A DNA stretch of 64,000 nt, taken from contig NC_085141.1 of the NCBI RefSeq assembly GCF_024139115.2, positions 218,897,783 to 218,961,782 on the forward strand. The letters are read 5' to 3'. The translations under genes and the position numbers were made by a program. Within the stretch, counting starts at the first letter, position 1, and each line of letters starts with the position of its first letter. Positions 1 to 64,000 of the stretch are shown here, one piece after another. A model generated the notes under the pieces. That model was not told the origin of the DNA, searched no databases, and was given only the letters and a program-made list of their open reading frames with translations. The stretch comes from Armigeres subalbatus (Eukaryota; Arthropoda; Insecta; Diptera; Culicidae).

Positions 1-750
1 GAGGATTGGACTCACGATAAATACCAGCAAAACGAAGTACATGGTCGCTGGCAATCAACGTGGGTTCATTAGTGGTGGTGGTAGCGAAATAGTGCTGGAT
101 GGTGAAAAATTTGAAGTGGTAGAAGAATTTGTGTATCTTGGAACATTAGTGACGTGCGATAATGATGTTACCCGCGAGGTGAAAAGGCGTATTGCAGCTG
201 CAAATAGGGCTTATTACGGACTTCGTAACCAGCTTAAGTCCCGTAGTCTGCAAACGAAAACTAAACTCGCGCTGTATACTACTCTGATTCTTCCGGTGGC
301 TTTATACGGCCATGAAACATGGACGTTAAAGGAGGCTGATCGGAGAGCTCTCGGAGTGTTTGAGCGTAAGGTACTGCGGACAATACTCGGCGGTAAACAG
401 GAGAACGGTATCTGGCGGCGTCGCATGAATCACGAATTGTACCAGGTATATAAAGGGCTGGATATTATTAAGCTTATACAACACGGCAGACTACGGTGGG
501 CTGGTCACGTTGTTCGTATGCCGGAAGAACGTCAAGCGAAGATAATATTTAGTAGAGAACCCGGAAGAGGCCGCAGGCTTCGTGGAAGGCCGCGTACACG
601 ATGGCTTTTTGCAGTTGAAGAGGACCTGAGGGCGCTCAATGTTCAGGGCGACTGGAAGCGATTGGCCCAGGATCGAGTCCAGTGGAGAAGGATACTCCAT
701 TCGGCGTAGGTTCATCGAAGAGCTGTAGCCCATCAAGTATCAAGTAAGTA
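1..750 (+). mobile_element. RTE-clade non-LTR retrotransposon, 3' end
   Basis: Contains the partial RT at 2-709 followed by a very short 3' untranslated tail ending near the AAGTATCAAGTAAGTATAAA run at about 733-752. A short 3' UTR with a simple repeat tail is typical of RTE elements. The 5' part is outside the window. No target duplication can be tested because the other flank is missing. Confidence 0.75.
2..709 (+). CDS. C-terminal part of RTE-clade reverse transcriptase (partial, open at window start)
   Basis: This is the C-terminal thumb and tail of an ORF2-type endonuclease/reverse transcriptase of an RTE-clade non-LTR retrotransposon. The frame is already open at base 2 (RIGLTINTSKTKYM), so the true start and the FADD box lie outside the window. 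Visible family blocks are EEFVYLGTLVT near the start, YGHETWTL in the middle, FERKVLRTI, then GRLRWAGHVVRM and a basic GRGRRLRGRPRTRW stretch before the stop at 709. The same blocks occur in order in the much more complete RTE copy at 43052-46070. There is no stop or frameshift in the visible 236 codons, so this copy is younger or better preserved than the others. Clade assignment rests on motif resemblance and not on a phylogeny. Confidence 0.85.
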   Translation, partial: RIGLTINTSKTKYMVAGNQRGFISGGGSEIVLDGEKFEVVEEFVYLGTLVTCDNDVTREVKRRIAAANRAYYGLRNQLKSRSLQTKTKLALYTTLILPVALYGHETWTLKEADRRALGVFERKVLRTILGGKQENGIWRRRMNHELYQVYKGLDIIKLIQHGRLRWAGHVVRMPEERQAKIIFSREPGRGRRLRGRPRTRWLFAVEEDLRALNVQGDWKRLAQDRVQWRRILHSA

Positions 751-977
751 TAAATATTCTACTTATTAGCGTAAATCCGGGTCAGCGACAAGGTCTGAAA
801 CGATTCTTGAATTAGTATCAGCTATTCAAAACTTTGTAAACCATTTGCAAATCGCACTAGTACAAGAACATTTCTCAGACCAAAAGTATGACATTGACAC
901 ATTTTCCTCTAGAAGTAGCTGAATTCCAAAAAAAAATGTTTCGCGTATATTTCTGATGAAATTCAAATGGTTAATTA

Positions 978-1363
978 CAGTCGACTCTCCACATCTCGAT
1001 GTTCTATATCTCGATATTTCTCCCTATGTCGATGGTTTTCTCGGTCCCTTCAATTTACATACATTTGGGCATTCTTTATCTCGATAACCTCCATATCTCG
1101 ATATCTCTCTATCTCGATGTGTTCTGGTCGTATTTTGCTCAGGATTCTCTCTCTGTATGTCGACATTTTCATATTTCTAGGCTACTAGACTATTTCTGGA
1201 CAATAACAAACTCATGAACAACAAGAGATGACATTTATTTTGTTGTCGTTTTTCATAGCAACGAGCTTTTTTCAATCTAGCACCCATTTCAATTTTACTT
1301 CCATTCCTCAATCCCTCCTTATCTCGATGGTCCCTTTAATATCGAGATGTAGAGAGGCGACTG
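978..1363. mobile_element. pogo/Tc1-mariner-type MITE with TA target duplication
   Basis: A 386-bp element with inverted termini: the left end starts CAGTCGACTCTCCACATCTC and the right end, read inward, starts CAGTCGCCTCTCTACATCTC. It is flanked on both sides by TA (976-977 and 1364-1365). The CAGT start plus TA duplication fits pogo-like MITEs. The interior has several ATCTCGAT octamers, which look like subterminal repeats, and no transposase. Small frames here are not genes. Confidence 0.85.
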
Positions 1364-1365
1364 TA

Positions 1366-3048
1366 TATATTTCAAACCACTATAATCAGAATCCAGAATG
1401 CAGTAACTATTTTTCACATATTTATTATGGTGATTGCTATTATAAAATGACGTTCCATGTTGAAATAAATAATGTTTTAACATTTTTAATTTAATAAACT
1501 AACATCGAGCAAAAACAGTGCCTTGGTAATTGTTTCAAGAGTAATTTCAGAAAGTGGTTCGAACTCTCACAGGAACTTCCTCTCAAGCACGCGAGTCAAT
1601 CCAGCCAACCTCAAGTGTCAACGAAGACTGATGAGTTTCATTTGCTCGCTATAGAAAAAACGCAATCATTTATCTGATTTATCTTTCTAAGATGACACAA
1701 GGATAGAAATCAACTGAAGTTTGTCACTTCACTGCTGAAACCTTCACTTTCAGTTCATTTCGGCGTGTACAAGATTGCCTCCATGTGTACTAATAATGCA
1801 TCACCGCAAGCAATTTTAAAATCAAGGCCAATCTACTGGATGTGGTCTACCATACGTGCGATTCTTGAAAGTTGTGCACATTTGAATAAACCTCATTTTT
1901 ACGATAACCGTATCCGATGTTAAATTGGACATTACCAGCCTTTTAGTGATGCTGATACCCGTACGAGCTGGCACTGTTCCATGCTCCGAACGAACGTACC
2001 TATCCCAATTCATCGGATTCCGCAGAGATGAGATCGAGCTGCTACCGGTTGTACGTGCCCGCTTCTCGTCGCCAAAAGGCTGCATCTTGGCTATCTCGAG
2101 CATCGGCGGCATGCAGGCAGAAAAGTTTCGCATTAAGGCAAACATAAAGGCATTGCATCGTTCGCTCGTTTAACCACTAAACCATTATTACCGCCCCGAG
2201 AATCATTGAGTAAACAAACAAATTGTTGAAGTCTAAGTTTTCTGAACTTTACGGTTGTTATTACTGTGGCACGATTCAGTTCACCAATAGTCTTGAGACA
2301 TCATGCTTGAATGGAATGGACCGCCCACAAACGCAACGTGGCACAATGTTCCTACAGAACAGTTTTAATGGTAGCTTGTTAATATTTCATCCCTTTTGCT
2401 GTTGAGTACCTGTCTGATATTCATTGTGAAAAACATTGTGTATGTTTCGTTATTCATGTTGCTCTAACCGATCGAACGTCCGTAATTAGGATTATTAATT
2501 AGGATATGATTTGATTCATCCATCAATTACACTTAAAACTGCAACATTGGTGGTGAGCATCCACGACAGCTGTTCTGCGTGATGCTGATGATGTAGCTGC
2601 TGAGAAGTCTTTCAAATGCAGATGCACTGAATCGTGATGTTATTATTGATAGTTCTGCTCGTCACAGGAATTAATCAACTCGATGAGCCATTAAATGTGT
2701 TCACCGAAGTTATGGAGAGGAATTTCAAAGGAAAATCACGCCCATCAAAAGCGAATTATGACGCACTCGTGAATTCTAGCATGCGGAACATTTTGATAAA
2801 CCTAAGTTAAGTCCATAGTAATTCAAACAGGCGATACATTTTGTTTCTGCGCTAATTGAAACATGCAAGTTGCATCATGTCACTTCAGGAGCCGTTTCAA
2901 AACTAATGGTCACTTACTTAAAGTCTCGTTAATCAACTAAACCTTTGATTATTACTTCTTTTGGGGCGACAGTTTCCTAAGGGTGTGTAGTGTGCTATGT
3001 TAGAAGATTGGCGTGCACATTATTCGTTCCGAGGCCAGTTTTTTTTTT
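1366..3048. other. No recognisable feature
   Basis: AT-rich, unique-looking sequence. Reading frames of up to about 107 codons on both strands at 1822-2173 show no domain I recognise and overlap each other antisense, so I do not call a gene. Confidence 0.5.
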
Positions 3049-3437
3049 AAATTTTTGTTTAGTTTTAGTTAGTTATTTAGTCTAAGGTGAAAATCAAAAG
3101 TTTGCTAGTTGTGCTAGGAGAAGTGCAGCGGTTTTGGCCAGCTTAGTGCCTAATTTGGCCAACCCTGGAAAATGCTTATTTTTCCAAAATAATCGATCAG
3201 TTGAAAGCAGCGTTGAACCGGATATATCTATATATATCTTTTGATGGAACTAATAAAACCCTCGAGAATTGCTTTATTTTTGGAGTTATTCGCAAAATTG
3301 GCTAAATTAGGAACATGGCCAAAACCGGTGCAGTTCCCCTAGTATTATGCATGCTAAATTTTTGTTTAGTTTTAGTTAGTTGGTTAGTCTAAGGTGAAAA
3401 TCAAAAGTTTGCTAGTTGTGCTAGTATCATGCATGCT
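3049..3437. repeat. 82-bp tandem duplication, first copy interrupted by a MITE
   Basis: Copy 1 is 3049-3116 plus 3342-3355; copy 2 is 3356-3437. Both run from AAATTTTTGTTTAG to ATGCATGCT with a few mismatches. Copy 2 carries the uninterrupted sequence GTGCTAGTATCATGCATGCT and so acts as an internal empty site for the insertion in copy 1. Confidence 0.85.
3117..3339. mobile_element. 223-bp MITE with TA target duplication
   Basis: The left end starts GGAGAAGTGCAGCGGTTTTG and the right end read inward starts GGGGAACTGCACCGGTTTTG, giving inverted termini of about 45 bp that also share GGCCA and CCTAATTT. Flanked by TA at 3115-3116 and 3340-3341, confirmed by the empty copy of the surrounding duplication at 3416-3437. 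No coding capacity. A superfamily is not assigned; TA suggests Tc1/mariner. Confidence 0.8.
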
Positions 3438-3779
3438 GCAGCATAAACGCTGACAGAATGGATGGTTCCAGAGTGCCTAGCAATGATAGAAGACGTTTTT
3501 ACTATGATTTTACTGTTGCCATCGTGCAGAAATTTGGTGATTTTTGTCCATTACTGTTGTATGAACGTAGATTTGTTCTTTAGAGAATCCTTGTCGTAGT
3601 TATACCGATCGTTCTTATCTTTTTTCCTTTTACCTCAAATCTTTGAAATGATAATTTGCGTACAATCCAACGGTGTTTTTAGTGTTCAATATTTTCAATA
3701 CGATTTTGAAAAAGTAGCTGAGGAAAGAACCAATTACTCTAATTTCCTTTACAATGTTCTGAAAGCTCATATGTGTATA

Positions 3780-4282
3780 CAGCGATTCCACGGGAAAAGA
3801 ATAGAGTTGAAAAAAAAAGTTGTCCAATTTTGCTCAAAATCGCTTGGTATGTTCTTCATCGAAAATAATTAGACCCGTATTTTTTTATTTTTTTATTAGG
3901 GTGACCATGTTCGATATAGGGTTACCAGAAAAATCGCTATTTTTCGAAACTTTTTATTTTAAAAAAATCATAACTTTTGAACCACTGGATCGATTTGCAA
4001 TATTTTTTTATGGATAGAAAGCTTATTACTTCTAGTTCTTACTAAAATTTTTGGTTTGGTGTATTGGTGTACTCAAATTTGCTAACATGGTCAAAATATT
4101 CGTTTTTTAAGATTTTTTAAATGTTGGACCACAACGACTATATATTTTATATTTTTTTTATGAAAATTTAAATATTTTTACATAACATATCAAAAAATAA
4201 GAAATGTTCATCGGGCCATTTTTAATTTACATTTTTTTGAAAATTTCATGTTTTCTGCCCATACACACATGGAATGAACGTT
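3780..4282. repeat. Left terminal inverted repeat of the 4.17-kb transposon
   Basis: 503 bp, AT-rich, matching 7448-7950 in inverse orientation from CAGCGATTCCACGG through CGATATAGGGTTACCAG to GGAATGAACGTT. The matching ends define the element limits. Confidence 0.85.
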
Positions 4283-4678
4283 ATTCTCCACTATTTCAAA
4301 TAGCTCAAATTAAATCAAAAGTATGAAAATGTTATTCAAGAGTGTTTGTTTGGTCTCGTTTATTAGAAAAATTTACGAATCGCAATAGTTGAAAATAATT
4401 CAATCGGAATAGTCTGGTGTTGTTACTGATGACTTCATTCTCCAAAATCGGCAAAGCAATATGTCGTTTTTCAAAAGGTTGGTTTTCAGCGATCCATACA
4501 ATAGGTTACCTACTTTGTTTATATGTTTTCAATATTTTTGATGCAGGTAATTGATTGTATTTTCTTTTTGATTATGATTCATCTGTCTCCTTTTCCTTGT
4601 TCACTCTACCTAAATGATACCCAAAGGGACTATTTAAAGTGGTCTATAAGATAAAGTATATGTCAGTCAAGAAAATCA

Positions 4679-7012
4679 GTGAAATTGTCCAGTTGCCTTA
4701 CTGAAGAAACGTTTAATACAATGAAGCACGAATGCTCAAATTGCCATGTTTGGAGTAATTGTTACAGGAAACTTACTCCTAAACTGTATGATTATGCAGC
4801 GGAAAGGAGAATAAAATTGGATAAAAGCTGTTCCTACATTTGTAATACCTGCTATTGCCGACTTTATCGCATTATCAAGAAAGGAAACGAGCCAGCAGCT
4901 CCAAGTGCAGTTAATATAGAATGTGAAAATTAAGAACTCACCGTTTCTGAACCATCGAAACTTGATGATCTCGCCGTTGCCGGACCATCAGACACCAATA
5001 ATTTCGCCGTGGCGGGACCATCTAGAGTGAACAATTTCGCCGCACCAGCAAACATCAATAATGGTGGTTTCGAAATAATCGATCCCAATGCCGCTGGATC
5101 ATCGGAAATTGACGCTGTTCCTAGTGTTGGTAAGTAGAATAATCTCTTCTTTTGTTCATTCAGACATCATGATTTGCTACGTTATACTAGTTGTACTCGA
5201 TTATTCAGAAAATTGAAAAACATCAGTTCCGTATAATCTTACCTAATCCGACCTAGTAGCTCAATTTGTAGAGCAGTTGCCTATCATGCAACAAAATAGA
5301 ATAATCGAATACAATATGTATTACATTATATGAAGAAACATGCTCCTAATAGTTATTTTTCCATCTTGTTTTCAGAATCTTTGTTTTCTTTGGAATCAAC
5401 GAGTGCTGAATCAATTGGTAGCGCTGGTGCCCAGAAACCCGGAGACGGTCAGGAAATTCTTCAACAAATGAAGGCAAAATTTGATGAAATATCTGACAGA
5501 AACGATCGATATAGGATTCTAACTTCCCTTCCCAAATCCTGGACTGCATACAAAATGATGCAAGAATTCGGTGTTTCGCAACGAACTGCTCAACGTGCAA
5601 AGAAATTACAGATTGAAAAAGGTTTTATGAGCACACCGGAGACCAGAGTAAATATGTTGGCTTTGAGCGATGATACTCTAACTGTAGTTAGGGACTTTTA
5701 TAATAGTGACGAGATAAGCAGAGCATGTCCTGGGAAAAGGGATTTCGTTATTGAAAATATGGCAGGAGAAAAAGTGCATGTACAGCGCAGGTTACTTTTA
5801 TGTAACCTTCGAGAAATTTATTCAATTTTCAAAGAGCAATATTTTACTTTTAAAATTGGTTTTTCCATGTTTTCCAGCAGCCGCCTAAAGAATTGTATTC
5901 TAGGTGGTTCAAGTGGAATGCGTACTATCTGCCTATGCATTTATCATTAGAATGTTAAATTAATGTTTAAAACCCTTAAGGACAAGAAACTTATTTATAA
6001 CCATTTAAAAACGTATCATGACTTGTTTTTTAAAATACTTTGTGAAAATCCTACAGAGAAATGTTGGTTGAAAACCTGTGATCATTGCCCGGGTATGCAG
6101 ACACTGGAGAATGATCAGATGAATTTTCTTGAAAATGTCGATTCCTTAGAATTTAAACAATGGAAGCAAACAGATCGTTGTCATTTAAATTCAATGCGAA
6201 TGGATGCAGAAGAGTATGTGGAAACATTTTTAGAAAAATTAAGCGAATTATCTCCGCATAATTTTATTGCAGAGCAACAAGGAAACTACTTAAAACAACT
6301 TAAAATTAATTTGGAAGCAACTGATTGCATTATAATTGCTGACTTCTCTGAAAATTACTCTTTTGTTATTCAGGACGCTATACAAGGTTTTCATTGGGCA
6401 AACGCTCAATGCACAATCCATCCTTTTGCCATATATTATAAAGATGAAGCACAAAATTTAAAGTTTACAAGCTTCATAGCAATCGCAGAATTTACTAAAC
6501 ATAACCATGTTGCCGTTCGGCTGTTTATAACAAATTGTGTGAATTTCATTTAAAAAAGCTACCTTACCTGAAAAATATCCGTTTTCTATTCTGATGGATC
6601 AGGCAGTCAATACAAAAATAAGATGACTGCTTTCAATTTGTGCCACATGTACAAAGACTTCGGTCTTAAAGCAGAGTGGAACTTTTTTGCCACTTGCCAT
6701 GGAAAAGAGCCTTGTGACGCTTTAGGTGTTCTAAAGCGAAACGCTTCAAAAGTAAGTTTACAAGGCCATCATATTACAACTGCGTACGAACTTTACTCTT
6801 GGGCTGTTTCTAAAGTAGATTCCAAAATATATTACGAGTTTTTCTCGGAAAAAGATTACAATGCAATGGAAAAGAAAATAAAGAACCGTTATACTCGTGT
6901 AAAACAAATCTCTGGGACACAATCGTTTCATTACTTTAAGCCACAAAATGAAAATTACATTATCGTGACACGGTTTTCGTTTTCAGATGAAGAAAAGTGT
7001 GTTAAATTGTAA
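4679..7012 (+). pseudogene. Decayed transposase with one intron (possible Sola-type, DDD/E)
   Basis: A coding track runs through the element. Exon 1 (about 4679-5129) encodes an N-terminal Cys-rich zinc-finger-like part (CSNCHVWSNC, then CNTCYC) and has one in-frame TAA at 4931 after which the same frame stays open. A clean GT-AG intron spans 5130-5375. Exon 2 encodes a helical region with SQRTAQRAKK, then passes an in-frame TAG at 5948 and continues in the same frame from 5951. The core has ADFSENYSF (about 6341-6366, likely first catalytic Asp) and, after a frameshift near 6530 and another near 6590, YSDGSGSQYKNK (about 6587-6622, likely second Asp) and FFATCHGKEPCD. Two stops and two frameshifts make it inactive. 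The motif pattern is one I associate with uncharacterised transposase-like proteins of insects and cnidarians; the Sola assignment is inference. Confidence 0.7.
5130..5375 (+). other. Spliceosomal intron in the transposase gene
   Basis: 246 bp with donor GTAAGT and acceptor TTGTTTTCAG. Joining 5129 to 5376 keeps one reading frame on both sides, which the unspliced sequence does not. Confidence 0.75.
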
Positions 7013-7194
7013 GAATTTTGTTATGTAATATTTTTTTTGACGAATTATGAAAAATAAAAATAATCAAATTAAATGCTGAGTTTTAATTGAAGGTAATCAG
7101 AGAAAACCATTGCTTGTAGCCTAAAGCTTTGAGATTTGAGCTACCATTCCTCAATATAGCAGAGCTAAGATTCTCTCAGACTCTCAGACTCAGT

Positions 7195-7447
7195 AAAAAC
7201 TAGAAGTAATAAGCTTTCTATCCATAAAAAAACATTGCAAATCGATACAGTGGTTCAAAAGTTTTCAAAATAAAAAAAATCGAAAAACAGCGATTTTTCT
7301 GGTAACCCTATATCGAACATGGTAACCCTAATAAAAAAAATAAAAGGTACGGGTCTAATTATTTTCGAAGAAGAACATACCAAGCGATTTTGTGCAAAAT
7401 TGGGCAACTTTTTTTTTCTACTCTATTCTTTTTCCGTGGAATCGCTG
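7195..7447. repeat. Extra partial copy of the right terminal repeat
   Basis: About 250 bp repeat the outer half of the right terminal repeat (compare about 7695-7950) in the same orientation and end in TGGAATCGCTG at 7447, directly abutting the inner end of the full right repeat at 7448. The left end of the element has only one copy. This gives the element a potential second, shorter right terminus. Confidence 0.8.
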
Positions 7448-7950
7448 AACGTTCATTCCATGTGTGTATGGGCAGAAAACTTGAAATTTTCAAAAAAATG
7501 TAACTCAAAAACGGCTCGATGAACATTTCTAATTTTTCGATATGTTATGTAAAAATATTTGAATTTTCATAAAAAAATATAAAAATATATAGTCGTTGTG
7601 GTCCAACATTTAAAAAATCTTAAAAAACGAATATTTTGACCATTTTAGCAAATTTGAGTACACTAATACACCAAACCAAAAATTTTAGTAAGAACTAGAA
7701 AGAAATAATCTTTCTATCCATAAAAAAATATTGCAAATCGATCCAGTGGTTCAAAAGTTATGATTTTTTATAAATAAAAAATTTCGAAAAATAGCGATTT
7801 GCTGGTAACCCTATATCGAACATGGTCACCCTAATAAAAAAATAAAAAAATACGGGTCTAATTATTTTCGATGAAGAACATACCAAGCGATTTTGAGCAA
7901 AATTGGCCAACTTTTTTTTTCAATTCTATTCTTTTCCCGTGGAATCGCTG
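7448..7950. repeat. Right terminal inverted repeat of the 4.17-kb transposon
   Basis: 503 bp, inverse of 3780-4282, ending TGGAATCGCTG at 7950 followed by TATA. Confidence 0.85.
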
Positions 7951-7959
7951 TATATGTAC

Positions 7960-8050
7960 ATTATGTGGAAGATATTGATTTGAAAAATGTATTGGAGGTA
8001 ATCACTTTCCCTTCGATGGGACTCGAACCCACGACCCTCAGTGAGCGTTG
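7960..8050 (-). repeat. tRNA-like SINE fragment
   Basis: On the minus strand a pol III B-box-like GGGTTCGAGTCCC lies at about 8018-8030, followed by non-tRNA sequence. It resembles the 5' tRNA-related part of a short interspersed element and not a complete tRNA gene, since no A box and no cloverleaf are visible. Confidence 0.5.
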
Positions 8051-8118
8051 AAGCAATAAAAACGTGGACGTTTTTCCCAAAACTCGAGTGAACAATCACC
8101 CACTCGAAAATAAAATGA

Positions 8119-8410
8119 TTAGTGCGCGATCGAACGTGTTTTTTGAAGTGCTTAACAAACTCGAGATCCGCGTTGTTTTGTTCTGCGTTGTGCGATCAAA
8201 AAGAAAATTATTAGTGTGCGATCGAACGTGCTTTGGAAGGACAAAACTATTTCGGGATACGCGTTGTTTTGTTCTGCCTTGTATGGTCGAAAAAAAAAAT
8301 GATCAGTGCGCGATCGGACGCGTTTTGAAAGCGCAGAACGATCTCGAGATCCGCGTTGTTTTATTCAGCCTTGTGCGGTCGAAAAGAAAAAATAAGTGCT
8401 CGATGAAACG
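8119..8410 (+). repeat. Degenerate tandem repeat, about 91-bp period
   Basis: The phrase AGTGCGCGATCGAACGTG recurs with changes at about 8119, 8212, 8303 and 8392 (spacing 93, 91, 89), together with CGCGTTGTTTTGTTCTGC and GATCAAAAAGAAAA. The frame open across it at 8064-8426 is a by-product of the repeat and not a recognised protein. Confidence 0.75.
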
Positions 8411-8426
8411 CGTGGGTTCAAACTAA

Positions 8427-8895
8427 CTACACGTTACGAAGCTAGCTACACTCCCTACCCCCTATGTCCAATATCCCAATGATTTCTGGTGGAAGTGAAG
8501 ATGACTCGTTGGCTTCCATCAAAGCGAATATCACGTTAACATTTTCCTACACATTTCTCAATTGGCCTGCATGCGGGCACGGCCGGCGCCGGTATTGCTT
8601 AATTTTTGGTCACCAGATTTACACATTGGGGATGATGTTAGTCCCAAATATCATCTGTTGGTTCTCTGTGTAATCACAGCTGGTCTGGCAATAACGTAGT
8701 AGCAACCGTGAGCGGTCAATCATGCTCATGCAACATCATTCTTTTTCCTTAGTAAGAGAGGAGCGCCTAATAAATATTTTGTTAGAGCACAGAAGATCAT
8801 TTTGTGCGAATAGTTTATAGCTAAATTCTTTTTTCATAATTCAGACAATTATTGCTTGCAAAAAGCATTTGATCTAAAATGTGGCATAGAAAAGC
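8427..8895. other. No recognisable feature
   Basis: GC-richer stretch around 8470-8700 followed by AT-rich sequence. It may be part of a dispersed repeat but nothing inside the window confirms this. Confidence 0.4.
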
Positions 8896-9420
8896 GTTTT
8901 TTGACGTAGGACTTACGTCTCTCTTTACTATACCGGATGTCATTTTAAAATATTCAAATCGACCGCGTTACGCTGTGTTGAAAGATTTTAAACGTTAATA
9001 GCGTTCGTCTCAGTGGACGAATTTCTGCGGTAAGCCCCTCAATCGACAGATTTCAAGTATGCCTTTCATGTCCATGCTTGATAAGACCCGAAAAACTTGT
9101 TTCAATAGGCATGAAACTATTTTCAATGAAAAACATTGAGCTCAAGGGAACCTATAAATATGGGTACCGCATAATTCTTGCATCATTCCATTACCACGTT
9201 CTGATTGGTGCAGACACCAGCGAATGAGCAGCCGCTGGGTCTGCCGAGAAGCCATAAAATAGCGCAACGCGATTTTTTCCTTTCATTCTGACCGGGACAA
9301 GCGAAGCAACTGCATCATTGATTGAACAGCACTTTTAATAGGGAATGAAGTGTGCACCGACCGCTTTTTCGGCTCGTCACCATCGAAGCGACCATCATCA
9401 TCCGAAACCTAGCCAGCACA
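8896..9420 (+). promoter_or_regulatory. Dispersed repeat with two TATA/CATTC promoter-like modules
   Basis: The segment begins with the hairpin motif GACGTAGGACTTACGTC (8903-8919), shared with 27617-27633 together with the following TACTATAC and GCGTTACGCTG blocks. Downstream are two pol II core promoter look-alikes: TATAAATA at 9153 with CATTCC 31-32 bases on (A at 9185), and ATAAAAT at 9254 with CATTCTG at the same distance (A at 9285). A reverse CCAAT (GATTGGT) lies between at about 9204. The spacing and CATTC cap motif resemble insect replication-dependent histone promoters. No histone coding sequence follows, so function is inference. Confidence 0.45.
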
Positions 9421-10310
9421 TCAGCAGTTCACTCTACAGACCCGACAAAGTAGCAATGCTGAGCAGATACCGGCAGCAGCAGCAGAGTCGAGCCGAGACC
9501 GGCCGGCATCGGTGCTGAGCCGAGACAGGCTGAAGAAAAGCCACATGATGCAGCATGTATGTCCAAAAACAAACGGTTCTTCAGAGAGCCAATAATAGAG
9601 ATCAATATCAATGCTTTCAATACCCTTCGGGATAGAAATTGTACTTGGGTGCCAAATCCAATATTCTAGAGATAAAATTTTATGCGTGATTTTCATAAAT
9701 AGCGTCAAAACTAACAGTGGATAATTTTTCTGATTTAACCGCGAAGTGGACGAAGGACTTCGCTTGACCATGCCTTTAAAGATTCATAAGATGTCCAAAT
9801 CTCTCACATAATCTTATTTGGATAAAAAACACCGATAACAGCTCAAGCATTAATAAACTATCAATCGATTTTTCATCAAATGTTGGATTTTTTGGCATTG
9901 ATCAAGAAATATCTAGATAAACATTGTTTGCTACTGACCGCACACAAAGCGAACGTGACTGAATGATCGTCCATTCTAAATCTTATCACTAGAAATCCCA
10001 TGTCCGGGTGTTTCCTTCCTTCTACTACTAACAATGTTGTCTCAGAAAAAAAAGACGTACTTCTCACCTGAACTGCAATTCTAAGCTCGCTTGCCCGGCT
10101 TATTGGCCTGTATCTAGCGAAAAGTCCCGTTAGGTAATAGACGCCAGCAGCGAGCAACAAGCGTAAAAAAAAGAAGCCCTTCTCGAACGCGTTGATGATG
10201 ATGACGCTTTGGCTGACAAAGAAGCGGGATACAAGACACTGGCTGATTTTGGCCCACCAATTGGGAAGCAGAGAAGATTCAAAATAAGGTATAAAAGAAA
10301 AGTGCATTCG

Positions 10311-11530
10311 AGTGGACGATCACATCTTGATGTGGATAGACGCGTGTGTTCACTCGGAGTTTAGCTTTGTTGTTGTTTTTATCGTGCGCGATATACGATA
10401 CTGCCGATTACAATGTCTGGCATAGTCGCTGTGAAAAACACGCTGGCGTTTTTGTTTCCCGACGGTGCCTCTCAACCATCTTTGGCTGATATGGCCCGTT
10501 TCGTGAAAACATTGAAAAGTGATAAGCTGTCGATGGAAACAGCGTACAAAATAGCCGATGAGAAATCCGTATTTATTCGTTTTAAAAGTGTGGAGGCAAT
10601 GGAAAATACTTTGCGAAACAATGATGAGATGCTACCGTTTCATTACGCCAATGGAAAGATGGTAACGGTGCATATGAACGTAGCCGGAGGAAATACTCGG
10701 TATGTGAGAATTTTTGATCTGCCGCCGGAAATTTCGGATTCCGATTTATCATCCGTGATATCAAGATTCGGTAAAGTTAAACGCGTAGTACGTGAGCGGT
10801 TCCCAGCAGAATACGAACTTGATATGTTCACTGGAGTCCGTGGCGTTTATGTGGAAGTTGAAAAGGAGATTCCGGAAATTCTATATTTTCGAAATCTTAA
10901 AGGAAGAATTTTCTACCAAGGGTTAAAACCAAAATGCTTCATTTGCAAAGCCGACTCGCATATGAGAAAGTCGTGCCCGGTGGTGCTAGAACGACGGAGC
11001 ACGTTACAGCGAACGAACAAAGAGCTTGCTGATAATATAGCAAAACAAGTCACAAAAAAGATAGAAGTTAGTGCTGTTGCCGTCGATCCAGTTGCGCACG
11101 GCAGTGGAACACAAAAGACCAACAAATTGGGAAAGAATGCGAAAAAAATAATAGCTAAGCGACAACGTTCATCTGGCGCGGAGTGTGCAGATATCGAATC
11201 GAAAAGCGCAAACGAACCATCATCGAACGAGAAAACAATCAGTTCTGTCATCGTTCCGAACGCAACGCCTGAGAGGACGAGGTGTAGAATCCCTTCATAT
11301 GAATGGATAGAAGACGCAGACGAACGACGGGAGGTGATAGCATACGATAAGATTAGATTAGCCACGTTTATGAATTTGAATGTGGATGAAATTGAATTTT
11401 ATATTGATAACTAGATTAAAACGATTGTATTGTATTATCATTGTAATGCATCAGATTTGTGGCTCTGCAAAGTGTTTTGTTGCACGACTGAGCCTTTAAA
11501 TAAACTACATGGTAAAAAAAAAAAAAAAAA
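10311..11530 (+). mobile_element. ORF1-only poly(A) retroposon (half-LINE) with 18-bp target duplication
   Basis: The insert lies between perfect copies of AAAAGAAAAGTGCATTCG at 10293-10310 and 11531-11548 and ends in about 17 A residues preceded by AATAAA (about 11499-11504). It has a 102-bp leader, one intact gag-like ORF and a 99-bp 3' UTR; there is no endonuclease or reverse transcriptase. AGACGCG at +28 to +34 of the leader differs by one base from the downstream promoter element consensus used by Jockey- and I-type elements. The perfect duplication, A-tail and intact frame indicate a recent insertion made in trans by another non-LTR machinery. Confidence 0.9.
10413..11414 (+). CDS. Gag-like ORF1 nucleic-acid-binding protein (333 aa) of a non-LTR retroposon
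   Basis: Intact ORF with a start context of TTACAATG. The N-terminal 90 residues (SVFIRFKSVEAM) and residues about 97-170 (YVRIFDLPPEISD ... KVKRVVRERF ... VRGVYVEVEKEIP) look like two RRM-type folds as found in ORF1 proteins of several non-LTR clades. A single CCHC knuckle, CFICKADSHMRKSC, lies at residues 175-188. A Lys/Arg-rich linker (KLGKNAKKIIAKRQRS, about 237-252) could bind RNA or act as nuclear signal, and the C terminus is acidic (EWIEDADERRE). The expected role is binding of the element RNA into an RNP. It is the only intact long frame in the window that looks like a real protein from start to stop. No ORF2 follows; the transcript ends 99 bp downstream. Clade (L1-like or Jockey-like) is not settled. 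Confidence 0.85.
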   Translation: MSGIVAVKNTLAFLFPDGASQPSLADMARFVKTLKSDKLSMETAYKIADEKSVFIRFKSVEAMENTLRNNDEMLPFHYANGKMVTVHMNVAGGNTRYVRIFDLPPEISDSDLSSVISRFGKVKRVVRERFPAEYELDMFTGVRGVYVEVEKEIPEILYFRNLKGRIFYQGLKPKCFICKADSHMRKSCPVVLERRSTLQRTNKELADNIAKQVTKKIEVSAVAVDPVAHGSGTQKTNKLGKNAKKIIAKRQRSSGAECADIESKSANEPSSNEKTISSVIVPNATPERTRCRIPSYEWIEDADERREVIAYDKIRLATFMNLNVDEIEFYIDN

Positions 11531-11644
11531 AAAAGAAAAGTGCATTCGCTCGCAGAGCATTCAGTCTTTTTTATACCACCACTAGAAATTCGCGGTTATT
11601 AGAAAAGATCGTTTTCTTACTTTTTACACTTAGCCGAAGCAAAC

Positions 11645-11660
11645 AGCCTTTTTCAAGGCT
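11645..11660 (+). other. 6-bp stem with TTTC loop resembling a histone 3' stem-loop
   Basis: AGCCTT-TTTC-AAGGCT. Loop and stem length fit the replication-dependent histone mRNA 3' element, but the first stem pair is A-T instead of G-C and the usual ACCA flank is absent. See the promoter module upstream; relation to histone genes is speculative. Confidence 0.3.
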
Positions 11661-12240
11661 CTAAGCGTTAAAAATAATGTTCTCCTCCAGTCGCTATCGC
11701 ACGGATTAGAGGGCCCTTCAGTGGAAGGGCTGAGATACAGTCTACATCCCCTGCTGAGCCAACTTGTGGTTTATTTCAGGCAGTCCTGAGAAGGTTGCCA
11801 GATACTTCCTGAATTTTTTTGATGATTTTTGTTCGAGGTAGATTTGATTTCTGTGTCGGTTTGATGAGAAGATTTTGCCAAGGAATGGTATGCAACGCCG
11901 ATTATTTATCCAAAATAGTTTATGTGATAAATTTGGACATATTATGTATCTTAAAGGCATGGTCAAGTCAAGTCCTACGTCCACTTAGCGGTTTTGTCAT
12001 AGACATTACCCACTGTTCGTTTTTACTCAGGAAATTGAAACACGTGAGAGTCACAACAGCAGATCGAACTGGCAGGCCTCCGGTAACGCTTAACACCTGT
12101 CACCTATACCGGTGGGTAGTAGGTTCAGATGTAACATTCCTGATCTACGTCGATCCGGCTCTGAACACAGTGCTATAAGGCACCGGAGTCAACCCTTGCA
12201 TGGACCTCACTGTTTACAAAGGCACCCATGGGATCCCAAA

Positions 12241-13630
12241 ATGCGACTATCTACAACAGGTAGAGATAACGGCCCGGAGGGGGGACCCTATGGAAACGAA
12301 TACAAAAACAACAAAGGAGCAGGCGGAGCAATTGTTTTCGCAAAAAGTGGGAAGCTGCAGCGATCTCCAGTGATGGCGCAGGCAGCAGTAGCAAGTACCA
12401 GCACTTTGGCCAAGACTTCTGAGAACCAGGCAGGCCAAAAGGAGCTAGGATCCGAGAATAGGGTGTCCACACCAAAATCGGCAAGTAGTGTTATTCAGGA
12501 GGAACTACAACTTGGGAGGTCCAACCTGATGGAGGTGCGGAAGCGAGTCAACGAGCTTTATGACTTCGTGAAGGACAAACACAATGTCCACACTAAGATA
12601 AAGGTTCTAGTGACGAGCATCAAATCCGCCGTTAAAGCTGCCGAGCACGAACAGAACGCGCTCAAAGGAAGAGTTGAAGCAGCTGAGAAAACTCTGAGAG
12701 AGGGAGCGGAGCATACAGCAGACACCAATAAGCATCCAAAATACTCGCACAGAGAAGCGAAGCAGGGACTCACCAGGAGAGCAGGAAGTCCCGAAGAAGC
12801 AGCGGAACGTGCACGATTGTAGAAAGCCAGCGAGATAAGAGGAAGAAGCAGAAGGTGACTGTGGAAAAGAAGAAGGAACAGAAGAAGAAAGAAAAACGTA
12901 GATCTCCACAGGAGAGGGTCAAGGGCGACGCCCTGATCATCGAAGCGAGCGATAGGACGACGTATGCAGCAATCTTAAGGAAAGTGAGAGAAAACCCGGA
13001 TCTCAAGGACTTGGGAGAGAAAGTAGTGAGGACTAGGCGTACCCAGAAGGGGGAGTTGCTGTTCGAGCTGAAGAAAGATCCAACAATCAAAAGCTCGGCC
13101 TTCCGGGAGCTCGTTGTCAATTCCTTGGGCAGTGAAGCAAACGTAAGAGCTCTTACACAGGAGGCAGTAGTCGAGTGCAGAGACCTGGACGAGATTACGT
13201 CGAAAGACGAACTGAGACTCTTGTCTCGCAATGTATGCTGAGTGAGGTGCAGATGACGATCCGGCTGAAGAAAGCGTACGGTAGTACACAAGTAGCAGCG
13301 ATACGATTACCAGCAGTTGCTGCCAACAAAATGGTGGAGGTGGGCGAGGTGAAAGTCGGATGGTCGGTGTGCCCGCTGAGACTCACTCCGCGGGTCACCA
13401 AAGAGATGGAGCGATGCTTCAAATGCATGGCGTTTGGACACCAGGCGCGAAACTGCAAAGGTCCGGATAGATCCGGTCTATGTAGAAAATGTGGCGAAAA
13501 AGGACACGTTGCTAGGGACTGTACGAAGCAACCGAGATGCCTGCTCTGCAAATCGGAGGATGGAAACGACCATACGACGGGTGGCTTCCAATGCCCTGCA
13601 TACAAGAAGGCGATGACGGGCCGGGATTAA
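12241..13630 (+). pseudogene. R1-clade ORF1 (gag-like), frameshifted
   Basis: Three successive frames make one gag-like protein: 12241-12822 (alpha-helical region around LYDFVKDKHNVHTKIK), 12855-about 13215 (Lys-rich start, then YAAILRKVREN and LRVRTRR-like segments before LDEITSKDEL), and about 13215-13630. The last part has two CCHC knuckles, CFKCMAFGHQARNC and CRKCGEKGHVARDC, and a third CxxC...H...C unit, CLLCKSEDGNDHTTGGFQC, the triple knuckle typical of R1-clade ORF1. A stop at 12820-12822 and a frame change near 13215 inactivate it. The corresponding protein of the second R1 copy (19177-20718) has the same block order. Confidence 0.8.
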
Positions 13631-13639
13631 TGGAGATCA

Positions 13640-14990
13640 TATCAATCATTGCGACAACGCACAGCAACTGTTGTGGCAGTCGACAACAGAAGCAATGTGC
13701 GACGTGGCAATTATTGCTGAGCCGTACCGGATCCCTTCTTACAACGGCAACTGGGTGGCGAATGTTACGGGGATTGCGGCTATCCAAGTGATGGGCAGAT
13801 TCCCTATCCAAGAGGTGGTAGACAGCTCTAACGAAGGTTTTGTTGTCGCCAAAACCAACAGGATCTTCGTGTGAAGCACTTCGAGTTGACAGCGGCGCAA
13901 CAAATCTGGAAGCAGATGAACTGACGGAAACGTTAGCGAGGGCTTGCGATGCGTCGATGCCAAGGAAAATGGAGTCATTGGACATCCGACGCTAAATTAC
14001 TGGTGGAATGAATCTCTTGTCAATCTTCGTGCTGGCTGTTTCAAGGCCAGGAGACGTTTTCAGAGGGCAAGGTCTGAAACGGTAAGAGAAGGGCGTAAGA
14101 TAGTTTTTCGGGAAGCTAGAGCGGCTTTCAAACGGGAGATCAAAGTCAGCCAGTCCAACTGCTTCAAGCAGTTGTGCCAAGAAGCTGACGCTGATCCTTG
14201 GGGCAATGCTTATCGTGTGACAATAACGAAAATCAAGGGTCGGGTGACGCCAGCGGAGATGTGTCCGAACAAGCTGAAGATCATCGTGGACGGTCTTTTC
14301 CCGCAGCATGATTCTACGATGTGGCCGCCTGCACCGTACGAAGATGAAGACCAAGTCACCATTGCAGGTATGCAACTGCCTGGAATGCGGGTTCCTGGCT
14401 ATTTGTGTAGAATCCTTAAGAGCTACTTCGAAAACCGGATTCTGGTCTACGATACGAATTCGGGGCAGAAGTCGATTAGGGTTATGGCGGGTGTTCCGCA
14501 AGGCTCCATACTTGGCCCAATGTTGTGGAACGTTATGTACAACGGAGTGCTAAAGCTGAAGTTGCCCAAAGGCGTGAAGATCTTCGGATTCGCGGATGAT
14601 GTCGTTCTAACGATAACCGGAGAGTCGCTGGAAGAGGTAGAAATGCTGGTGGCGGAGACGACCGACGCAGTTGAAAACTGGATGAATGGAGTCAAGCTGC
14701 AGCTTGCTCACCACAAAACAGAAGTGATGCTGGTCAGCAACTGCCGAATCATACAGCGAATGCCGATTATCGTCGGAGAGCACGACATACCGTCCGTGCG
14801 GGCTTTGAGGCATCTAGGAGTGATGATCGACGACCGTTTGAATTTCAACACCCATGTCGACTATTCCTGCGAGAAGGCGGCTAAGATGGTCACTGCGATC
14901 ATGCCGAACGTTGGCGGACCGAGAGGCAGCTGTGGGCGTCTTCTGGCGACCGTATTATCCTCAATACTGAGGTACGGCGTTCTAGCATGA
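13640..14990 (+). pseudogene. R1-clade ORF2 (endonuclease/RT), with internal deletions
   Basis: The opening NHCDNAQQLLWQ and DVAIIAEPYRIP (about 13650-13740) is the N terminus of the apurinic-type endonuclease. Near 13870 the frame jumps to the linker before the RT (NYWWNESLVNLRAGCFKARR). The RT begins only at GVPQGSILGP (about 14490) and has the catalytic box FGFADDVVLTI (about 14585) followed by ALRHLGVMIDD. RT blocks 1-3 that should precede GVPQGS are missing, deleted at about 14365 in frame. The end at 14990 is a stop; the Cys-His tail seen in the other R1 copy is absent. Inactive. Confidence 0.8.
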
Positions 14991-15140
14991 GGAGCTGCGC
15001 TCAAGACGAAACGTAATCTCAGAGAATATCGAGTGCTACCAACAAAGAGGTACCAGAAATGTAAGGGAGACGGTGAGACTGGACTCTATAGTGAAATGGC
15101 AGCAGTAGTGGGTCAATGCAGACAGTGGAAGGTGGACCCA

Positions 15141-15446
15141 CCGGCTTTTAATTTTTTTTTTCGTCGGTTTCGGGGTCTAACCAATTTCTTTCACGAAAAT
15201 TTTGATATTTAGGCGTCAATCTTTAAAAAAATACGCGATGTTTCTACAATTATTTTTACGTCGGTTACGAGGCTACCAATTTTTTTACGAGGATTACGAT
15301 ATTTACGTGGTTTATAAACAATATCAAAAACAAAATTATAAAAAAATAAATTTGTGTTGTCAAAATCGAATGGTTGTTGCCAAAATCGAATGGGGTCTGT
15401 ATCTAGATTTCTAAATTATCAATTTTGTAATTAAAAGCTTTTAGTT
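15141..15446. other. No recognisable feature
   Basis: AT-rich sequence with several short TTTTTCGTCGGTT / TTTACGTCGGTT / TTTACG phrases that look like a degraded repeat. Confidence 0.4.
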
Positions 15447-15500
15447 TTCTTCTTCTTCTTTTTCATTGGCATTACATCCCCACTGGGACATTGCACTATG
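15447..15500 (-). repeat. 3' end fragment of a Feilai-type SINE
   Basis: CTTCTTCTTC then ATTGGCATTACATCCCCAC and TGGGACAT are the inverse of the 3' end of the SINE copies at 39188-39500 and 41645-41938. Confidence 0.6.
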
Positions 15501-15745
15501 GTCCAGGCTACAGATTTACGTGGAAACGTGCCTTTTACGACAAAACTATATTTCTAGAAAAAAAGGTTTGTTCTACAAAGTTGTTCGGAATAGTAAGGCC
15601 ATGAACAGAGGCGCGGCCACGTTCCGTGACGTGGGTAGGACAAAAAATCAAATAAGAGAAATTACAAAGTTCTTGTGTTTCACATGTTACATGTCGAAAA
15701 TACATTTTCTAGATCAAAATAATATTGTGTTACGTTGAAACTACC
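15501..15745 (+). repeat. AT-rich dispersed repeat fragment
   Basis: CAGATTTACGTGGAAACGTG, TTGTTCTACAAAGTTGTTCG and GAATAGTAAGG recur at 26865-26955 and, inverted, at 30545-30620. It belongs to the same AT-rich family as the long copy at 29184-30640. Confidence 0.6.
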
Positions 15746-16045
15746 CTACTGACATAAAGAAAAATGAAATTTGAACCAATGATTTAAGACTTATTCAATT
15801 TGGATGAAATATTATTGTAGACTATCGCTAGCTAGTAACTAGCGGAGCTGTACAAGTTCTAGCTGAGGTATCAAATTTATGGAATACTTTTGAGGAATTT
15901 CATGGACTTTCCGGAGATTATCTTGGATTACAAGAGATTTTTCGAACATCCTCAGATAAGTTATAAGGTTCAGGCAACATTACATTTCCAGAGTTTATAG
16001 AGCATTTTTAGAAAAACAAGATCTTCGAGCATCTTAACAAACTTC
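15746..16045. other. No recognisable feature
   Basis: AT-rich spacer with GAACTTTCCGGAGA-like phrases, possibly the edge of a degenerate minisatellite. Confidence 0.4.
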
Positions 16046-16058
16046 TAGAAGTGGTTAT

Positions 16059-16966
16059 TTACTTACTTACGGATCCTTTACACCTCCGGTGGTGCAAAGG
16101 GCCGACTTGAAAGATCTCCATCCTGAGCGTTGCCTGGCTGTCGCTTTAACCTGTGGCCAGGTTAGATTTCGGTCGACTTCTTTTATTTCTTTATTGAGGC
16201 TTCGCCGCCATGAGCCTCTGGGTCTGCCTCTGCTGCGATGTCCCGCTGGGTTCCAGTCTAATGCTTGTTTACAGATTTCGTTTCCGCCCCTACGTAGAGT
16301 GTGGCCGACCCAGCCCCACTTCCGATCCCGAATTTCTGTTGCTATCGGCCTCTGGTGACAACGACGATGGAGTTCGTTGTTTGAGATCCAGTTGTGAGGC
16401 CACCAGGCCCGAATTATATACCGCAGGCATCTGTGAATGAACACCTGCACCCGTTGAGTGTTCTCCACTGATACACACCATGTTTCGCTAGCGTATAACA
16501 GCACAGATTTCACGTTAGAGTTGAAAATTCATATTTTGGTGCGTTCACTTATCTGCCTGTTTTTCCAGATATTTCTTAAACTCGCAAAGGCAGCCCTTGC
16601 TTTCTTGATCCGTGCGCCTATGTCGATCTTGGTACCGCCGTCTGACGCCATTTGGCTACCAAGATATTGGAAGCTTTCAACATTCTCCACTGGTTACCCG
16701 GCTACTGTGAAACTGGAAGGAGTCATCGTGTTTACATCCAACGATTTGGTTTTGTTGACGTTGATGACTAAACCTGCCGAGGAGGAGCGCTCGGCAAGGT
16801 CGTTGAGCCTACTCTGCATATCAGAGCGCCGTTGCGCGAGGAGTGCAACATCATCCGCCAATTCGAAGTCATTTAGGTGCTCCATGGTTATAGGCTGCCA
16901 TAACAGCCCGCGGTTTGGTTCACGGTCAATCGCATCTACCAGAATCTCGTCGATTACGATGAGGAA
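16059..16966 (-). mobile_element. 5'-truncated non-LTR retrotransposon with 13-bp target duplication
   Basis: The insert is bounded by TAGAAGTGGTTAT at 16046-16058 and 16967-16979. On the minus strand it runs from inside the RT domain to a tail of GTAA repeats (GTAAGTAAGTAAATAA, about 16055-16073), the short tandem tail typical of CR1/L2/RTE-type 3' ends. The 5' end is truncated within the RT. Confidence 0.85.
16067..16966 (-). pseudogene. Reverse transcriptase C-terminal half, non-LTR, clade unassigned
   Basis: Read on the minus strand, the catalytic box appears as FELADDVALLAQ (about 16835-16870, one residue off the usual DLDFADD), followed by GLVINVNKTKS, ESFQYLGSQMA, and, in a second frame open from 16513 to 16067, LLYASETWCVS, HRCLRYI, WGWVGHTLRRG and RSRGRPRGSWRRS. 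The order is that of the RT palm/thumb and C-terminal tail. A frame break near 16520-16690 separates the two parts, so it is inactive. The SETW and GHTLRR signatures differ from the RTE copies in this window (HETWT, AGHVARM), so this is another family. The endonuclease fragment at 41939-42289 could belong to the same kind of element. Confidence 0.75.
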
Positions 16967-16979
16967 TAGAAGTGGTTAT

Positions 16980-18088
16980 GGATTTCTGTAAATTTTATAA
17001 AATATTTATTCATTAAGCAATTATTACTAACTTCTAGGAATTTGTACCTTGTACATTGCTACGATTTACCAGGAAAGAACGATCAATAATATTTCAGGGT
17101 GTTCAATACTATTGAGAGGTTTGAGTACATTTTCAGAAGTTCCGAGATTGTTTGTCCGAATTTTAAATATTTAACTTCTAATACTTCATGAAATCGTAGG
17201 TATATTTGTGATTCACATACAGATTCTAATCAACTATTTGAAGTTTCCAGAGCTGTTTTCCTCATAGGCAACCGGATGTGCTACAATTATTATAAACTAC
17301 TTCATATTTGCATAATCGTACGGTTTCCTAGCATATCCTTGTTTAGATTTTGAGCTTTTGGAAAAACTCGCTAGTCTAGTAACTACAGACAGGAGGTCGT
17401 GGACTCAATCCCAGGCTCGTCCCTATTTATAAAAAAAATGGCATAGACTATTCATCATTTTCCATAGTGAATAATCGATCTCTATCCTACCGAATTAACC
17501 AAATAACGAAACTTTCTGTGATATCGTGGGGATGCACAGGTATTCTCGGTCTTTAATAACAACAATAACTATAGACTAACATTTCTCTCTTTTCCCAACT
17601 GACTGGCGACGTTATTGCTCAATATTTGAGGGCTGCTGAAAAGTGTCCTTCTAGAATATGGTAGATCCCAATTTTTATACATTTGGATCGTAGTGCAATT
17701 TACACCAGTTCTGATCTGATCCGGAGTAGAAACCATTGACAAGTACAACCCCGTAGGATAAATTAAGCTACGCTACATAATTGTTTATATATCCAACTTA
17801 TGCTTAATTCACCTGCTCTGGAAAATCTCATAAAATTTTATAAATTCACTTAGCCTTGCCGAATTTTTCAACAATTTTATGGAAGACTTCTTGGAAAATC
17901 TCAATACATCATTGAGCATTTTTTAGAATAGAAATCCTCACATGATGAGCCTTTCGTATTTTTTCCTTTACTATTACGGCCGTACGGAAACCATGAAACT
18001 TTCAAATCTCTGATTACCTTTGAATGATATTTTAAATTGATAATATTAGATCCTTTAGATATCCATATGATATGTTCTTACCAAAATC
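16980..18088. other. No gene; possible mariner-type left end at 17093
   Basis: AT-rich. CAGGGTGTTCAATA at 17097 resembles the inverse of the end at about 21660-21673 (see that entry). A short tRNA-like stretch with a B-box look-alike (GGACTCAATCCCA) lies at about 17400-17413. Confidence 0.35.
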
Positions 18089-18150
18089 ATGGGTAGGACA
18101 ATGCTTCGACTGTCCTACCCAGGTATTTTCATGCGTAGGACATGTCCTAC
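18089..18150. repeat. Two adjacent short palindromes
   Basis: TGGGTAGGACA and TGTCCTACCCA (about 18089-18120) form a perfect 11-bp stem around a 10-base loop; TAGGACATGTCCTA (about 18137-18150) is a second palindrome of the same words. They lie just outside the TA microsatellite at the 3' side of the R1 copy. Confidence 0.7.
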
Positions 18151-18174
18151 TTGTCCCACCCACTCCCGGCGCCA

Positions 18175-18177
<3 letters not shown>

Positions 18178-18219
<42 letters not shown>
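18178..18219. repeat. (TA)n microsatellite
   Basis: About 42 bases of TA, then ATAGATATATAT before a T-run. It continues on the other side of the R1 element as 21051-21066. Confidence 0.95.
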
Positions 18220-18221
<2 letters not shown>

Positions 18222-18610
18222 TATATATTTTTTTTCCTTCCTAAACAATGGAGGGGGAATCTGCTCAACAGACATCCTGGGTTGACCAGGAAGTGCTGGG
18301 TTAGGGGCCACCTCCAATGAGGGAGGCAGGGCTGCATCCCCGACCAGCTAAACCGTTTCCATTGCCGCCAAGCCCATCGTCCCTTCGGTACAACCAGAAA
18401 GTAATGCTTCAAAGGGGGCCAGTGCATGACGCACCCTCGAGGTTAGCTGCGTGTCCTTGCAGCATCGAACATCGTGACTCGCTTTTTTAGAAGAGCACCA
18501 TGGTATCGTGCCAGTGCATTGCCGGCTTTCCAGGTGGCCTTACCACGCCCTATGTCCTCGGAAGGTGGGCAGGGTCGACTTCGCGCCTGCTTCCCTCTGC
18601 ACGACTGGTA

Positions 18611-19205
18611 TCAAGAATGATGATGCCGCGTGCACCCCAAATTAACCTTTCTGCGATAGGGCCTATTCGCCAGCACACAGAGGGACTTGCCGACGCGAGG
18701 CCTACGCCTGCCCCAGCCTTGACGAGGACCCCTTTCCGTCCTCGGGCTCGGAACCCGCCTGGTTGACCGACGCCGCGAAAGCGACGATACCATGTTGTTC
18801 TTCGCGCGGCCACTTGTTCGATAAAAGGATCGAGTTCGACCACAGAGCATGACCACCGGTATGACCCATGAAGCCGACTCCGATCCCTTGGACCACCTCT
18901 TATTTGCGCCTGAACTAGCCATCCTTGCGTCCACGCGCCACCTTCTGTGTAGCTCCGAGACGATTTGGGCGATAGCCGATAAAACGGCGTTCCAGCCAAC
19001 TTCGTCTTTACACATCCTCCGAACTAGGTTGTCCGGGGTAGTGTCCAGACCACATGTGGCAAGCATGTGGTCACGCATTGAGCGAAAACGTGAGCACACG
19101 AACAACACGTGTTCCGCCGTTTCCTCTAAACCTGCGCACACCAAACACTCGGGCGAAGCCGAGCAAGCCAGCTGCTTTACCTGCACTTTGATTTTGCAGC
19201 ACGCT
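18611..19205 (-). pseudogene. C terminus of R1-clade ORF2 left after an internal deletion
   Basis: The frame includes PECLVCAGLEETAEHVLF and CSRFRSMRDHML, i.e. the CxxC...H...C motif that follows the RT/thumb in R1-type ORF2, then NLVRRMCKDEVGWNAVLS and LHRRWRVDARM. It is fused at about 19205 to the end of ORF1; no endonuclease or RT residues remain. It could be mobilised only in trans, if at all. Confidence 0.8.
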
Positions 19206-20718
19206 TAAACGCCGGGCACATCGAGCCCCCCATGGGGTGCTTGCTGTTCACAGCTTTGCTGGAACAAATCAAACAATTGAGAGGGTTCGTGCAGCATTGT
19301 GCCTTATGTCCCTCCAATCCGCAGCGTCGGCAGAGATTGCTTCTGTCAGGGCCTTTGCAGTCCCATTGCTTGTGCCCCGGTTCCAGGCACTTGAAGCAAA
19401 CTTCGGGTTGCTCGTATATGCCCACAGGGCATACCGACCATCCCACCTTGACGCTCCCTAACTGGACTACCTACCGCTGCAGATAGCCGAACCAATGCTA
19501 CCTGCGTCCCTGCCGGACCTTTCCGTAGCCAAACGGCTGCGGTGGGCGTCTCCACTTCACACTGTCGCCGCAGTGCAGTGACGAGCTTTTCGACTTCGGT
19601 GATCTCGTCCAGGTCTTTAACCCTTAGATTCACTTCCGTCGTGAGTGCCCTCACCTTGACCGTCTCGCCTAGGACCTCCTCCGCCAACTTCTTGTAGGCG
19701 GCGCCCTTTTTCGAGACGCCCCGCTTCAGCTCGAGGATCATCTCGCCCATCCGGGTACGTCTTATTCGACGTACGTCGGCGCCGAGTTCACCGAGCTTGA
19801 CGTCACTCCTCATCGCCTTCAAGACGTCCGAGTACTTGACCTCGTCCGCCGTGATGACTAGGGCATCGCCCCTGGAGCGATTGGCGCCTACCCTAGACTT
19901 CTTGCTACCCTCATTCGCCTGGGCCTTCTTTTCGGCCCTTGACGTCTTCGGTTTCCTCTTGTTCTTGACCAGGGTCCAGGAGGCGTCATTCCCCTCTATT
20001 TCCCTGGTCTGGTGCGGCTGAGAACTTTCAGCCTGCCGTAACCCCTTACCACCGTCTTGCCTGAGTGGACGGACCTTTCCAGGTCCTTCCTCCCTGGTTT
20101 TGGAGGTACCTGACCGGGGTTCAGCTTCCCAGCCCTACTACCCTTGTTCGGGGTAGTAACCCTCCGCGTTTTGGAGCGGCCCCAGGGAGCTCATCCCCTG
20201 GAGACTGTCTCCCGTTTTTGTGTCTGCTCCGTTGGAGAAGTCACCCCCGACGTACCCGCAAATACTTGAGCCTCAGTCTTGGTAGACTTTGGCACCACCG
20301 TCTTAGCTGGCACGCCTTCGGTTGACTCGACCTTGCCCGAGTCCGCGAATCCTTGGCCCTCAGTCTGGGTAGACCTCGACTCCACCGATTTCACGGGTTT
20401 ACACTTGGCCGTCCCGACCGCCCTCTCCAGCTTGGCGTCCAGCATCGACTTTCGAAGTTTCTGCAAGCTCCTCTTGAGGTCCTTGCTGATATTATGCTTC
20501 GATGACGCAAAGTCGATGATGGCGTCCAGCTGTTCCGTCGCCACCTCGAAGGCCGAAAGCCCATCGCGTTTGCGGTTCATCGCCTTCACAAGCCATGGGC
20601 CGTCAATAACCCCTTCCGGCGTTTTTATAGCCGAGAGGAAGGTTGAGTGACCCACGCTGGCGCTGCGCACTGAGCTGCCGACTATTGCCTCTGGCCTCCT
20701 AGGCGGAGACCTGAACAA
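19177..20718 (-). pseudogene. R1-clade ORF1 (gag-like) with three Cys/His knuckles
   Basis: The N-terminal part (20718-20191) includes FEVATEQLDAIIDFASSKHN, a helical segment matching the equivalent region of the R1 copy at 12241. The frame is lost between 20191 and about 20000, then resumes as a Lys-rich stretch and MRSDVKLGELGADVRRIRR, LDEITEVEKLVTALRRQC (19822 on). The knuckles CFKCLEPGHKQWDC, CRRCGLEGHKAQCC and CLICSSKAVNSKHPMGGSMC close the protein at 19177-19446 in another frame. An upstream ATG at about 20788 is followed by a stop after two more codons. Several frame changes make it inactive. Confidence 0.8.
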
Positions 20719-20984
20719 CCCACCTCTTGCGAAGGGGTTGTCGCCTACACTACTACCACTAATTAAAGAATTGACTTAGTTTTCCATTTTGGTAACACGA
20801 GTTGCTCGGGAAAAGAAGTCCACCACGCCAGAGCCCAGCATGACGCGGAAAGGGACAATTACTGTAGAGGGTGCCCAGGTACCCCCCGTTAAAGCCTAGC
20901 TTATTATTTCATTCCCCCTGGCCATGCATACCCTCGGCACGGATCGCTTAACGCCTTGGGATTAGGGGTTAGGGACGATGGTCC

Positions 20985-21050
20985 CGGTCTAACTCGCAGT
21001 GGCCATGGGGAGGGGTCGTCAAGCCCTTGGACAAAGTCCCTGCTGCCCCC
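20985..21050 (-). promoter_or_regulatory. 5' leader shared with the RTE element at 46258-46319
   Basis: The first 60 or so bases of this R1 copy match the first bases of the RTE copy: GGGCAGCAGGGACT, TGTCCAAGGGCTTGACGA, CCCTCCCCA and CTGCGAGTT occur in the same order and spacing. Two hairpins are conserved (GGAC-loop-GTCC and GGG-loop-CCC) inside a possible GCAG/CTGC stem. Confidence 0.7.
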
Positions 21051-21066
21051 AATATATATATATATA
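21051..21066. repeat. (TA)n microsatellite, other flank of the R1 element
   Basis: AATATATATATATATA directly abuts the 5' end of the R1 copy. Confidence 0.9.
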
Positions 21067-21394
21067 CGCTAACGGATGTGTGTGGTGTTGACATTCTGTC
21101 ACTTGTTGTTTGTTTATTACGCGCGTTGAAAATGGATTGGGTCATCGTAAATAGCCTTATTTGAAGGTCAAAATCATTGCGGTGTACTACAAAACTGAGG
21201 TTTTGGAGACCATTGATACCCCCAGTGGCCTGGTGATAAGACGGAGATCAGCCCTACGTATTACAGTAGGACGATAACCCTTTATACTCGGAAAATGCGA
21301 TTTAAGCCTTATATGGGGACAATTTCATCGACTTTTTGGACAAAACTTTACGACCTCTCCGCTTCCCGGATTTGAACCCTCTTAGCTTTTTTGT

Positions 21395-21674
21395 TTGAAT
21401 ACAAGGTCAGTAACTTGGACCAGCTCAAGACGTAATTCTCAAAATTTGGAACGAAATGCCCATGCAGACCGTGCGTGCCGCTTGCGATGGGTTTTAGGAA
21501 CGTTTGAAGCTCTTGAAGAAGTACAAAATAGAGGTCATTCCAAAAGAAATGTTACAAATGTTCCTTATAAACAATACTTTCAATGAAATGAAACCGGAAA
21601 AAGAAATAATTTAATCTCAATTTTTAAACATTTTTTGAAAGTGTATTCGAACTTATTGAACACCCTGTATTAAA
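21395..21674 (+). pseudogene. Remnant of Tc1/mariner-type transposase C terminus and right end
   Basis: Across frames, WNEMPMQTVRAAC is followed by a short Lys/Arg segment and GGH-like (RGHSKRNV) end, the layout of the last 50-60 residues of Tc1/mariner-group transposases. About 90 bp downstream TTATTGAACACCCTGTA (21657-21673) is a typical terminal sequence ending at TA. The inverse of this end, CAGGGTGTTCAATA, sits at 17097, so the R1 copy and other material may lie inside an old mariner-type element. Low certainty. Confidence 0.4.
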
Positions 21675-21835
21675 ACAAAAACAAATTAAGATAGGAGGCA
21701 CATTAGCAGTTTTGCAATGTTATGGCCAAAGAAGATAATGCATTGCATTGACATTCTACTGAATCATGATATTTGGTGAGTAATGGTGAGTTTTTAAACC
21801 AGAATTTTGGCCATAACTTTTGATCCCATCAGGTA
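21675..21835 (+). repeat. Direct repeat A, copy 1
   Basis: About 150 bp (GGAGGCACATTAGCAGTTTT, GATAATGCATTGCATTGACA, ATTTTGGCCATAACTTTTGA) are repeated at 22535-22672 with small gaps. Confidence 0.85.
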
Positions 21836-22394
21836 TCAGGTATCAGAACGTCGGCTCAGGAGGCACGTTCCCCTCAATTTGGGAGATGTGTGCCATCGCC
21901 TTCACTGGCCTTTCTCATCATTTACCTGACGGAAAAGGAAGTGAAAAAGGGAAAGGAAGAGAAAGTGAAGTTGGAAAGGAGAATGGAACAGGTTTCTGGA
22001 GAAAGAGGATACATTCAATAATACATACATACGATGCATTTTGTAAAACGCGATGAAACGCGAAGCATAAAATATACTGGATAAGTCACATAATGCGAAT
22101 GCATATGATATACCAAAAACACTGAGGACGTAACAATGGACGAACGTCAAAGACGAAACACAGAGTGCACTATGAAAAACGCATAATGCCAATGCTTATA
22201 GGTGAAAATTGAAAAACTAATTGAAAAACCTTATTAGACCACCCTAACCATTCATTCGTAGGCACGGTAAGCATAAAGCCACAACACACTGAGATTTGGG
22301 GGTCACCTGTATGGTGGACTTTTACCACTGAAACAGTCAATCCGTTATGTAATTACAATCAGCTAACCAGCTGCTGACACCACACGGCTATCTA
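21836..22394. other. No recognisable feature
   Basis: Lies between the two copies of direct repeat A. A GA-rich stretch at 21940-22010 opens short frames on both strands that I do not consider genes. Confidence 0.4.
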
Positions 22395-22456
22395 GGCTGT
22401 TCGTGGAGAGAAGTTGACATTGGCTTTACGTCAACTTTCAATGTGGCCGAACAGCC
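22395..22456. repeat. 62-nt imperfect hairpin
   Basis: GGCTGTTCG pairs with CGAACAGCC at the base and AAGTTGAC with GTCAACTT near the loop, separated by an asymmetric internal loop. It lies between the two copies of direct repeat A. Confidence 0.6.
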
Positions 22457-22534
22457 CTTTTTTTAGTTATTTTGATATTTCTGGATTGTAAGTTGTGAAT
22501 TTCTAAATTCTTAGTTTTTTTATTAATTAAAAAA

Positions 22535-22672
22535 CAAAATTAGATAGGAAGCACATTAGTAGTTTTGAGATGAAGATAATGCATTGCATTGACATTCTAC
22601 TGAATCATGATTTGGTGAGTAATGGTGAGTTTTTAAACTAGTATTTTGGCCATAACTTTTGATCCCATAGTC
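22535..22672 (+). repeat. Direct repeat A, copy 2
   Basis: Second copy of the segment at 21690-21831, lacking GGCCAAA of the first; ends at the same TTTTGATCCCAT. Confidence 0.85.
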
Positions 22673-24860
22673 AGATTTCACCAATTTTAATAGGAAACAA
22701 TAGAGTAACATTCTCCGTCAATTGCAACCTTGTACCCTTAGTAATAATTGGGTTGAGTTTAGTTTAAGCTAAAAACATTGTAATTGCAACATGATTTGAT
22801 TCAACCAGAGGTTAAAAAACTGTATTTGCATTATATAGGAATGATTATTCAGTATAGCGTTAGTAAGTAATTTGTACTGTATATTTTACTTGAAACTTGT
22901 TTACCGTTACTGTATTTCCAACACTGTTTTTAATCTAAAATATTCTTTTTTCAATCCTTTGGATCAATAAATGACGTGCTTTGCTATATTTTGTGGAAAT
23001 TGAAATCAGCATAACTTTGCTTGAAATAATCTGAACAAACTGAAACCAACAGACGCGGAAACACGTCCAGTTTAATACCAAAACTAGTCACTTATCCGGG
23101 ATTACCTGGAACCTACCATAACACCACAATACCAACTCCAATGACCAAAATGATCCTGAAAATGTGTCTACAATCATCGTCTCGTGAAGCCACGAGCTTT
23201 GATACCCACAATCGCAGGATTCAGTATAATGGCAGAAAACTAGAAGGATTTCTGCGTCTGCATCAGACGTAGTGGTTATCAAAAGACTATTTTAAACAAA
23301 GTTGTGCTTGATTGAATTTCGACAAGTTTTTGTCTATCTCAACCTATTTGCCTAACCCCTGTAGATCAGATAATTATGGAAGTGCCGACAACTGAATACT
23401 TACTAAACAATGCGCTACAATACCAAGTTCCCAGAACCTGTCGCCATTAGCACCTGGAAAGCCAAACCCCTAAAAGGTACAATAACTGTCATAATCGGAC
23501 ATTAATAACCGAAACAAACATTGTCACAAACAGCGCAATTCCAAACCATTCCATTCCGCGAGAAGCCATAATGTCTCCCCAAGTATGATTTATTAATTAA
23601 TAAATTTGCACCAACCCAAGCGAGAATCAAGCTGCTTCCTGGGCCCAACGACACCGACGCGACGCACGTTACACCACATCATCTGCCGGTGCAAGTTCGC
23701 ACACTTTAATTACAGAAATAATTTGCATCACAATCGCATATCGCATACCGTGCCCCACCCCACCCAACGCAACGTGGCTCAGCTCAGCCACTCGATCATT
23801 AAGCCGAATGGGGTGTAACAAAGGGAGAAGGAAAAATGCACAACAAACGAAACAATTAGCCACCCTCAAGCACCAACTCACCACCGACCGGCGGTGGGCA
23901 GCTCTTTATGGAAAGAAAAAAGAACAGTTTTCTATATGCGGAACGTGAAGTAAAAAGTTGAAAGCTTCCTGAGTACAAGGGACGTACTTATGAACCGCAG
24001 ATTGAGGAGAGTGACCGTAATCGTGCACATTAATGTGACATAGTAATAACAAAATCTTATTGTCTGATTACTGAAAATGTCGATGTTTTAATTTAATCAC
24101 TCGGTCGAAATTAGAACAGTTGACACATTAGTAGGAATAAATTAAATTCACAGAACATCAAAATTAGTACATATTAGTGTTTTCTACACAATATGAATTA
24201 TTATTCTTCTAACAGACATTGGGAAGGATCAGTTTATCAAGCTGTCATCATCATGCCCTTTTTCTCGGGACATACTCTATGTTATCGTGGCGATCGGAAA
24301 ATGCAAATGGGAAATCTTTGAGCAGGCATGAGGCGCGACCAGAGAATAATTGTTTGGCAATTAATGTTTCATAATACGATTGGCCATATATACCTACGAC
24401 GACGACCGTTGGTGGGGGAACGATGATTTCAGGGAGCAAAAGACCAACTCTTGGAGGAGAATGTATACCAGAACCTACGGTGGATACGTACTACGCGTAA
24501 CGAAGCTGCACGAATTCATATTCACGACACGCACGATGTGATGTCATAATGTGCTGCAAAAAGTGTGTGTTTTTTTATTTTCTTGTCGAAGCGATGTGAA
24601 GTCTGACATTGGTTCTGAAAAAAAAATTACTTTTCTATAGGACTCCGTGGCTAAGGGAGGAGACCGGAAGTATAGCATAATGCATAATTGTGATTTTTAC
24701 AGTAACAGAACCTGAATTCAAACCATTTGATGAAATTTGTTTTAAAAATTCTGGAAGGCTGCGGAAATTGTATTGCTCTGACTACTAGACTGGACTGCTT
24801 CATTTCTAATCGAAAATGTAATTAATTGCATATTATTCGGCAACTCGGCCGTACGAAAGC
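22673..24860. other. No recognisable feature
   Basis: 2.2 kb without a supportable gene, RNA or repeat. Frames of 60-70 codons at 23088-23282, 23606-23884 and 24251-24439 have no domain I recognise. Confidence 0.45.
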
Positions 24861-25326
24861 CATTTTTTTGTTAAATATCTTGGCTGTGCATATGCACAGC
24901 AAATTTTCGAAATGGACAAATTGATATGAAATTTGCGAAAAAGTATCCACGTGTCTTGGAGGGACACGAACCCTCAACCTCCTACTCTCAAGATAGACGT
25001 GATAACCCCTGTACAACAAGACCACACAGTCAAAAATTATGAATATTACACGCTATGGAAATATTTGAACTCATATTTTTGTGTTCAATAGCCTTTAACT
25101 TTACATCCAACTTTTTGTTGCACCTGAATACATTTTGTTCAGACCTGAATACAAGCTCCATAGTAACGACATCCTGTAATTTTAAAAATTGATGGAAAAT
25201 TGAATCGAATCGAACGGAGCCTTTTTGTTACATCATACATGCATTTTTATACTGTGCACTTAATGATCACGTTTGCGGTCATGTCCCTCCTGTGCATATG
25301 CACAGCCAAGATATTTAACAAAAATG
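24861..25326. mobile_element. 466-bp inverted-repeat element with palindromic inner ends
   Basis: CATTTTTTTGTTAAATATCT plus TGGCTGTGCATATGCACAG (24861-24899) recurs inverted at 25290-25326. Each arm contains the perfect 16-bp palindrome CTGTGCATATGCACAG. Inside, on the minus strand at about 24945-25030, is a tRNA-like stretch with GGGTTCGTGTCCC, so the element may include a SINE piece. A related stretch lies at 56525-56745. Confidence 0.65.
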
Positions 25327-25354
25327 TAAGTTCGAATAAAATTATAAATTAAAC

Positions 25355-25730
25355 CGGGTTTTTCCGAAACCCATTCGGCCGAAAGCCATTTTGCCGAAAA
25401 GGTCATTAGGCCGAAAGGTCATCAGGTAGGGTCCATGACCTTGTGCTTCAAACGAAAGGGTCATTTATCATTTATCCGAAAGGGTCGTTTGGTCGGAGGG
25501 TCATTGGCCGAATAGGACATTTGGTCATTTGAAAAGTGAGAAATAAGGAATGAGAAGAGAAACGTCCCACATCTCACTCTTAATTTTTCTCTTCTTACTG
25601 TAAAAAGTTAGAAGCGCGAAATTAGTAGTGAGACGTCTCACTACTCACTTCGCACTATTCACTTTTCACAGTGAGAAGTGAGAAATGAGGAGTGAAAAGT
25701 GAGACGACTCACTTCTCACTCCTCATAAGC
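25355..25730. mobile_element. Half of a foldback element (left arm plus palindromic core)
   Basis: 25365-25530 is a degenerate tandem array of the word GGCCGAAAGGGTCATTT; 25530-25730 is a core of alternating GTGAGAAGTGAG and CTCACTTCTCAC words that can fold back on itself. Same arms and core as the complete copy at 53833-54513, but the right arm is missing here. Confidence 0.7.
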
Positions 25731-26864
25731 TGATAACAGATGCTTCCTCATTCGATGCTTGGGCTGGAGAGCAACAAGGACAAACAATGCACTATGATCT
25801 AGGATACAGATTGTTACCGACAAAATCGGCAACAGTGCCTTAATGAATTTAGATTCTAAACGACTAAAAAGTATCATGGAAAAACAAAAATATAACTTCT
25901 AAGAACTATATCTATAAACTAATTAGAATGGGAAACAAATAGAAATATTATTGTTAGTAGATTTAAAAAAAAACTTAAATAATTATGTAAAATATGTGGG
26001 AACTGTAAAATATGTGGGAAATTAGATTCAAAATTTGTATGACACAATCTAAAAGTAAACCCCTCGGTTTATATGAAAAGGGAATTATTTGAACCCGACA
26101 ACACAAGATGCGGGAGGAAACGAGACAAGCTGGAGGAATGGTGGAGTTGAATATAGGAGAGGAGATGGTTATGGGGAGATTGGAAAAAATAGGCTGAAGA
26201 AGGGACTTCAGTCCGGGATAGCTAGCAAGCTTCACGTTGTTTCGGAAACGCTAGACAAAAAATTTTATGGTTTGAAGCGGTGTGTTCTTTTCTGAGCTTG
26301 TCGTATGCTCACTGTGTGAGGTGATCAGAGTTGTGCTCTATTAAGATGGAGACGAGATACTTAACCGCTACTATGCCGAGATCTACTGTGGTATTCTGCA
26401 GCCAGAATCCACACAGAATCTATTTTTAGATTTTTCCATTATTTATTGTTGTTGTCGTTGCTGGTCCATCTCGTCGTGAGTCCATTGTGTTCGTTTTGTC
26501 CATGTCATGTATCCAATGATCGTTGCATTGTCCGGTTGCCATTTATCCGGGTAACGTTGGAGGAATGCCTCCGAGAAGAACAAGTTGTCAGTCTACATCA
26601 GGCTGCCGTGACGGTGAGGCGTGCACCCCAATACGCTACCGCATAGGCTGCGCATCCGGCGACTGACGAGGGTTTTGGTGAAGGGGCTGGGAATCTATGA
26701 ATATTGGCCTTCCCTAGTTTGCTCGATAGTTGGCAGGCAAGTGTAGGGTTGCTCAGTTTTCCCCCGTCCAAAGCCGACCCTGAGGTAACTTTTATGGTGA
26801 GCTGGCCTAGGCGTATGGACGTCGACACCTCAGGACGTGTGGATGTCCATCGATAGTTACAAGA
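25731..26864. other. No supportable gene
   Basis: AT-rich up to 26430, GC-richer at 26440-26860. A minus-strand frame at 26598-26828 (76 codons, with ALDGGKLSNPTLACQLSSKL) has a protein-like composition and could be a retroelement remnant, but I cannot place it. Confidence 0.4.
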
Positions 26865-27616
26865 TTTACGCGGAAAGATGCATTTTACGCCAAAACCTTA
26901 TTTTTTAGAAAAAAAACTGTTGTTCTACGACATTGTTCGAAATAGTAAGGTCATCATTATGGTGCTATCAAAAAATAGAGTTGCCCATCATATTTAAAAA
27001 TAGATTTTTTTTTATTTCTCGGAATACTGACATATTGTGTTCTAAAAAGCAGAGTCTCTTAATTCTCGTGTATACATGGATGAGACAGTGTGCCATGAGC
27101 TACAAAAGCTCACGTAGCACCGATTCTATGCGACGAGAAAAGCTAGCGCGCGCATAAAATAACTGAGTAAGCGTGTCTCAATGAACGTCTCATGAGACTT
27201 ATCGCTAGGAATGCATAGTTGGCGTTACTTAGGCGACGATATTATTGAATAAAAATTTCCCGCCCAAGCTGTTTTACGCACCTTTGCTGTTATTTGCAAA
27301 GGTTTGCCATGGTAAACAGCGTATGAGCTGATCGCATTGAGATGCCTCAATGAGACTCACCAATGTAAATGTGAGGTACACAAGCTTCATGAGACTCGCG
27401 TGCGCTAAATTTTATGTGCGCGAAGTAGTCGTTGCTCAATCTCATCCTTTTTTGTGCGCGTGCATTATGTCTGCTAAAAAGTTGTAGCGCAGTTTATTCC
27501 AATAAATTTGGCTAGAAAGCTTTTTCTGTACCTCTTAAGTTGGCTGATTTAGATCAATTTAACCTAATTGGATTAGGGTGCACCTAAAAAAAACATTATT
27601 TTTGATCTACTTTTTT
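26865..27616 (+). repeat. AT-rich dispersed repeat, split by a hAT-type MITE
   Basis: Left part 26865-27049 and right part 27474-27616 read through as one unit once the 424-bp insert is removed. Shared phrases with the inverted copy at 30320-30640 include TTGTTCTAC, AATAGTAAG, CATCATTATGGTGCTATCAA and TTGGATTAGGGTGCACCT. Confidence 0.75.
27050..27473. mobile_element. 424-bp hAT-type MITE with 8-bp target duplication
   Basis: Flanked by perfect CTAAAAAG at 27042-27049 and 27474-27481. Ends start CAGAGTCTCTTAATTC and, read inward on the other side, CAGACATAATGCACGC; both arms carry GGATGAGA about 28 bases in, and the interior has further inverted words (CGCGCATAAAAT against ATTTTATGTGCGCG). 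An 8-bp duplication and CAG start fit hAT. Confidence 0.8.
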
Positions 27617-27790
27617 GACGTAGGACTTACGTCTTTCTTTACTATACTGGGTGTCATTTAGATTTTTGAAAATCGAGAGCGTTACGCTGGAAGGGAAAAT
27701 TTTGAACGTTTCTAGCGCCTTTATCTTTCGATGGATTTTAAAGATTTATATATCAATCGACTCGGACACTCTCCACCATTTTGCCTATTT
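27617..27790 (+). repeat. GACGTAGGACTT-type dispersed repeat start
   Basis: Matches 8903-9060: GACGTAGGACTTACGTCT, TCTTTACTATAC, GTGTCATTT and GCGTTACGCTG in the same order. Confidence 0.7.
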
Positions 27791-28900
27791 CATTGAAACT
27801 TAAGATTATTAACAATAAGCTATTAAAAATTTCAATTTTTGTCAAAGCCAGTAAAAATTTCATATGTAAGCAATCCCGTGCATTCCTAACACGGACATCA
27901 GAATGCGGTATGTCACTGGCCTTCGGGTCCACCAGAAGATTTTCTTTGTGTATAAAATAAGCAGTGCCTGCCGTGTGCGAGTCATTACAATTTGTGACAG
28001 CAGCGCGTACCGACGTGCTTTTTGCTCGCGCATTTTTCGTTTCGTTCGTTCGTTCGCTGTGTTTACCTACACAGCGACAGCATGCAGTCACCAGCGGTAA
28101 AACTGCCGGTGGGTCTGCGAATATGCATGAAAGAAGTGGGCCCATTTTTTGCCATTCTGTGCTTGATGATGTTCGGATGCAGTGGTGTCGGTTGCGATGG
28201 ATGCAATCGCCCATCGCATCGCTCGGAGTTCACGGCTAGAGGCCGATGATGGCTAAGGCAGCAAGGGCAGCGGCGGTGGATGAAGAAGAATAAAATTAGA
28301 GAGATTTGGTCTGCTCATCCAGGTGATTGGTTTCATAATCCACATGATTCCGGGATGGGTACGAGTCATGTCATATGACTGACCATATGTTAAGTTGTGC
28401 TTCGTACTAAATGACACGTACATTAAAACATGGTTATACCACAGTTCTGATTCCCCAGCAAAAAATCAATGAAAATAAAAATTTGATTAGAATAATTACT
28501 TTCATTTATTTGCAGAAGGCATTAGCAATTAAAGATGCACAATCAGCAATAGTGTTAATATCCATTTTAGATTTGAAAATTTCGCTGTATTACATATGAA
28601 TGTTTTGAAAAAAGTCCGCAGAAAATAATTTCCAGAAGAATATTTAAATAAACTTTATCTTATTCTTTGTTTTTCATTTTCTGAGAAATTGTATTATTAA
28701 ACTTGACGTAGACTCGGAGTTTGGAATCAAAACATAAAATAATTTTTCGTTGACGTATTAGCAGTACCTCCTCTATTTAAGTAGGGTTACTGCTCCTTGA
28801 CTTGTTTCTTACTGTTGTGATTTTTTTCAGCAGTTAGCACGCATGTTAGCAAAAAGAAACAATGAAATTGGTGCTGTATTTCTTTGTTTGGAAAACGGGA
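27791..28900. other. No gene; one TATA-type promoter look-alike
   Basis: TATAAAATA at 27951 is followed at about 32 bases by GTCATTACA (A at 27984). The transcript that would follow has only short frames (up to 91 codons, Arg/Ser-rich, in overlapping frames), none recognisable. Confidence 0.35.
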
Positions 28901-29159
28901 CAGTTCACCTAAATTAGCACATTTTGCCCAAGTCAGAAAATTTTATAAATAGAATTTTTAAACTTCATATACTATCATCAATAAGAAATCTATAAAGGCC
29001 CTACATTTGCTTAAGTAAAGCAATTCTTATAATGTATTTAATTATTAGTTTTATTTCCAGAAATTTTGAATAAACAAATTGCTAATAATTTTACAAAACA
29101 TGGATGTTGTCGTTTCCAATATCTATACCTAAAATCAAAATCCATGGATCCAAAAGTTA

Positions 29160-30640
29160 AATGTAAATACGTTACATTTATATAAGTCCTACGTCTACTC
29201 GCGATTATGTTGAAAACATTACCCATTGCTTTTTTGTTTTACATCTCTCGTCTTCAGGTGACATTTAGAGTTAAAAAAATACAGCTTTTGATGGGTAAAA
29301 ATACTCAATATCTTATTTCGATCAATAGTTAGAATCGTTTAACTATCAAAATAACATTTTTTTCAAAAGTGTATATCTCCGGTTCGGGCAGACCAAATTT
29401 ATTGAAATCATGTTTTTTCAAGTAAATTGATATAACTCGACAATGGAAGAAGATGCAGACGATATTTTTATAGCAAAACACGCGTTTTGAAAAACCCCAA
29501 AAGGTGACTTTCGTGAAAAATGAAAAATAAAAAATCTACGGCTTTAAAAATTTCATTACTTTTATCATCATCACCGTATTGCAAGATTAACAAGAAAATA
29601 TGCGATTTCGGCCTAAAGTATGCTTTTAAGAAAAAAAAAAGTTCCACAAAATTGTTCTGGATACTTGGGCCCTTATTATAGAGGTATTGAAAAATAGTGT
29701 GAGCCATTTTATAAAAATGTGAAATTTTATTTTCTTTTATTTTGCGAAATATTGACATCAAAAGTTCTACAAAACTGTAGCGCAGCTTTTTCCAATCAAT
29801 TTTGCTATATTTATTTTGTATGTAGCTCTTAAGCTCACTTATTTAGAGCAGTTTTATTTACCTCGATTAGGGTGTCCCTCAAAAAACAATATTTATAATC
29901 TGCTCATTTCATTTTTCATTTTTCACGAATAGCATCTTCTTTTGGGGTTTTTCAAAACGCGTGTTTTGCTATAAGAATATCGTCTGTATCTTCTTCCGTT
30001 GTCGAGTTATATCAATTTGTTTGAAAAAAACATTACTTCAGTAAAATTGGTAAAACTTGAGATAAAAAAATAACATACCTCCAATTTTTTGACATAATAA
30101 AGAATATGAATTACTCTTTCAAATGCCGTATAAACATATGTTTTTGGTCTGCCTTCACCGGAGATATCCACTTTTGAAAAAAAATGTAACTTTGACAGAA
30201 AAACTATTCTAATTTTTGATCGAAATAAGATATTGAACATATATACCCATCAAAAGTTGCATTTTTTTAGCTCTAAAAGTCACCCGAAGACGACTTTTTC
30301 GAGAAATGTAAAACAAAAAAGTAAATCAAAAATACTGTTTTTTTGAGGTGCACCCTAATCCAATTAGGTAAAATTGTTCTAAATCAGCCAACTTAAGAGC
30401 TACAGAAAAAGCTTTTTTAGCAAAATTTATTGGAATAAGCTGCGCTACAACTTTGTAGAACATAACATGTCAGTATTACGAGCAATAAAAAAAAATCTTT
30501 TTTTTAATATTATGAGCCACCCTATTTTTTGATAGCACCATAATGATGGACTTACTATTTCTAACAATTTTGTAGAACATCATTTTTTTTCTAAAGAAAT
30601 ATGATTTTTTATTTTCATTTGAAACAACTCAATTATAATG
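29160..30640 (-). repeat. Long AT-rich dispersed repeat with two internal modules
   Basis: On the minus strand the repeat starts around TTCTACAAAATTGTTAGAAA (30560-30580) and ends in GAGTAGACGTAGGACTT (29184-29200). Two diverged copies of one module follow each other: each contains ATTAGGGTG, GCGCTACA, TTTTGTAGAAC, AACACGCGTTTTGAAAAACC and GTCGAGTTATATCAATT. Short frames in it are not conserved between the modules. Confidence 0.7.
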
Positions 30641-30950
30641 TATTTAAATCTAGCTTAACTCATATCGGAATTTGAAAAAAAAAAGTGAAAACACGCCTAA
30701 TTGTTATTAATCAAGATGGCGTCTTTCGTGGCCACATTTTTTTACTCAAAATGAATGTTCTTTATTTTACTAAACTCAAGAAAAAATCAACATTTGCAAA
30801 ATTCTGCTTTGTTGCGTACAAAAATATTATACACTAGTTTATTTGCGGACGCAGTAGCGCCCGTGGTAAGTGTTTTTTTTTTCAATATAACGGGTCTTTA
30901 ATGAATGCATTAAAAAAATCAAAATTTTCAACGTCTGTTATCTGTGATTT
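30641..30950. other. No recognisable feature
   Basis: AT-rich spacer. Confidence 0.4.
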
Positions 30951-31106
30951 CTCGCTTAACTTTTCAAAAGGACCTAAGTAACATTTTTTTTTAAGAATTA
31001 ATTTGAGTACTGCAATCAAATGCTTTCATGTTTTTCTGTTGATTGCGCTATTCAAATTAATTCATGGAAAAAATGCTACTTAGGTCCTTTTGAAAAGTTA
31101 AGCGAG
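30951..31106. mobile_element. 156-bp hairpin MITE
   Basis: CTCGCTTAACTTTTCAAAAG and GACCTAAGTA at the left are matched by TACTTAGGTC and CTTTTGAAAAGTTAAGCGAG at the right; the arms of about 55 bp continue with AATTAATTTGA and surround a loop of about 40 bases. No clear target duplication. Confidence 0.75.
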
Positions 31107-31790
31107 ATTTTTTTCATCAAATGCTGTGTCTGGTTGTCTAAGGTTATCACTGGTTTTGTTTTCTGCATCTGATAGTAAAAAAGAATGTCAAATATTTTAT
31201 TTTTGTAAAAATTTACCCGCGAGCTGCGTCTGGTTGGCTAGTCACCGGACAGACCAACAGGGCTATTATATATAGTATTATACATATTTATATTGCGCAA
31301 CACACGTAAAAAACGTAAAACTATTTTCAGAAAAATATATTTTTATCGGGTAAATGTCAATGCACACCTAGTTTCTCGACTGTATTTTATGTATTTTTTC
31401 AGCTTTCAGATGGTGTACTCAGAATTTGGATTGAGCGGTGCGCTCATAGTGAAAAATCGATATTTTCGATAGAATTCAAGATGGCGGCCAAATTCGAGAC
31501 GGCGCCAAATTTTTTTACATCAATTGAAAATTTTATTTATCCTCTATACAACAGCAACAAGTTCTGAAGATGTTTCATTAAAAAATTGTATGATATAACT
31601 TGATTACTTACCTTGAAATTATCAAAAAAAAATTACAACATGAACAGCCCTTTAGAAAACTAGGGGTCCATCAATTTGACTTAATCAAAGCGTTATTCAT
31701 CTAGCTTCAATATATTCTAACTAATAGCGATGGAAATTCTAAATCAAAAGATATGTGCCATTGGCGGCCTGGCTCCAGCGAAAATTACTC
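31107..31790. other. No recognisable feature
   Basis: AT-rich, no open frames or repeats of note. Confidence 0.4.
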
Positions 31791-31794
31791 AAAT

Positions 31795-31995
31795 GAGAAA
31801 AGAGTAATTTTAATAAAAGAAAAAACCGAAGAGAAGAAGGAAGAGAGGAACGAAAGAAGAAAGAAAAAATCGGAATGAAAAAAGAGTATTAACAGAGAAA
31901 AAATAGCGAACAAAAACAAATTAAATTTGAAAATAGAGAGAAGAAGAAATGCAAATATGAGGAAAAAAGGATAAGAAATAACAATTGGATTAAAA
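31795..31995. repeat. GA-rich low-complexity stretch
   Basis: Purine run of AGAAGAAGGAAGAGAGG type. The minus-strand frame of 90 codons over it (Phe/Leu/Ser-rich) is a composition artefact. Confidence 0.8.
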
Positions 31996-32057
31996 AAAGA
32001 AGGCAAAAGATGGAAAATGTTTAAAGAAAACATAAAGATTGAATTTGGATATAACAA

Positions 32058-32310
32058 AATTTATATACGTAAAAATGGATTTCTGTCTATCTGAACCTTA
32101 TAGACTCAGAAACTACTAAACCGATCGGCGTGAAAATGTATATGCAGAGGTTTTTGGGGCTGGGGAAGATTCTTAAGATGGTGCGAGACCTCTCCCCCCC
32201 TTAGAAAGGGGGGATTCCATACCAATGAAACAGATTTTTTTTGCACAACTCGAGAACTAATCATAAAATAAATCAATTTTAGGCGAAACGAAGGTCGTCG
32301 TGTCTGCTAG
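32058..32310 (+). mobile_element. Mini-Helitron
   Basis: The 5' part has TATATACGTAAAAATGGATT and TTCTGTCT, the 3' end has GGCGAAACGAAGGTCGTCG then CTGCTAG followed by T. These ends are characteristic of a widespread insect non-autonomous Helitron family with a 3' CTAG and insertion between A and T. The exact 5' TC start is not clear. No coding capacity. Confidence 0.6.
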
Positions 32311-34950
32311 TCAATAATAAAAGAAGGGCAAAGAATAAATAAAGAGGACAGAGGAAATTGGAATTGGGATTTATGGGAGAGGAAATATAGAAGAGTGCCA
32401 TGACATCTAGAAACAATGCTGTCATCATTGATCAGAATAACTCAGATAGTCAATAGCACCGACCAATATCCATCTATATGCCAAATGTCAAAATGTTTGT
32501 ATGTAGACAATGCCAAAAAAAGCACCATCAATAGCCCAAACTCTATCTTATTTGTACGCGTATGTCGCATTCGCAAAACCTTTGTCCCAAATAAATTTAA
32601 TTAAAGATTCTGCATTTCATCATCTTTCCTGTTTCTACACTGTATTTGCTAGTCTTGCAAATAATATACTCCTTAAATGATAGTATGATTCCTATTTCAA
32701 TTTCAAATATTCGCTGCTCCAAACTGCTTACATTAAAAAAAGAATCCAAAGTATTGTCAATGCACCGCAAGAGACTTCGATCAATATAAAACTGAATCAA
32801 AAACAAAATCTGAACAAAAAAATCCATCTATTCTAGTTTCCGTACTATCCACGATGGCATCCCCTCGCTTGAAAGATAAAACACCATGTCCATCACTTCC
32901 CAAGTAGAAAAGTAAAGACAAACTTTTTCTGAGCTTCCCTGCCTCGCACAACCCGAAATCAAAATGAACAAACTTTCCGATAGTTTATTATCTCCAACAA
33001 TGTTTGCGTTGGGCAGTTTATGTGGAGCAGTTTCCGCTTTTGTATGTAAATTTATCGACCAGCTTTCAAGAGGACATAAAAGAAGCAAATCACCCGCAAC
33101 CGAAGCAGCGACTCCCCGATAATCGTTTTACACCCCAGTGCTGCCATAAACAGAGGGTTCATTGAAAAGCATCGATGCTCGTAACCGGAAAATAATGCTA
33201 ATTATAGCATCTTCCCTCCATTTGATAAGAGAACTCAATCGCCACCATGAGAACCCTTCAACTGAATGGAGAACAACAAACATGTTGAAGATCAATACAC
33301 GGCTCACGAGGGCCCTCCGGTTAGGATGAGCAAAAATTACTTGGTGGTGAACGTCTTCAGCTCTAATTGAGCGGTGTCTTCGATTTATTTATTTTTTACG
33401 ATTCAATCGCTTAACGCTGCCCAATTGCCACCATAGGAAAAAAAACCACGAAATGATAAACGATTCGCCGATCAGATGGGGCCAAACAACCTTGCGCGCC
33501 CGGTGAGTGTGTTTGAACTGGATCCAATAATACGATAAACTGAAACTCTTGTAGCATGTACCATGATCCGGTCATCCCATTTGGAATGGATAGTATTTTT
33601 GCACGGCTGTTGCTGCATGGCACACAGTCGGGCAGGTGACTGATACCCATTAGCCAAGTGAGTGCAGCGAGTGGCCTTGGCATTTGACGACGATGATGGT
33701 GCCGCGGTGCGTGTCTGCCCTCGAGTAACAGAGATCATCATCGGTTATAGTTTCAATGAGGGTTACTGGGAAAGGATTAAGCCGACTGATGGTGGCGGCG
33801 AAGGCATTCCCAATTGATGTCGCGCACCAGATCGATCCGCAGCAAATGAACTCATCTGAGGCATTCCTTTCACCACGGGTAATTAGTTGGAAGCTGTTGT
33901 GATCACCCCAGGCGATGCAGTGAAAAATGTGCAACAGCGGCGATATCAAGTGTCACGCGGAACATGGTATGTTAATTTGCATGCTGTTTAACCCTTTGAG
34001 AATTATTGGGCCATATTTTGCCTTTCTTGTGCATTTTTGTTCAAAAGACAACCCTGAAATTTTCATAACTTCCATCTGGTGACTGATTAAATTTAGTTCA
34101 AACCATGGTATGAATGACAATTATGTAAATATTAAACTTATTCAGGCCATCACAAATATAATTGATTTTTTGTTGTCTTGATGACCTCATGATGGTCAAG
34201 GGGTGGAAAATCTTATATATAAAAATGGATTGGCTTATGTGCATATTCATACAACTTCAAAACGGTCGGGTGAATTTTCTTCATAACATTGAAGACAGAC
34301 ACCAGTGGTAAATCTCCTACCGTCCTCCTCGCTCTCAAAACGATTGTGCCTCGAGTATCACTCCCTCAATGTTGGAGTTGAGTTCAGAGTTTCTAAAACT
34401 CTTAAACGGGGTCTCACCTGACGCTAAAGACCCAGAAATGCTCCGAAAGCCCACATCGTCAGCACATACGCAGCCCTTACTTTGTTTCATTAAACGCATT
34501 GGCGTAAATAAGGGGGAAGGCGGGGGGGGGGCTTCTACACAAATTAGCCACCCTCCTTCTTTGGATTCGAAATGTAAATTAGCAGTAATATAAATTTTCG
34601 AAATATAGCATAATGAACTACTGAAAATGTTTGAAGACAAAGGTGTTATCCCCCATATTCACCATATCATAATGAAATGAGTGGAAGACAAAAGAGCTTG
34701 TTTCTCATTTATGATAAAGATTCCTGTGTGGCAGTGAAATTGCACTTGGTGTTAATTATGAAAAGACAATATCCAATTGATTTGAAAGTATCAAAGTAAC
34801 AACAACAACAACGAAAAGCCACCAAAATATCAATCAAAGCTATCGTGGTCAAAGACATGTGGTCAACCATCGCGAACTGAAGTGACATTTTATCAGCAGA
34901 CTTTCGCTTGCCTAGCAGCATGACAATCTCAACAATTCCCATCAACATTC
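32311..34950. other. No supportable gene
   Basis: 2.6 kb with short frames only. ATCTTATATATAAAAATGGA at about 34210 looks like a Helitron 5' end of another family, without a matching 3' end. 33400-33950 is less AT-rich and could hold unique host sequence; frames of 90-100 codons there overlap antisense. Confidence 0.4.
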
Positions 34951-34954
34951 GAAC

Positions 34955-35895
34955 AGGATTTTTATCAGAATCCGAGAGGAATTCTCATCAGAATCCGAGA
35001 AGGATTGTCATTGGAATCTCTAAAGGAATTTAAGAATCATCGAATTCAAGAATTCACAATGGATTCCTTTCGGTATCGTTGAGGGATACCCTTGGGAATC
35101 TGTGGGGGATAACCTTCATAATCCATGGAGGATTAGCTTCAGAATCTCTCGTTGATTTGCTTCGGAAATACGTCATACTACGGAGTCATTCGAAGATTTG
35201 TTTCGAAATCTTTTCGAGATTTGCTTCGGAATTTCTTGACGACTTCTTTACCAATACTTCGACGATTTTCTTCGGAATCCCTTGAATATTTTATTCGGAG
35301 TCTTTCGACGTTTTGCCTTGGAATTCCTCAATGATTTGCTTCGGAATCAGTCGACGATTTGCTTCAACATCCTTGGAGGATTCCCTTCGGAATCATTGGA
35401 TGATTTTTTTCGGAATCCCTGGAGGATTAATTTGAAGTCCCTCATCTTTTCACTTCGCCTTGGAATCCCTCAATGATTTGCTTCGCAATCCTTCGACGAT
35501 TTGCTTCTACATCCCCGGAATATTGCTTACAAAATCCCAGGAGCATTCACGTTGGAATTCCTGGATGATTTACGACGGAATCTCTGGAGCATTCTCGTTG
35601 GAACTCCTGGAACATTTCCAACGAAGTCTTTGGAACATTCTCGTCGGAATCCCTGGAGCATTCCGGTCGATATCCCGGGAGAATTTAGAATCCCTTGAAC
35701 AGCCTTGAACATCCTTGGAATCCCTGGTGGATTGCCTTCAGAATCCCTGGAGGTTCGCTTCGGTATGCTTGGAGGATTCCTGTCGAAATCTCTAGAGATT
35801 CCTCGCGGAATTCCACAAAAATTCCCATCAGAATCAATAAAGGATTCTCATCGGAATCCTTGGAGGATTCCCGTCGGAATCTCTGAAGGAATGTT
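34955..35895 (+). repeat. Degenerate minisatellite, about 23-24-bp period
   Basis: Roughly 40 diverged units of the type GGAATCCCTGGAGGATTC plus a few bases. In the best part (35578-35690) successive units are 23 bp. Frames of 60-80 codons are open on both strands because the unit lacks stops in several frames; they are not genes. Confidence 0.85.
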
Positions 35896-37142
35896 GCATT
35901 ACTATTATTCATTTATTTTCATCTTTTTGTAACGTTTTACGTTTATTTCGATTGAAATTTAAATGAAAATATTCGATTAAAACCGATAAAACAAAAATAA
36001 ATTTTGAATTTTGTTTCAATTTATGATCATGTGTCGTGTTCGTTTGCGTTCGTAAAATTTGTTCGTTTCAGTGTCAATTTCAGGTTTATAGTTTTTGTTA
36101 TAAAAGCTCAACTCATTATGGCACGCATGTGAGCTGCAAATAGGCGGCAAACAGGCGCCATGCCTCCGATCGCCATGCTAATCGGTTGGCGCAATTTTAT
36201 TTGAATATGCTTTAGAATTAGAAATTGAGTGATAGCTCAGATTTGAATAGTTGAATGGTAAAATGATTTCAAAAGATTCAACATTTCTTGGCGCAAATAC
36301 GACTCAGACTCGCTCATTTCGTCTACGAATCGGCTGGAGAGCAGAAGTGCGCGAATAAAATACTTACGCTCAGTTCTTGAAAGTTTAAGATTTTGCTTGA
36401 GTAATTGTAATAGTAATTGTTTAATTTAAGGGTAAAATTAGTGAGTGAGTTTTAAAAAGATAAGTGGTGTCTGTGTGTTTCTTTCTAGCTTAGTGGATCG
36501 AGGTCCAATCGATTGCGTTTTCTGCTCAGATAATTTTATTAAAGTGAATTATTACGAAAAAAGGTAATTAAATTTAATTAAGTTGGCAATTCCTTAAATT
36601 TAATGTGATTTCGAAAAAAAAGAAGAAAAAAAAAGAAAAAGAACTGTAACCGTTCGGGGAATGTTCTCGAGGATTTGCTAAACGGTGGCTTTAGCGCCAC
36701 TCTCAAAAAGAGACCACCGATTGACCACCGTGTTCGATTTGCCCGGCTTTTGGAGACCTTTTCGCTCAGGGAAACTTCTCGAACGGTTCACGGAATAATA
36801 ATCAATTTCGTAACGCATGCACTGTTTCTGACTCTCTCTTAACGAAACGAATCCGCAATCGCCTTAGGTGGTAGGAGCAGATTTATCACATTACCACTAA
36901 GATAACTTAATGAGGTGGTAAAATGCTCGATGATTTTTGAAAAAAAAGCTCAAAAGAGAGAAAATATATGAAGGAGCTATAGCCCCACCTTAGACATCGA
37001 GGTTAGTTACGCCAAATCTCCCTGCTGCCGCCGACGTATGACATAGGGGACAGGGGGGATTAAAAATGGTCATTTTTACGTTACGTAATTAATGGATCTT
37101 CCCTAATGATAAGATGAATATTTTCATTTTCAAAAGAATCAC
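35896..37142. other. No recognisable feature
   Basis: AT-rich, with a GC-richer stretch around 36640-36800. No repeat partner in the window was found except a weak similarity of 37060-37085 to the satellite at 58200-61260. Confidence 0.4.
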
Positions 37143-37380
37143 CCGGTGGCCAAGGTGATCCATACACAATGTCATGCTCAGAATATCGGGCAATAACCTG
37201 GTGAAATTTTTTTCTGATCCGCAGGGGACAAGAAGGCGAGGTGCGCAGAGAGCAAGGTGGATCGATTTGAGGTCCCTCCGTGAACTACAAAGTTGGCGAC
37301 GTGCAACTACAGATCGAGCTGATTGCAGATGAATTTTATGTATTGCAGAGGCCTAAGTTTGAATAAATCAAATGAAATAA
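37143..37380 (+). mobile_element. Fragment of an RTE 3' end
   Basis: Degenerate copy of the last 240 bp of the RTE family seen at 43035 and 55112: CCTGGTGAAA, GGGACAAGAAGGCGAGGTGC, GCAAGGTGGATCGAT, TTTTATGTATTGCA and a final GAATAAATCAAA tail occur in order. The frame is broken. Confidence 0.75.
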
Positions 37381-37984
37381 GTTCCGACGTTAGAATGTCA
37401 AATAGTGCTATGCGATGAAATTAATTATTTTTTGTTTTATTTATTTCATGGCTGTTCCGGAATTTCCGGAAGGCCACGACATCTGAAAAATCTTGGTGCA
37501 AAACGTAAAATTTAGAAAATTTCATTTTTTGGGATCCTCCAGATTTCCCGGAGGACCACACGGTGGTTAGAGATGTGCGCCGTCACCACCGACAGTTTAC
37601 GGCAATCCCGTTGAAACTCCAGAGGATTTCTCGTGAAAAAAGCTATTTTTCTTGAAAATTCCATACAATTTTTCGTTGAAAAATCGAAAAAGCTTTTCGT
37701 AAAACTAAGAACTTTCATTACAAATTCCGAAGAATCTCCTTTGATATCTCGAAAATACTAGCGTTGATATTCTGAATAAATTTCCTTGAAAATTTGGTAG
37801 ATCTTTTTGTAGAATTTAAAAGAAAAGAAGAAGGGATCACCGTCTTTGACCAGGAGTCGCACAGGCTGAGTTCTTAACACTTAGCATTAAACAACGGACA
37901 GCCCACCAGATGCAAATTCCCGAAATTTCCCGGGTAAATTATAAAGAATTTCCTTTTGGGAATCTCAAAAAATGTCATTAACCT
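37381..37984. other. No gene; degenerate GGAATTCC-type words
   Basis: Contains TTCCGGAATTTCCGGAAGG and CAGATTTCCCGGAGG phrases resembling the arrays at 49-52 kb. Confidence 0.4.
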
Positions 37985-38410
37985 GAAACTCGACTGGCAT
38001 TTGGCCGATAATGTCGTTCGGCCAAACAGGTCATTTGGGTGAAAAGGCGGCTAATCGAATAGGTCATTTAGCCAAAAAGGCCTAGATGGTCGTTTGGCAT
38101 AAAAGTGCCATTTGGCTGAAATGGACATATGGCAGAAAGTGTTGTTTGCCAGAGCTGCCAAAAAAATTCGTTTGACCGAAAATGCTGCTTGGCCGGACGA
38201 GGTGACATATGGTCGAAAATGGTTTGGCCAAAAATGTCATTTTGCTGTAAGCGACGTACGGCATATGGCTTTTTCAGCCAAATGACTTGTTTGGTCGTAC
38301 CGTCAAACCGTTTTCCACTTAACCGTATCGAACAAATGGAATTCCGCTAGATAGCTTTTAGTATTCGGTCAAATGACTTTCCACCGAATGATTTTCAACC
38401 AAACGACCCT
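37985..38410. mobile_element. Decayed foldback element
   Basis: CATTTGGCCGATAATG-type words read in one direction up to about 38250, then AGCCAAATGACTTG / TCGGTCAAATGAC words read in the opposite direction. Same arm words as the foldback at 53833-54513, more diverged and without the GTGAGAAG core. Confidence 0.55.
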
Positions 38411-39187
38411 TCGACTTTTGAAATTTTTCATGTTGAATTTCCGAAGAATTACTAATGGACAACATAAAAAATTTCACGTAGAAATCCAAAGAAATTCCAA
38501 AAAAAATCCAGTTGAAATTCCGTTGGAAACAGTTTTTGTGAAACTTAAAAAAATCACAAGGAAATTCTGTTTAGTGGAAACTCCGGAAAATTCTCGACGA
38601 GAAAAAAAAATCGAAGCATGCATGCCCGGTGGCATAGGCAAACTTCTAAACAATTTCCCGTGAAAATTTCAAAGAAATTCCGGTGAAAACTTTAGAGCAT
38701 TTCCTGTTGAAAATTCGAAAAACTTGGAAGAATCTCCTGGGACAGTTCATTAGATTTTTCCGGCGAAATAAAAAGATTCTCCCGTTAATGTCTTAAAAAT
38801 ATCCTGAAAAAAAACTTTACGTTACGAACGTAATAAATAAATCGCCAAGCCTTCGCCGACCAAAATTATGACAAACGCCGCCGCCGTGGTTTGACAGAAA
38901 AAGTCATTTTGCCAAACGGGTCACCAAATGTCAATTACTGAGCAGTTAATGTGAACTCGTCTGACCAATAAGGTCAAAAATGTCCTTTCTACAAACCAAA
39001 ACTTTTTTTTTTGTAAAAAAAAACTCAAAGGTGCAGCCCAATCGGGTTGTACGCAAAGGTGACGTAGGACTACGTAGCTATTCGAAAAGCCATGATAAAT
39101 TGTGTTTCTTTATTAACATCGAGCAAACTGCTCGAAGGACAACTAAATCATGAAGTCGGATAGTTGCTCCCAGTTAGATGGACTTTG
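38411..39187. other. No gene; ends with a GACGTAGGACTACGTA motif
   Basis: GACGTAGGACTACGTA at 39061-39076 belongs to the dispersed motif family listed at 8903 and 27617; its inverse is at 41199-41214. Confidence 0.45.
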
Positions 39188-39500
39188 GTGGGCCCTCCTT
39201 AGCCGTGCGGTAAGACGCGCGGCTACAAAGCAAGACCATGCTGAGGGTGGCTGGGTTCGATTCCCGGTGCCGGTCAAGGCAATTTTCGGATTGGAAATTG
39301 TCTCGACTTCCCTGGGCATAAAAGTATCATCGTGTTAGCCTCATGATATACGAATGCAAAAATGGTAACCTGGCTAAGAAACCTCGCAGTTAATAACTGT
39401 GGAAGTGATTAATGAAAATTGAACACTAAGCTGCAAGGTGGCTCTGTCCAAGTGTGGGAATGTAATGCCAATAAGAAGAAGAAGAGAAAGAAGAAGAAGA
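39188..39500 (+). mobile_element. Feilai-type SINE with 12-bp target duplication
   Basis: Bounded by AGATGGACTTTG at 39176-39187 and 39501-39512. The tRNA-like head has an A box (TTAGCCGTGCGG) and a B box (GGTTCGATTCC); the body follows with CTGGGCATAAAAGTATCATC and the tail ends AATGCCAATAAGAAGAAGAA. Internal pol III promoter elements and the tail repeat are what a tRNA-derived SINE should show. The name Feilai is by resemblance. Confidence 0.85.
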
Positions 39501-39512
39501 AGATGGACTTTG

Positions 39513-39908
39513 AGTCTCCAACCGGGGAATTAAAATGACTCATCGGCCGCATCGCCGCTGAAGCCTCTCGACTGGCTTTCAGTGGAGGACATCACAATCC
39601 TAGAAGACACCATCCTCAAAAATGTCCGGAATAAAGAAGAAATAAGCAGAATCAAAAGTAGCGTGAAACCAAACGCAAATATATTTATTTGAAACGTTTG
39701 GTTTTCGCCCGCGATGGAAGCGTACGTGGCAAAGTGAGGAGAACTTCAAGAATTAATTACACACAGTCCTCGATGATTTTTCGCTAAGCCTCCACCATTT
39801 GGAATAAATTTTCAGCATTGCCACTGCTATCCACGCCTTCGTGCTGCTGTGTCCGCTCCGCTGCATCAAACTTTGTCGAACCGCTCTTTGCGAAATCCCG
39901 ACCAAAAT
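39513..39908. other. No recognisable feature
   Basis: ACCAAACG and CGTTTGGT around 39667-39703 can form an 8-bp stem. Nothing else. Confidence 0.4.
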
Positions 39909-40091
39909 GGCTCGCGCACGCCGGAAAGCAGCTTTCTTGTATTCAATAAATTAAGCCCGTTAGCTCCGCCCCTTTGTGATCTGTATGGGTGTAGATAAAA
40001 TGTGCGTGCACTCATAACGATTAATGAAGGGCGGAGCTAATGGAATTACTTCATTGAATATAAGAAAGCTGCTTTTCGGCGCGCGCGAGCC
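39909..40091. repeat. Inverted repeat, 65-bp arms, 53-bp spacer
   Basis: GGCTCGCGCACGCCGGAAAG, CAGCTTTCTTGTATTCAATA and GTTAGCTCCGCCC (39909-39973) are matched in inverse by 40027-40091. Weaker inverse similarity continues outward to about 39860 and 40135. Could be a MITE or a divergent promoter pair; no frames of interest start on either side. Confidence 0.75.
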
Positions 40092-41219
40092 ACTTTGCTC
40101 GGGATTCCACAGACAACGGACCGTTCGGAAAATGACAAATTCTAAGAATCCTATGAAATTTTCTTGCAAGATTCTGAATTTGGTTATGATATGTTGTTTA
40201 TCCAAAATGCGTATTGTTGCGAGGAATAACAGCAGAAATTTGACTCAAGACGAAGTTCTTCATATTACCAAACATTATCTCTTGGCATCTGTTTGTCCGA
40301 GCGACGTACGCCGATGGGTGGTTGCTGTAGAAAGTTTCCACTGAGGTGGCGTCTTCATCGATTTTATACGAAAGCCACCATTTTATACAAAAGAAGTTTG
40401 ATCCGACTATCCGAAATAAACTTTTTTCTAAGTGCAAAACTCAATCGTAAATAGCGAATTTGATGGCGCGTCGGAGGGAAATGATGTAATGAATTTTAAT
40501 GGGTGGAACTACTATCAACAACCAAGTTACCACGCCCAACCCGATGCCACCGAAACAGTCCATTTTCACAATTAACTCTTTCTTTTCATAAAATGTTTGT
40601 CCTGAGAAGAACCAATTTTCTTTTCCGAATGCTCCTTTCCAACTGACACCACAATTTGTAATAAATTTTCAGCATCGGCACTGGCGGTGCGGGATCGCCA
40701 CAGTGCTATTTTTATGGTCAACCCTTTCTTCATATGAAATGCTGGTTCGTTGAGATTGAATGATCTGCAGCAACACATCGAGCACCACCACCAATGCGAT
40801 GGATTTTCTTTGAAAATGTTATTAGCGCCTCCGTGATGCTGTGTCCGCTCCGCTGCGATCGCTTTGATGCGTCCGCTCTGCGTAAAATCTTGTTCAAACT
40901 GAGGATTAGATCCAAACCCGCAAGTGATTGATTTTTGATGTCTGTGCTAGTGATGCATGTACGTGATTGGTTAGTTTACCTATTTCTAAACTTTTTATCA
41001 ATTATCGGTAAAAAATAGTAGAAAAATAGTATTTTCATATAAATACAAAGAAGCGTTGACTCATCCTTGATCGAATAGTCAAAAAAAATTAAAATCCACC
41101 GAGAAATGGCTGAGATATTAAAGTTTAAAGTCTATCATATTTTCGTGACGGTCCTCGATTTTCGCAATCGTAAAGTGTACCCCAATATAAAAAACACAGA
41201 CGTAGTCCTACGTCAAAAG
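40092..41219. other. No supportable gene
   Basis: ATAAATTTTCAGCAT and GCTGTGTCCGCTCCGCTGC occur here (about 40660 and 40840) and also at 39805-39865, so this belongs to a diverged direct duplication with 39780-39900. Confidence 0.45.
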
Positions 41220-41505
41220 GCCAATTCAGCAGAACGACACTTTCGGCCGAATGTCCATTTTAGCCTAATTGCTCTTTCTGCCAGACGATCATTTGAGGTA
41301 AAGGACATTTTCGGTCAGTTGAGCTTTGCGGCAACCGACCTTTCCAGCCAAAGGAACTGTTGGACCAAATGACATTTTCGGCCAAATAAATTTAGGTTTG
41401 ATGGCTTCAGCCAAATGGTTTATACAGTCAACCAACATTTGCGGCCTAACAACTTTCGACCTTGTGGCCTTCGGCCAAATGACCTCCTGCCAAACAACTC
41501 ATAGC
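41220..41505. mobile_element. Foldback arm fragment
   Basis: Repeats of TTTCGGCC / CCAAATGAC words in one orientation, as in the right arm at 54127-54513. Confidence 0.55.
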
Positions 41506-41644
41506 TATGAGTAATCTAGTAGAAGAAAATAGACGGCAATACAATTTTACTCAGTCACTGAGTAGATGAAAGTTAGCGTGTACGACGGTTGTAGAAGTTC
41601 TTGTCTTGCATATCGGCAGCATCGGTTGGCGCATAACATTGGAT

Positions 41645-41938
41645 CTTCTTCTTCTTCTTCTTATTGGCATTACATCCCCACACTGGGACATAGCCGCCTC
41701 ACAGCTTAGTGTTCATTAAGCACTTCCACAGTTATTAGCTGCGAGGTTTCTAAGCCAGGTTACCATTTTTGCATTCGTATATCATGAGGCTAGCACGATG
41801 ATACTTTTATGCCAAGCGAAGTCGAGACAATTTCCAATCCAAAAATTGCCTAGACCGGCACCGGGAATCGAACCCAGCCACCTTCAGCATGGTCTTGCTT
41901 TGTAGCCGCGCGTCTTACCGCACGGCTAAGGAGGGCCC
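41645..41938 (-). mobile_element. Feilai-type SINE
   Basis: Inverse of the copy at 39188-39500 over its full length, with B box GGTTCGATTCC and A box TTAGCCGTGCGG on the minus strand and GAAGAAGAAG tail at 41645. CATTGGAT (41637-41644) and CATTAGAT (41941-41948) may be the target duplication with one mismatch. It cuts off the 3' part of the endonuclease fragment to its right. Confidence 0.8.
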
Positions 41939-42300
41939 CTCATTAGATACATTGGATATAGTAAGGTTTTGGACCCGTATTCTAAATCTGGCAACGATTA
42001 TTCTTTCACTTATACTTATATGTTCCCACTTCATAAGCGCAGAGTGTGCCTGGGCGCTTAGTAGGAAGCCAACTCCGCGATACCGGGGAGCGTGTTCACC
42101 TCGTGAACCAGAGTATAGCAGAATTGGTCCCGACGGCATTCTGTATTTTCCAAAGTTTGTCCAACGGACTTCACTCAGTCCCGGGATCTCGAGCTTCATA
42201 TGGCGTGTCTCATTGGTGAGCTGTGCCAATTTACCCTGCTGGGCTAGGGTTAAAACGTTCCATGTTCCTATTCGTGTCCGTTGTTTCACGCTAAGAGTCG
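41939..42300 (-). pseudogene. N-terminal endonuclease fragment of a non-LTR retrotransposon
   Basis: On the minus strand from 42289: RIGTWNVLTLAQQGKLAQL, then GLSEVRW and GVGFLLSAQAHSALMKW, the opening blocks of an apurinic-type endonuclease domain (the Asn and Glu of the active site are in GTWN and SEVRW). It is cut at the SINE boundary. The clade is not settled; it differs from the RTE copies here (KLGTWNYKSL) and may go with the RT type at 16067-16966. Confidence 0.75.
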
Positions 42301-42469
42301 TTGCCGTAAAATCCGTCCGTATTCTTTCATTGTCGGATTCTCGAACAAATTGATGTTTTCGGGAGCAGTAGGTCAGACCGCATCGTGCTTTCGTGCTATG
42401 CGGTTCTTTTATCTCTTTGCTGAAGGAAGATTTTAATACTACCCGAAGCTATTTTAATTTCAACAGTGC

Positions 42470-43034
42470 TTCTCAGCGCTATTTGTACCCACTGATTCCG
42501 TTACAATCTTTGCTTGGACCCGTGCCCTCGTTTTACGTTGGACCCGTTTGCGGAAGTAAAATTCCGACAAGCGGTGGTACTCCCGTTCTGGGAGAGAAAA
42601 CCTCTTAGAAGGTCACGTCTCCACGCTCAGCAATGAGCATTTATAAAACAAGGGGAATCGCTGAATTCACCACTTCCTTCTAAAAAACAAGGTTTCAAGG
42701 CCGTCCTGCAAAAGCGCGGAAAAAATAGAAGGAAGCTGGAGACTTCAGATATTTCTTCTAACTTTAACATTGAAAATAAATCTTCTCCTATCGAACTGAG
42801 CAATCAGTTCGATTTGATTCATGACGAAACTGAGCAAATCGAATCTACCTCTAGCCCAGGTGATTCGATCCATTAGAAGAAGCAAAGGATTTCGCCAATT
42901 GTGGTATATGTTGCCGAGTTTTCTGGCTTTAGGAATGAGATTTTGAGTGACTTTCAGGGGATCAAGGTTTCATTTCAGCTTGCCAGGAAGGGTGACTGCC
43001 GCGTTTTGCCGGGATCCTTTGACGATCGCAAACG
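42470..43034 (+). pseudogene. Jockey-clade ORF1 (gag-like), 5' part
   Basis: From about 42660 a basic, Ser-rich N-terminal region (KKQGFKAVLQKRGKNRRKL) reads to an in-frame TAG at 42873-42875 and on into RISPIVVYVAEFSGFRNEIL, the start of the PRE_C2HC-type domain found upstream of zinc knuckles in Jockey-clade gag proteins. The gene is cut at 43034 by the RTE insertion and continues at 46333. The preceding 42470-42650 (with TTACGTTGGACCCG) is probably its 5' UTR. Confidence 0.7.
43022..43034. repeat. Target duplication of the RTE insertion, left
   Basis: ACGATCGCAAACG, repeated at 46320-46332. The next base is T on both sides, so the duplication may be 14 bp. Confidence 0.9.
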
Positions 43035-43051
43035 TTTTTATTTATTTATCA

Positions 43052-46000
43052 TCAGACTAAGGCCGGAGTGGCCTGTGCTGCACATAAAAGACTTCTCCAT
43101 TCAGCTCGGTTCATGGCTGCACTTCGCCAACCACGCAGTCTGCGGAGGGTCCGCAAGTCGTCCTCCACCTGATCGATCCACCTTGCCCGCTGTGCACCTC
43201 GCCTTCTTGTTCCCGTCGGATCGTTGTCGAGAACCATTTTCACCGGATTACTGTCCGACATTCTGGCTACGTGCCCGGCCCACCGCAGTCTTCCGATTTT
43301 CGCGGTGGATGGTTCTCCCAACAGCTGATGCAACTCGTGGTTCATTCGCCTCCTCCACGTACCGTCCGCCATCTGCAACCCACCATAGATGGTACGCAAC
43401 ACTTTCCTTTCGAAAACTCCCAGTGCGCGTTGGTCCTCCACGAGCATCGTCCAGGTCTCGTGTCCGTAGAGGACTACCGGTCTAATGAGCGTTTTGTAGA
43501 TAGTCAGTTTGGTACGGCGGCGAACTCTATTCGATCGGAGCGTCTTACGGAGTCCAAAGTACGTACGATTTCCAGCCACTATGCGTCTCCGAATTTCTCT
43601 GCTGGTATCGTTATCGGCGGTCACCAGTGAGCCCAAGTACACGAATTCTTCAACCACCTCGATTTCGTCACCACCGATAGAAACCCGTGGTGGGTGGCTC
43701 ACATTGACCTCTCTTGAGCCTCTTCCTATCATGTACTTCGTCTTCGACGTGTTGATGACTAGTCCAATCCGTTTAGCTTCGCTTTTCAATCTGATGTAGG
43801 CTTCCTCCATCCTCTCAAAGTTACGTGCCATGATATCAATGTCGTCGGCGAAACCAAATAACTGGACGGACTTCGTGAAAATCGTACCACTCGTGTCAAT
43901 CCCTGCCCTTCGTATTACTCCCTCCAAAGCGATGTTGAATAGCAGACACGAAAGACCATCACCTTGCCGTAACCCTCTACGGGTTTCGAAGGGACTCGAG
44001 AATGCCCCTGAAACTCGAACTACGCACATCACCCGATCCATCGTCGCCTTGATCAACCGTATCAGTTTATCCGGAAATCCGTTTTCGTGCATTAGCTGCC
44101 ATAGCTGGTCCCGATCGATTGTATCATATGCGGCTTTGAAGTCGATAAATAGATGATGTGTGGGCACGTTGTATTCGCAGCATTTCTGCAATACCTGACG
44201 TATGGCGAACACCTGGTCTGTGGTAGAGCGTTCACCCATAAAACCCGCCTGGTACTGCCCCACGAACTCTCTTGCAATTGGTGTTAGTCGACGGCATAAA
44301 ATTTGGGAGAGTACCTTGTAGGCGGCGTTCAGCAATGTGATTGCGCGGTAGTTGCTACAATCCAGCTTATCGCCCTTTTTGTAGATGGGACACACGACAC
44401 CTTCCATCCACTCCTGCGGCAGAACCTCATCCTCCCAAACCTTGGTAATCACCCAGTGCAGCGCTCTAGCCAGTGCTTCACCACCGTGTTTAAACAGCTC
44501 TCCTGGTAGTTGGTCAACTCCAGGGGCTTTGTTGTTTTCAGCCGGCCGATCTCCTCCTGGATTTCCTGGAGATTCGGAGCCGGAAGTCGCATGTCCTGCG
44601 CGCGTGCTCCTAGGTTCATTACCATACCGCCACCGTTGTCTGCCATATCGCCATTCAGGTGCTCTTCGTAGTGCTGCCGCCACCTTTGGATCACCTCACG
44701 CTCGTTCGTAAGAAGGTTCCCGTTTATGTCCTTACACATATCGGGCTGTGGCACGTAGCCCTTACGTGAACGGTTCAACTTCTCATAGAACTTTCGTGCG
44801 TTATTAGCGCGGTACAGTTCCTCCGTCTCTTCACGGTCTCGATCATCCTGCTGGCGCTTTTTCCTCCGGAAAATCGAGTTTTGTCTGTTCCGCGCCCGTT
44901 TGTATCGTGCCTCGTTCGCCCTCGTGCGGTGTTGCAGCAATCTCGCCCATGCTGCATTCTTCTTCTCAACTAACTGCTCACATTCGCCGTTTCTCTGATC
45001 CGGAGCCACCGTGCCTAGTGCAGCAGTTGCGGTGCTTCCAATGGCGGATCGAATATCTCTCCAGCCATCTTCAAGAGATGCTGCGCCTAGCTGCTCTTCC
45101 GTTGGGAGTGCCACTTCCAGCTGCTGCGCGTAGTCTTGGGCTAGTCTACCGTCTTGTAGCCGCCCAATGTTAAGCCGCGGCGGACGACTCCGACGCGTGT
45201 TGATCACCGTCGAGAGTTTTGAGCGCAGACATACTGCAACGAGGTAGTGGTCGGATTCAATATTCGCACTGCGGTAAGTGCGTACGTTCGTGATGTCGGA
45301 GAAGAATTTACCGTCGATTAGAACGTGGTCGATTTGGTTTTCCGTTACTTGATTAGGTGATTTCCATGTGGCCTTGTGGATATTCTTACGGGGGAAGAAA
45401 GTGCTTCGGACTACCATTCCGCGGGAGGCTGCAAAGTTTATGCATCGTTGGCCGTTGTCGTTCGATACGGTATGCAGACTATCCGGTCCGATGACCGGTC
45501 TATACATTTCCTCCATTCCTACCTGAGCGTTCATGTCACCGATGACGATTTTGACGTCCCGCAGTGGGCATCCATCGTATGTCTGCTCCAGCTGCGCATA
45601 GAACGCTTCTTTCTCGTCGTCGGATCTCCCTTCGTGTGGGCAGTGCACGTTGATGATGCTATAGTTGAAGAAACGGCCTTTTATCCTCAGCTTGCACATC
45701 CTTGCGTTGATTGGCTGCCACCCTATCACGCGTTGGCGCATCTTTCCCAGCACTATGAAGCCGGTTCCCAGCTCGTTGGTGGTGCCACAGCTTTGGTAGA
45801 AGGTAGCCGCTCGATGCCCGCTTTTCCACACTTTCTGTCCTGTCCAGCAGATTTCCTGCAGCGCTACGACATCGAAGTTGCGGGATGTAATTCATCGTAG
45901 ATTATCCTATCGCAACCTGCGAAGCCTAGCGACTTGTAGTTCCATGTTCCAAGCTTCCAATCGTGATCCTTTATTCGTCGCCTAGGTCGTTGCCGATTGT

Positions 46001-46070
46001 ATCGAGTCGTATTATCTTCTATGTCGTTCGTAATAGTTGTTTTTAAAGGCGGTTTATTGGGCCTGCGCAA
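43052..46070 (-). pseudogene. RTE-clade endonuclease/reverse transcriptase, two frameshifts
   Basis: About 1006 codons, the expected size. 46070-45885: Arg-rich start, then KLGTWNYKSLG opening the endonuclease. After a frame change near 45882, 45831-about 44540 contains IGDMNAQVG, NQIDHVLIDGKF and NIESDHYLVAV (catalytic Asp/His of the endonuclease) and a long basic linker. After a second change near 44540 (AACAAC region), the RT reads to 43052: NKAPGVDQLPGELFK, SNYRAITLLN, FIDFKAAYDTID, RRGLRQGDGLSC, catalytic FGFADDIDIMA (about 43830-43863), INTSKTKYM, EEFVYLGSLVT, YGHETWT and RLRWAGHVARM. All RT blocks are present. Only two single-base changes separate it from an open frame, so it is a fairly young but inactive copy. 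Confidence 0.9.
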
Positions 46071-46225
46071 GCCTCCTGTCTCGTCGGAGGGCCGTCGTGT
46101 CAGGGCTGTTTAGCGTCCCACCTAACACCAGGACTTGGGCTTGTGCGCTTTGAGCGGCACACGGTCGCTTTGGCGGAGCCTACTTGCGGATACATGCAGC
46201 TTTTTATAGAGGTTTAACAGGGCCC

Positions 46226-46319
46226 ACTGTCAAGCCCCACCACATCCTAGGCAGGCGCCACAACTCGCAGATGGCCTGGGGAGGGATCGTCAAGCCCTTG
46301 GACATAGTCCCTGCTGCCC
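46226..46319 (-). promoter_or_regulatory. 5' leader of the RTE copy, shared with an R1 element
   Basis: On the minus strand from 46319: GGGCAGCAGGGACTATGTCC followed by AAGGGCTTGACGATCCCTCC, matching the 5' end of the R1 copy at 21050. The second leader copy at 46676-46800 stops at CCCACTGT, before this segment. Confidence 0.7.
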
Positions 46320-46332
46320 ACGATCGCAAACG
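46320..46332. repeat. Target duplication of the RTE insertion, right
   Basis: ACGATCGCAAACG, see 43022-43034. Confidence 0.9.
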
Positions 46333-46670
46333 TCCTCTTCAATATTTAACTGAGAAGCGCCATAAATTCTTCACATACGACGATAAAACTGAACGATTGT
46401 TCAAAGTCGTCTTTAAAGGTCTCCCCAGTGATGATAAATCCCTGGATGAGATTAAAATTGAAATTTCTCAATTACTTGGATTTTCACCAGTCCAAGTAAT
46501 TAAGATGAAAACAAAATCTCGCTCTGGTACTTCCTAGAGGGGTATTTCTCAAGAATTTCATTTAGTTCACTAAATAATATGAAAAGTTTGGAAAAGGCCT
46601 GTATTATGTCCCAGACCCTGTTGGTGAACCTCCTTGGTGAGCAAACGCTCGATCAGTCGAGTCAAATTTA
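46333..46670 (+). pseudogene. Jockey-clade ORF1 (gag-like), continuation after the RTE insertion
   Basis: Continues the PRE_C2HC-type domain: LQYLTEKRHKFFTYDDKTER, LFKVVFKGLPSDDKSLDEIK and LLGFSPVQVIKMKTKSR up to a stop at 46535-46537; then GISQEFHLVH in another frame and only degraded sequence. No zinc knuckles remain. With 42470-43034 it gives one gag reading of about 250 codons once the RTE insert is taken out; a stop and frameshifts show the gene had decayed or kept decaying. Confidence 0.75.
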
Positions 46671-46675
46671 TTCCA

Positions 46676-46800
46676 AGTCCCACCCAACACCAGGACTAGG
46701 CCAGTAGGCTTTGAGCGGCGCGGCGCACGGTCGCTTTGATAACGCCTACATGCGGATACTTGCAGCTTTTTATAGAAGTTGAACAGAGCCCACTGTTATG
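46676..46800 (-). mobile_element. Fragment of an RTE 5' leader
   Basis: GTCCCACC, AACACCAGGACT, GGCTTTGAGCGGC, CACGGTCGCTTTG and GCAGCTTTTTATAGA repeat 46111-46235 in the same orientation. It ends at CCCACTGT. Confidence 0.8.
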
Positions 46801-49374
46801 TTGGACTACACCAAAACTTGACGAGACCAGTGATCGCAATATACATCTAGATCCTAAATTACTCAAACTCTGTGGAGCTAACAAACAAGACTCAAAACAT
46901 ATTTAAAGAGTCTTTAATAAATATAAAAAAATACCTACAAGAAAACAAAAAAAAACTCTAAAGGGTTAACAAAAGTTGTCGCTTGGACTGACAAACTCAG
47001 TCGAGTAATTCTGATACAATTAGGAATTGCCTTAGAAGCATATTGTACCACTGAACCGATACAGATCATATCTGGCAAAGTAATGCGAGAAACCAGTCTA
47101 ACAGCATCATAAATAATGACAGCACTCTGCACATTCAAATCGCCTCAATATGGTCAGCCAATCGGTAAGGCAAAAGTCATCATCGCTTTAGAATGTACGC
47201 CAAATAGTAGCGCTCTGCTGCCTCTCCAAGAATCCAGATCTAATCTTCATCATCGGCCCCGAAGGTAAATAGTTCGGCACAAATTAATGTTATTAAAGCG
47301 AAAATCACGTTTTAAATACCATTCAAACTTCCATTTACTCTTTGCCGCTGCTGGGTGATGGCACTTGTCGACTTCAAAGGACTGTGTGCCTCCTCGCGAT
47401 GCAATTTCAGTTTCATGATAGGTAAATACCTGTGCGAACTATAATTTTCGCTAGCTGCAGAACCGCACAGAAGGTACTCTCAAAAGTGATTGTAAACCAT
47501 CCAATAATGACTGTAATGATCCCGTGAAATGGATTCATAAACCTTTCCGATAAGCCTTCAAGCAATTTCGTTAATTCTACGCCGCGTCCATAACGCTATA
47601 AGATTAAGTCATAAGAAGCGTTCCCGATTTCTAGAGCAAGATTGGACCCGACACCTTTCATTAAGGCTCAAGCAGCTATAGGCGCCCATCAACAGGTCAT
47701 CATTGCGAAAAAAAACTGAAGCACTAAAACCTTCCGCTACGGGAAGTCACTTAATCACTTAGGAGTCATGTAAATTGCGGCTGACATCCATCAGGCACTT
47801 CACGTTCGTCATCCGGTCGCTTCGGGCCGATCTTCATGGCGTCTCAGAGAATCAACGCGGAAACAAATTAATCAGTTACCACAGAGCTGAATGTCTTTGT
47901 TTTACTTCTCATGATTGACATGATGTGCTCCTGCGGAACATTTGCGGCCACGGCTTTCCACCTACTTAGACTTAATCGCCGGTTTGAGCTAAAAGCGTAG
48001 CTACAACGAAAAAGGAGCAACACTTGGCAGCGATAACAATGAAGTCGTCAATGTTTCAGTACATCGCGTGCTCCAGTAAAAATTTTGTCGAAATGGTTCA
48101 ACAGGAAATATTGCGTGATGGTAGAGTAATTGATTCGGGAGGTGGTAATTGAATTTATTATTTTTAAACGTAACAAAAGTACAAACGCCGATAAACTAGC
48201 TAATTTGGTATTTGATAATAGAGGTAGAAGTTCTGACATTTTGGAAATATTAAGCACGAAAATATAAATTGAAATTAAATTACGTGACAAGTTTATGATT
48301 GAATGAAGTTATGTTCTAAGAGAGCGTAAAATTCATAGATTTAATCAAACATTCAAATCATAAGTAAAGTTACTTGGTAAAAGTTGGGAAATCTATTTCA
48401 TTTTAGTGCCCGCGAGCCATTTATTTTTATCTTTCATTTATCTAAATTATAGATACCTAGTCAGGGGTCATATTTAATTCGAATTACAACTGTATATAAC
48501 GTTCTCTATTTCAATGCTATGTAGCATATCACTCAATGAGAGCATTTGACATATTTCGACACTCTCGATTAAGCACACAATTCATCACTATCAGAAAGAA
48601 ACGTGATCTTCCAGTGGCCGGAAAATTTCCGCGTCTGGCCCACCCAAGGGGTGATGAATTAGCTTCGACGGTAGCACATCAAATGGCACGACCTCTTACG
48701 AAGAACACCGCATATCTACTTTCAAGATCAAATCACCGCTCCGGTCATCCGGAACCCTCGCCCCTCTTTCTCATCTGGCGCAAGAAAGACGATACTATTT
48801 TGTATTGAATTAAGCCATGAACCTCATCTACCTTCCTGCGACTGCGGCCAGCAACGGCGCTTGGAAACCCAATGCTTTCGTTTGTTCGTTGCTACTTGGC
48901 TATTTTGGCAACACAACAGGATCAAACTAAATACCCGCTGCAAATAACGAACCTCATCATCGGCAGCCATCATCGGTAGTGCCTACCCTTGGACTAAGGC
49001 GTGAATGGTGGCTGATTGATTACATCGCCATTAAAGCGAGAGAATGCTGATCGAAAAGTAGCACCGTTTGGCTTATTGGATGCTGGGGAAACATGATGAC
49101 TTCTTTTGCCCATCAATTAATAGCAGATTCGACGGGGTTTTGACGCGGGATTCATGTTTTTTAGGATATTTGTGCTATTATGAAAACTCAGATTTCTTCG
49201 TATTTTCTTTGAAAGGTTGAGGATGGGTAGAACATTTTTTTAATTCTTTATTTTAGTGATTTTTACTGGCGACCATTTTCCCTGAAATTATATATGCAGT
49301 CCCTCTTCCGTTGTGAACGAGTAGCGTGCTTTTTTCGAAGGTGTTGTATCTTTTACAATGGCCCGAGCCCCGAA
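46801..49374. other. No supportable gene
   Basis: 2.6 kb, mixed composition, few repeats. Frames of up to 90 codons (48048-48290, 48536-48808) have no recognisable domain. If unique host sequence exists in this window, it is here or at 33-34 kb. Confidence 0.45.
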
Positions 49375-50285
49375 GGTTAAAAGGCCTTTTTAAGACCATC
49401 CGGAAATTCCTTCGTAACTCCCTTTTGCTATTAGTAAAACCATTCAAAAATCCTTCTGAAATTCCTGCATTCCTGAATTATTCCGGAAATTTTACTGTTT
49501 GCAGTAGTCATCGGACAAGTACAGTGCGTGTTTTGTTTGTCGCAAAAACGAAAAGATATCTTTATTGTGTTCGGGGGATTGCACGCTTATAAAGTATTTC
49601 CTATTTCATACTTTAACAAATTCTAGGAAAAATTCTTCCAACATAATTTCCGGAATAGTTCCTGCAGGTATTTCCGAAGGAATTCAATATGGTTTTACTA
49701 AAAGAATTTCCGAAGGATTTCTTGAAGGAAGTTTCTAATGAATTTTCAGAGAATTCCGGGAGGAGTTCCCAAAACAGTTTTCGAAGGATTTCCAACAAAT
49801 CCCGAAGAAATTCCTAAAGGATTTTCCTCAGAAATTCCTAAAGGATTTTCCTCAGAAATTCCTAAAAAAAATCTGATACGGGATACCTTAAACATTCTGT
49901 GTAGATATTCCTGAGGAATTTGGTATTTGCGAAATAAAGATCAAAAGAGTTTCAAAGAAATTTACAAAATAATTTATAAAAGAATTTCTGAAGAAATTCG
50001 AAAAAGAATTCGTAAATGAATTTCCGAAGGAATTTTCTAAATTTTCTGAGAATTGCTTTTTTGAATTTGTCTTAAGGAATTTCCAAAGGAATTTCTTGAT
50101 TTATTCCCGAAGTAATTTTGAGAGAATTTTCTGGAGAAACCCATGGAGTAAATTCCGAAAAAAAAATATTTGGGTGAATGTCTAAAAAAAATAATTGGAG
50201 AAATTTAAGAAGGTCGGAAATACCTTCAAGCGCTTCTTTACACATTTCGTTCGAAAACTCCTAAGGTAATTCCTGAAACTTTGAC
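49375..50285. repeat. Degenerate GGAATTTCC minisatellite
   Basis: TTCCTTCG / CTTCTGAAATTCC words read in one direction at 49375-49495, then GGAATTTCCGAAGG words in the other at 49620-50285, with a unique core of about 130 bp between. It looks like a decayed version of the arm-inverted arrays at 51.1-52.2 kb. Confidence 0.6.
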
Positions 50286-51049
50286 CTACAAATGATATAG
50301 AAAGAAATTTATATTTTCTTTTCTATTGAAATGATATCAAACTATATATATATATATATATTTAGTATATATTTAGTTATCAATCATTATCAAGTGATAA
50401 CTGAATAATAATAAATTTTATTATCAATACAAATTCGTTATATGCTCAGATATCGTGCTACGCTTTCTTTTCTTTCAAAAATACTAACTTCTGCTAAATG
50501 TACCCGGCCTTGGTCGAAAATTGCCTCTTCCTATTTACAAAGTCCAAAATGAATAGGACAATGAATAGGAGTATGCAAATGAAAATATGGGACATATTAT
50601 ATAATGAATGAGGCTGACCAATATGTTAAAAAAAATGGAAAGCAAAGCAAAAACTATCAGGGAGATATGTTAACACATTAAACAAAATGTACGAGATGAC
50701 CCGGCTAAGGGCCGATAATCTCGTTAATAAAGACAATAATGATTAAAAAAACAAAACGAAATCCTAAGTTGGCTCCCCATTTTATAAATAGAAAAAGATT
50801 AAAATCAGATGGACTGGCATTTATCTATGTGTTTTACATAAATGCATTAAAAAAAATCTTTCGAAATTTGTCAGTAACTTGAAATAAAATTGGTACCGCC
50901 AACGGGGATGACAATGGGTCTGGGGGTGAGAATGGGTCATCGCTTTCACCGGCAGCCTGGAGGTCGTAGAGCAAAATCGTTCAAAAATGTCTTTTATATT
51001 TTAGTCTTCTTGCCCTCAAATACATTTAATCCATTCTACAAGCATTATA
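50286..51049. other. No gene; short TA repeat at 50343-50361
   Basis: AT-rich. Contains (TA)n at 50343-50361 and nothing else recognisable. Confidence 0.5.
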
Positions 51050-52250
51050 AGCATGGGCGTAGCCAAGCGGGGTGCAGGGGGGGGGCGTCGCCGGAAGTTC
51101 CTTCAGAAATATTTTTTCTCTTCCTCTACGGTATTCCACCGGATGTTCCTCTGAAGTTCCACTAGTAGTTCTTTCGGGAATTCAATCAGGCTTTCTTCAT
51201 TTAGCATTTCTTATGACATTAATCTACAAATTCCTCCAGAAGTTCCTCGGAGAATTTCTCTGGGAGTTCTTACGGGAATTCCTCCGGGAGGTTCTTTTAA
51301 GAATTCTTCCAGGAGTTCCTCCTGGAATTCTTACGAGAGTTCCTCCATGATTTCCTCCGGAAATTCTTCCTGAATTTCTTCAATAAATTCCTCCAGAAGT
51401 TCCACCGGCAGTTCCTCCGAGAATTCCTCTGATAATTTCTCCGGAAATTCCTATAGAAAATCCCCCGGGAGTTCCTCCGGAAATTACTCTGGGAGTTCCT
51501 CCGGGAGTTCCTTTTCAGCGAAACACCCGGAGAAACTGCCGGTGAAACTCCCGGAAGGATTCTCGTAGAAACTGCTGGTGGATCTCCCGGAGGAATTCCC
51601 GAAGGAACTGCCGGAGGAGCTCCCGTAAGAACTCCCGGAGGAATTTCAGGAGGAACTCCAAGAAGAATTCCTAGAGGACCTCCCGGATGAGCTCCCAGAG
51701 AAACTATCGGAAGAACTTCGGGACGGGAGGAATTTCCAGCTTAATTTCTGAAGAAAGCCTAAATGATTTCCTGAAAAAAGCCTGAATAATTTCCTGGAAT
51801 AGCTTCTGGTGGAACTCCCGGAGGAATTTCCGGAGAAACTCTCGGATGAATTGCTGGTGGAATTCCCGGAGGAACTCTAGAAGGAATTTTCTGGAAGAAC
51901 TTCTGAAAAAACTCTCGGGAGAATTTTCAAAGGAACCCCGGGGAAACTACAAGAAGCATTCTCGGAAACAAGAGAATTCATCTTATAGACAAATCTCGTC
52001 TAGCTGAAACCTTTGTTGGGGTTTGTAGCTGGACCAATCATCATCAGAGGACCTCCCGAAGAAAAAAAAAGCTCGCAAAGAAATTCTTGGAGGAGCTTCT
52101 GGTGGAAAATCTATATAAATTCCTGAAGAAGCCTAAATAAATTCCATTTCTGCCGAAATTCTCGGAAGAATTATCAGAGGAATTGCCGATAGAACTACCG
52201 GAATAATTCTCGAAGGAAATCCTAGAGAAATTCTTGGTGGAAATGCCGGT
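51050..52250. repeat. Arm-inverted minisatellite (about 12-bp units)
   Basis: 51100-51510 consists of GTTCCTCCGGGAATTCCTCC-type units; 51530-52240 consists of the inverse, CTCCCGGAGGAATTCC. The switch is at about 51510-51535, so the whole could fold into a long hairpin. GCATGGGCGTAGCCAAG at 51051 looks like a single hAT-type terminus at the left border; no partner was found at the right border. Confidence 0.75.
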
Positions 52251-52252
52251 GG

Positions 52253-53655
52253 AAATCCAAATCCAATCCAATCCAAATCCAATCCAAAACAAATCTAAAT
52301 CCAATCCAAAACAAATCTAAATCCAATCAAAAACAAATCTAAATCCAATCCAAAACAAATCTAAATCCAATCCAAATCCAACTCAAATCCAAATCCAAAT
52401 CCAAAACAAATCTAAATCCAATCCAAATCCAATTCAAATCCAAATCCAATCCAAATACAATCCAAATCCAATCCAAATCCAAGCCCAATCCAAAACCAAT
52501 CCAAATCATATCCAAATCCAATCCAAATCTAATCCAAATCCAATCCAAATCCAATCCAAATCCAATCCAAATCCAATCCAAATCCAATCCAAATCCATCC
52601 AAACCAATCCAAACCAATCCAAACCAATCCAAATCAATCCAAACCAATCCAAACCAATCCAAATCCAATCCAAATCCAATCCAAATCCAATCCAAATCCA
52701 ATCCAAATGTAATTCAAATGCAATACAAATCGAATCCAAATCGAATCCAAACCCAATCTAAATACAATTCAAATCCAATCCAAATCCAATCCAAATCCAA
52801 TCCAAATCCAATCCAAATCCAATCCAAATCCAATCCAAATCCTATCCAAATCCCATCCAAATCCAATCCAAATCCAATCCAATCCAAATCCAATCCAAAC
52901 CAAATCCAAATACAATCCAAATCCAATCCAAATCCAATCCAAATCCAATCCAAATCCAATCCAATCCAAATCCAATCCAAAACAAATCCAAATACAATCC
53001 AAATACAATCCAAATACAATCCAAATCCAATCCAAATCCAAGCCCAATCCAAAACCAATCCAAATCATTTCCAAATCCAATCCAAATCTAATCCAAATCC
53101 AATCCAAATCCAATCCAAATCCAATCCAAATCCAATCCAAATCCAATCCAAATCCAATCCATATCGAATCAAAATCCAAATCGAATCTAAATACAATCCA
53201 AATCCAATCCAAATCCAATCTAAATCCAATCCAAATCCAATCCAAATCCAATCCAAATCCAATCCAAATCCCATCCAATCCAATCCAAATCCAAATACAA
53301 TCCAAATCCAATCCAAATCCAATCCAAATCCAATCCAAATCCAATCCAAATCCAATCCAATCCAAAACAAATCCAAATACAATCCAAATCCAATCCAAAC
53401 CCAATCCAAATGCAATCCAAATCCAATCCAAATCAAGTCCAAATCCAATCCAAATCCAATCCAAATCCAATCCAAGTCCAATCCAAATCCAATCCAAATC
53501 CAATCCAAATCTTATTCAAATCCAAATCGAATCAAAATCCAAATCCAATCCAAATCCAAACAAAATCCATTCCAAATCCAATCCAAATCCAATCCAAATC
53601 CAATTCAAATCCAATCCAAATCTAATCCAAATCCAATCCAAATCCAATTAAGATT
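52253..53655. repeat. 1.4-kb array of the 11-bp unit CCAATCCAAAT
   Basis: About 125 units with variants (AAACCAATCC, AAAACAAATCC, CAAATACAATCC). Segments are themselves duplicated: CCAAGCCCAATCCAAAACC starts at 52481 and again at 53039, followed by the same variant order. Because 11 is not a multiple of 3, every frame reads the same 11-residue repeat, and stop codons are rare on both strands. The frames of 322 (plus) and 244 (minus) codons are artefacts. Confidence 0.95.
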
Positions 53656-53832
53656 AAAAGGTAATCCAAGATGTTATAAAAAGTAAGACTAGAACTGTTT
53701 CCATATACTGAACTGAAATTTCGTCTAAGCAGACGGTGATTTTCCCCGTTACCAACGCTATCTATTGATTTGTTTATTTCTCTATCAACAAAGGAACTTG
53801 TGCAAGAGTTCAAATTTTCTTGGGATATCTGA

Positions 53833-54513
53833 TCCATTTGGGTCATTTGGCCGAAAGGGTAATTTGGCCGAGACGGACATTTGGCCAGAAGGGCCATTTA
53901 GCTGAAAGGGTCATTTAGCCGAAAGGGTCCTTTAGCCGAATAGTGAGACGTCTCACTTCTCACTTCTCATTTCTCAATTCTCGCTGTAAAAAGTGAGAAG
54001 CGTGAAGTGAGTAGTGATACGTCTCACTACTCAATTCGCGCTTCTCCCTTTTTACAGTGAGAAGAGAAAAATTAAGAGTGAGAAATTAGACGTCTCACTT
54101 CTCACTCCTCATTTCTCACTTCTCAAATGAACTATTCGGCCAAATGTCCTATTCGGACAAATGACCCTTTCGGCTAAACGACCCTTTCGGCCAAATGACC
54201 CTTTCGGCCGAATGACCTTTTCGGCCAAATGACCCTTTCAGGCAAATAACCCTTTCGACCAAACGACCCTTTCAGCCAAATAACCCTTTCGACCAAATGA
54301 ACTTTTCGGCCAAATAACCCTTCGGCCTAATGACCCTTTCGGCCAAATGACCCTTTCGGCCAAACGACCCTTTCGGCCAAATGACTTTCGGCCTAATGGC
54401 TTGTTCGGTCAATGGCTTGTTCGGCCTAGTGGCATTCCGCCAAATGGCTTTCGGCCGAATGGGTTTCGGTCAAATGGCTTTCGGCCGAATGGGTTTCGGT
54501 CAAACGATCCTTC
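53833..54513. mobile_element. Foldback element with tandem-repeat arms
   Basis: Left arm 53833-53940: CATTTGGCCGAAAGGGT units. Core 53941-54126: GTGAGACGTCTCACTTCTCA and its inverses with two CTCACTTTTTACAGTGAG-like turns. Right arm 54127-54513: inverse units, GGCCAAATGACCCTTTC, about 18-21 bp each. The design (long inverted arms made of short tandem repeats around a palindromic core) matches foldback-type transposons. Target duplication not found. Related copies: 25355, 37985, 41220, 56360. Confidence 0.75.
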
Positions 54514-55111
54514 CCCTAGTTGTTGTGATACCATAAAAGGCGGAATAAATCCAATTTTCGCAACAATGATTAAATTTAGTTACAGATAAGTTGAGTGTAT
54601 CTTCATGTTTGATGTCGCATCGTTCAACGTTTTGACAACTCACAATTTGTTATGGTGATGGTGCAATCAAGTAACAGGAAACATGAGTACAAATCTTCAT
54701 AATTGTAAGGTTTTTATGGTGAGTCAACATGCAGCCCCTTCGAAGTGTTGAATGGTGCTGTGGTAGAATGAAGGACTATCAATCAATTTCCGCTGTAGTA
54801 TTTTGCAACATTATTGCAATTTTACTGCAATCGAAGAATGTTTTCAATTTTGAAAGACTCATTGAAGTTGCATGGCAAAAAATATGCAACTTAATGATTT
54901 TGTTTCGTGTATGCAACAAGCAGTGCAGTATACTTTGGTTGTTTGTTTCTAAACGTCAAACGCGTACTCCATTGCAATGTTAATGAAACATTGATCACAA
55001 TTCGAACGTTTATGACATCTTGATGCAACTTTTTCGTGCTTTGATGTTTTTCCAATGCCTTTAATGAAACTGAATAGAAACAAGGTGCTTTTTGGAAGAT
55101 GTTGCGTATGC
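54514..55111. other. No recognisable feature
   Basis: AT-rich spacer; short frames at 54729-54983 without domains. Confidence 0.45.
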
Positions 55112-55564
55112 TACTTGGGTCTCTACGGACACGAGACCTGGACGATGCTCGTAGAGGACCAACGCGCACTGGGAGTTTTCGAAAGGAAAGTGCTGCGTAC
55201 CATCTATGGTGGGGTGCAGATGGCGGACGGTACGTGGAGGTGGCGACCGAACTACGAGTTGAATAAGCTGTTCGGAGAACCATCCATCGTGCACACCGCG
55301 AAATTCGGAAGACTGTGGTGGGCCGGGAACGTAGCCAGATTTTCGGACAGTAATCTGGTGAAAATGGTTCTCGACAACGATCCGACGGGAACAAGAAGGC
55401 GAGGTGCACAACGGGCAAGGTGGATCGATCAGGTGGAGGACGATTTGCGGACCCTCCGCAGACTGCGTGGTTGGCGAAGTGCAGCCATGGAACGAGCTGA
55501 ATGGAGAAGACTTTTTATGTATTGCAAAGGCCACTCCGGCCTTAGTCTGGTAATAAATAAATAA
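55112..55564 (+). mobile_element. 5'-truncated RTE copy with open C-terminal frame
   Basis: The frame from the border reads GLYGHETWTMLVEDQRALGV, FERKVLRTIYGG, RLWWAGNVARF and RRGAQRARWIDQVEDDLRTL to a stop, then the tail GGTAATAAATAAATAAA. Same family as 43035-46319 but with several amino-acid changes (WAGNVARF for WAGHVARM). About 450 bp remain. No clear target duplication. Confidence 0.85.
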
Positions 55565-56019
55565 AGGGCAAATCTATTACCGATTTTTAAAAAATATGTT
55601 GCTGGTAATAAAGAACCAATCTTTGGAAATGTTACACCTTAACCCTTTCAGGCCCACGGGGTCATATATGATCCCAACAGAAAAATGGATGTATAAAGTC
55701 GCACGATGGATAAAAGTGAACACTCTATTCAGCAAAATTGCTTGAAAATAACTCCCCTGTCAGGGAAAAATATAAAGCATGGGCGATCAAGGCCCTACGA
55801 CAACCTAGAACGTCATGAAGATTTTTATTCAAACGTATCCGTAGAGTTACTGTGATGTACTATTTTTTAAGTTCCATGGATGTCCTAGGCCATCCAAACA
55901 TTTATTTAGTTTAGTTGAAAGCTTCAATATGCATTCAATTATATGCATTACATCTTCCGGGAGGACAATGGATATCGCAGGATAGTTTTGAGATATTCTG
56001 GGCAATCTAAACTGTCATT
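55565..56019. other. No recognisable feature
   Basis: AT-rich spacer. Confidence 0.4.
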
Positions 56020-56350
56020 GTGTTTATCATTCATTTTTCTTCCTTCGTCCTTCTTCTTTTTATGCTTATTTACCTTCCTCTTTTCTTCTTCTTTTTTCCT
56101 TCTTCCTTCTTCTCCTTTCTTGTTTCTCCTTTCTTTTTCCTTCTTCCCTATTTCTTCTCCCTTTTTTCTTCTTTTTTATTTGTTCATCCTTCTTTCTTTC
56201 CTTTTTTTCTTCTTCATTCTCCCTTCTTATTTTATCCTTCTCCCTCCTTCCTTTTTCTATCTTCCTTCATCCTTCTTCCGTCCTTCTTCTTTCTTCCGCA
56301 TCCCTTCTTTCTTCTTCCTCACTTCTCACTGCTCACTTCCCGTTTCTCAC
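56020..56350. repeat. CT-rich low-complexity tract
   Basis: 330 bp of CTTCTTCCTTTC-type sequence on the plus strand. Frames of 147 and 116 codons rich in Phe, Ser, Leu are composition artefacts. Confidence 0.9.
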
Positions 56351-56359
56351 TTTCCACTT

Positions 56360-56445
56360 ATTTGGTTTGATAGCCATTCGGCCTAATGACCGTTCGGTCT
56401 AATGACCATTTGGCCTAATGACCTTCGGCCTAATGATCCAGCATC
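56360..56445. mobile_element. Foldback arm fragment
   Basis: TTCGGCCTAATGACC units, four to five copies, preceded by CTCACTTCTCACTGCTCAC, i.e. core plus right arm of the foldback family. Confidence 0.6.
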
Positions 56446-56524
56446 TTCCAAATGCTCCGAAAATGTAGAAGCAGATTGGATAACTGTGAAGCTCCTAGGA
56501 TTGATCAATTAATAGGATTTTAAT

Positions 56525-56745
56525 TCTGAAAATTACACGCTATGGACATATTTGGACCCATATTTTTGTGTTAAAACTAACGTTGTTTACATTCAACTTT
56601 ATGTTGCATACAATATTGAATGCAAGCTCTACAGAAATGGTAAACTGTAATGTTAAAAAATGGAAAAATGAAAAATGAGGCGAATCGAATGGAGCCTTTT
56701 TGTTACATCATATATGCTGTAACATTTGTATACTGCGTAGCTACT
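56525..56745 (+). repeat. Dispersed repeat related to 25035-25260
   Basis: ATTACACGCTATGGA, ATTTTTGTGTT, CAAGCTC and GGAGCCTTTTTGTTACATCA occur in the same order in both places. Confidence 0.7.
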
Positions 56746-56941
56746 AAAATACGATGGCGAAACATTATTGACAAGAGCACCGCACTGGATAACAGCCAAG
56801 ATTTAGAAGCAGGAAGTTCTATCGGTAGAATAAGTGAAAGCTTCCGTATATCCTATTTATAAAAAAGCGCGGTTAGCTCGACTGTTGCAATAACAATACA
56901 TGTCGAACTTGAGAGTGATGAAAAAATATATCACTTACTAG

Positions 56942-57350
56942 TCTCCTTAGCCGTGCGGAAAAATGCCCGACTACAAAGCAAGACCATGCTGAGGGTGGCT
57001 GGGTTCGATTCCCGGCCCGGTCTAGGAAATTTTCGGGTTGGAAATTTTCTCGACTTCCCTGGGCATAAAAGTATCATCGTGTCAGCCTCATGATATACAA
57101 ATGCAAAATGGTAACTTGGCTAAGTCGAGTCAAGTACGAGACACTGAAGACGGCCTTACTGTTGAGGTCGAAATACGTATCTGTCAAGATACAATTAAGT
57201 GGTGGAATTCAATGGGATTGTACAAACTCGTCTTATGACAAGTTGGCTTAGAAACCTCGCAGTAAACAACTGTAGGAGAGCTTTAATGAACACTAAAATG
57301 TGAGGCGGCAATGTCCCAATGTGGGATATAATAACAATGAAGAAGAAGAG
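56942..57350 (+). mobile_element. Feilai-type SINE split by a 120-bp insertion
   Basis: A box TTAGCCGTGCGG, B box GGTTCGATTCC and tail AATGAAGAAGAAGAG as in the other copies. At 57123-57242 an insert (starting GTCGAGTCAAGTACGAGACA) is flanked by CTTGGCTAA and GTTGGCTTA, an apparent short target duplication. Confidence 0.8.
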
Positions 57351-57956
57351 CTGTTTACACATACACCGTTACATAATGTGTATGTAGGAGCTCCTTATTT
57401 GCCATTTTTTTTTTGTTGCGGCTTGGAAGTGGTAGACCCCTGATTACTATTAACTATTCCCATCTTGTAGGTTGATCACCATTTATCAAGTAAACAGCAT
57501 ATGACGCGTCTTTTCCCAGTCCGGCCAAATTGAATTAATAAAACCCACTACCTTAGTGGATTTGCAGTCCACATTTCTCTTGGTTAATAAAGTCACTATT
57601 TAGAAATTTAGATCTATACTTGTGCAAAGCAGATGTTACGAGGTTTCACGTTCCATTGTACAGAAACCACAAATATCATTCTGAACCTGGCCAATATTTT
57701 TCAAATGATATACACTCGGGCAATGTCCAGTTATTAGGCCTGTAAAGAAGCAAATAGCTTTCTCATTAACCTTCCGCAATTCGCTTCAACTTTTATAACA
57801 CTAGAACTCGCGTGTTGTAAAAAGTACAACAGTCCAAAATCCATTATTTTGAAGCCAATTAGAATGATATCATAGGGCCGCATGGAGATATGTGGGAATT
57901 AGAAAGTTGCCATCTTCAACAAAGTTGTTGAAGGATTTTAAACCAATACGTTGAGA
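57351..57956. other. No recognisable feature
   Basis: AT-rich spacer. Confidence 0.4.
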
Positions 57957-58196
57957 AACTAGGGTCTCCAGTAGCCTTGCGAGCAAAGGCGTAGGATTGT
58001 CAATCCGGAGATGGTGAGTTCGATTCTCGGTCCGGTCTAGGGTGTTTTCCGGTGGGTAACATTCTCGACACCCTGGGCATAGTGTTTCCTTGTACTTGCC
58101 ACACAAGATACATACTCATGCAATGGCGGGCATAGAAAAGCTTTAAATTAATAACTGAGGAAATGCTAATAGAATACTAAGTTGCAGAGCAGGAAC
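57957..58196 (+). mobile_element. tRNA-derived SINE of a second type
   Basis: A-box-like TAGCCTTGCGAGCAAAGG, B box GTTCGATTCTC and a body (ACCCTGGGCATAGTGTTTCC, TTAATAACTGAGGAAATGC) related to but clearly different from the Feilai-type copies. The 3' end runs into the satellite at about 58197. Confidence 0.65.
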
Positions 58197-58326
58197 TATC
58201 CAAAATGACCATTTTTCGGACGTTCCGAATTATACGGCAGGCCGTCTGGTGGCCACCTGTGGTTATAGCTGAGTAAAAACTGTAAAATATCTCCAAAATC
58301 TTAGAAAAATTGTACTACTCCTAGAC

Positions 58327-60288
58327 CAGGGGTTCTCAACCTGGGGTACATGTACCCCTGGGGGTACCTTCGCTGGCCTTAGGGGGTACCTCGGACAAAA
58401 ATGCGTAATGGCGGATGCATTACAATTCCAATCAAAATTAATTGATAAAGTGTAATGTTTTCAATTTCAAAACATTGTCTTGTACATAATATGCATAAGT
58501 AAATCAAAGCCTATTGAATCCTGCCCTCCACAACTCGCTCAGTGTATGAAGGACTGTGGACAACAGATCAAAAGCACAAAACGTCGAATGAACATTTTTT
58601 CAAAATTTCAATGTGATTGAAACAAAATGTTGAATACTATGTTAAAAATATGTTTCCGAACTAAAATCTTGAGTCTTAAGGTCCGGAAACCACAATTTGA
58701 GAGACATGCAGTTTTTTTTTCTCGAAAAGCTCAGTTGCTTCTTTGCAAAACGTTTGGAAGCATTCTTCTATGCTTCTCAAAACCTCTTTCCAAGCAGCTC
58801 AGGAGCCAGCTTTCAAGAGGCTCGAAGATGCCTCTTTCAAGAGGCCCTTTCAAAAGATTCGGAAGCCTACTTTCAAGAGTTTTGAAAGCCTCCTTTCAAG
58901 GGACTCAGAATTTTTCTTTTAAGAGGCTCAGAACCCTCCTTTTAAGGGGCTTGGAAGCCTATTTTTAAAAGGCCCGGAAGCCTCCTTTCAACAGGTCCGG
59001 AAGCCTCCTTTCAAGAGGTCTGAAAGGCTTTTTTCAAGTATCCCGGAAGCCTTCTTCCAAGAGGCCCGAAACCCTCCTCCCAAGAGGTCCGAAAGGCTCC
59101 TTCCAAGAGGCCTGGAAGCCACGTTTTAAAAGGCCCGGAAGTCTCCTTTCAAGAGGCCTGGAAGCCACATTCCACGAGGCACGAAAGTCTCCTTTATAGA
59201 GGCCTGGTAGCCTCCTTTCAAGAGGCCCGGAAGCTTCCTTTCAAGAGGCCCGAAACCCTCCTGCCAAGAGGCCCGGAAGCTTCCTTTCAAGAGGCCCGAA
59301 ACCCTCCTGCCAAGAGGTCCGAAAGCTTCCTTTCAAGAGGCCCGGGAACCTTCTTTCAAGAGGTCCGGAAACCTCCTTTCAAGAGGCTCGGAAGCCTCCT
59401 TTCAACAGGCCCGGAAGCCTCCTTTCAAGACGACCAAAAGGCTCCTTTCAAGTGGCCCGGAATCCTTCTTCCAAGAGGCCCGAAACCCTCCTCCCAAGAG
59501 GTCCGAAAGGCTCTTTCAAAGAGGCCCGGAAGCCTTCTTCTAAGAGGCCCGGAAGCCTCCTTTCAAGAGGCCAAGAAGCCACGTTTAAAAGGTCAGACAG
59601 TCTCCTTTCAAGATGCCCGGAAGCCTCCTCCCAAGAGGTCCGAAAGGTTCCTTTTAAGTGGCGCGAAGGCCTCGTTACAAAACGCCTGTAAGCTACTCTC
59701 AAAAGGCTCCAAGGCCTCCTTTTAAGAGGCTCGGAAACATTCTTTCAAGAGGCTCGGAAGCCTTTTTTATAAAAGCTTGGATGGCTCCTTTCAAGATGCT
59801 CGAAATGCTCCTTTCAAGAAGCTCAAAGCCTCATTTCAAGCGGCTCAAGTGATTCGAAAGCCTCCTTTCAAGAGGCTCGAAAGACTTGTTTCAAGAGGCT
59901 CGGAAGTCTCCCTTCAATTGGTTCGGAATTCTTCTTACAAGAGGCTTTTAAGCGATCTGTCAAGATGCTAAGAGGCCTTCTTTTAAGTGGCTTGAAAGCC
60001 GCCTATTAAGAGAATCGGAAGTCTTCTTTCAATAGGCTCGGAAGCCTCCTCCTAAAAGGTCCAATGGTCACGAAAGTCCTGTAGGAAGCTTGATCTATAC
60101 ACTTACGGAGTGATGAAAATTTTAGCCAACTTTTTGGAGAGCCATAAATCCCGTTAGGTTTCAGGTCTATTTTTCATATATGTTATGAGTTACGCTTTTT
60201 TTTTCATTTACAGCAAAAAATAGGAGGTACCTCAATTAATGAAAAAGTTCGAAGGGGTACCTCTCAAGAAAAGGGTTGAGAACCGCTG
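58327..60288. mobile_element. Non-autonomous hAT element (1962 bp) with 8-bp target duplication
   Basis: Flanked by perfect TCCTAGAC at 58319-58326 and 60289-60296. Ends are CAGGGGTTCTCAACCTGGGG and, read inward on the right, CAGCGGTTCTCAACCC; both then have GGTACC or GGTACCCC about 25-30 bases in. This is a classic hAT terminus (Charlie/MER5-like). No transposase: the interior is a 23-bp minisatellite. Confidence 0.9.
58700..60060 (+). repeat. 23-bp minisatellite inside the hAT element
   Basis: About 58 units of AAGAGGCCCGGAAGCCTCCTTTC with point changes. Frames of 60-113 codons over it are artefacts. Confidence 0.9.
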
Positions 60289-60373
60289 TCCTAGACGAAT
60301 TATCCAACATGACCATTTTACGGACGTTCCAGTACTTTCAAGTAAAGTTCCAGGTCAAATATCTCCATCAAAA

Positions 60374-60641
60374 GGGCCCTCCTTAGCCGTGCGGTAAGAT
60401 GAACGGCTGCAAAGCAAGACCATGCTGAGGGTGGCTGGGTTCGATTCCCGGTGCCGGTCTAGACAATTTTCGGATTGGGCATAAAAGTATCATCGTGTTA
60501 GCCTCGTGACATACGAATGCAGAAATGCTAACTTGGCTTAGAAACCTCACAGCTAATAACTGTGGAAGTGCTAAATGAACAATAAGCTGCGAGGCGGCAA
60601 TATATCAGTGGGGGATGTAATGCCAATGAAGAAGAAGAAGA
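60374..60641 (+). mobile_element. Feilai-type SINE in the satellite
   Basis: A box TTAGCCGTGCGG, B box GGTTCGATTCC, GAAGAAGAAGAAG tail. ATCTCCATCAAAA (60361-60373) and ATCCCCATCAGAA (60642-60654) look like the target duplication with two changes. Compared with 39188-39500 it lacks about 20 bp after GATTGG. Confidence 0.85.
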
Positions 60642-61260
60642 ATCCCCATCAGAAATGGTTTAGAAAAAAACGATGCTCTAGGAAGAGCTTCACAAAATGA
60701 CCATTTTTACGGACGTTCCGGATTATCCAGAAGGCCATCAGGTGTAAGAACTGTGTTGTAGCTCAAATATCTTCATCAGAAATGGTTTTAAAAAAATGCG
60801 CTGCTCCAGGACGAAATTCACAAAATGACCATTTAACGGACGTTCCGGATTACCCGGAAGGCCGCCTGGTGGCCACCTGCGGTCATAGCAGTATGACAAC
60901 TGTGTTTAAGATCAAATATCCCCATCTAAAATAGGTTAGAAAATAATGCGCTGCTCTAGGACGAACTTCATAAAATGACCATTTTTACGGACGTTCCGCA
61001 TTATCCGAAAGGCCGTCTGGTAGCCACCTGCGTTCATGGAAGAGTAAGAACTGTATATAAACTCTAAGGTCACCGTTTAAAATTGCTTAGAAAAAATTGC
61101 GCTGCTATAGGACGAACTTTCCAAAATGACAATTTTTACGAATGTTCCGAGTTTCTCTCCACCTACGGTCATAGGTGAGTGAGAACTGTTGATTAACTCC
61201 ACGGTTATTTTCAGAAATGATATAGAAAAAATCGCGCTACTTTAGGATGAATTGTTAATG

Positions 61261-61630
61261 AAATAAATGAATAATTCATTATTGGTCATTTTCCCCCGTT
61301 CACCTGAGCCTTTTATTTAGCTATAAACCCGAGCCATCTATCGAATAGCTTTTATTATCTTCTCAATTGATAAAGAACTAATTTTGTGAGGAATACATGG
61401 TGGTTTGTTGCAAATTGGTCAACTGACTAAAAAGATATCTCATTTTTACTCAATGTGTTGTACTTTTTACAACAATGCGAGTCCCGGAATGTTAAGCTTC
61501 AAGAGCTTTTTGGTTTCTGAAACATTGGGAATAATAAATCTCTTTGATTGAACACACTTTTTGGCGACCAACATGTTGGTCATCAACCTTTGTGCTACCT
61601 AGGATTTCAATTCCACGTTTATGGCACAGT
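61261..61630. other. No recognisable feature
   Basis: AT-rich spacer between the satellite and the 95-bp array. Confidence 0.45.
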
Positions 61631-61808
61631 CAGCCCTGCCGTCCTTCTTAGTCACACTTGGTCGACAACTAAGAAGCTTTGCCCAAATCCAAAAATTTCT
61701 ATTAGTCTCTTTAGGCTATATGTGTGGATGTGAGCGTGTATGTGTGTACAAAAAATAGTGTGCCGTACGGCCGAACACCTTTACAGTCTCTTTAAAATGC
61801 TCCCACAG
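61631..61808 (+). repeat. 178-bp leader of the 95-bp array, copy 1
   Basis: CAGCCCTGCCGTCCTTCTTA through GTGTGGATGTGAGCGTGTAT to ATGCTCCCACAG; repeated almost without change at 62795-62972. Confidence 0.9.
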
Positions 61809-62685
61809 GTGCGGATTCGCACTGCTGCCGCCCTCATGGGTTCCAATGATGCACTGTTGGTTACTATCAACCCCCCCAAAGCCAACATTTTGTGCCTCCG
61901 CGGGCGCGGATTCGCACTGCTGCCGCCCTCATGGGTCTCAATGATGCACTGTTGGTTACTATCAACTCCCCTCAAAGCCAACATTTTGTGCTCCCGCAGG
62001 TGCGGATTCGCACTGCTGCCGCCCTCATGGGTTCCAATGATGCACTGTTGGTTACTATCAACTCCCCTCAAAGCCAACATTTTGTGCTCCCGCAGGTGCG
62101 GATTCGCACTGCTGCCGCCCTCATGGGTTCCAATGATGCACTGTTGGTTACTATCAACCCCCCCAAAGCCAACATTTTGCGCTCCCGCAGGTGCGGATTC
62201 GCACTGCTGCCGCCCTCATGGGTTCCAATGATGCACTGTTGGTTACTATCAACCCCTCCAAAGCCAACATTTTGCGCTCCCGCAGGTGCGGATTCGCACT
62301 GCTGCCGCCCTCATGGGTTCCAATGATGCACTGTTGGTTACTATCAACCCCCCCAAAGCCAACATTTTGCGCTCCCGCAGGTGCGGATTCGCACTGCTGC
62401 CGCCCTCATGGGTTCCAATGATGCACTGTTGGTTACTATCAACCCCCCCAAAGCCAACATTTTGCGCTCCCGCAGGTGCGGATTCGCACTGCTGCCGCCC
62501 TCATGGGTCTCAATGATGCACTGTTGGTTACTATCAACTCCCCTCAAAGCCAACATTTTGTGCTCCCGCAGGTGCGGATTCGCACTGCTGCCGCCCTCAT
62601 GGGTTCCAATGATGCACTGTTGGTTACTATCAACTCCCCTCAAAGCCAACATTTTGTGCTCCCGCAGGTGCGGATTCGCTATACC
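61809..62685 (+). repeat. 95-bp tandem array, first block (9 units)
   Basis: Unit starts GTGCGGATTCGCACTGCTGC and ends TGCGCTCCCGCAG. Nine full units and a truncated tenth that ends at GGATTCGC. Units differ mainly at GGTTCCAATG versus GGTCTCAATG and AACCCCCCCAAA versus AACTCCCCTCAAA. 95 is not a multiple of 3, so the frames rotate and the many frames of 76-163 codons on both strands are artefacts. Confidence 0.95.
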
Positions 62686-62794
62686 AGCACCCAGACTGGT
62701 CCCAGTTTCGTATTGGAAGTATTGATTTGTTCCCCTAAAATACCATTTTCACACCACATGAAAAAATAGTTTATTTTGGGATACTTGGGTCATA
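62686..62794. other. Unique spacer between the two array blocks
   Basis: 109 bp with no counterpart before 61631. Confidence 0.6.
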
Positions 62795-62972
62795 CAGCCC
62801 TGCCGTCCTTCTTAGTCACACTTGGTCGACAACTAAGAAGCTTTGCCCAAATCCAAAAATTTCTATTAGTCTCTTTAGGCTATATGTGTGGATGTGAGCG
62901 TGTATGTGTGTACAAAGTATAGTGTGCCGTACGGCCGAACACCTTTACAGTCTCTTTAAAATGCTCCCACAG
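62795..62972 (+). repeat. 178-bp leader of the 95-bp array, copy 2
   Basis: Second copy of 61631-61808; the offset of 1164 bp is the same for leader and array start. Confidence 0.9.
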
Positions 62973-64000
62973 GTGCGGATTCGCACTGCTGCCGCCCTCA
63001 TGGGTTCCAATGATGCACTGTTGGTTACTATCAACCCCCCCAAAGCCAACATTTTGCGCTCCCGCAGGTGCGGATTCGCACTGCTGCCGCCCTCATGGGT
63101 CTCAATGATGCACTGTTGGTTACTATCAACTCCCCTCAAAGCCAACATTTTGTGCTCCCGCAGGTGCGGATTCGCACTGCTGCCGCCCTCATGGGTTCCA
63201 ATGATGCACTGTTGGTTACTATCAACTCCCCTCAAAGCCAACATTTTGTGCTCCCGCAGGTGCGGATTCGCACTGCTGCCGCCCTCATGGGTTCCAATGA
63301 TGCACTGTTGGTTACTATCAACCCCCCCAAAGCCAACATTTTGCGCTCCCGCAGGTGCGGATTCGCACTGCTGCCGCCCTCATGGGTTCCAATGATGCAC
63401 TGTTGGTTACTATCAACCCCCCCAAAGCCAACATTTTGCGCTCCCGCAGGTGCGGATTCGCACTGCTGCCGCCCTCATGGGTTCCAATGATGCACTGTTG
63501 GTTACTATCAACCCCCCCAAAGCCAACATTTTGTGCTCTCGCAGGTGCGGATTCGCACTGCTGCCGCCCTCATGGGTCTCAATGATGCACTGTTGGTTAC
63601 TATCAACCCCCCTCAAAGCCAACATTTTGTGCTCCCGCAGGTGCGGATTCGCACTGCTGCCGCCCTCATGGGTTCCAATGATGCACTGTTGGTTACTATC
63701 AACTCCCCTCAAAGCCAACATTTTGTGCTCCCGCAGGTGCGGATTCGCACTGCTGCCGCCCTCATGGGTTCCAATGATGCACTGTTGGTTACTATCAACT
63801 CCCCAAAGCCAACATTGTGCGCTCCCGCAGGTGCGGATTCGCACTGCTGCCGCCCTCATGGGTGCCAATGATGCACTGTTGGTTACTATCAACCCCCCCA
63901 AAGCCAACATTTTGCGCTCCCGCAGGTGCGGATTCGCACTGCTGCCGCCCTCATGGGTTCCAATGATGCACTGTTGGTTACTATCCACCCCCAAAGCCAG
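62973..64000 (+). repeat. 95-bp tandem array, second block (runs off the window)
   Basis: At least 10.8 units. The first four units have the same variant order as the first four of block 1, so leader plus array was duplicated as one piece. Confidence 0.95.

Follow-up and report, generated by a model that had tools for sequence, protein, structure and literature searches.

Structure of the Element in the Window

The stretch of DNA analyzed here (the window, 64 kb) corresponds to C3:218,897,783–218,961,782 of the 1.34-Gb Armigeres subalbatus genome. On its forward strand lies a gag-only retroposon (10311–11530, +), which extends from the 5' end AGTGGACGATCAC to an A-tail, and copies elsewhere in the genome share both its start base and its tail. 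The element is flanked by the target-site duplication (TSD) AAAAGAAAAGTGCATTCG, whose left (10293–10310) and right (11531–11548) copies of 18 bp are identical at 18 of 18 positions. A leader of 102 nt precedes an intact ORF1/gag of 333 codons (10413–11414, +), identified as an open reading frame and further examined by dN/dS (see below), and a short 3' UTR follows it. The AATAAA polyadenylation signal is found at 11499–11504 (+), and the A-tail (11514–11530, +) runs into the four A of the right TSD. A preliminary description, made from the sequence of the window, had claimed a perfect 18-bp duplication, an A-tail with a polyadenylation signal, and an intact 333-codon ORF1 between a short leader and a short 3' UTR, and this layout is confirmed in every part. 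The possibility that an ORF2 lies further downstream was rejected, as the right TSD ends the insertion at 11548 and the tail is also where other copies stop.

No second copy of the element was found within the 64-kb window. Several other repeats are present in this region. Remains of another LINE (12094–14987, +) consist of a frame of 242 aa, for which Pfam gave no match, and then one of 356 aa that contains a reverse transcriptase (RT) domain; this older RT-bearing frame (13920–14987) is beyond the right TSD and outside the element. A LINE with a broken ORF2 (43052–45891, −) is represented by two frames that overlap and encode reverse transcriptase and endonuclease domains. Long tandem arrays with an 11-bp unit (~131 copies) and a 23/46/69-bp unit were observed at 52253–53648 and 58846–60050, and a 95-bp tandem repeat forms two blocks (61798–62679 and 62962–63999) that are 96% alike, the second of which reaches the end of the window.

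The Gag Protein

An AlphaFold2 model of the gag protein, built with 44 sequences (mean pLDDT 81, pTM 0.45), predicted two RRM-like domains at residues 8–90 (10434–10682, +) and 95–170 (10695–10922, +). They are followed by a CCHC zinc knuckle at residues 175–188 (10935–10976, +), in which C175, C178, H183, and C188 are invariant in 44 homologues, and by a predicted long helix, possibly a coiled coil, at residues 189–219 (10977–11069, +). Residues 223–283 are disordered in the model, and both conservation and the model suggest a small conserved C-terminal domain at residues 289–331 (11277–11405, +). Foldseek returned tandem-RRM proteins as the top matches of the model (E 5e-7); whole-chain TM-scores were only ~0.2, which would be expected if it is the single domains that match. 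Sequence searches against the PDB gave nothing firm, and Pfam matches to the RRM (in the second domain) and to the knuckle were weak (RRM_1 E 0.005, below its cut-off). The RRM/CCHC type proposed earlier for this protein agrees with the two RRM-like folds and the CCHC motif of the model, and Pfam supports it weakly.

Copies in the Genome

A genome DNA search with the window copy gave at least 56 matches (40 of 258 candidates scored), and a search with a diverged copy gave at least 72 (40 of 1230 candidates scored); these counts are lower bounds because only part of the candidates were scored. When grouped by place, the matches formed at least 68 locus clusters. Both ends are present in 47 of these, whereas 11 retain the 5' end alone, 7 the 3' end alone, and 3 lack both; one locus (L036) is entered twice because insertions inside its gag part its halves. 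The 47 clusters with both ends span 789–2305 bases (median 1211; ≤1300 in 42 of them) and are therefore too short for an ORF2. Identity to the window copy is 90–98% for the nearest copies, then 75–80%, then 67–74%, and these classes represent several subfamilies with common ends. L036 (C2:143060780–143067926) is itself a gag-only copy of ~6 kb whose ORF is split by several insertions, and short stretches of the query are duplicated where its pieces join; it has no match to the ORF2 of the Loner-type LINE described below.

Copies occupy internal positions on C1–C3 and carry TSDs. Both ends could be placed in 29 distinct loci. Of these, 19 have a perfect adjacent TSD of at least 10 bp (≤7 nt from the start), 3 have one of 8–9 bp, and 7 have none that passes. 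Because both ends recur in dozens of loci and TSDs are present in 19 of 29, these features are beyond chance. We also searched 36 distinct fetched loci (L001–L036) with the endonuclease, reverse transcriptase, and RNase H regions of the Loner-type LINE and found no ORF2 within the elements; the sole match (L008, 26% identity) has coordinates in the flank. This search detects only fairly similar ORF2s, and the TSDs and spans are the stronger argument.

The absence of ORF2 claimed in the preliminary description thus extends to all 47 clusters with both ends located. That description had also predicted many full-length copies with a fixed 3' end and no ORF2 behind them, which is what the genome search recovered. 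It had named two findings that would speak against a gag-only family: in what was searched, no relative carries an ORF2 between gag and tail, and the element is a multicopy family and not a single processed copy of a host gene. A single retrocopy was rejected on the same ground, that is, dozens of copies with the same ends.

Promoter-Like Layout at the 5' End

The 5' end of the element contains a putative internal Pol II promoter (10311–10343, +), which consists of an initiator whose +1 is the A of (C)AGT and of AGACGC at +28 (10338–10343), as judged from motif positions in the copies. Among 31 5'-complete copies (L008/L037 counted once), AGACG occurs at +28 to +32 in 25, and the base before the first A is a C in 28; in the window copy it is a G. 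This +1/+28 layout would correspond to the initiator and downstream promoter element that Jockey and I elements carry. In the Loner-type LINE, AGACG likewise lies at +28 from the A of CATT in four of four copies.

A 3' Tail Shared with a Loner-Type LINE

Alignment of 15 copies of the element revealed a conserved 3' block, GGCTC..GTGT..CACGACTGAGCC..AAATAAA..ATGGT (11453–11513, +), which was further investigated by a genome pattern count and a shuffle test. The exact pattern ACACGACTGAGCCTN{0,4}AAATAAA has 495 matches in the genome, and its reversed control has none. Among the first 50 of 100 places listed for this pattern (all on C1), 35 belong to one Loner LINE group, 6 to the gag element (one of which, L046, was so classed by a 38-residue match only), and 9 to neither; none of these 50 loci has both gag and the Loner ORF2. 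Six tail-pattern loci with neither gag nor a Loner LINE (L041, L052, L056, L082, L086, and L088) seemingly represent an additional family; in these, a common TAATATTT-type sequence comes after the motif in place of an A-tail.

The partner LINE is ~5.85 kb long and encodes endonuclease, reverse transcriptase, and RNase H domains (Pfam); its 5' end, CATTCC, is accompanied by a TSD of 12–15 bp in four of the six loci read, none of which has an unbroken ORF2 frame. Its ORF1, which contains three zinc knuckles, is 52% identical to its closest ORF1 relative, "Putative loner ele1" of Aedes albopictus. Judged from the Pfam domains and this ORF1 similarity, the partner is a Loner/I-type LINE.

The last ~60 nt of the gag element and of this LINE align with a local score of 42, compared with a maximum of 27 in 1000 shuffles. 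At the 5' ends no match was found (163 of 1000 shuffles score as high), and 5' homology between the element and Loner was rejected as no more than chance. Comparison of gag with the partner ORF1 by tblastn found nothing, and a profile comparison aligned only the zinc knuckle, with a probability of 38%. Homology between gag and the Loner ORF1 was also rejected, with nothing beyond the knuckle. Since neither the ORF1 nor the 5' end of the tail-sharing LINE is related to that of the element, the latter has the appearance of a foreign gag to which a hijacked tail has been joined, although the shared tail may instead reflect old common ancestry. An ORF2-bearing partner with the same 3' end, the search for which had been suggested in the preliminary description, does exist in the form of this Loner-type LINE, but its ORF1 and 5' end are unrelated to those of the element.

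In fish LINEs, ORF2 proteins are known to recognize a 3' stem-loop strictly (PMC4176376). The tail of the gag element can fold as a small hairpin or as an alternative stem, with a single-sequence z of −1.67. Covariation of the hairpin is not significant, as 310 of 500 shuffles score at least as high; the tail is too highly conserved for covariation to show, and the invariant alternative stem is preferred.

Origin of the Gag

At least 125 gag homologues were present among the matches listed in two protein searches. In a tree of 125 homologues and six genome ORFs, the element falls within a clade of 57 sequences (support 1.0). Clade members with a short-record contig (n = 46) all lie on contigs of at most 2403 bases (median 1298), and outside the clade contigs exceed 2.5 kb in 35 of 72 cases and 4 kb in 21 of 72 (Fisher p 6e-10), a comparison for which the clade was chosen post hoc as the largest without a contig >2.5 kb in a midpoint-rooted tree, with contigs that are mostly unnamed assemblies and with many outside members that are also short. 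The clade neighbors ORF1s on 4–5-kb contigs. This arrangement is suggestive of a gag that came from a 4–5-kb LINE and of a short form that is old, and the gag may thus be derived from the ORF1 of another LINE. The element had been called recent in the preliminary description; the window insertion fits this, with its perfect TSD and nearest copies at 97%, but the family itself appears to be old.

The same data bear on whether the element is a HAL1-like half-LINE that arose directly, by deletion, from an ORF1+ORF2 LINE which carried both this gag and the same tail, with no tail exchange. The 4–5-kb contigs of distant gag homologues have room for ORF1 and ORF2 (21 of the 72 contigs outside the short-contig clade are >4 kb), and a LINE of this kind that also bore the tail would make a swap unnecessary. 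On the other hand, the ORF2-bearing LINE which does carry the tail has an unrelated ORF1 by both tblastn and profile comparison, and gag and the Loner ORF2 occur together in none of the first 50 of 100 tail loci listed. We regard such a direct derivation as unlikely. The half-LINE of the preliminary description therefore stands as a gag-only retroposed family, but not as a plain deletion product of the LINE that shares its tail.

Selection on the Gag ORF

An intact ORF of 321–334 codons was found in 10 of the 36 distinct fetched loci. Between subfamilies, pairwise dN/dS (Nei-Gojobori) is 0.10–0.25 in 37 of 41 pairs and dS is saturated in the other four, with many of the measured dS values also >1 and saturated. 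A dN/dS below 1 had been proposed in the preliminary description as the sign of selection on the protein, and it was observed here. Four recent pairs together show 40.5 nonsynonymous versus 32.5 synonymous changes, where ~73% nonsynonymous would be expected (p 8e-4). Two of these pairs (L001/L003 and L018/L021) are individually significant (p <0.05), one (L009/L010) is marginal (p 0.06), and one (L011/L012) shows no constraint (p 0.64). These substitution patterns indicate that the gag ORF is kept by purifying selection, and the recent pairs imply that some source lineages, at least, still depended on the protein not long ago.

An intact frame under purifying selection could also belong to a domesticated host gag gene whose processed copies were spread by LINE machinery; TSDs and A-tails are typical of processed copies as well, and some relatives are annotated as genes by NCBI (P0003 and P0015). 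However, several subfamilies that are 67–97% alike, with several copies each, a promoter-like element at +28 inside the transcript, and a 3' end in common with a LINE are all unexpected for one gene, and we consider this origin the least probable of the explanations weighed here. Alternatively, gag could act mainly in trans, either by helping or blocking the Loner LINE or by shielding RNA from silencing, and selection would then come from that effect and not from the element's own RNA. Such a role would be compatible with an RNA-binding protein that differs from the partner's while the tail is the same, but the constraint among recent copies fits cis selection at least equally well, and a mainly trans-acting gag appears very improbable.

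Proposed Mode of Propagation

We think it likely that the element represents an old, non-autonomous, Pol II-transcribed, gag-only non-LTR family which encodes an RNA-binding protein itself and, via the shared tail, borrows the reverse transcriptase of a Loner-type LINE. In such a cycle, transcription would start at +1 from the initiator with its downstream element at +28, and the mRNA would be translated into the RRM-RRM-CCHC protein, which might coat its own RNA. The ORF2 protein of a Loner-type LINE would then recognize the 3' tail and, through target-primed reverse transcription, copy the RNA into a target that has been nicked. Mobilization by Loner-type machinery is what we infer from the common tail.

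In the human L1/Alu system, Pol II-driven Alu needs ORF1p besides ORF2p, and Pol III-driven Alu needs only ORF2p (PMC2666806). A plausible reason for the element to keep a gag is thus the dependence of Pol II transcripts on an ORF1 protein, which Pol III SINEs can do without. A further hypothesis, which we hold tentatively and rate at somewhat below an even chance, is that a single ancient culicine gag-only lineage has survived and branched out as a "protein-coding SINE" of obligate habit, that it combines a Pol II promoter and a gag with no kinship to the helper's gag with a stolen tail that taps Loner-type LINEs, and that its gag is kept by cis selection because of this need.

Comparison with Known Systems

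With an ORF1-type RNA-binding protein, no RT, and many copies that bear TSDs and A-tails, the element belongs among gag-only non-LTR elements. HAL1 of mammals encodes only ORF1p and is an L1 derivative that arose several times (PMC5753468). The element resembles HAL1 in being non-autonomous, in encoding only an ORF1 protein, and in having an A-tail and TSD (PMC5753468). Unlike HAL1, it has a gag with no relationship to the gag of the tail-sharing LINE, and its short form occupies one diverse clade; with Loner as the helper, it is not derived from the ORF1 half of that helper. HeT-A of Drosophila has no RT of its own (PMC5537684) and is likewise a gag-only insect non-LTR element. In contrast to HeT-A, which adds to chromosome ends, the element inserts internally with TSDs, and its copies do not form telomeric arrays.

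For the Gecko SINE of Aedes aegypti, the 3' tail is listed as that of LINEs of the I clade, MosquI among them (PMC3747384). Tail borrowing is common to Gecko and the element, whose 3' end is homologous to that of a LINE, and a conserved 3' stem-loop is a feature of stringent LINEs (PMC4176376). SINEs such as Gecko have tRNA-type promoters and no protein, whereas the element has a Pol II promoter-like 5' end and a gag; at 1.2 kb and with a protein ORF under selection, it does not match a short, non-coding SINE with a Pol III promoter. Its last ~60 nt and its promoter-like arrangement at +1/+28 recur in the Loner-type LINE, but the three-knuckle ORF1, the EN-RT-RNase H ORF2, and the 5' end of that LINE have no counterpart in the element.

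The Armigeres genome paper mentions TE totals. Among the open-licence papers searched, we did not find a gag that is under selection and has no relation to the gag of the helper combined with the helper's tail. Gag-only LINE derivatives are usually viewed as short-lived by-products of their parents, and here an intact, constrained gag is found in a short-form clade. If confirmed, the RNA packaging and the reverse transcription of a LINE would be split between two elements, which would make it testable why a Pol II-made parasite RNA needs its own ORF1 protein and SINEs do not. The element and the Loner LINE also offer a natural pair for testing whether a Loner/I-type reverse transcriptase recognizes a specific 3' tail. 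The kind of element is known from HAL1, HeT-A, and tail-sharing SINEs, and what sets this one apart is a gag unrelated to that of the putative helper, combined with the helper's tail.
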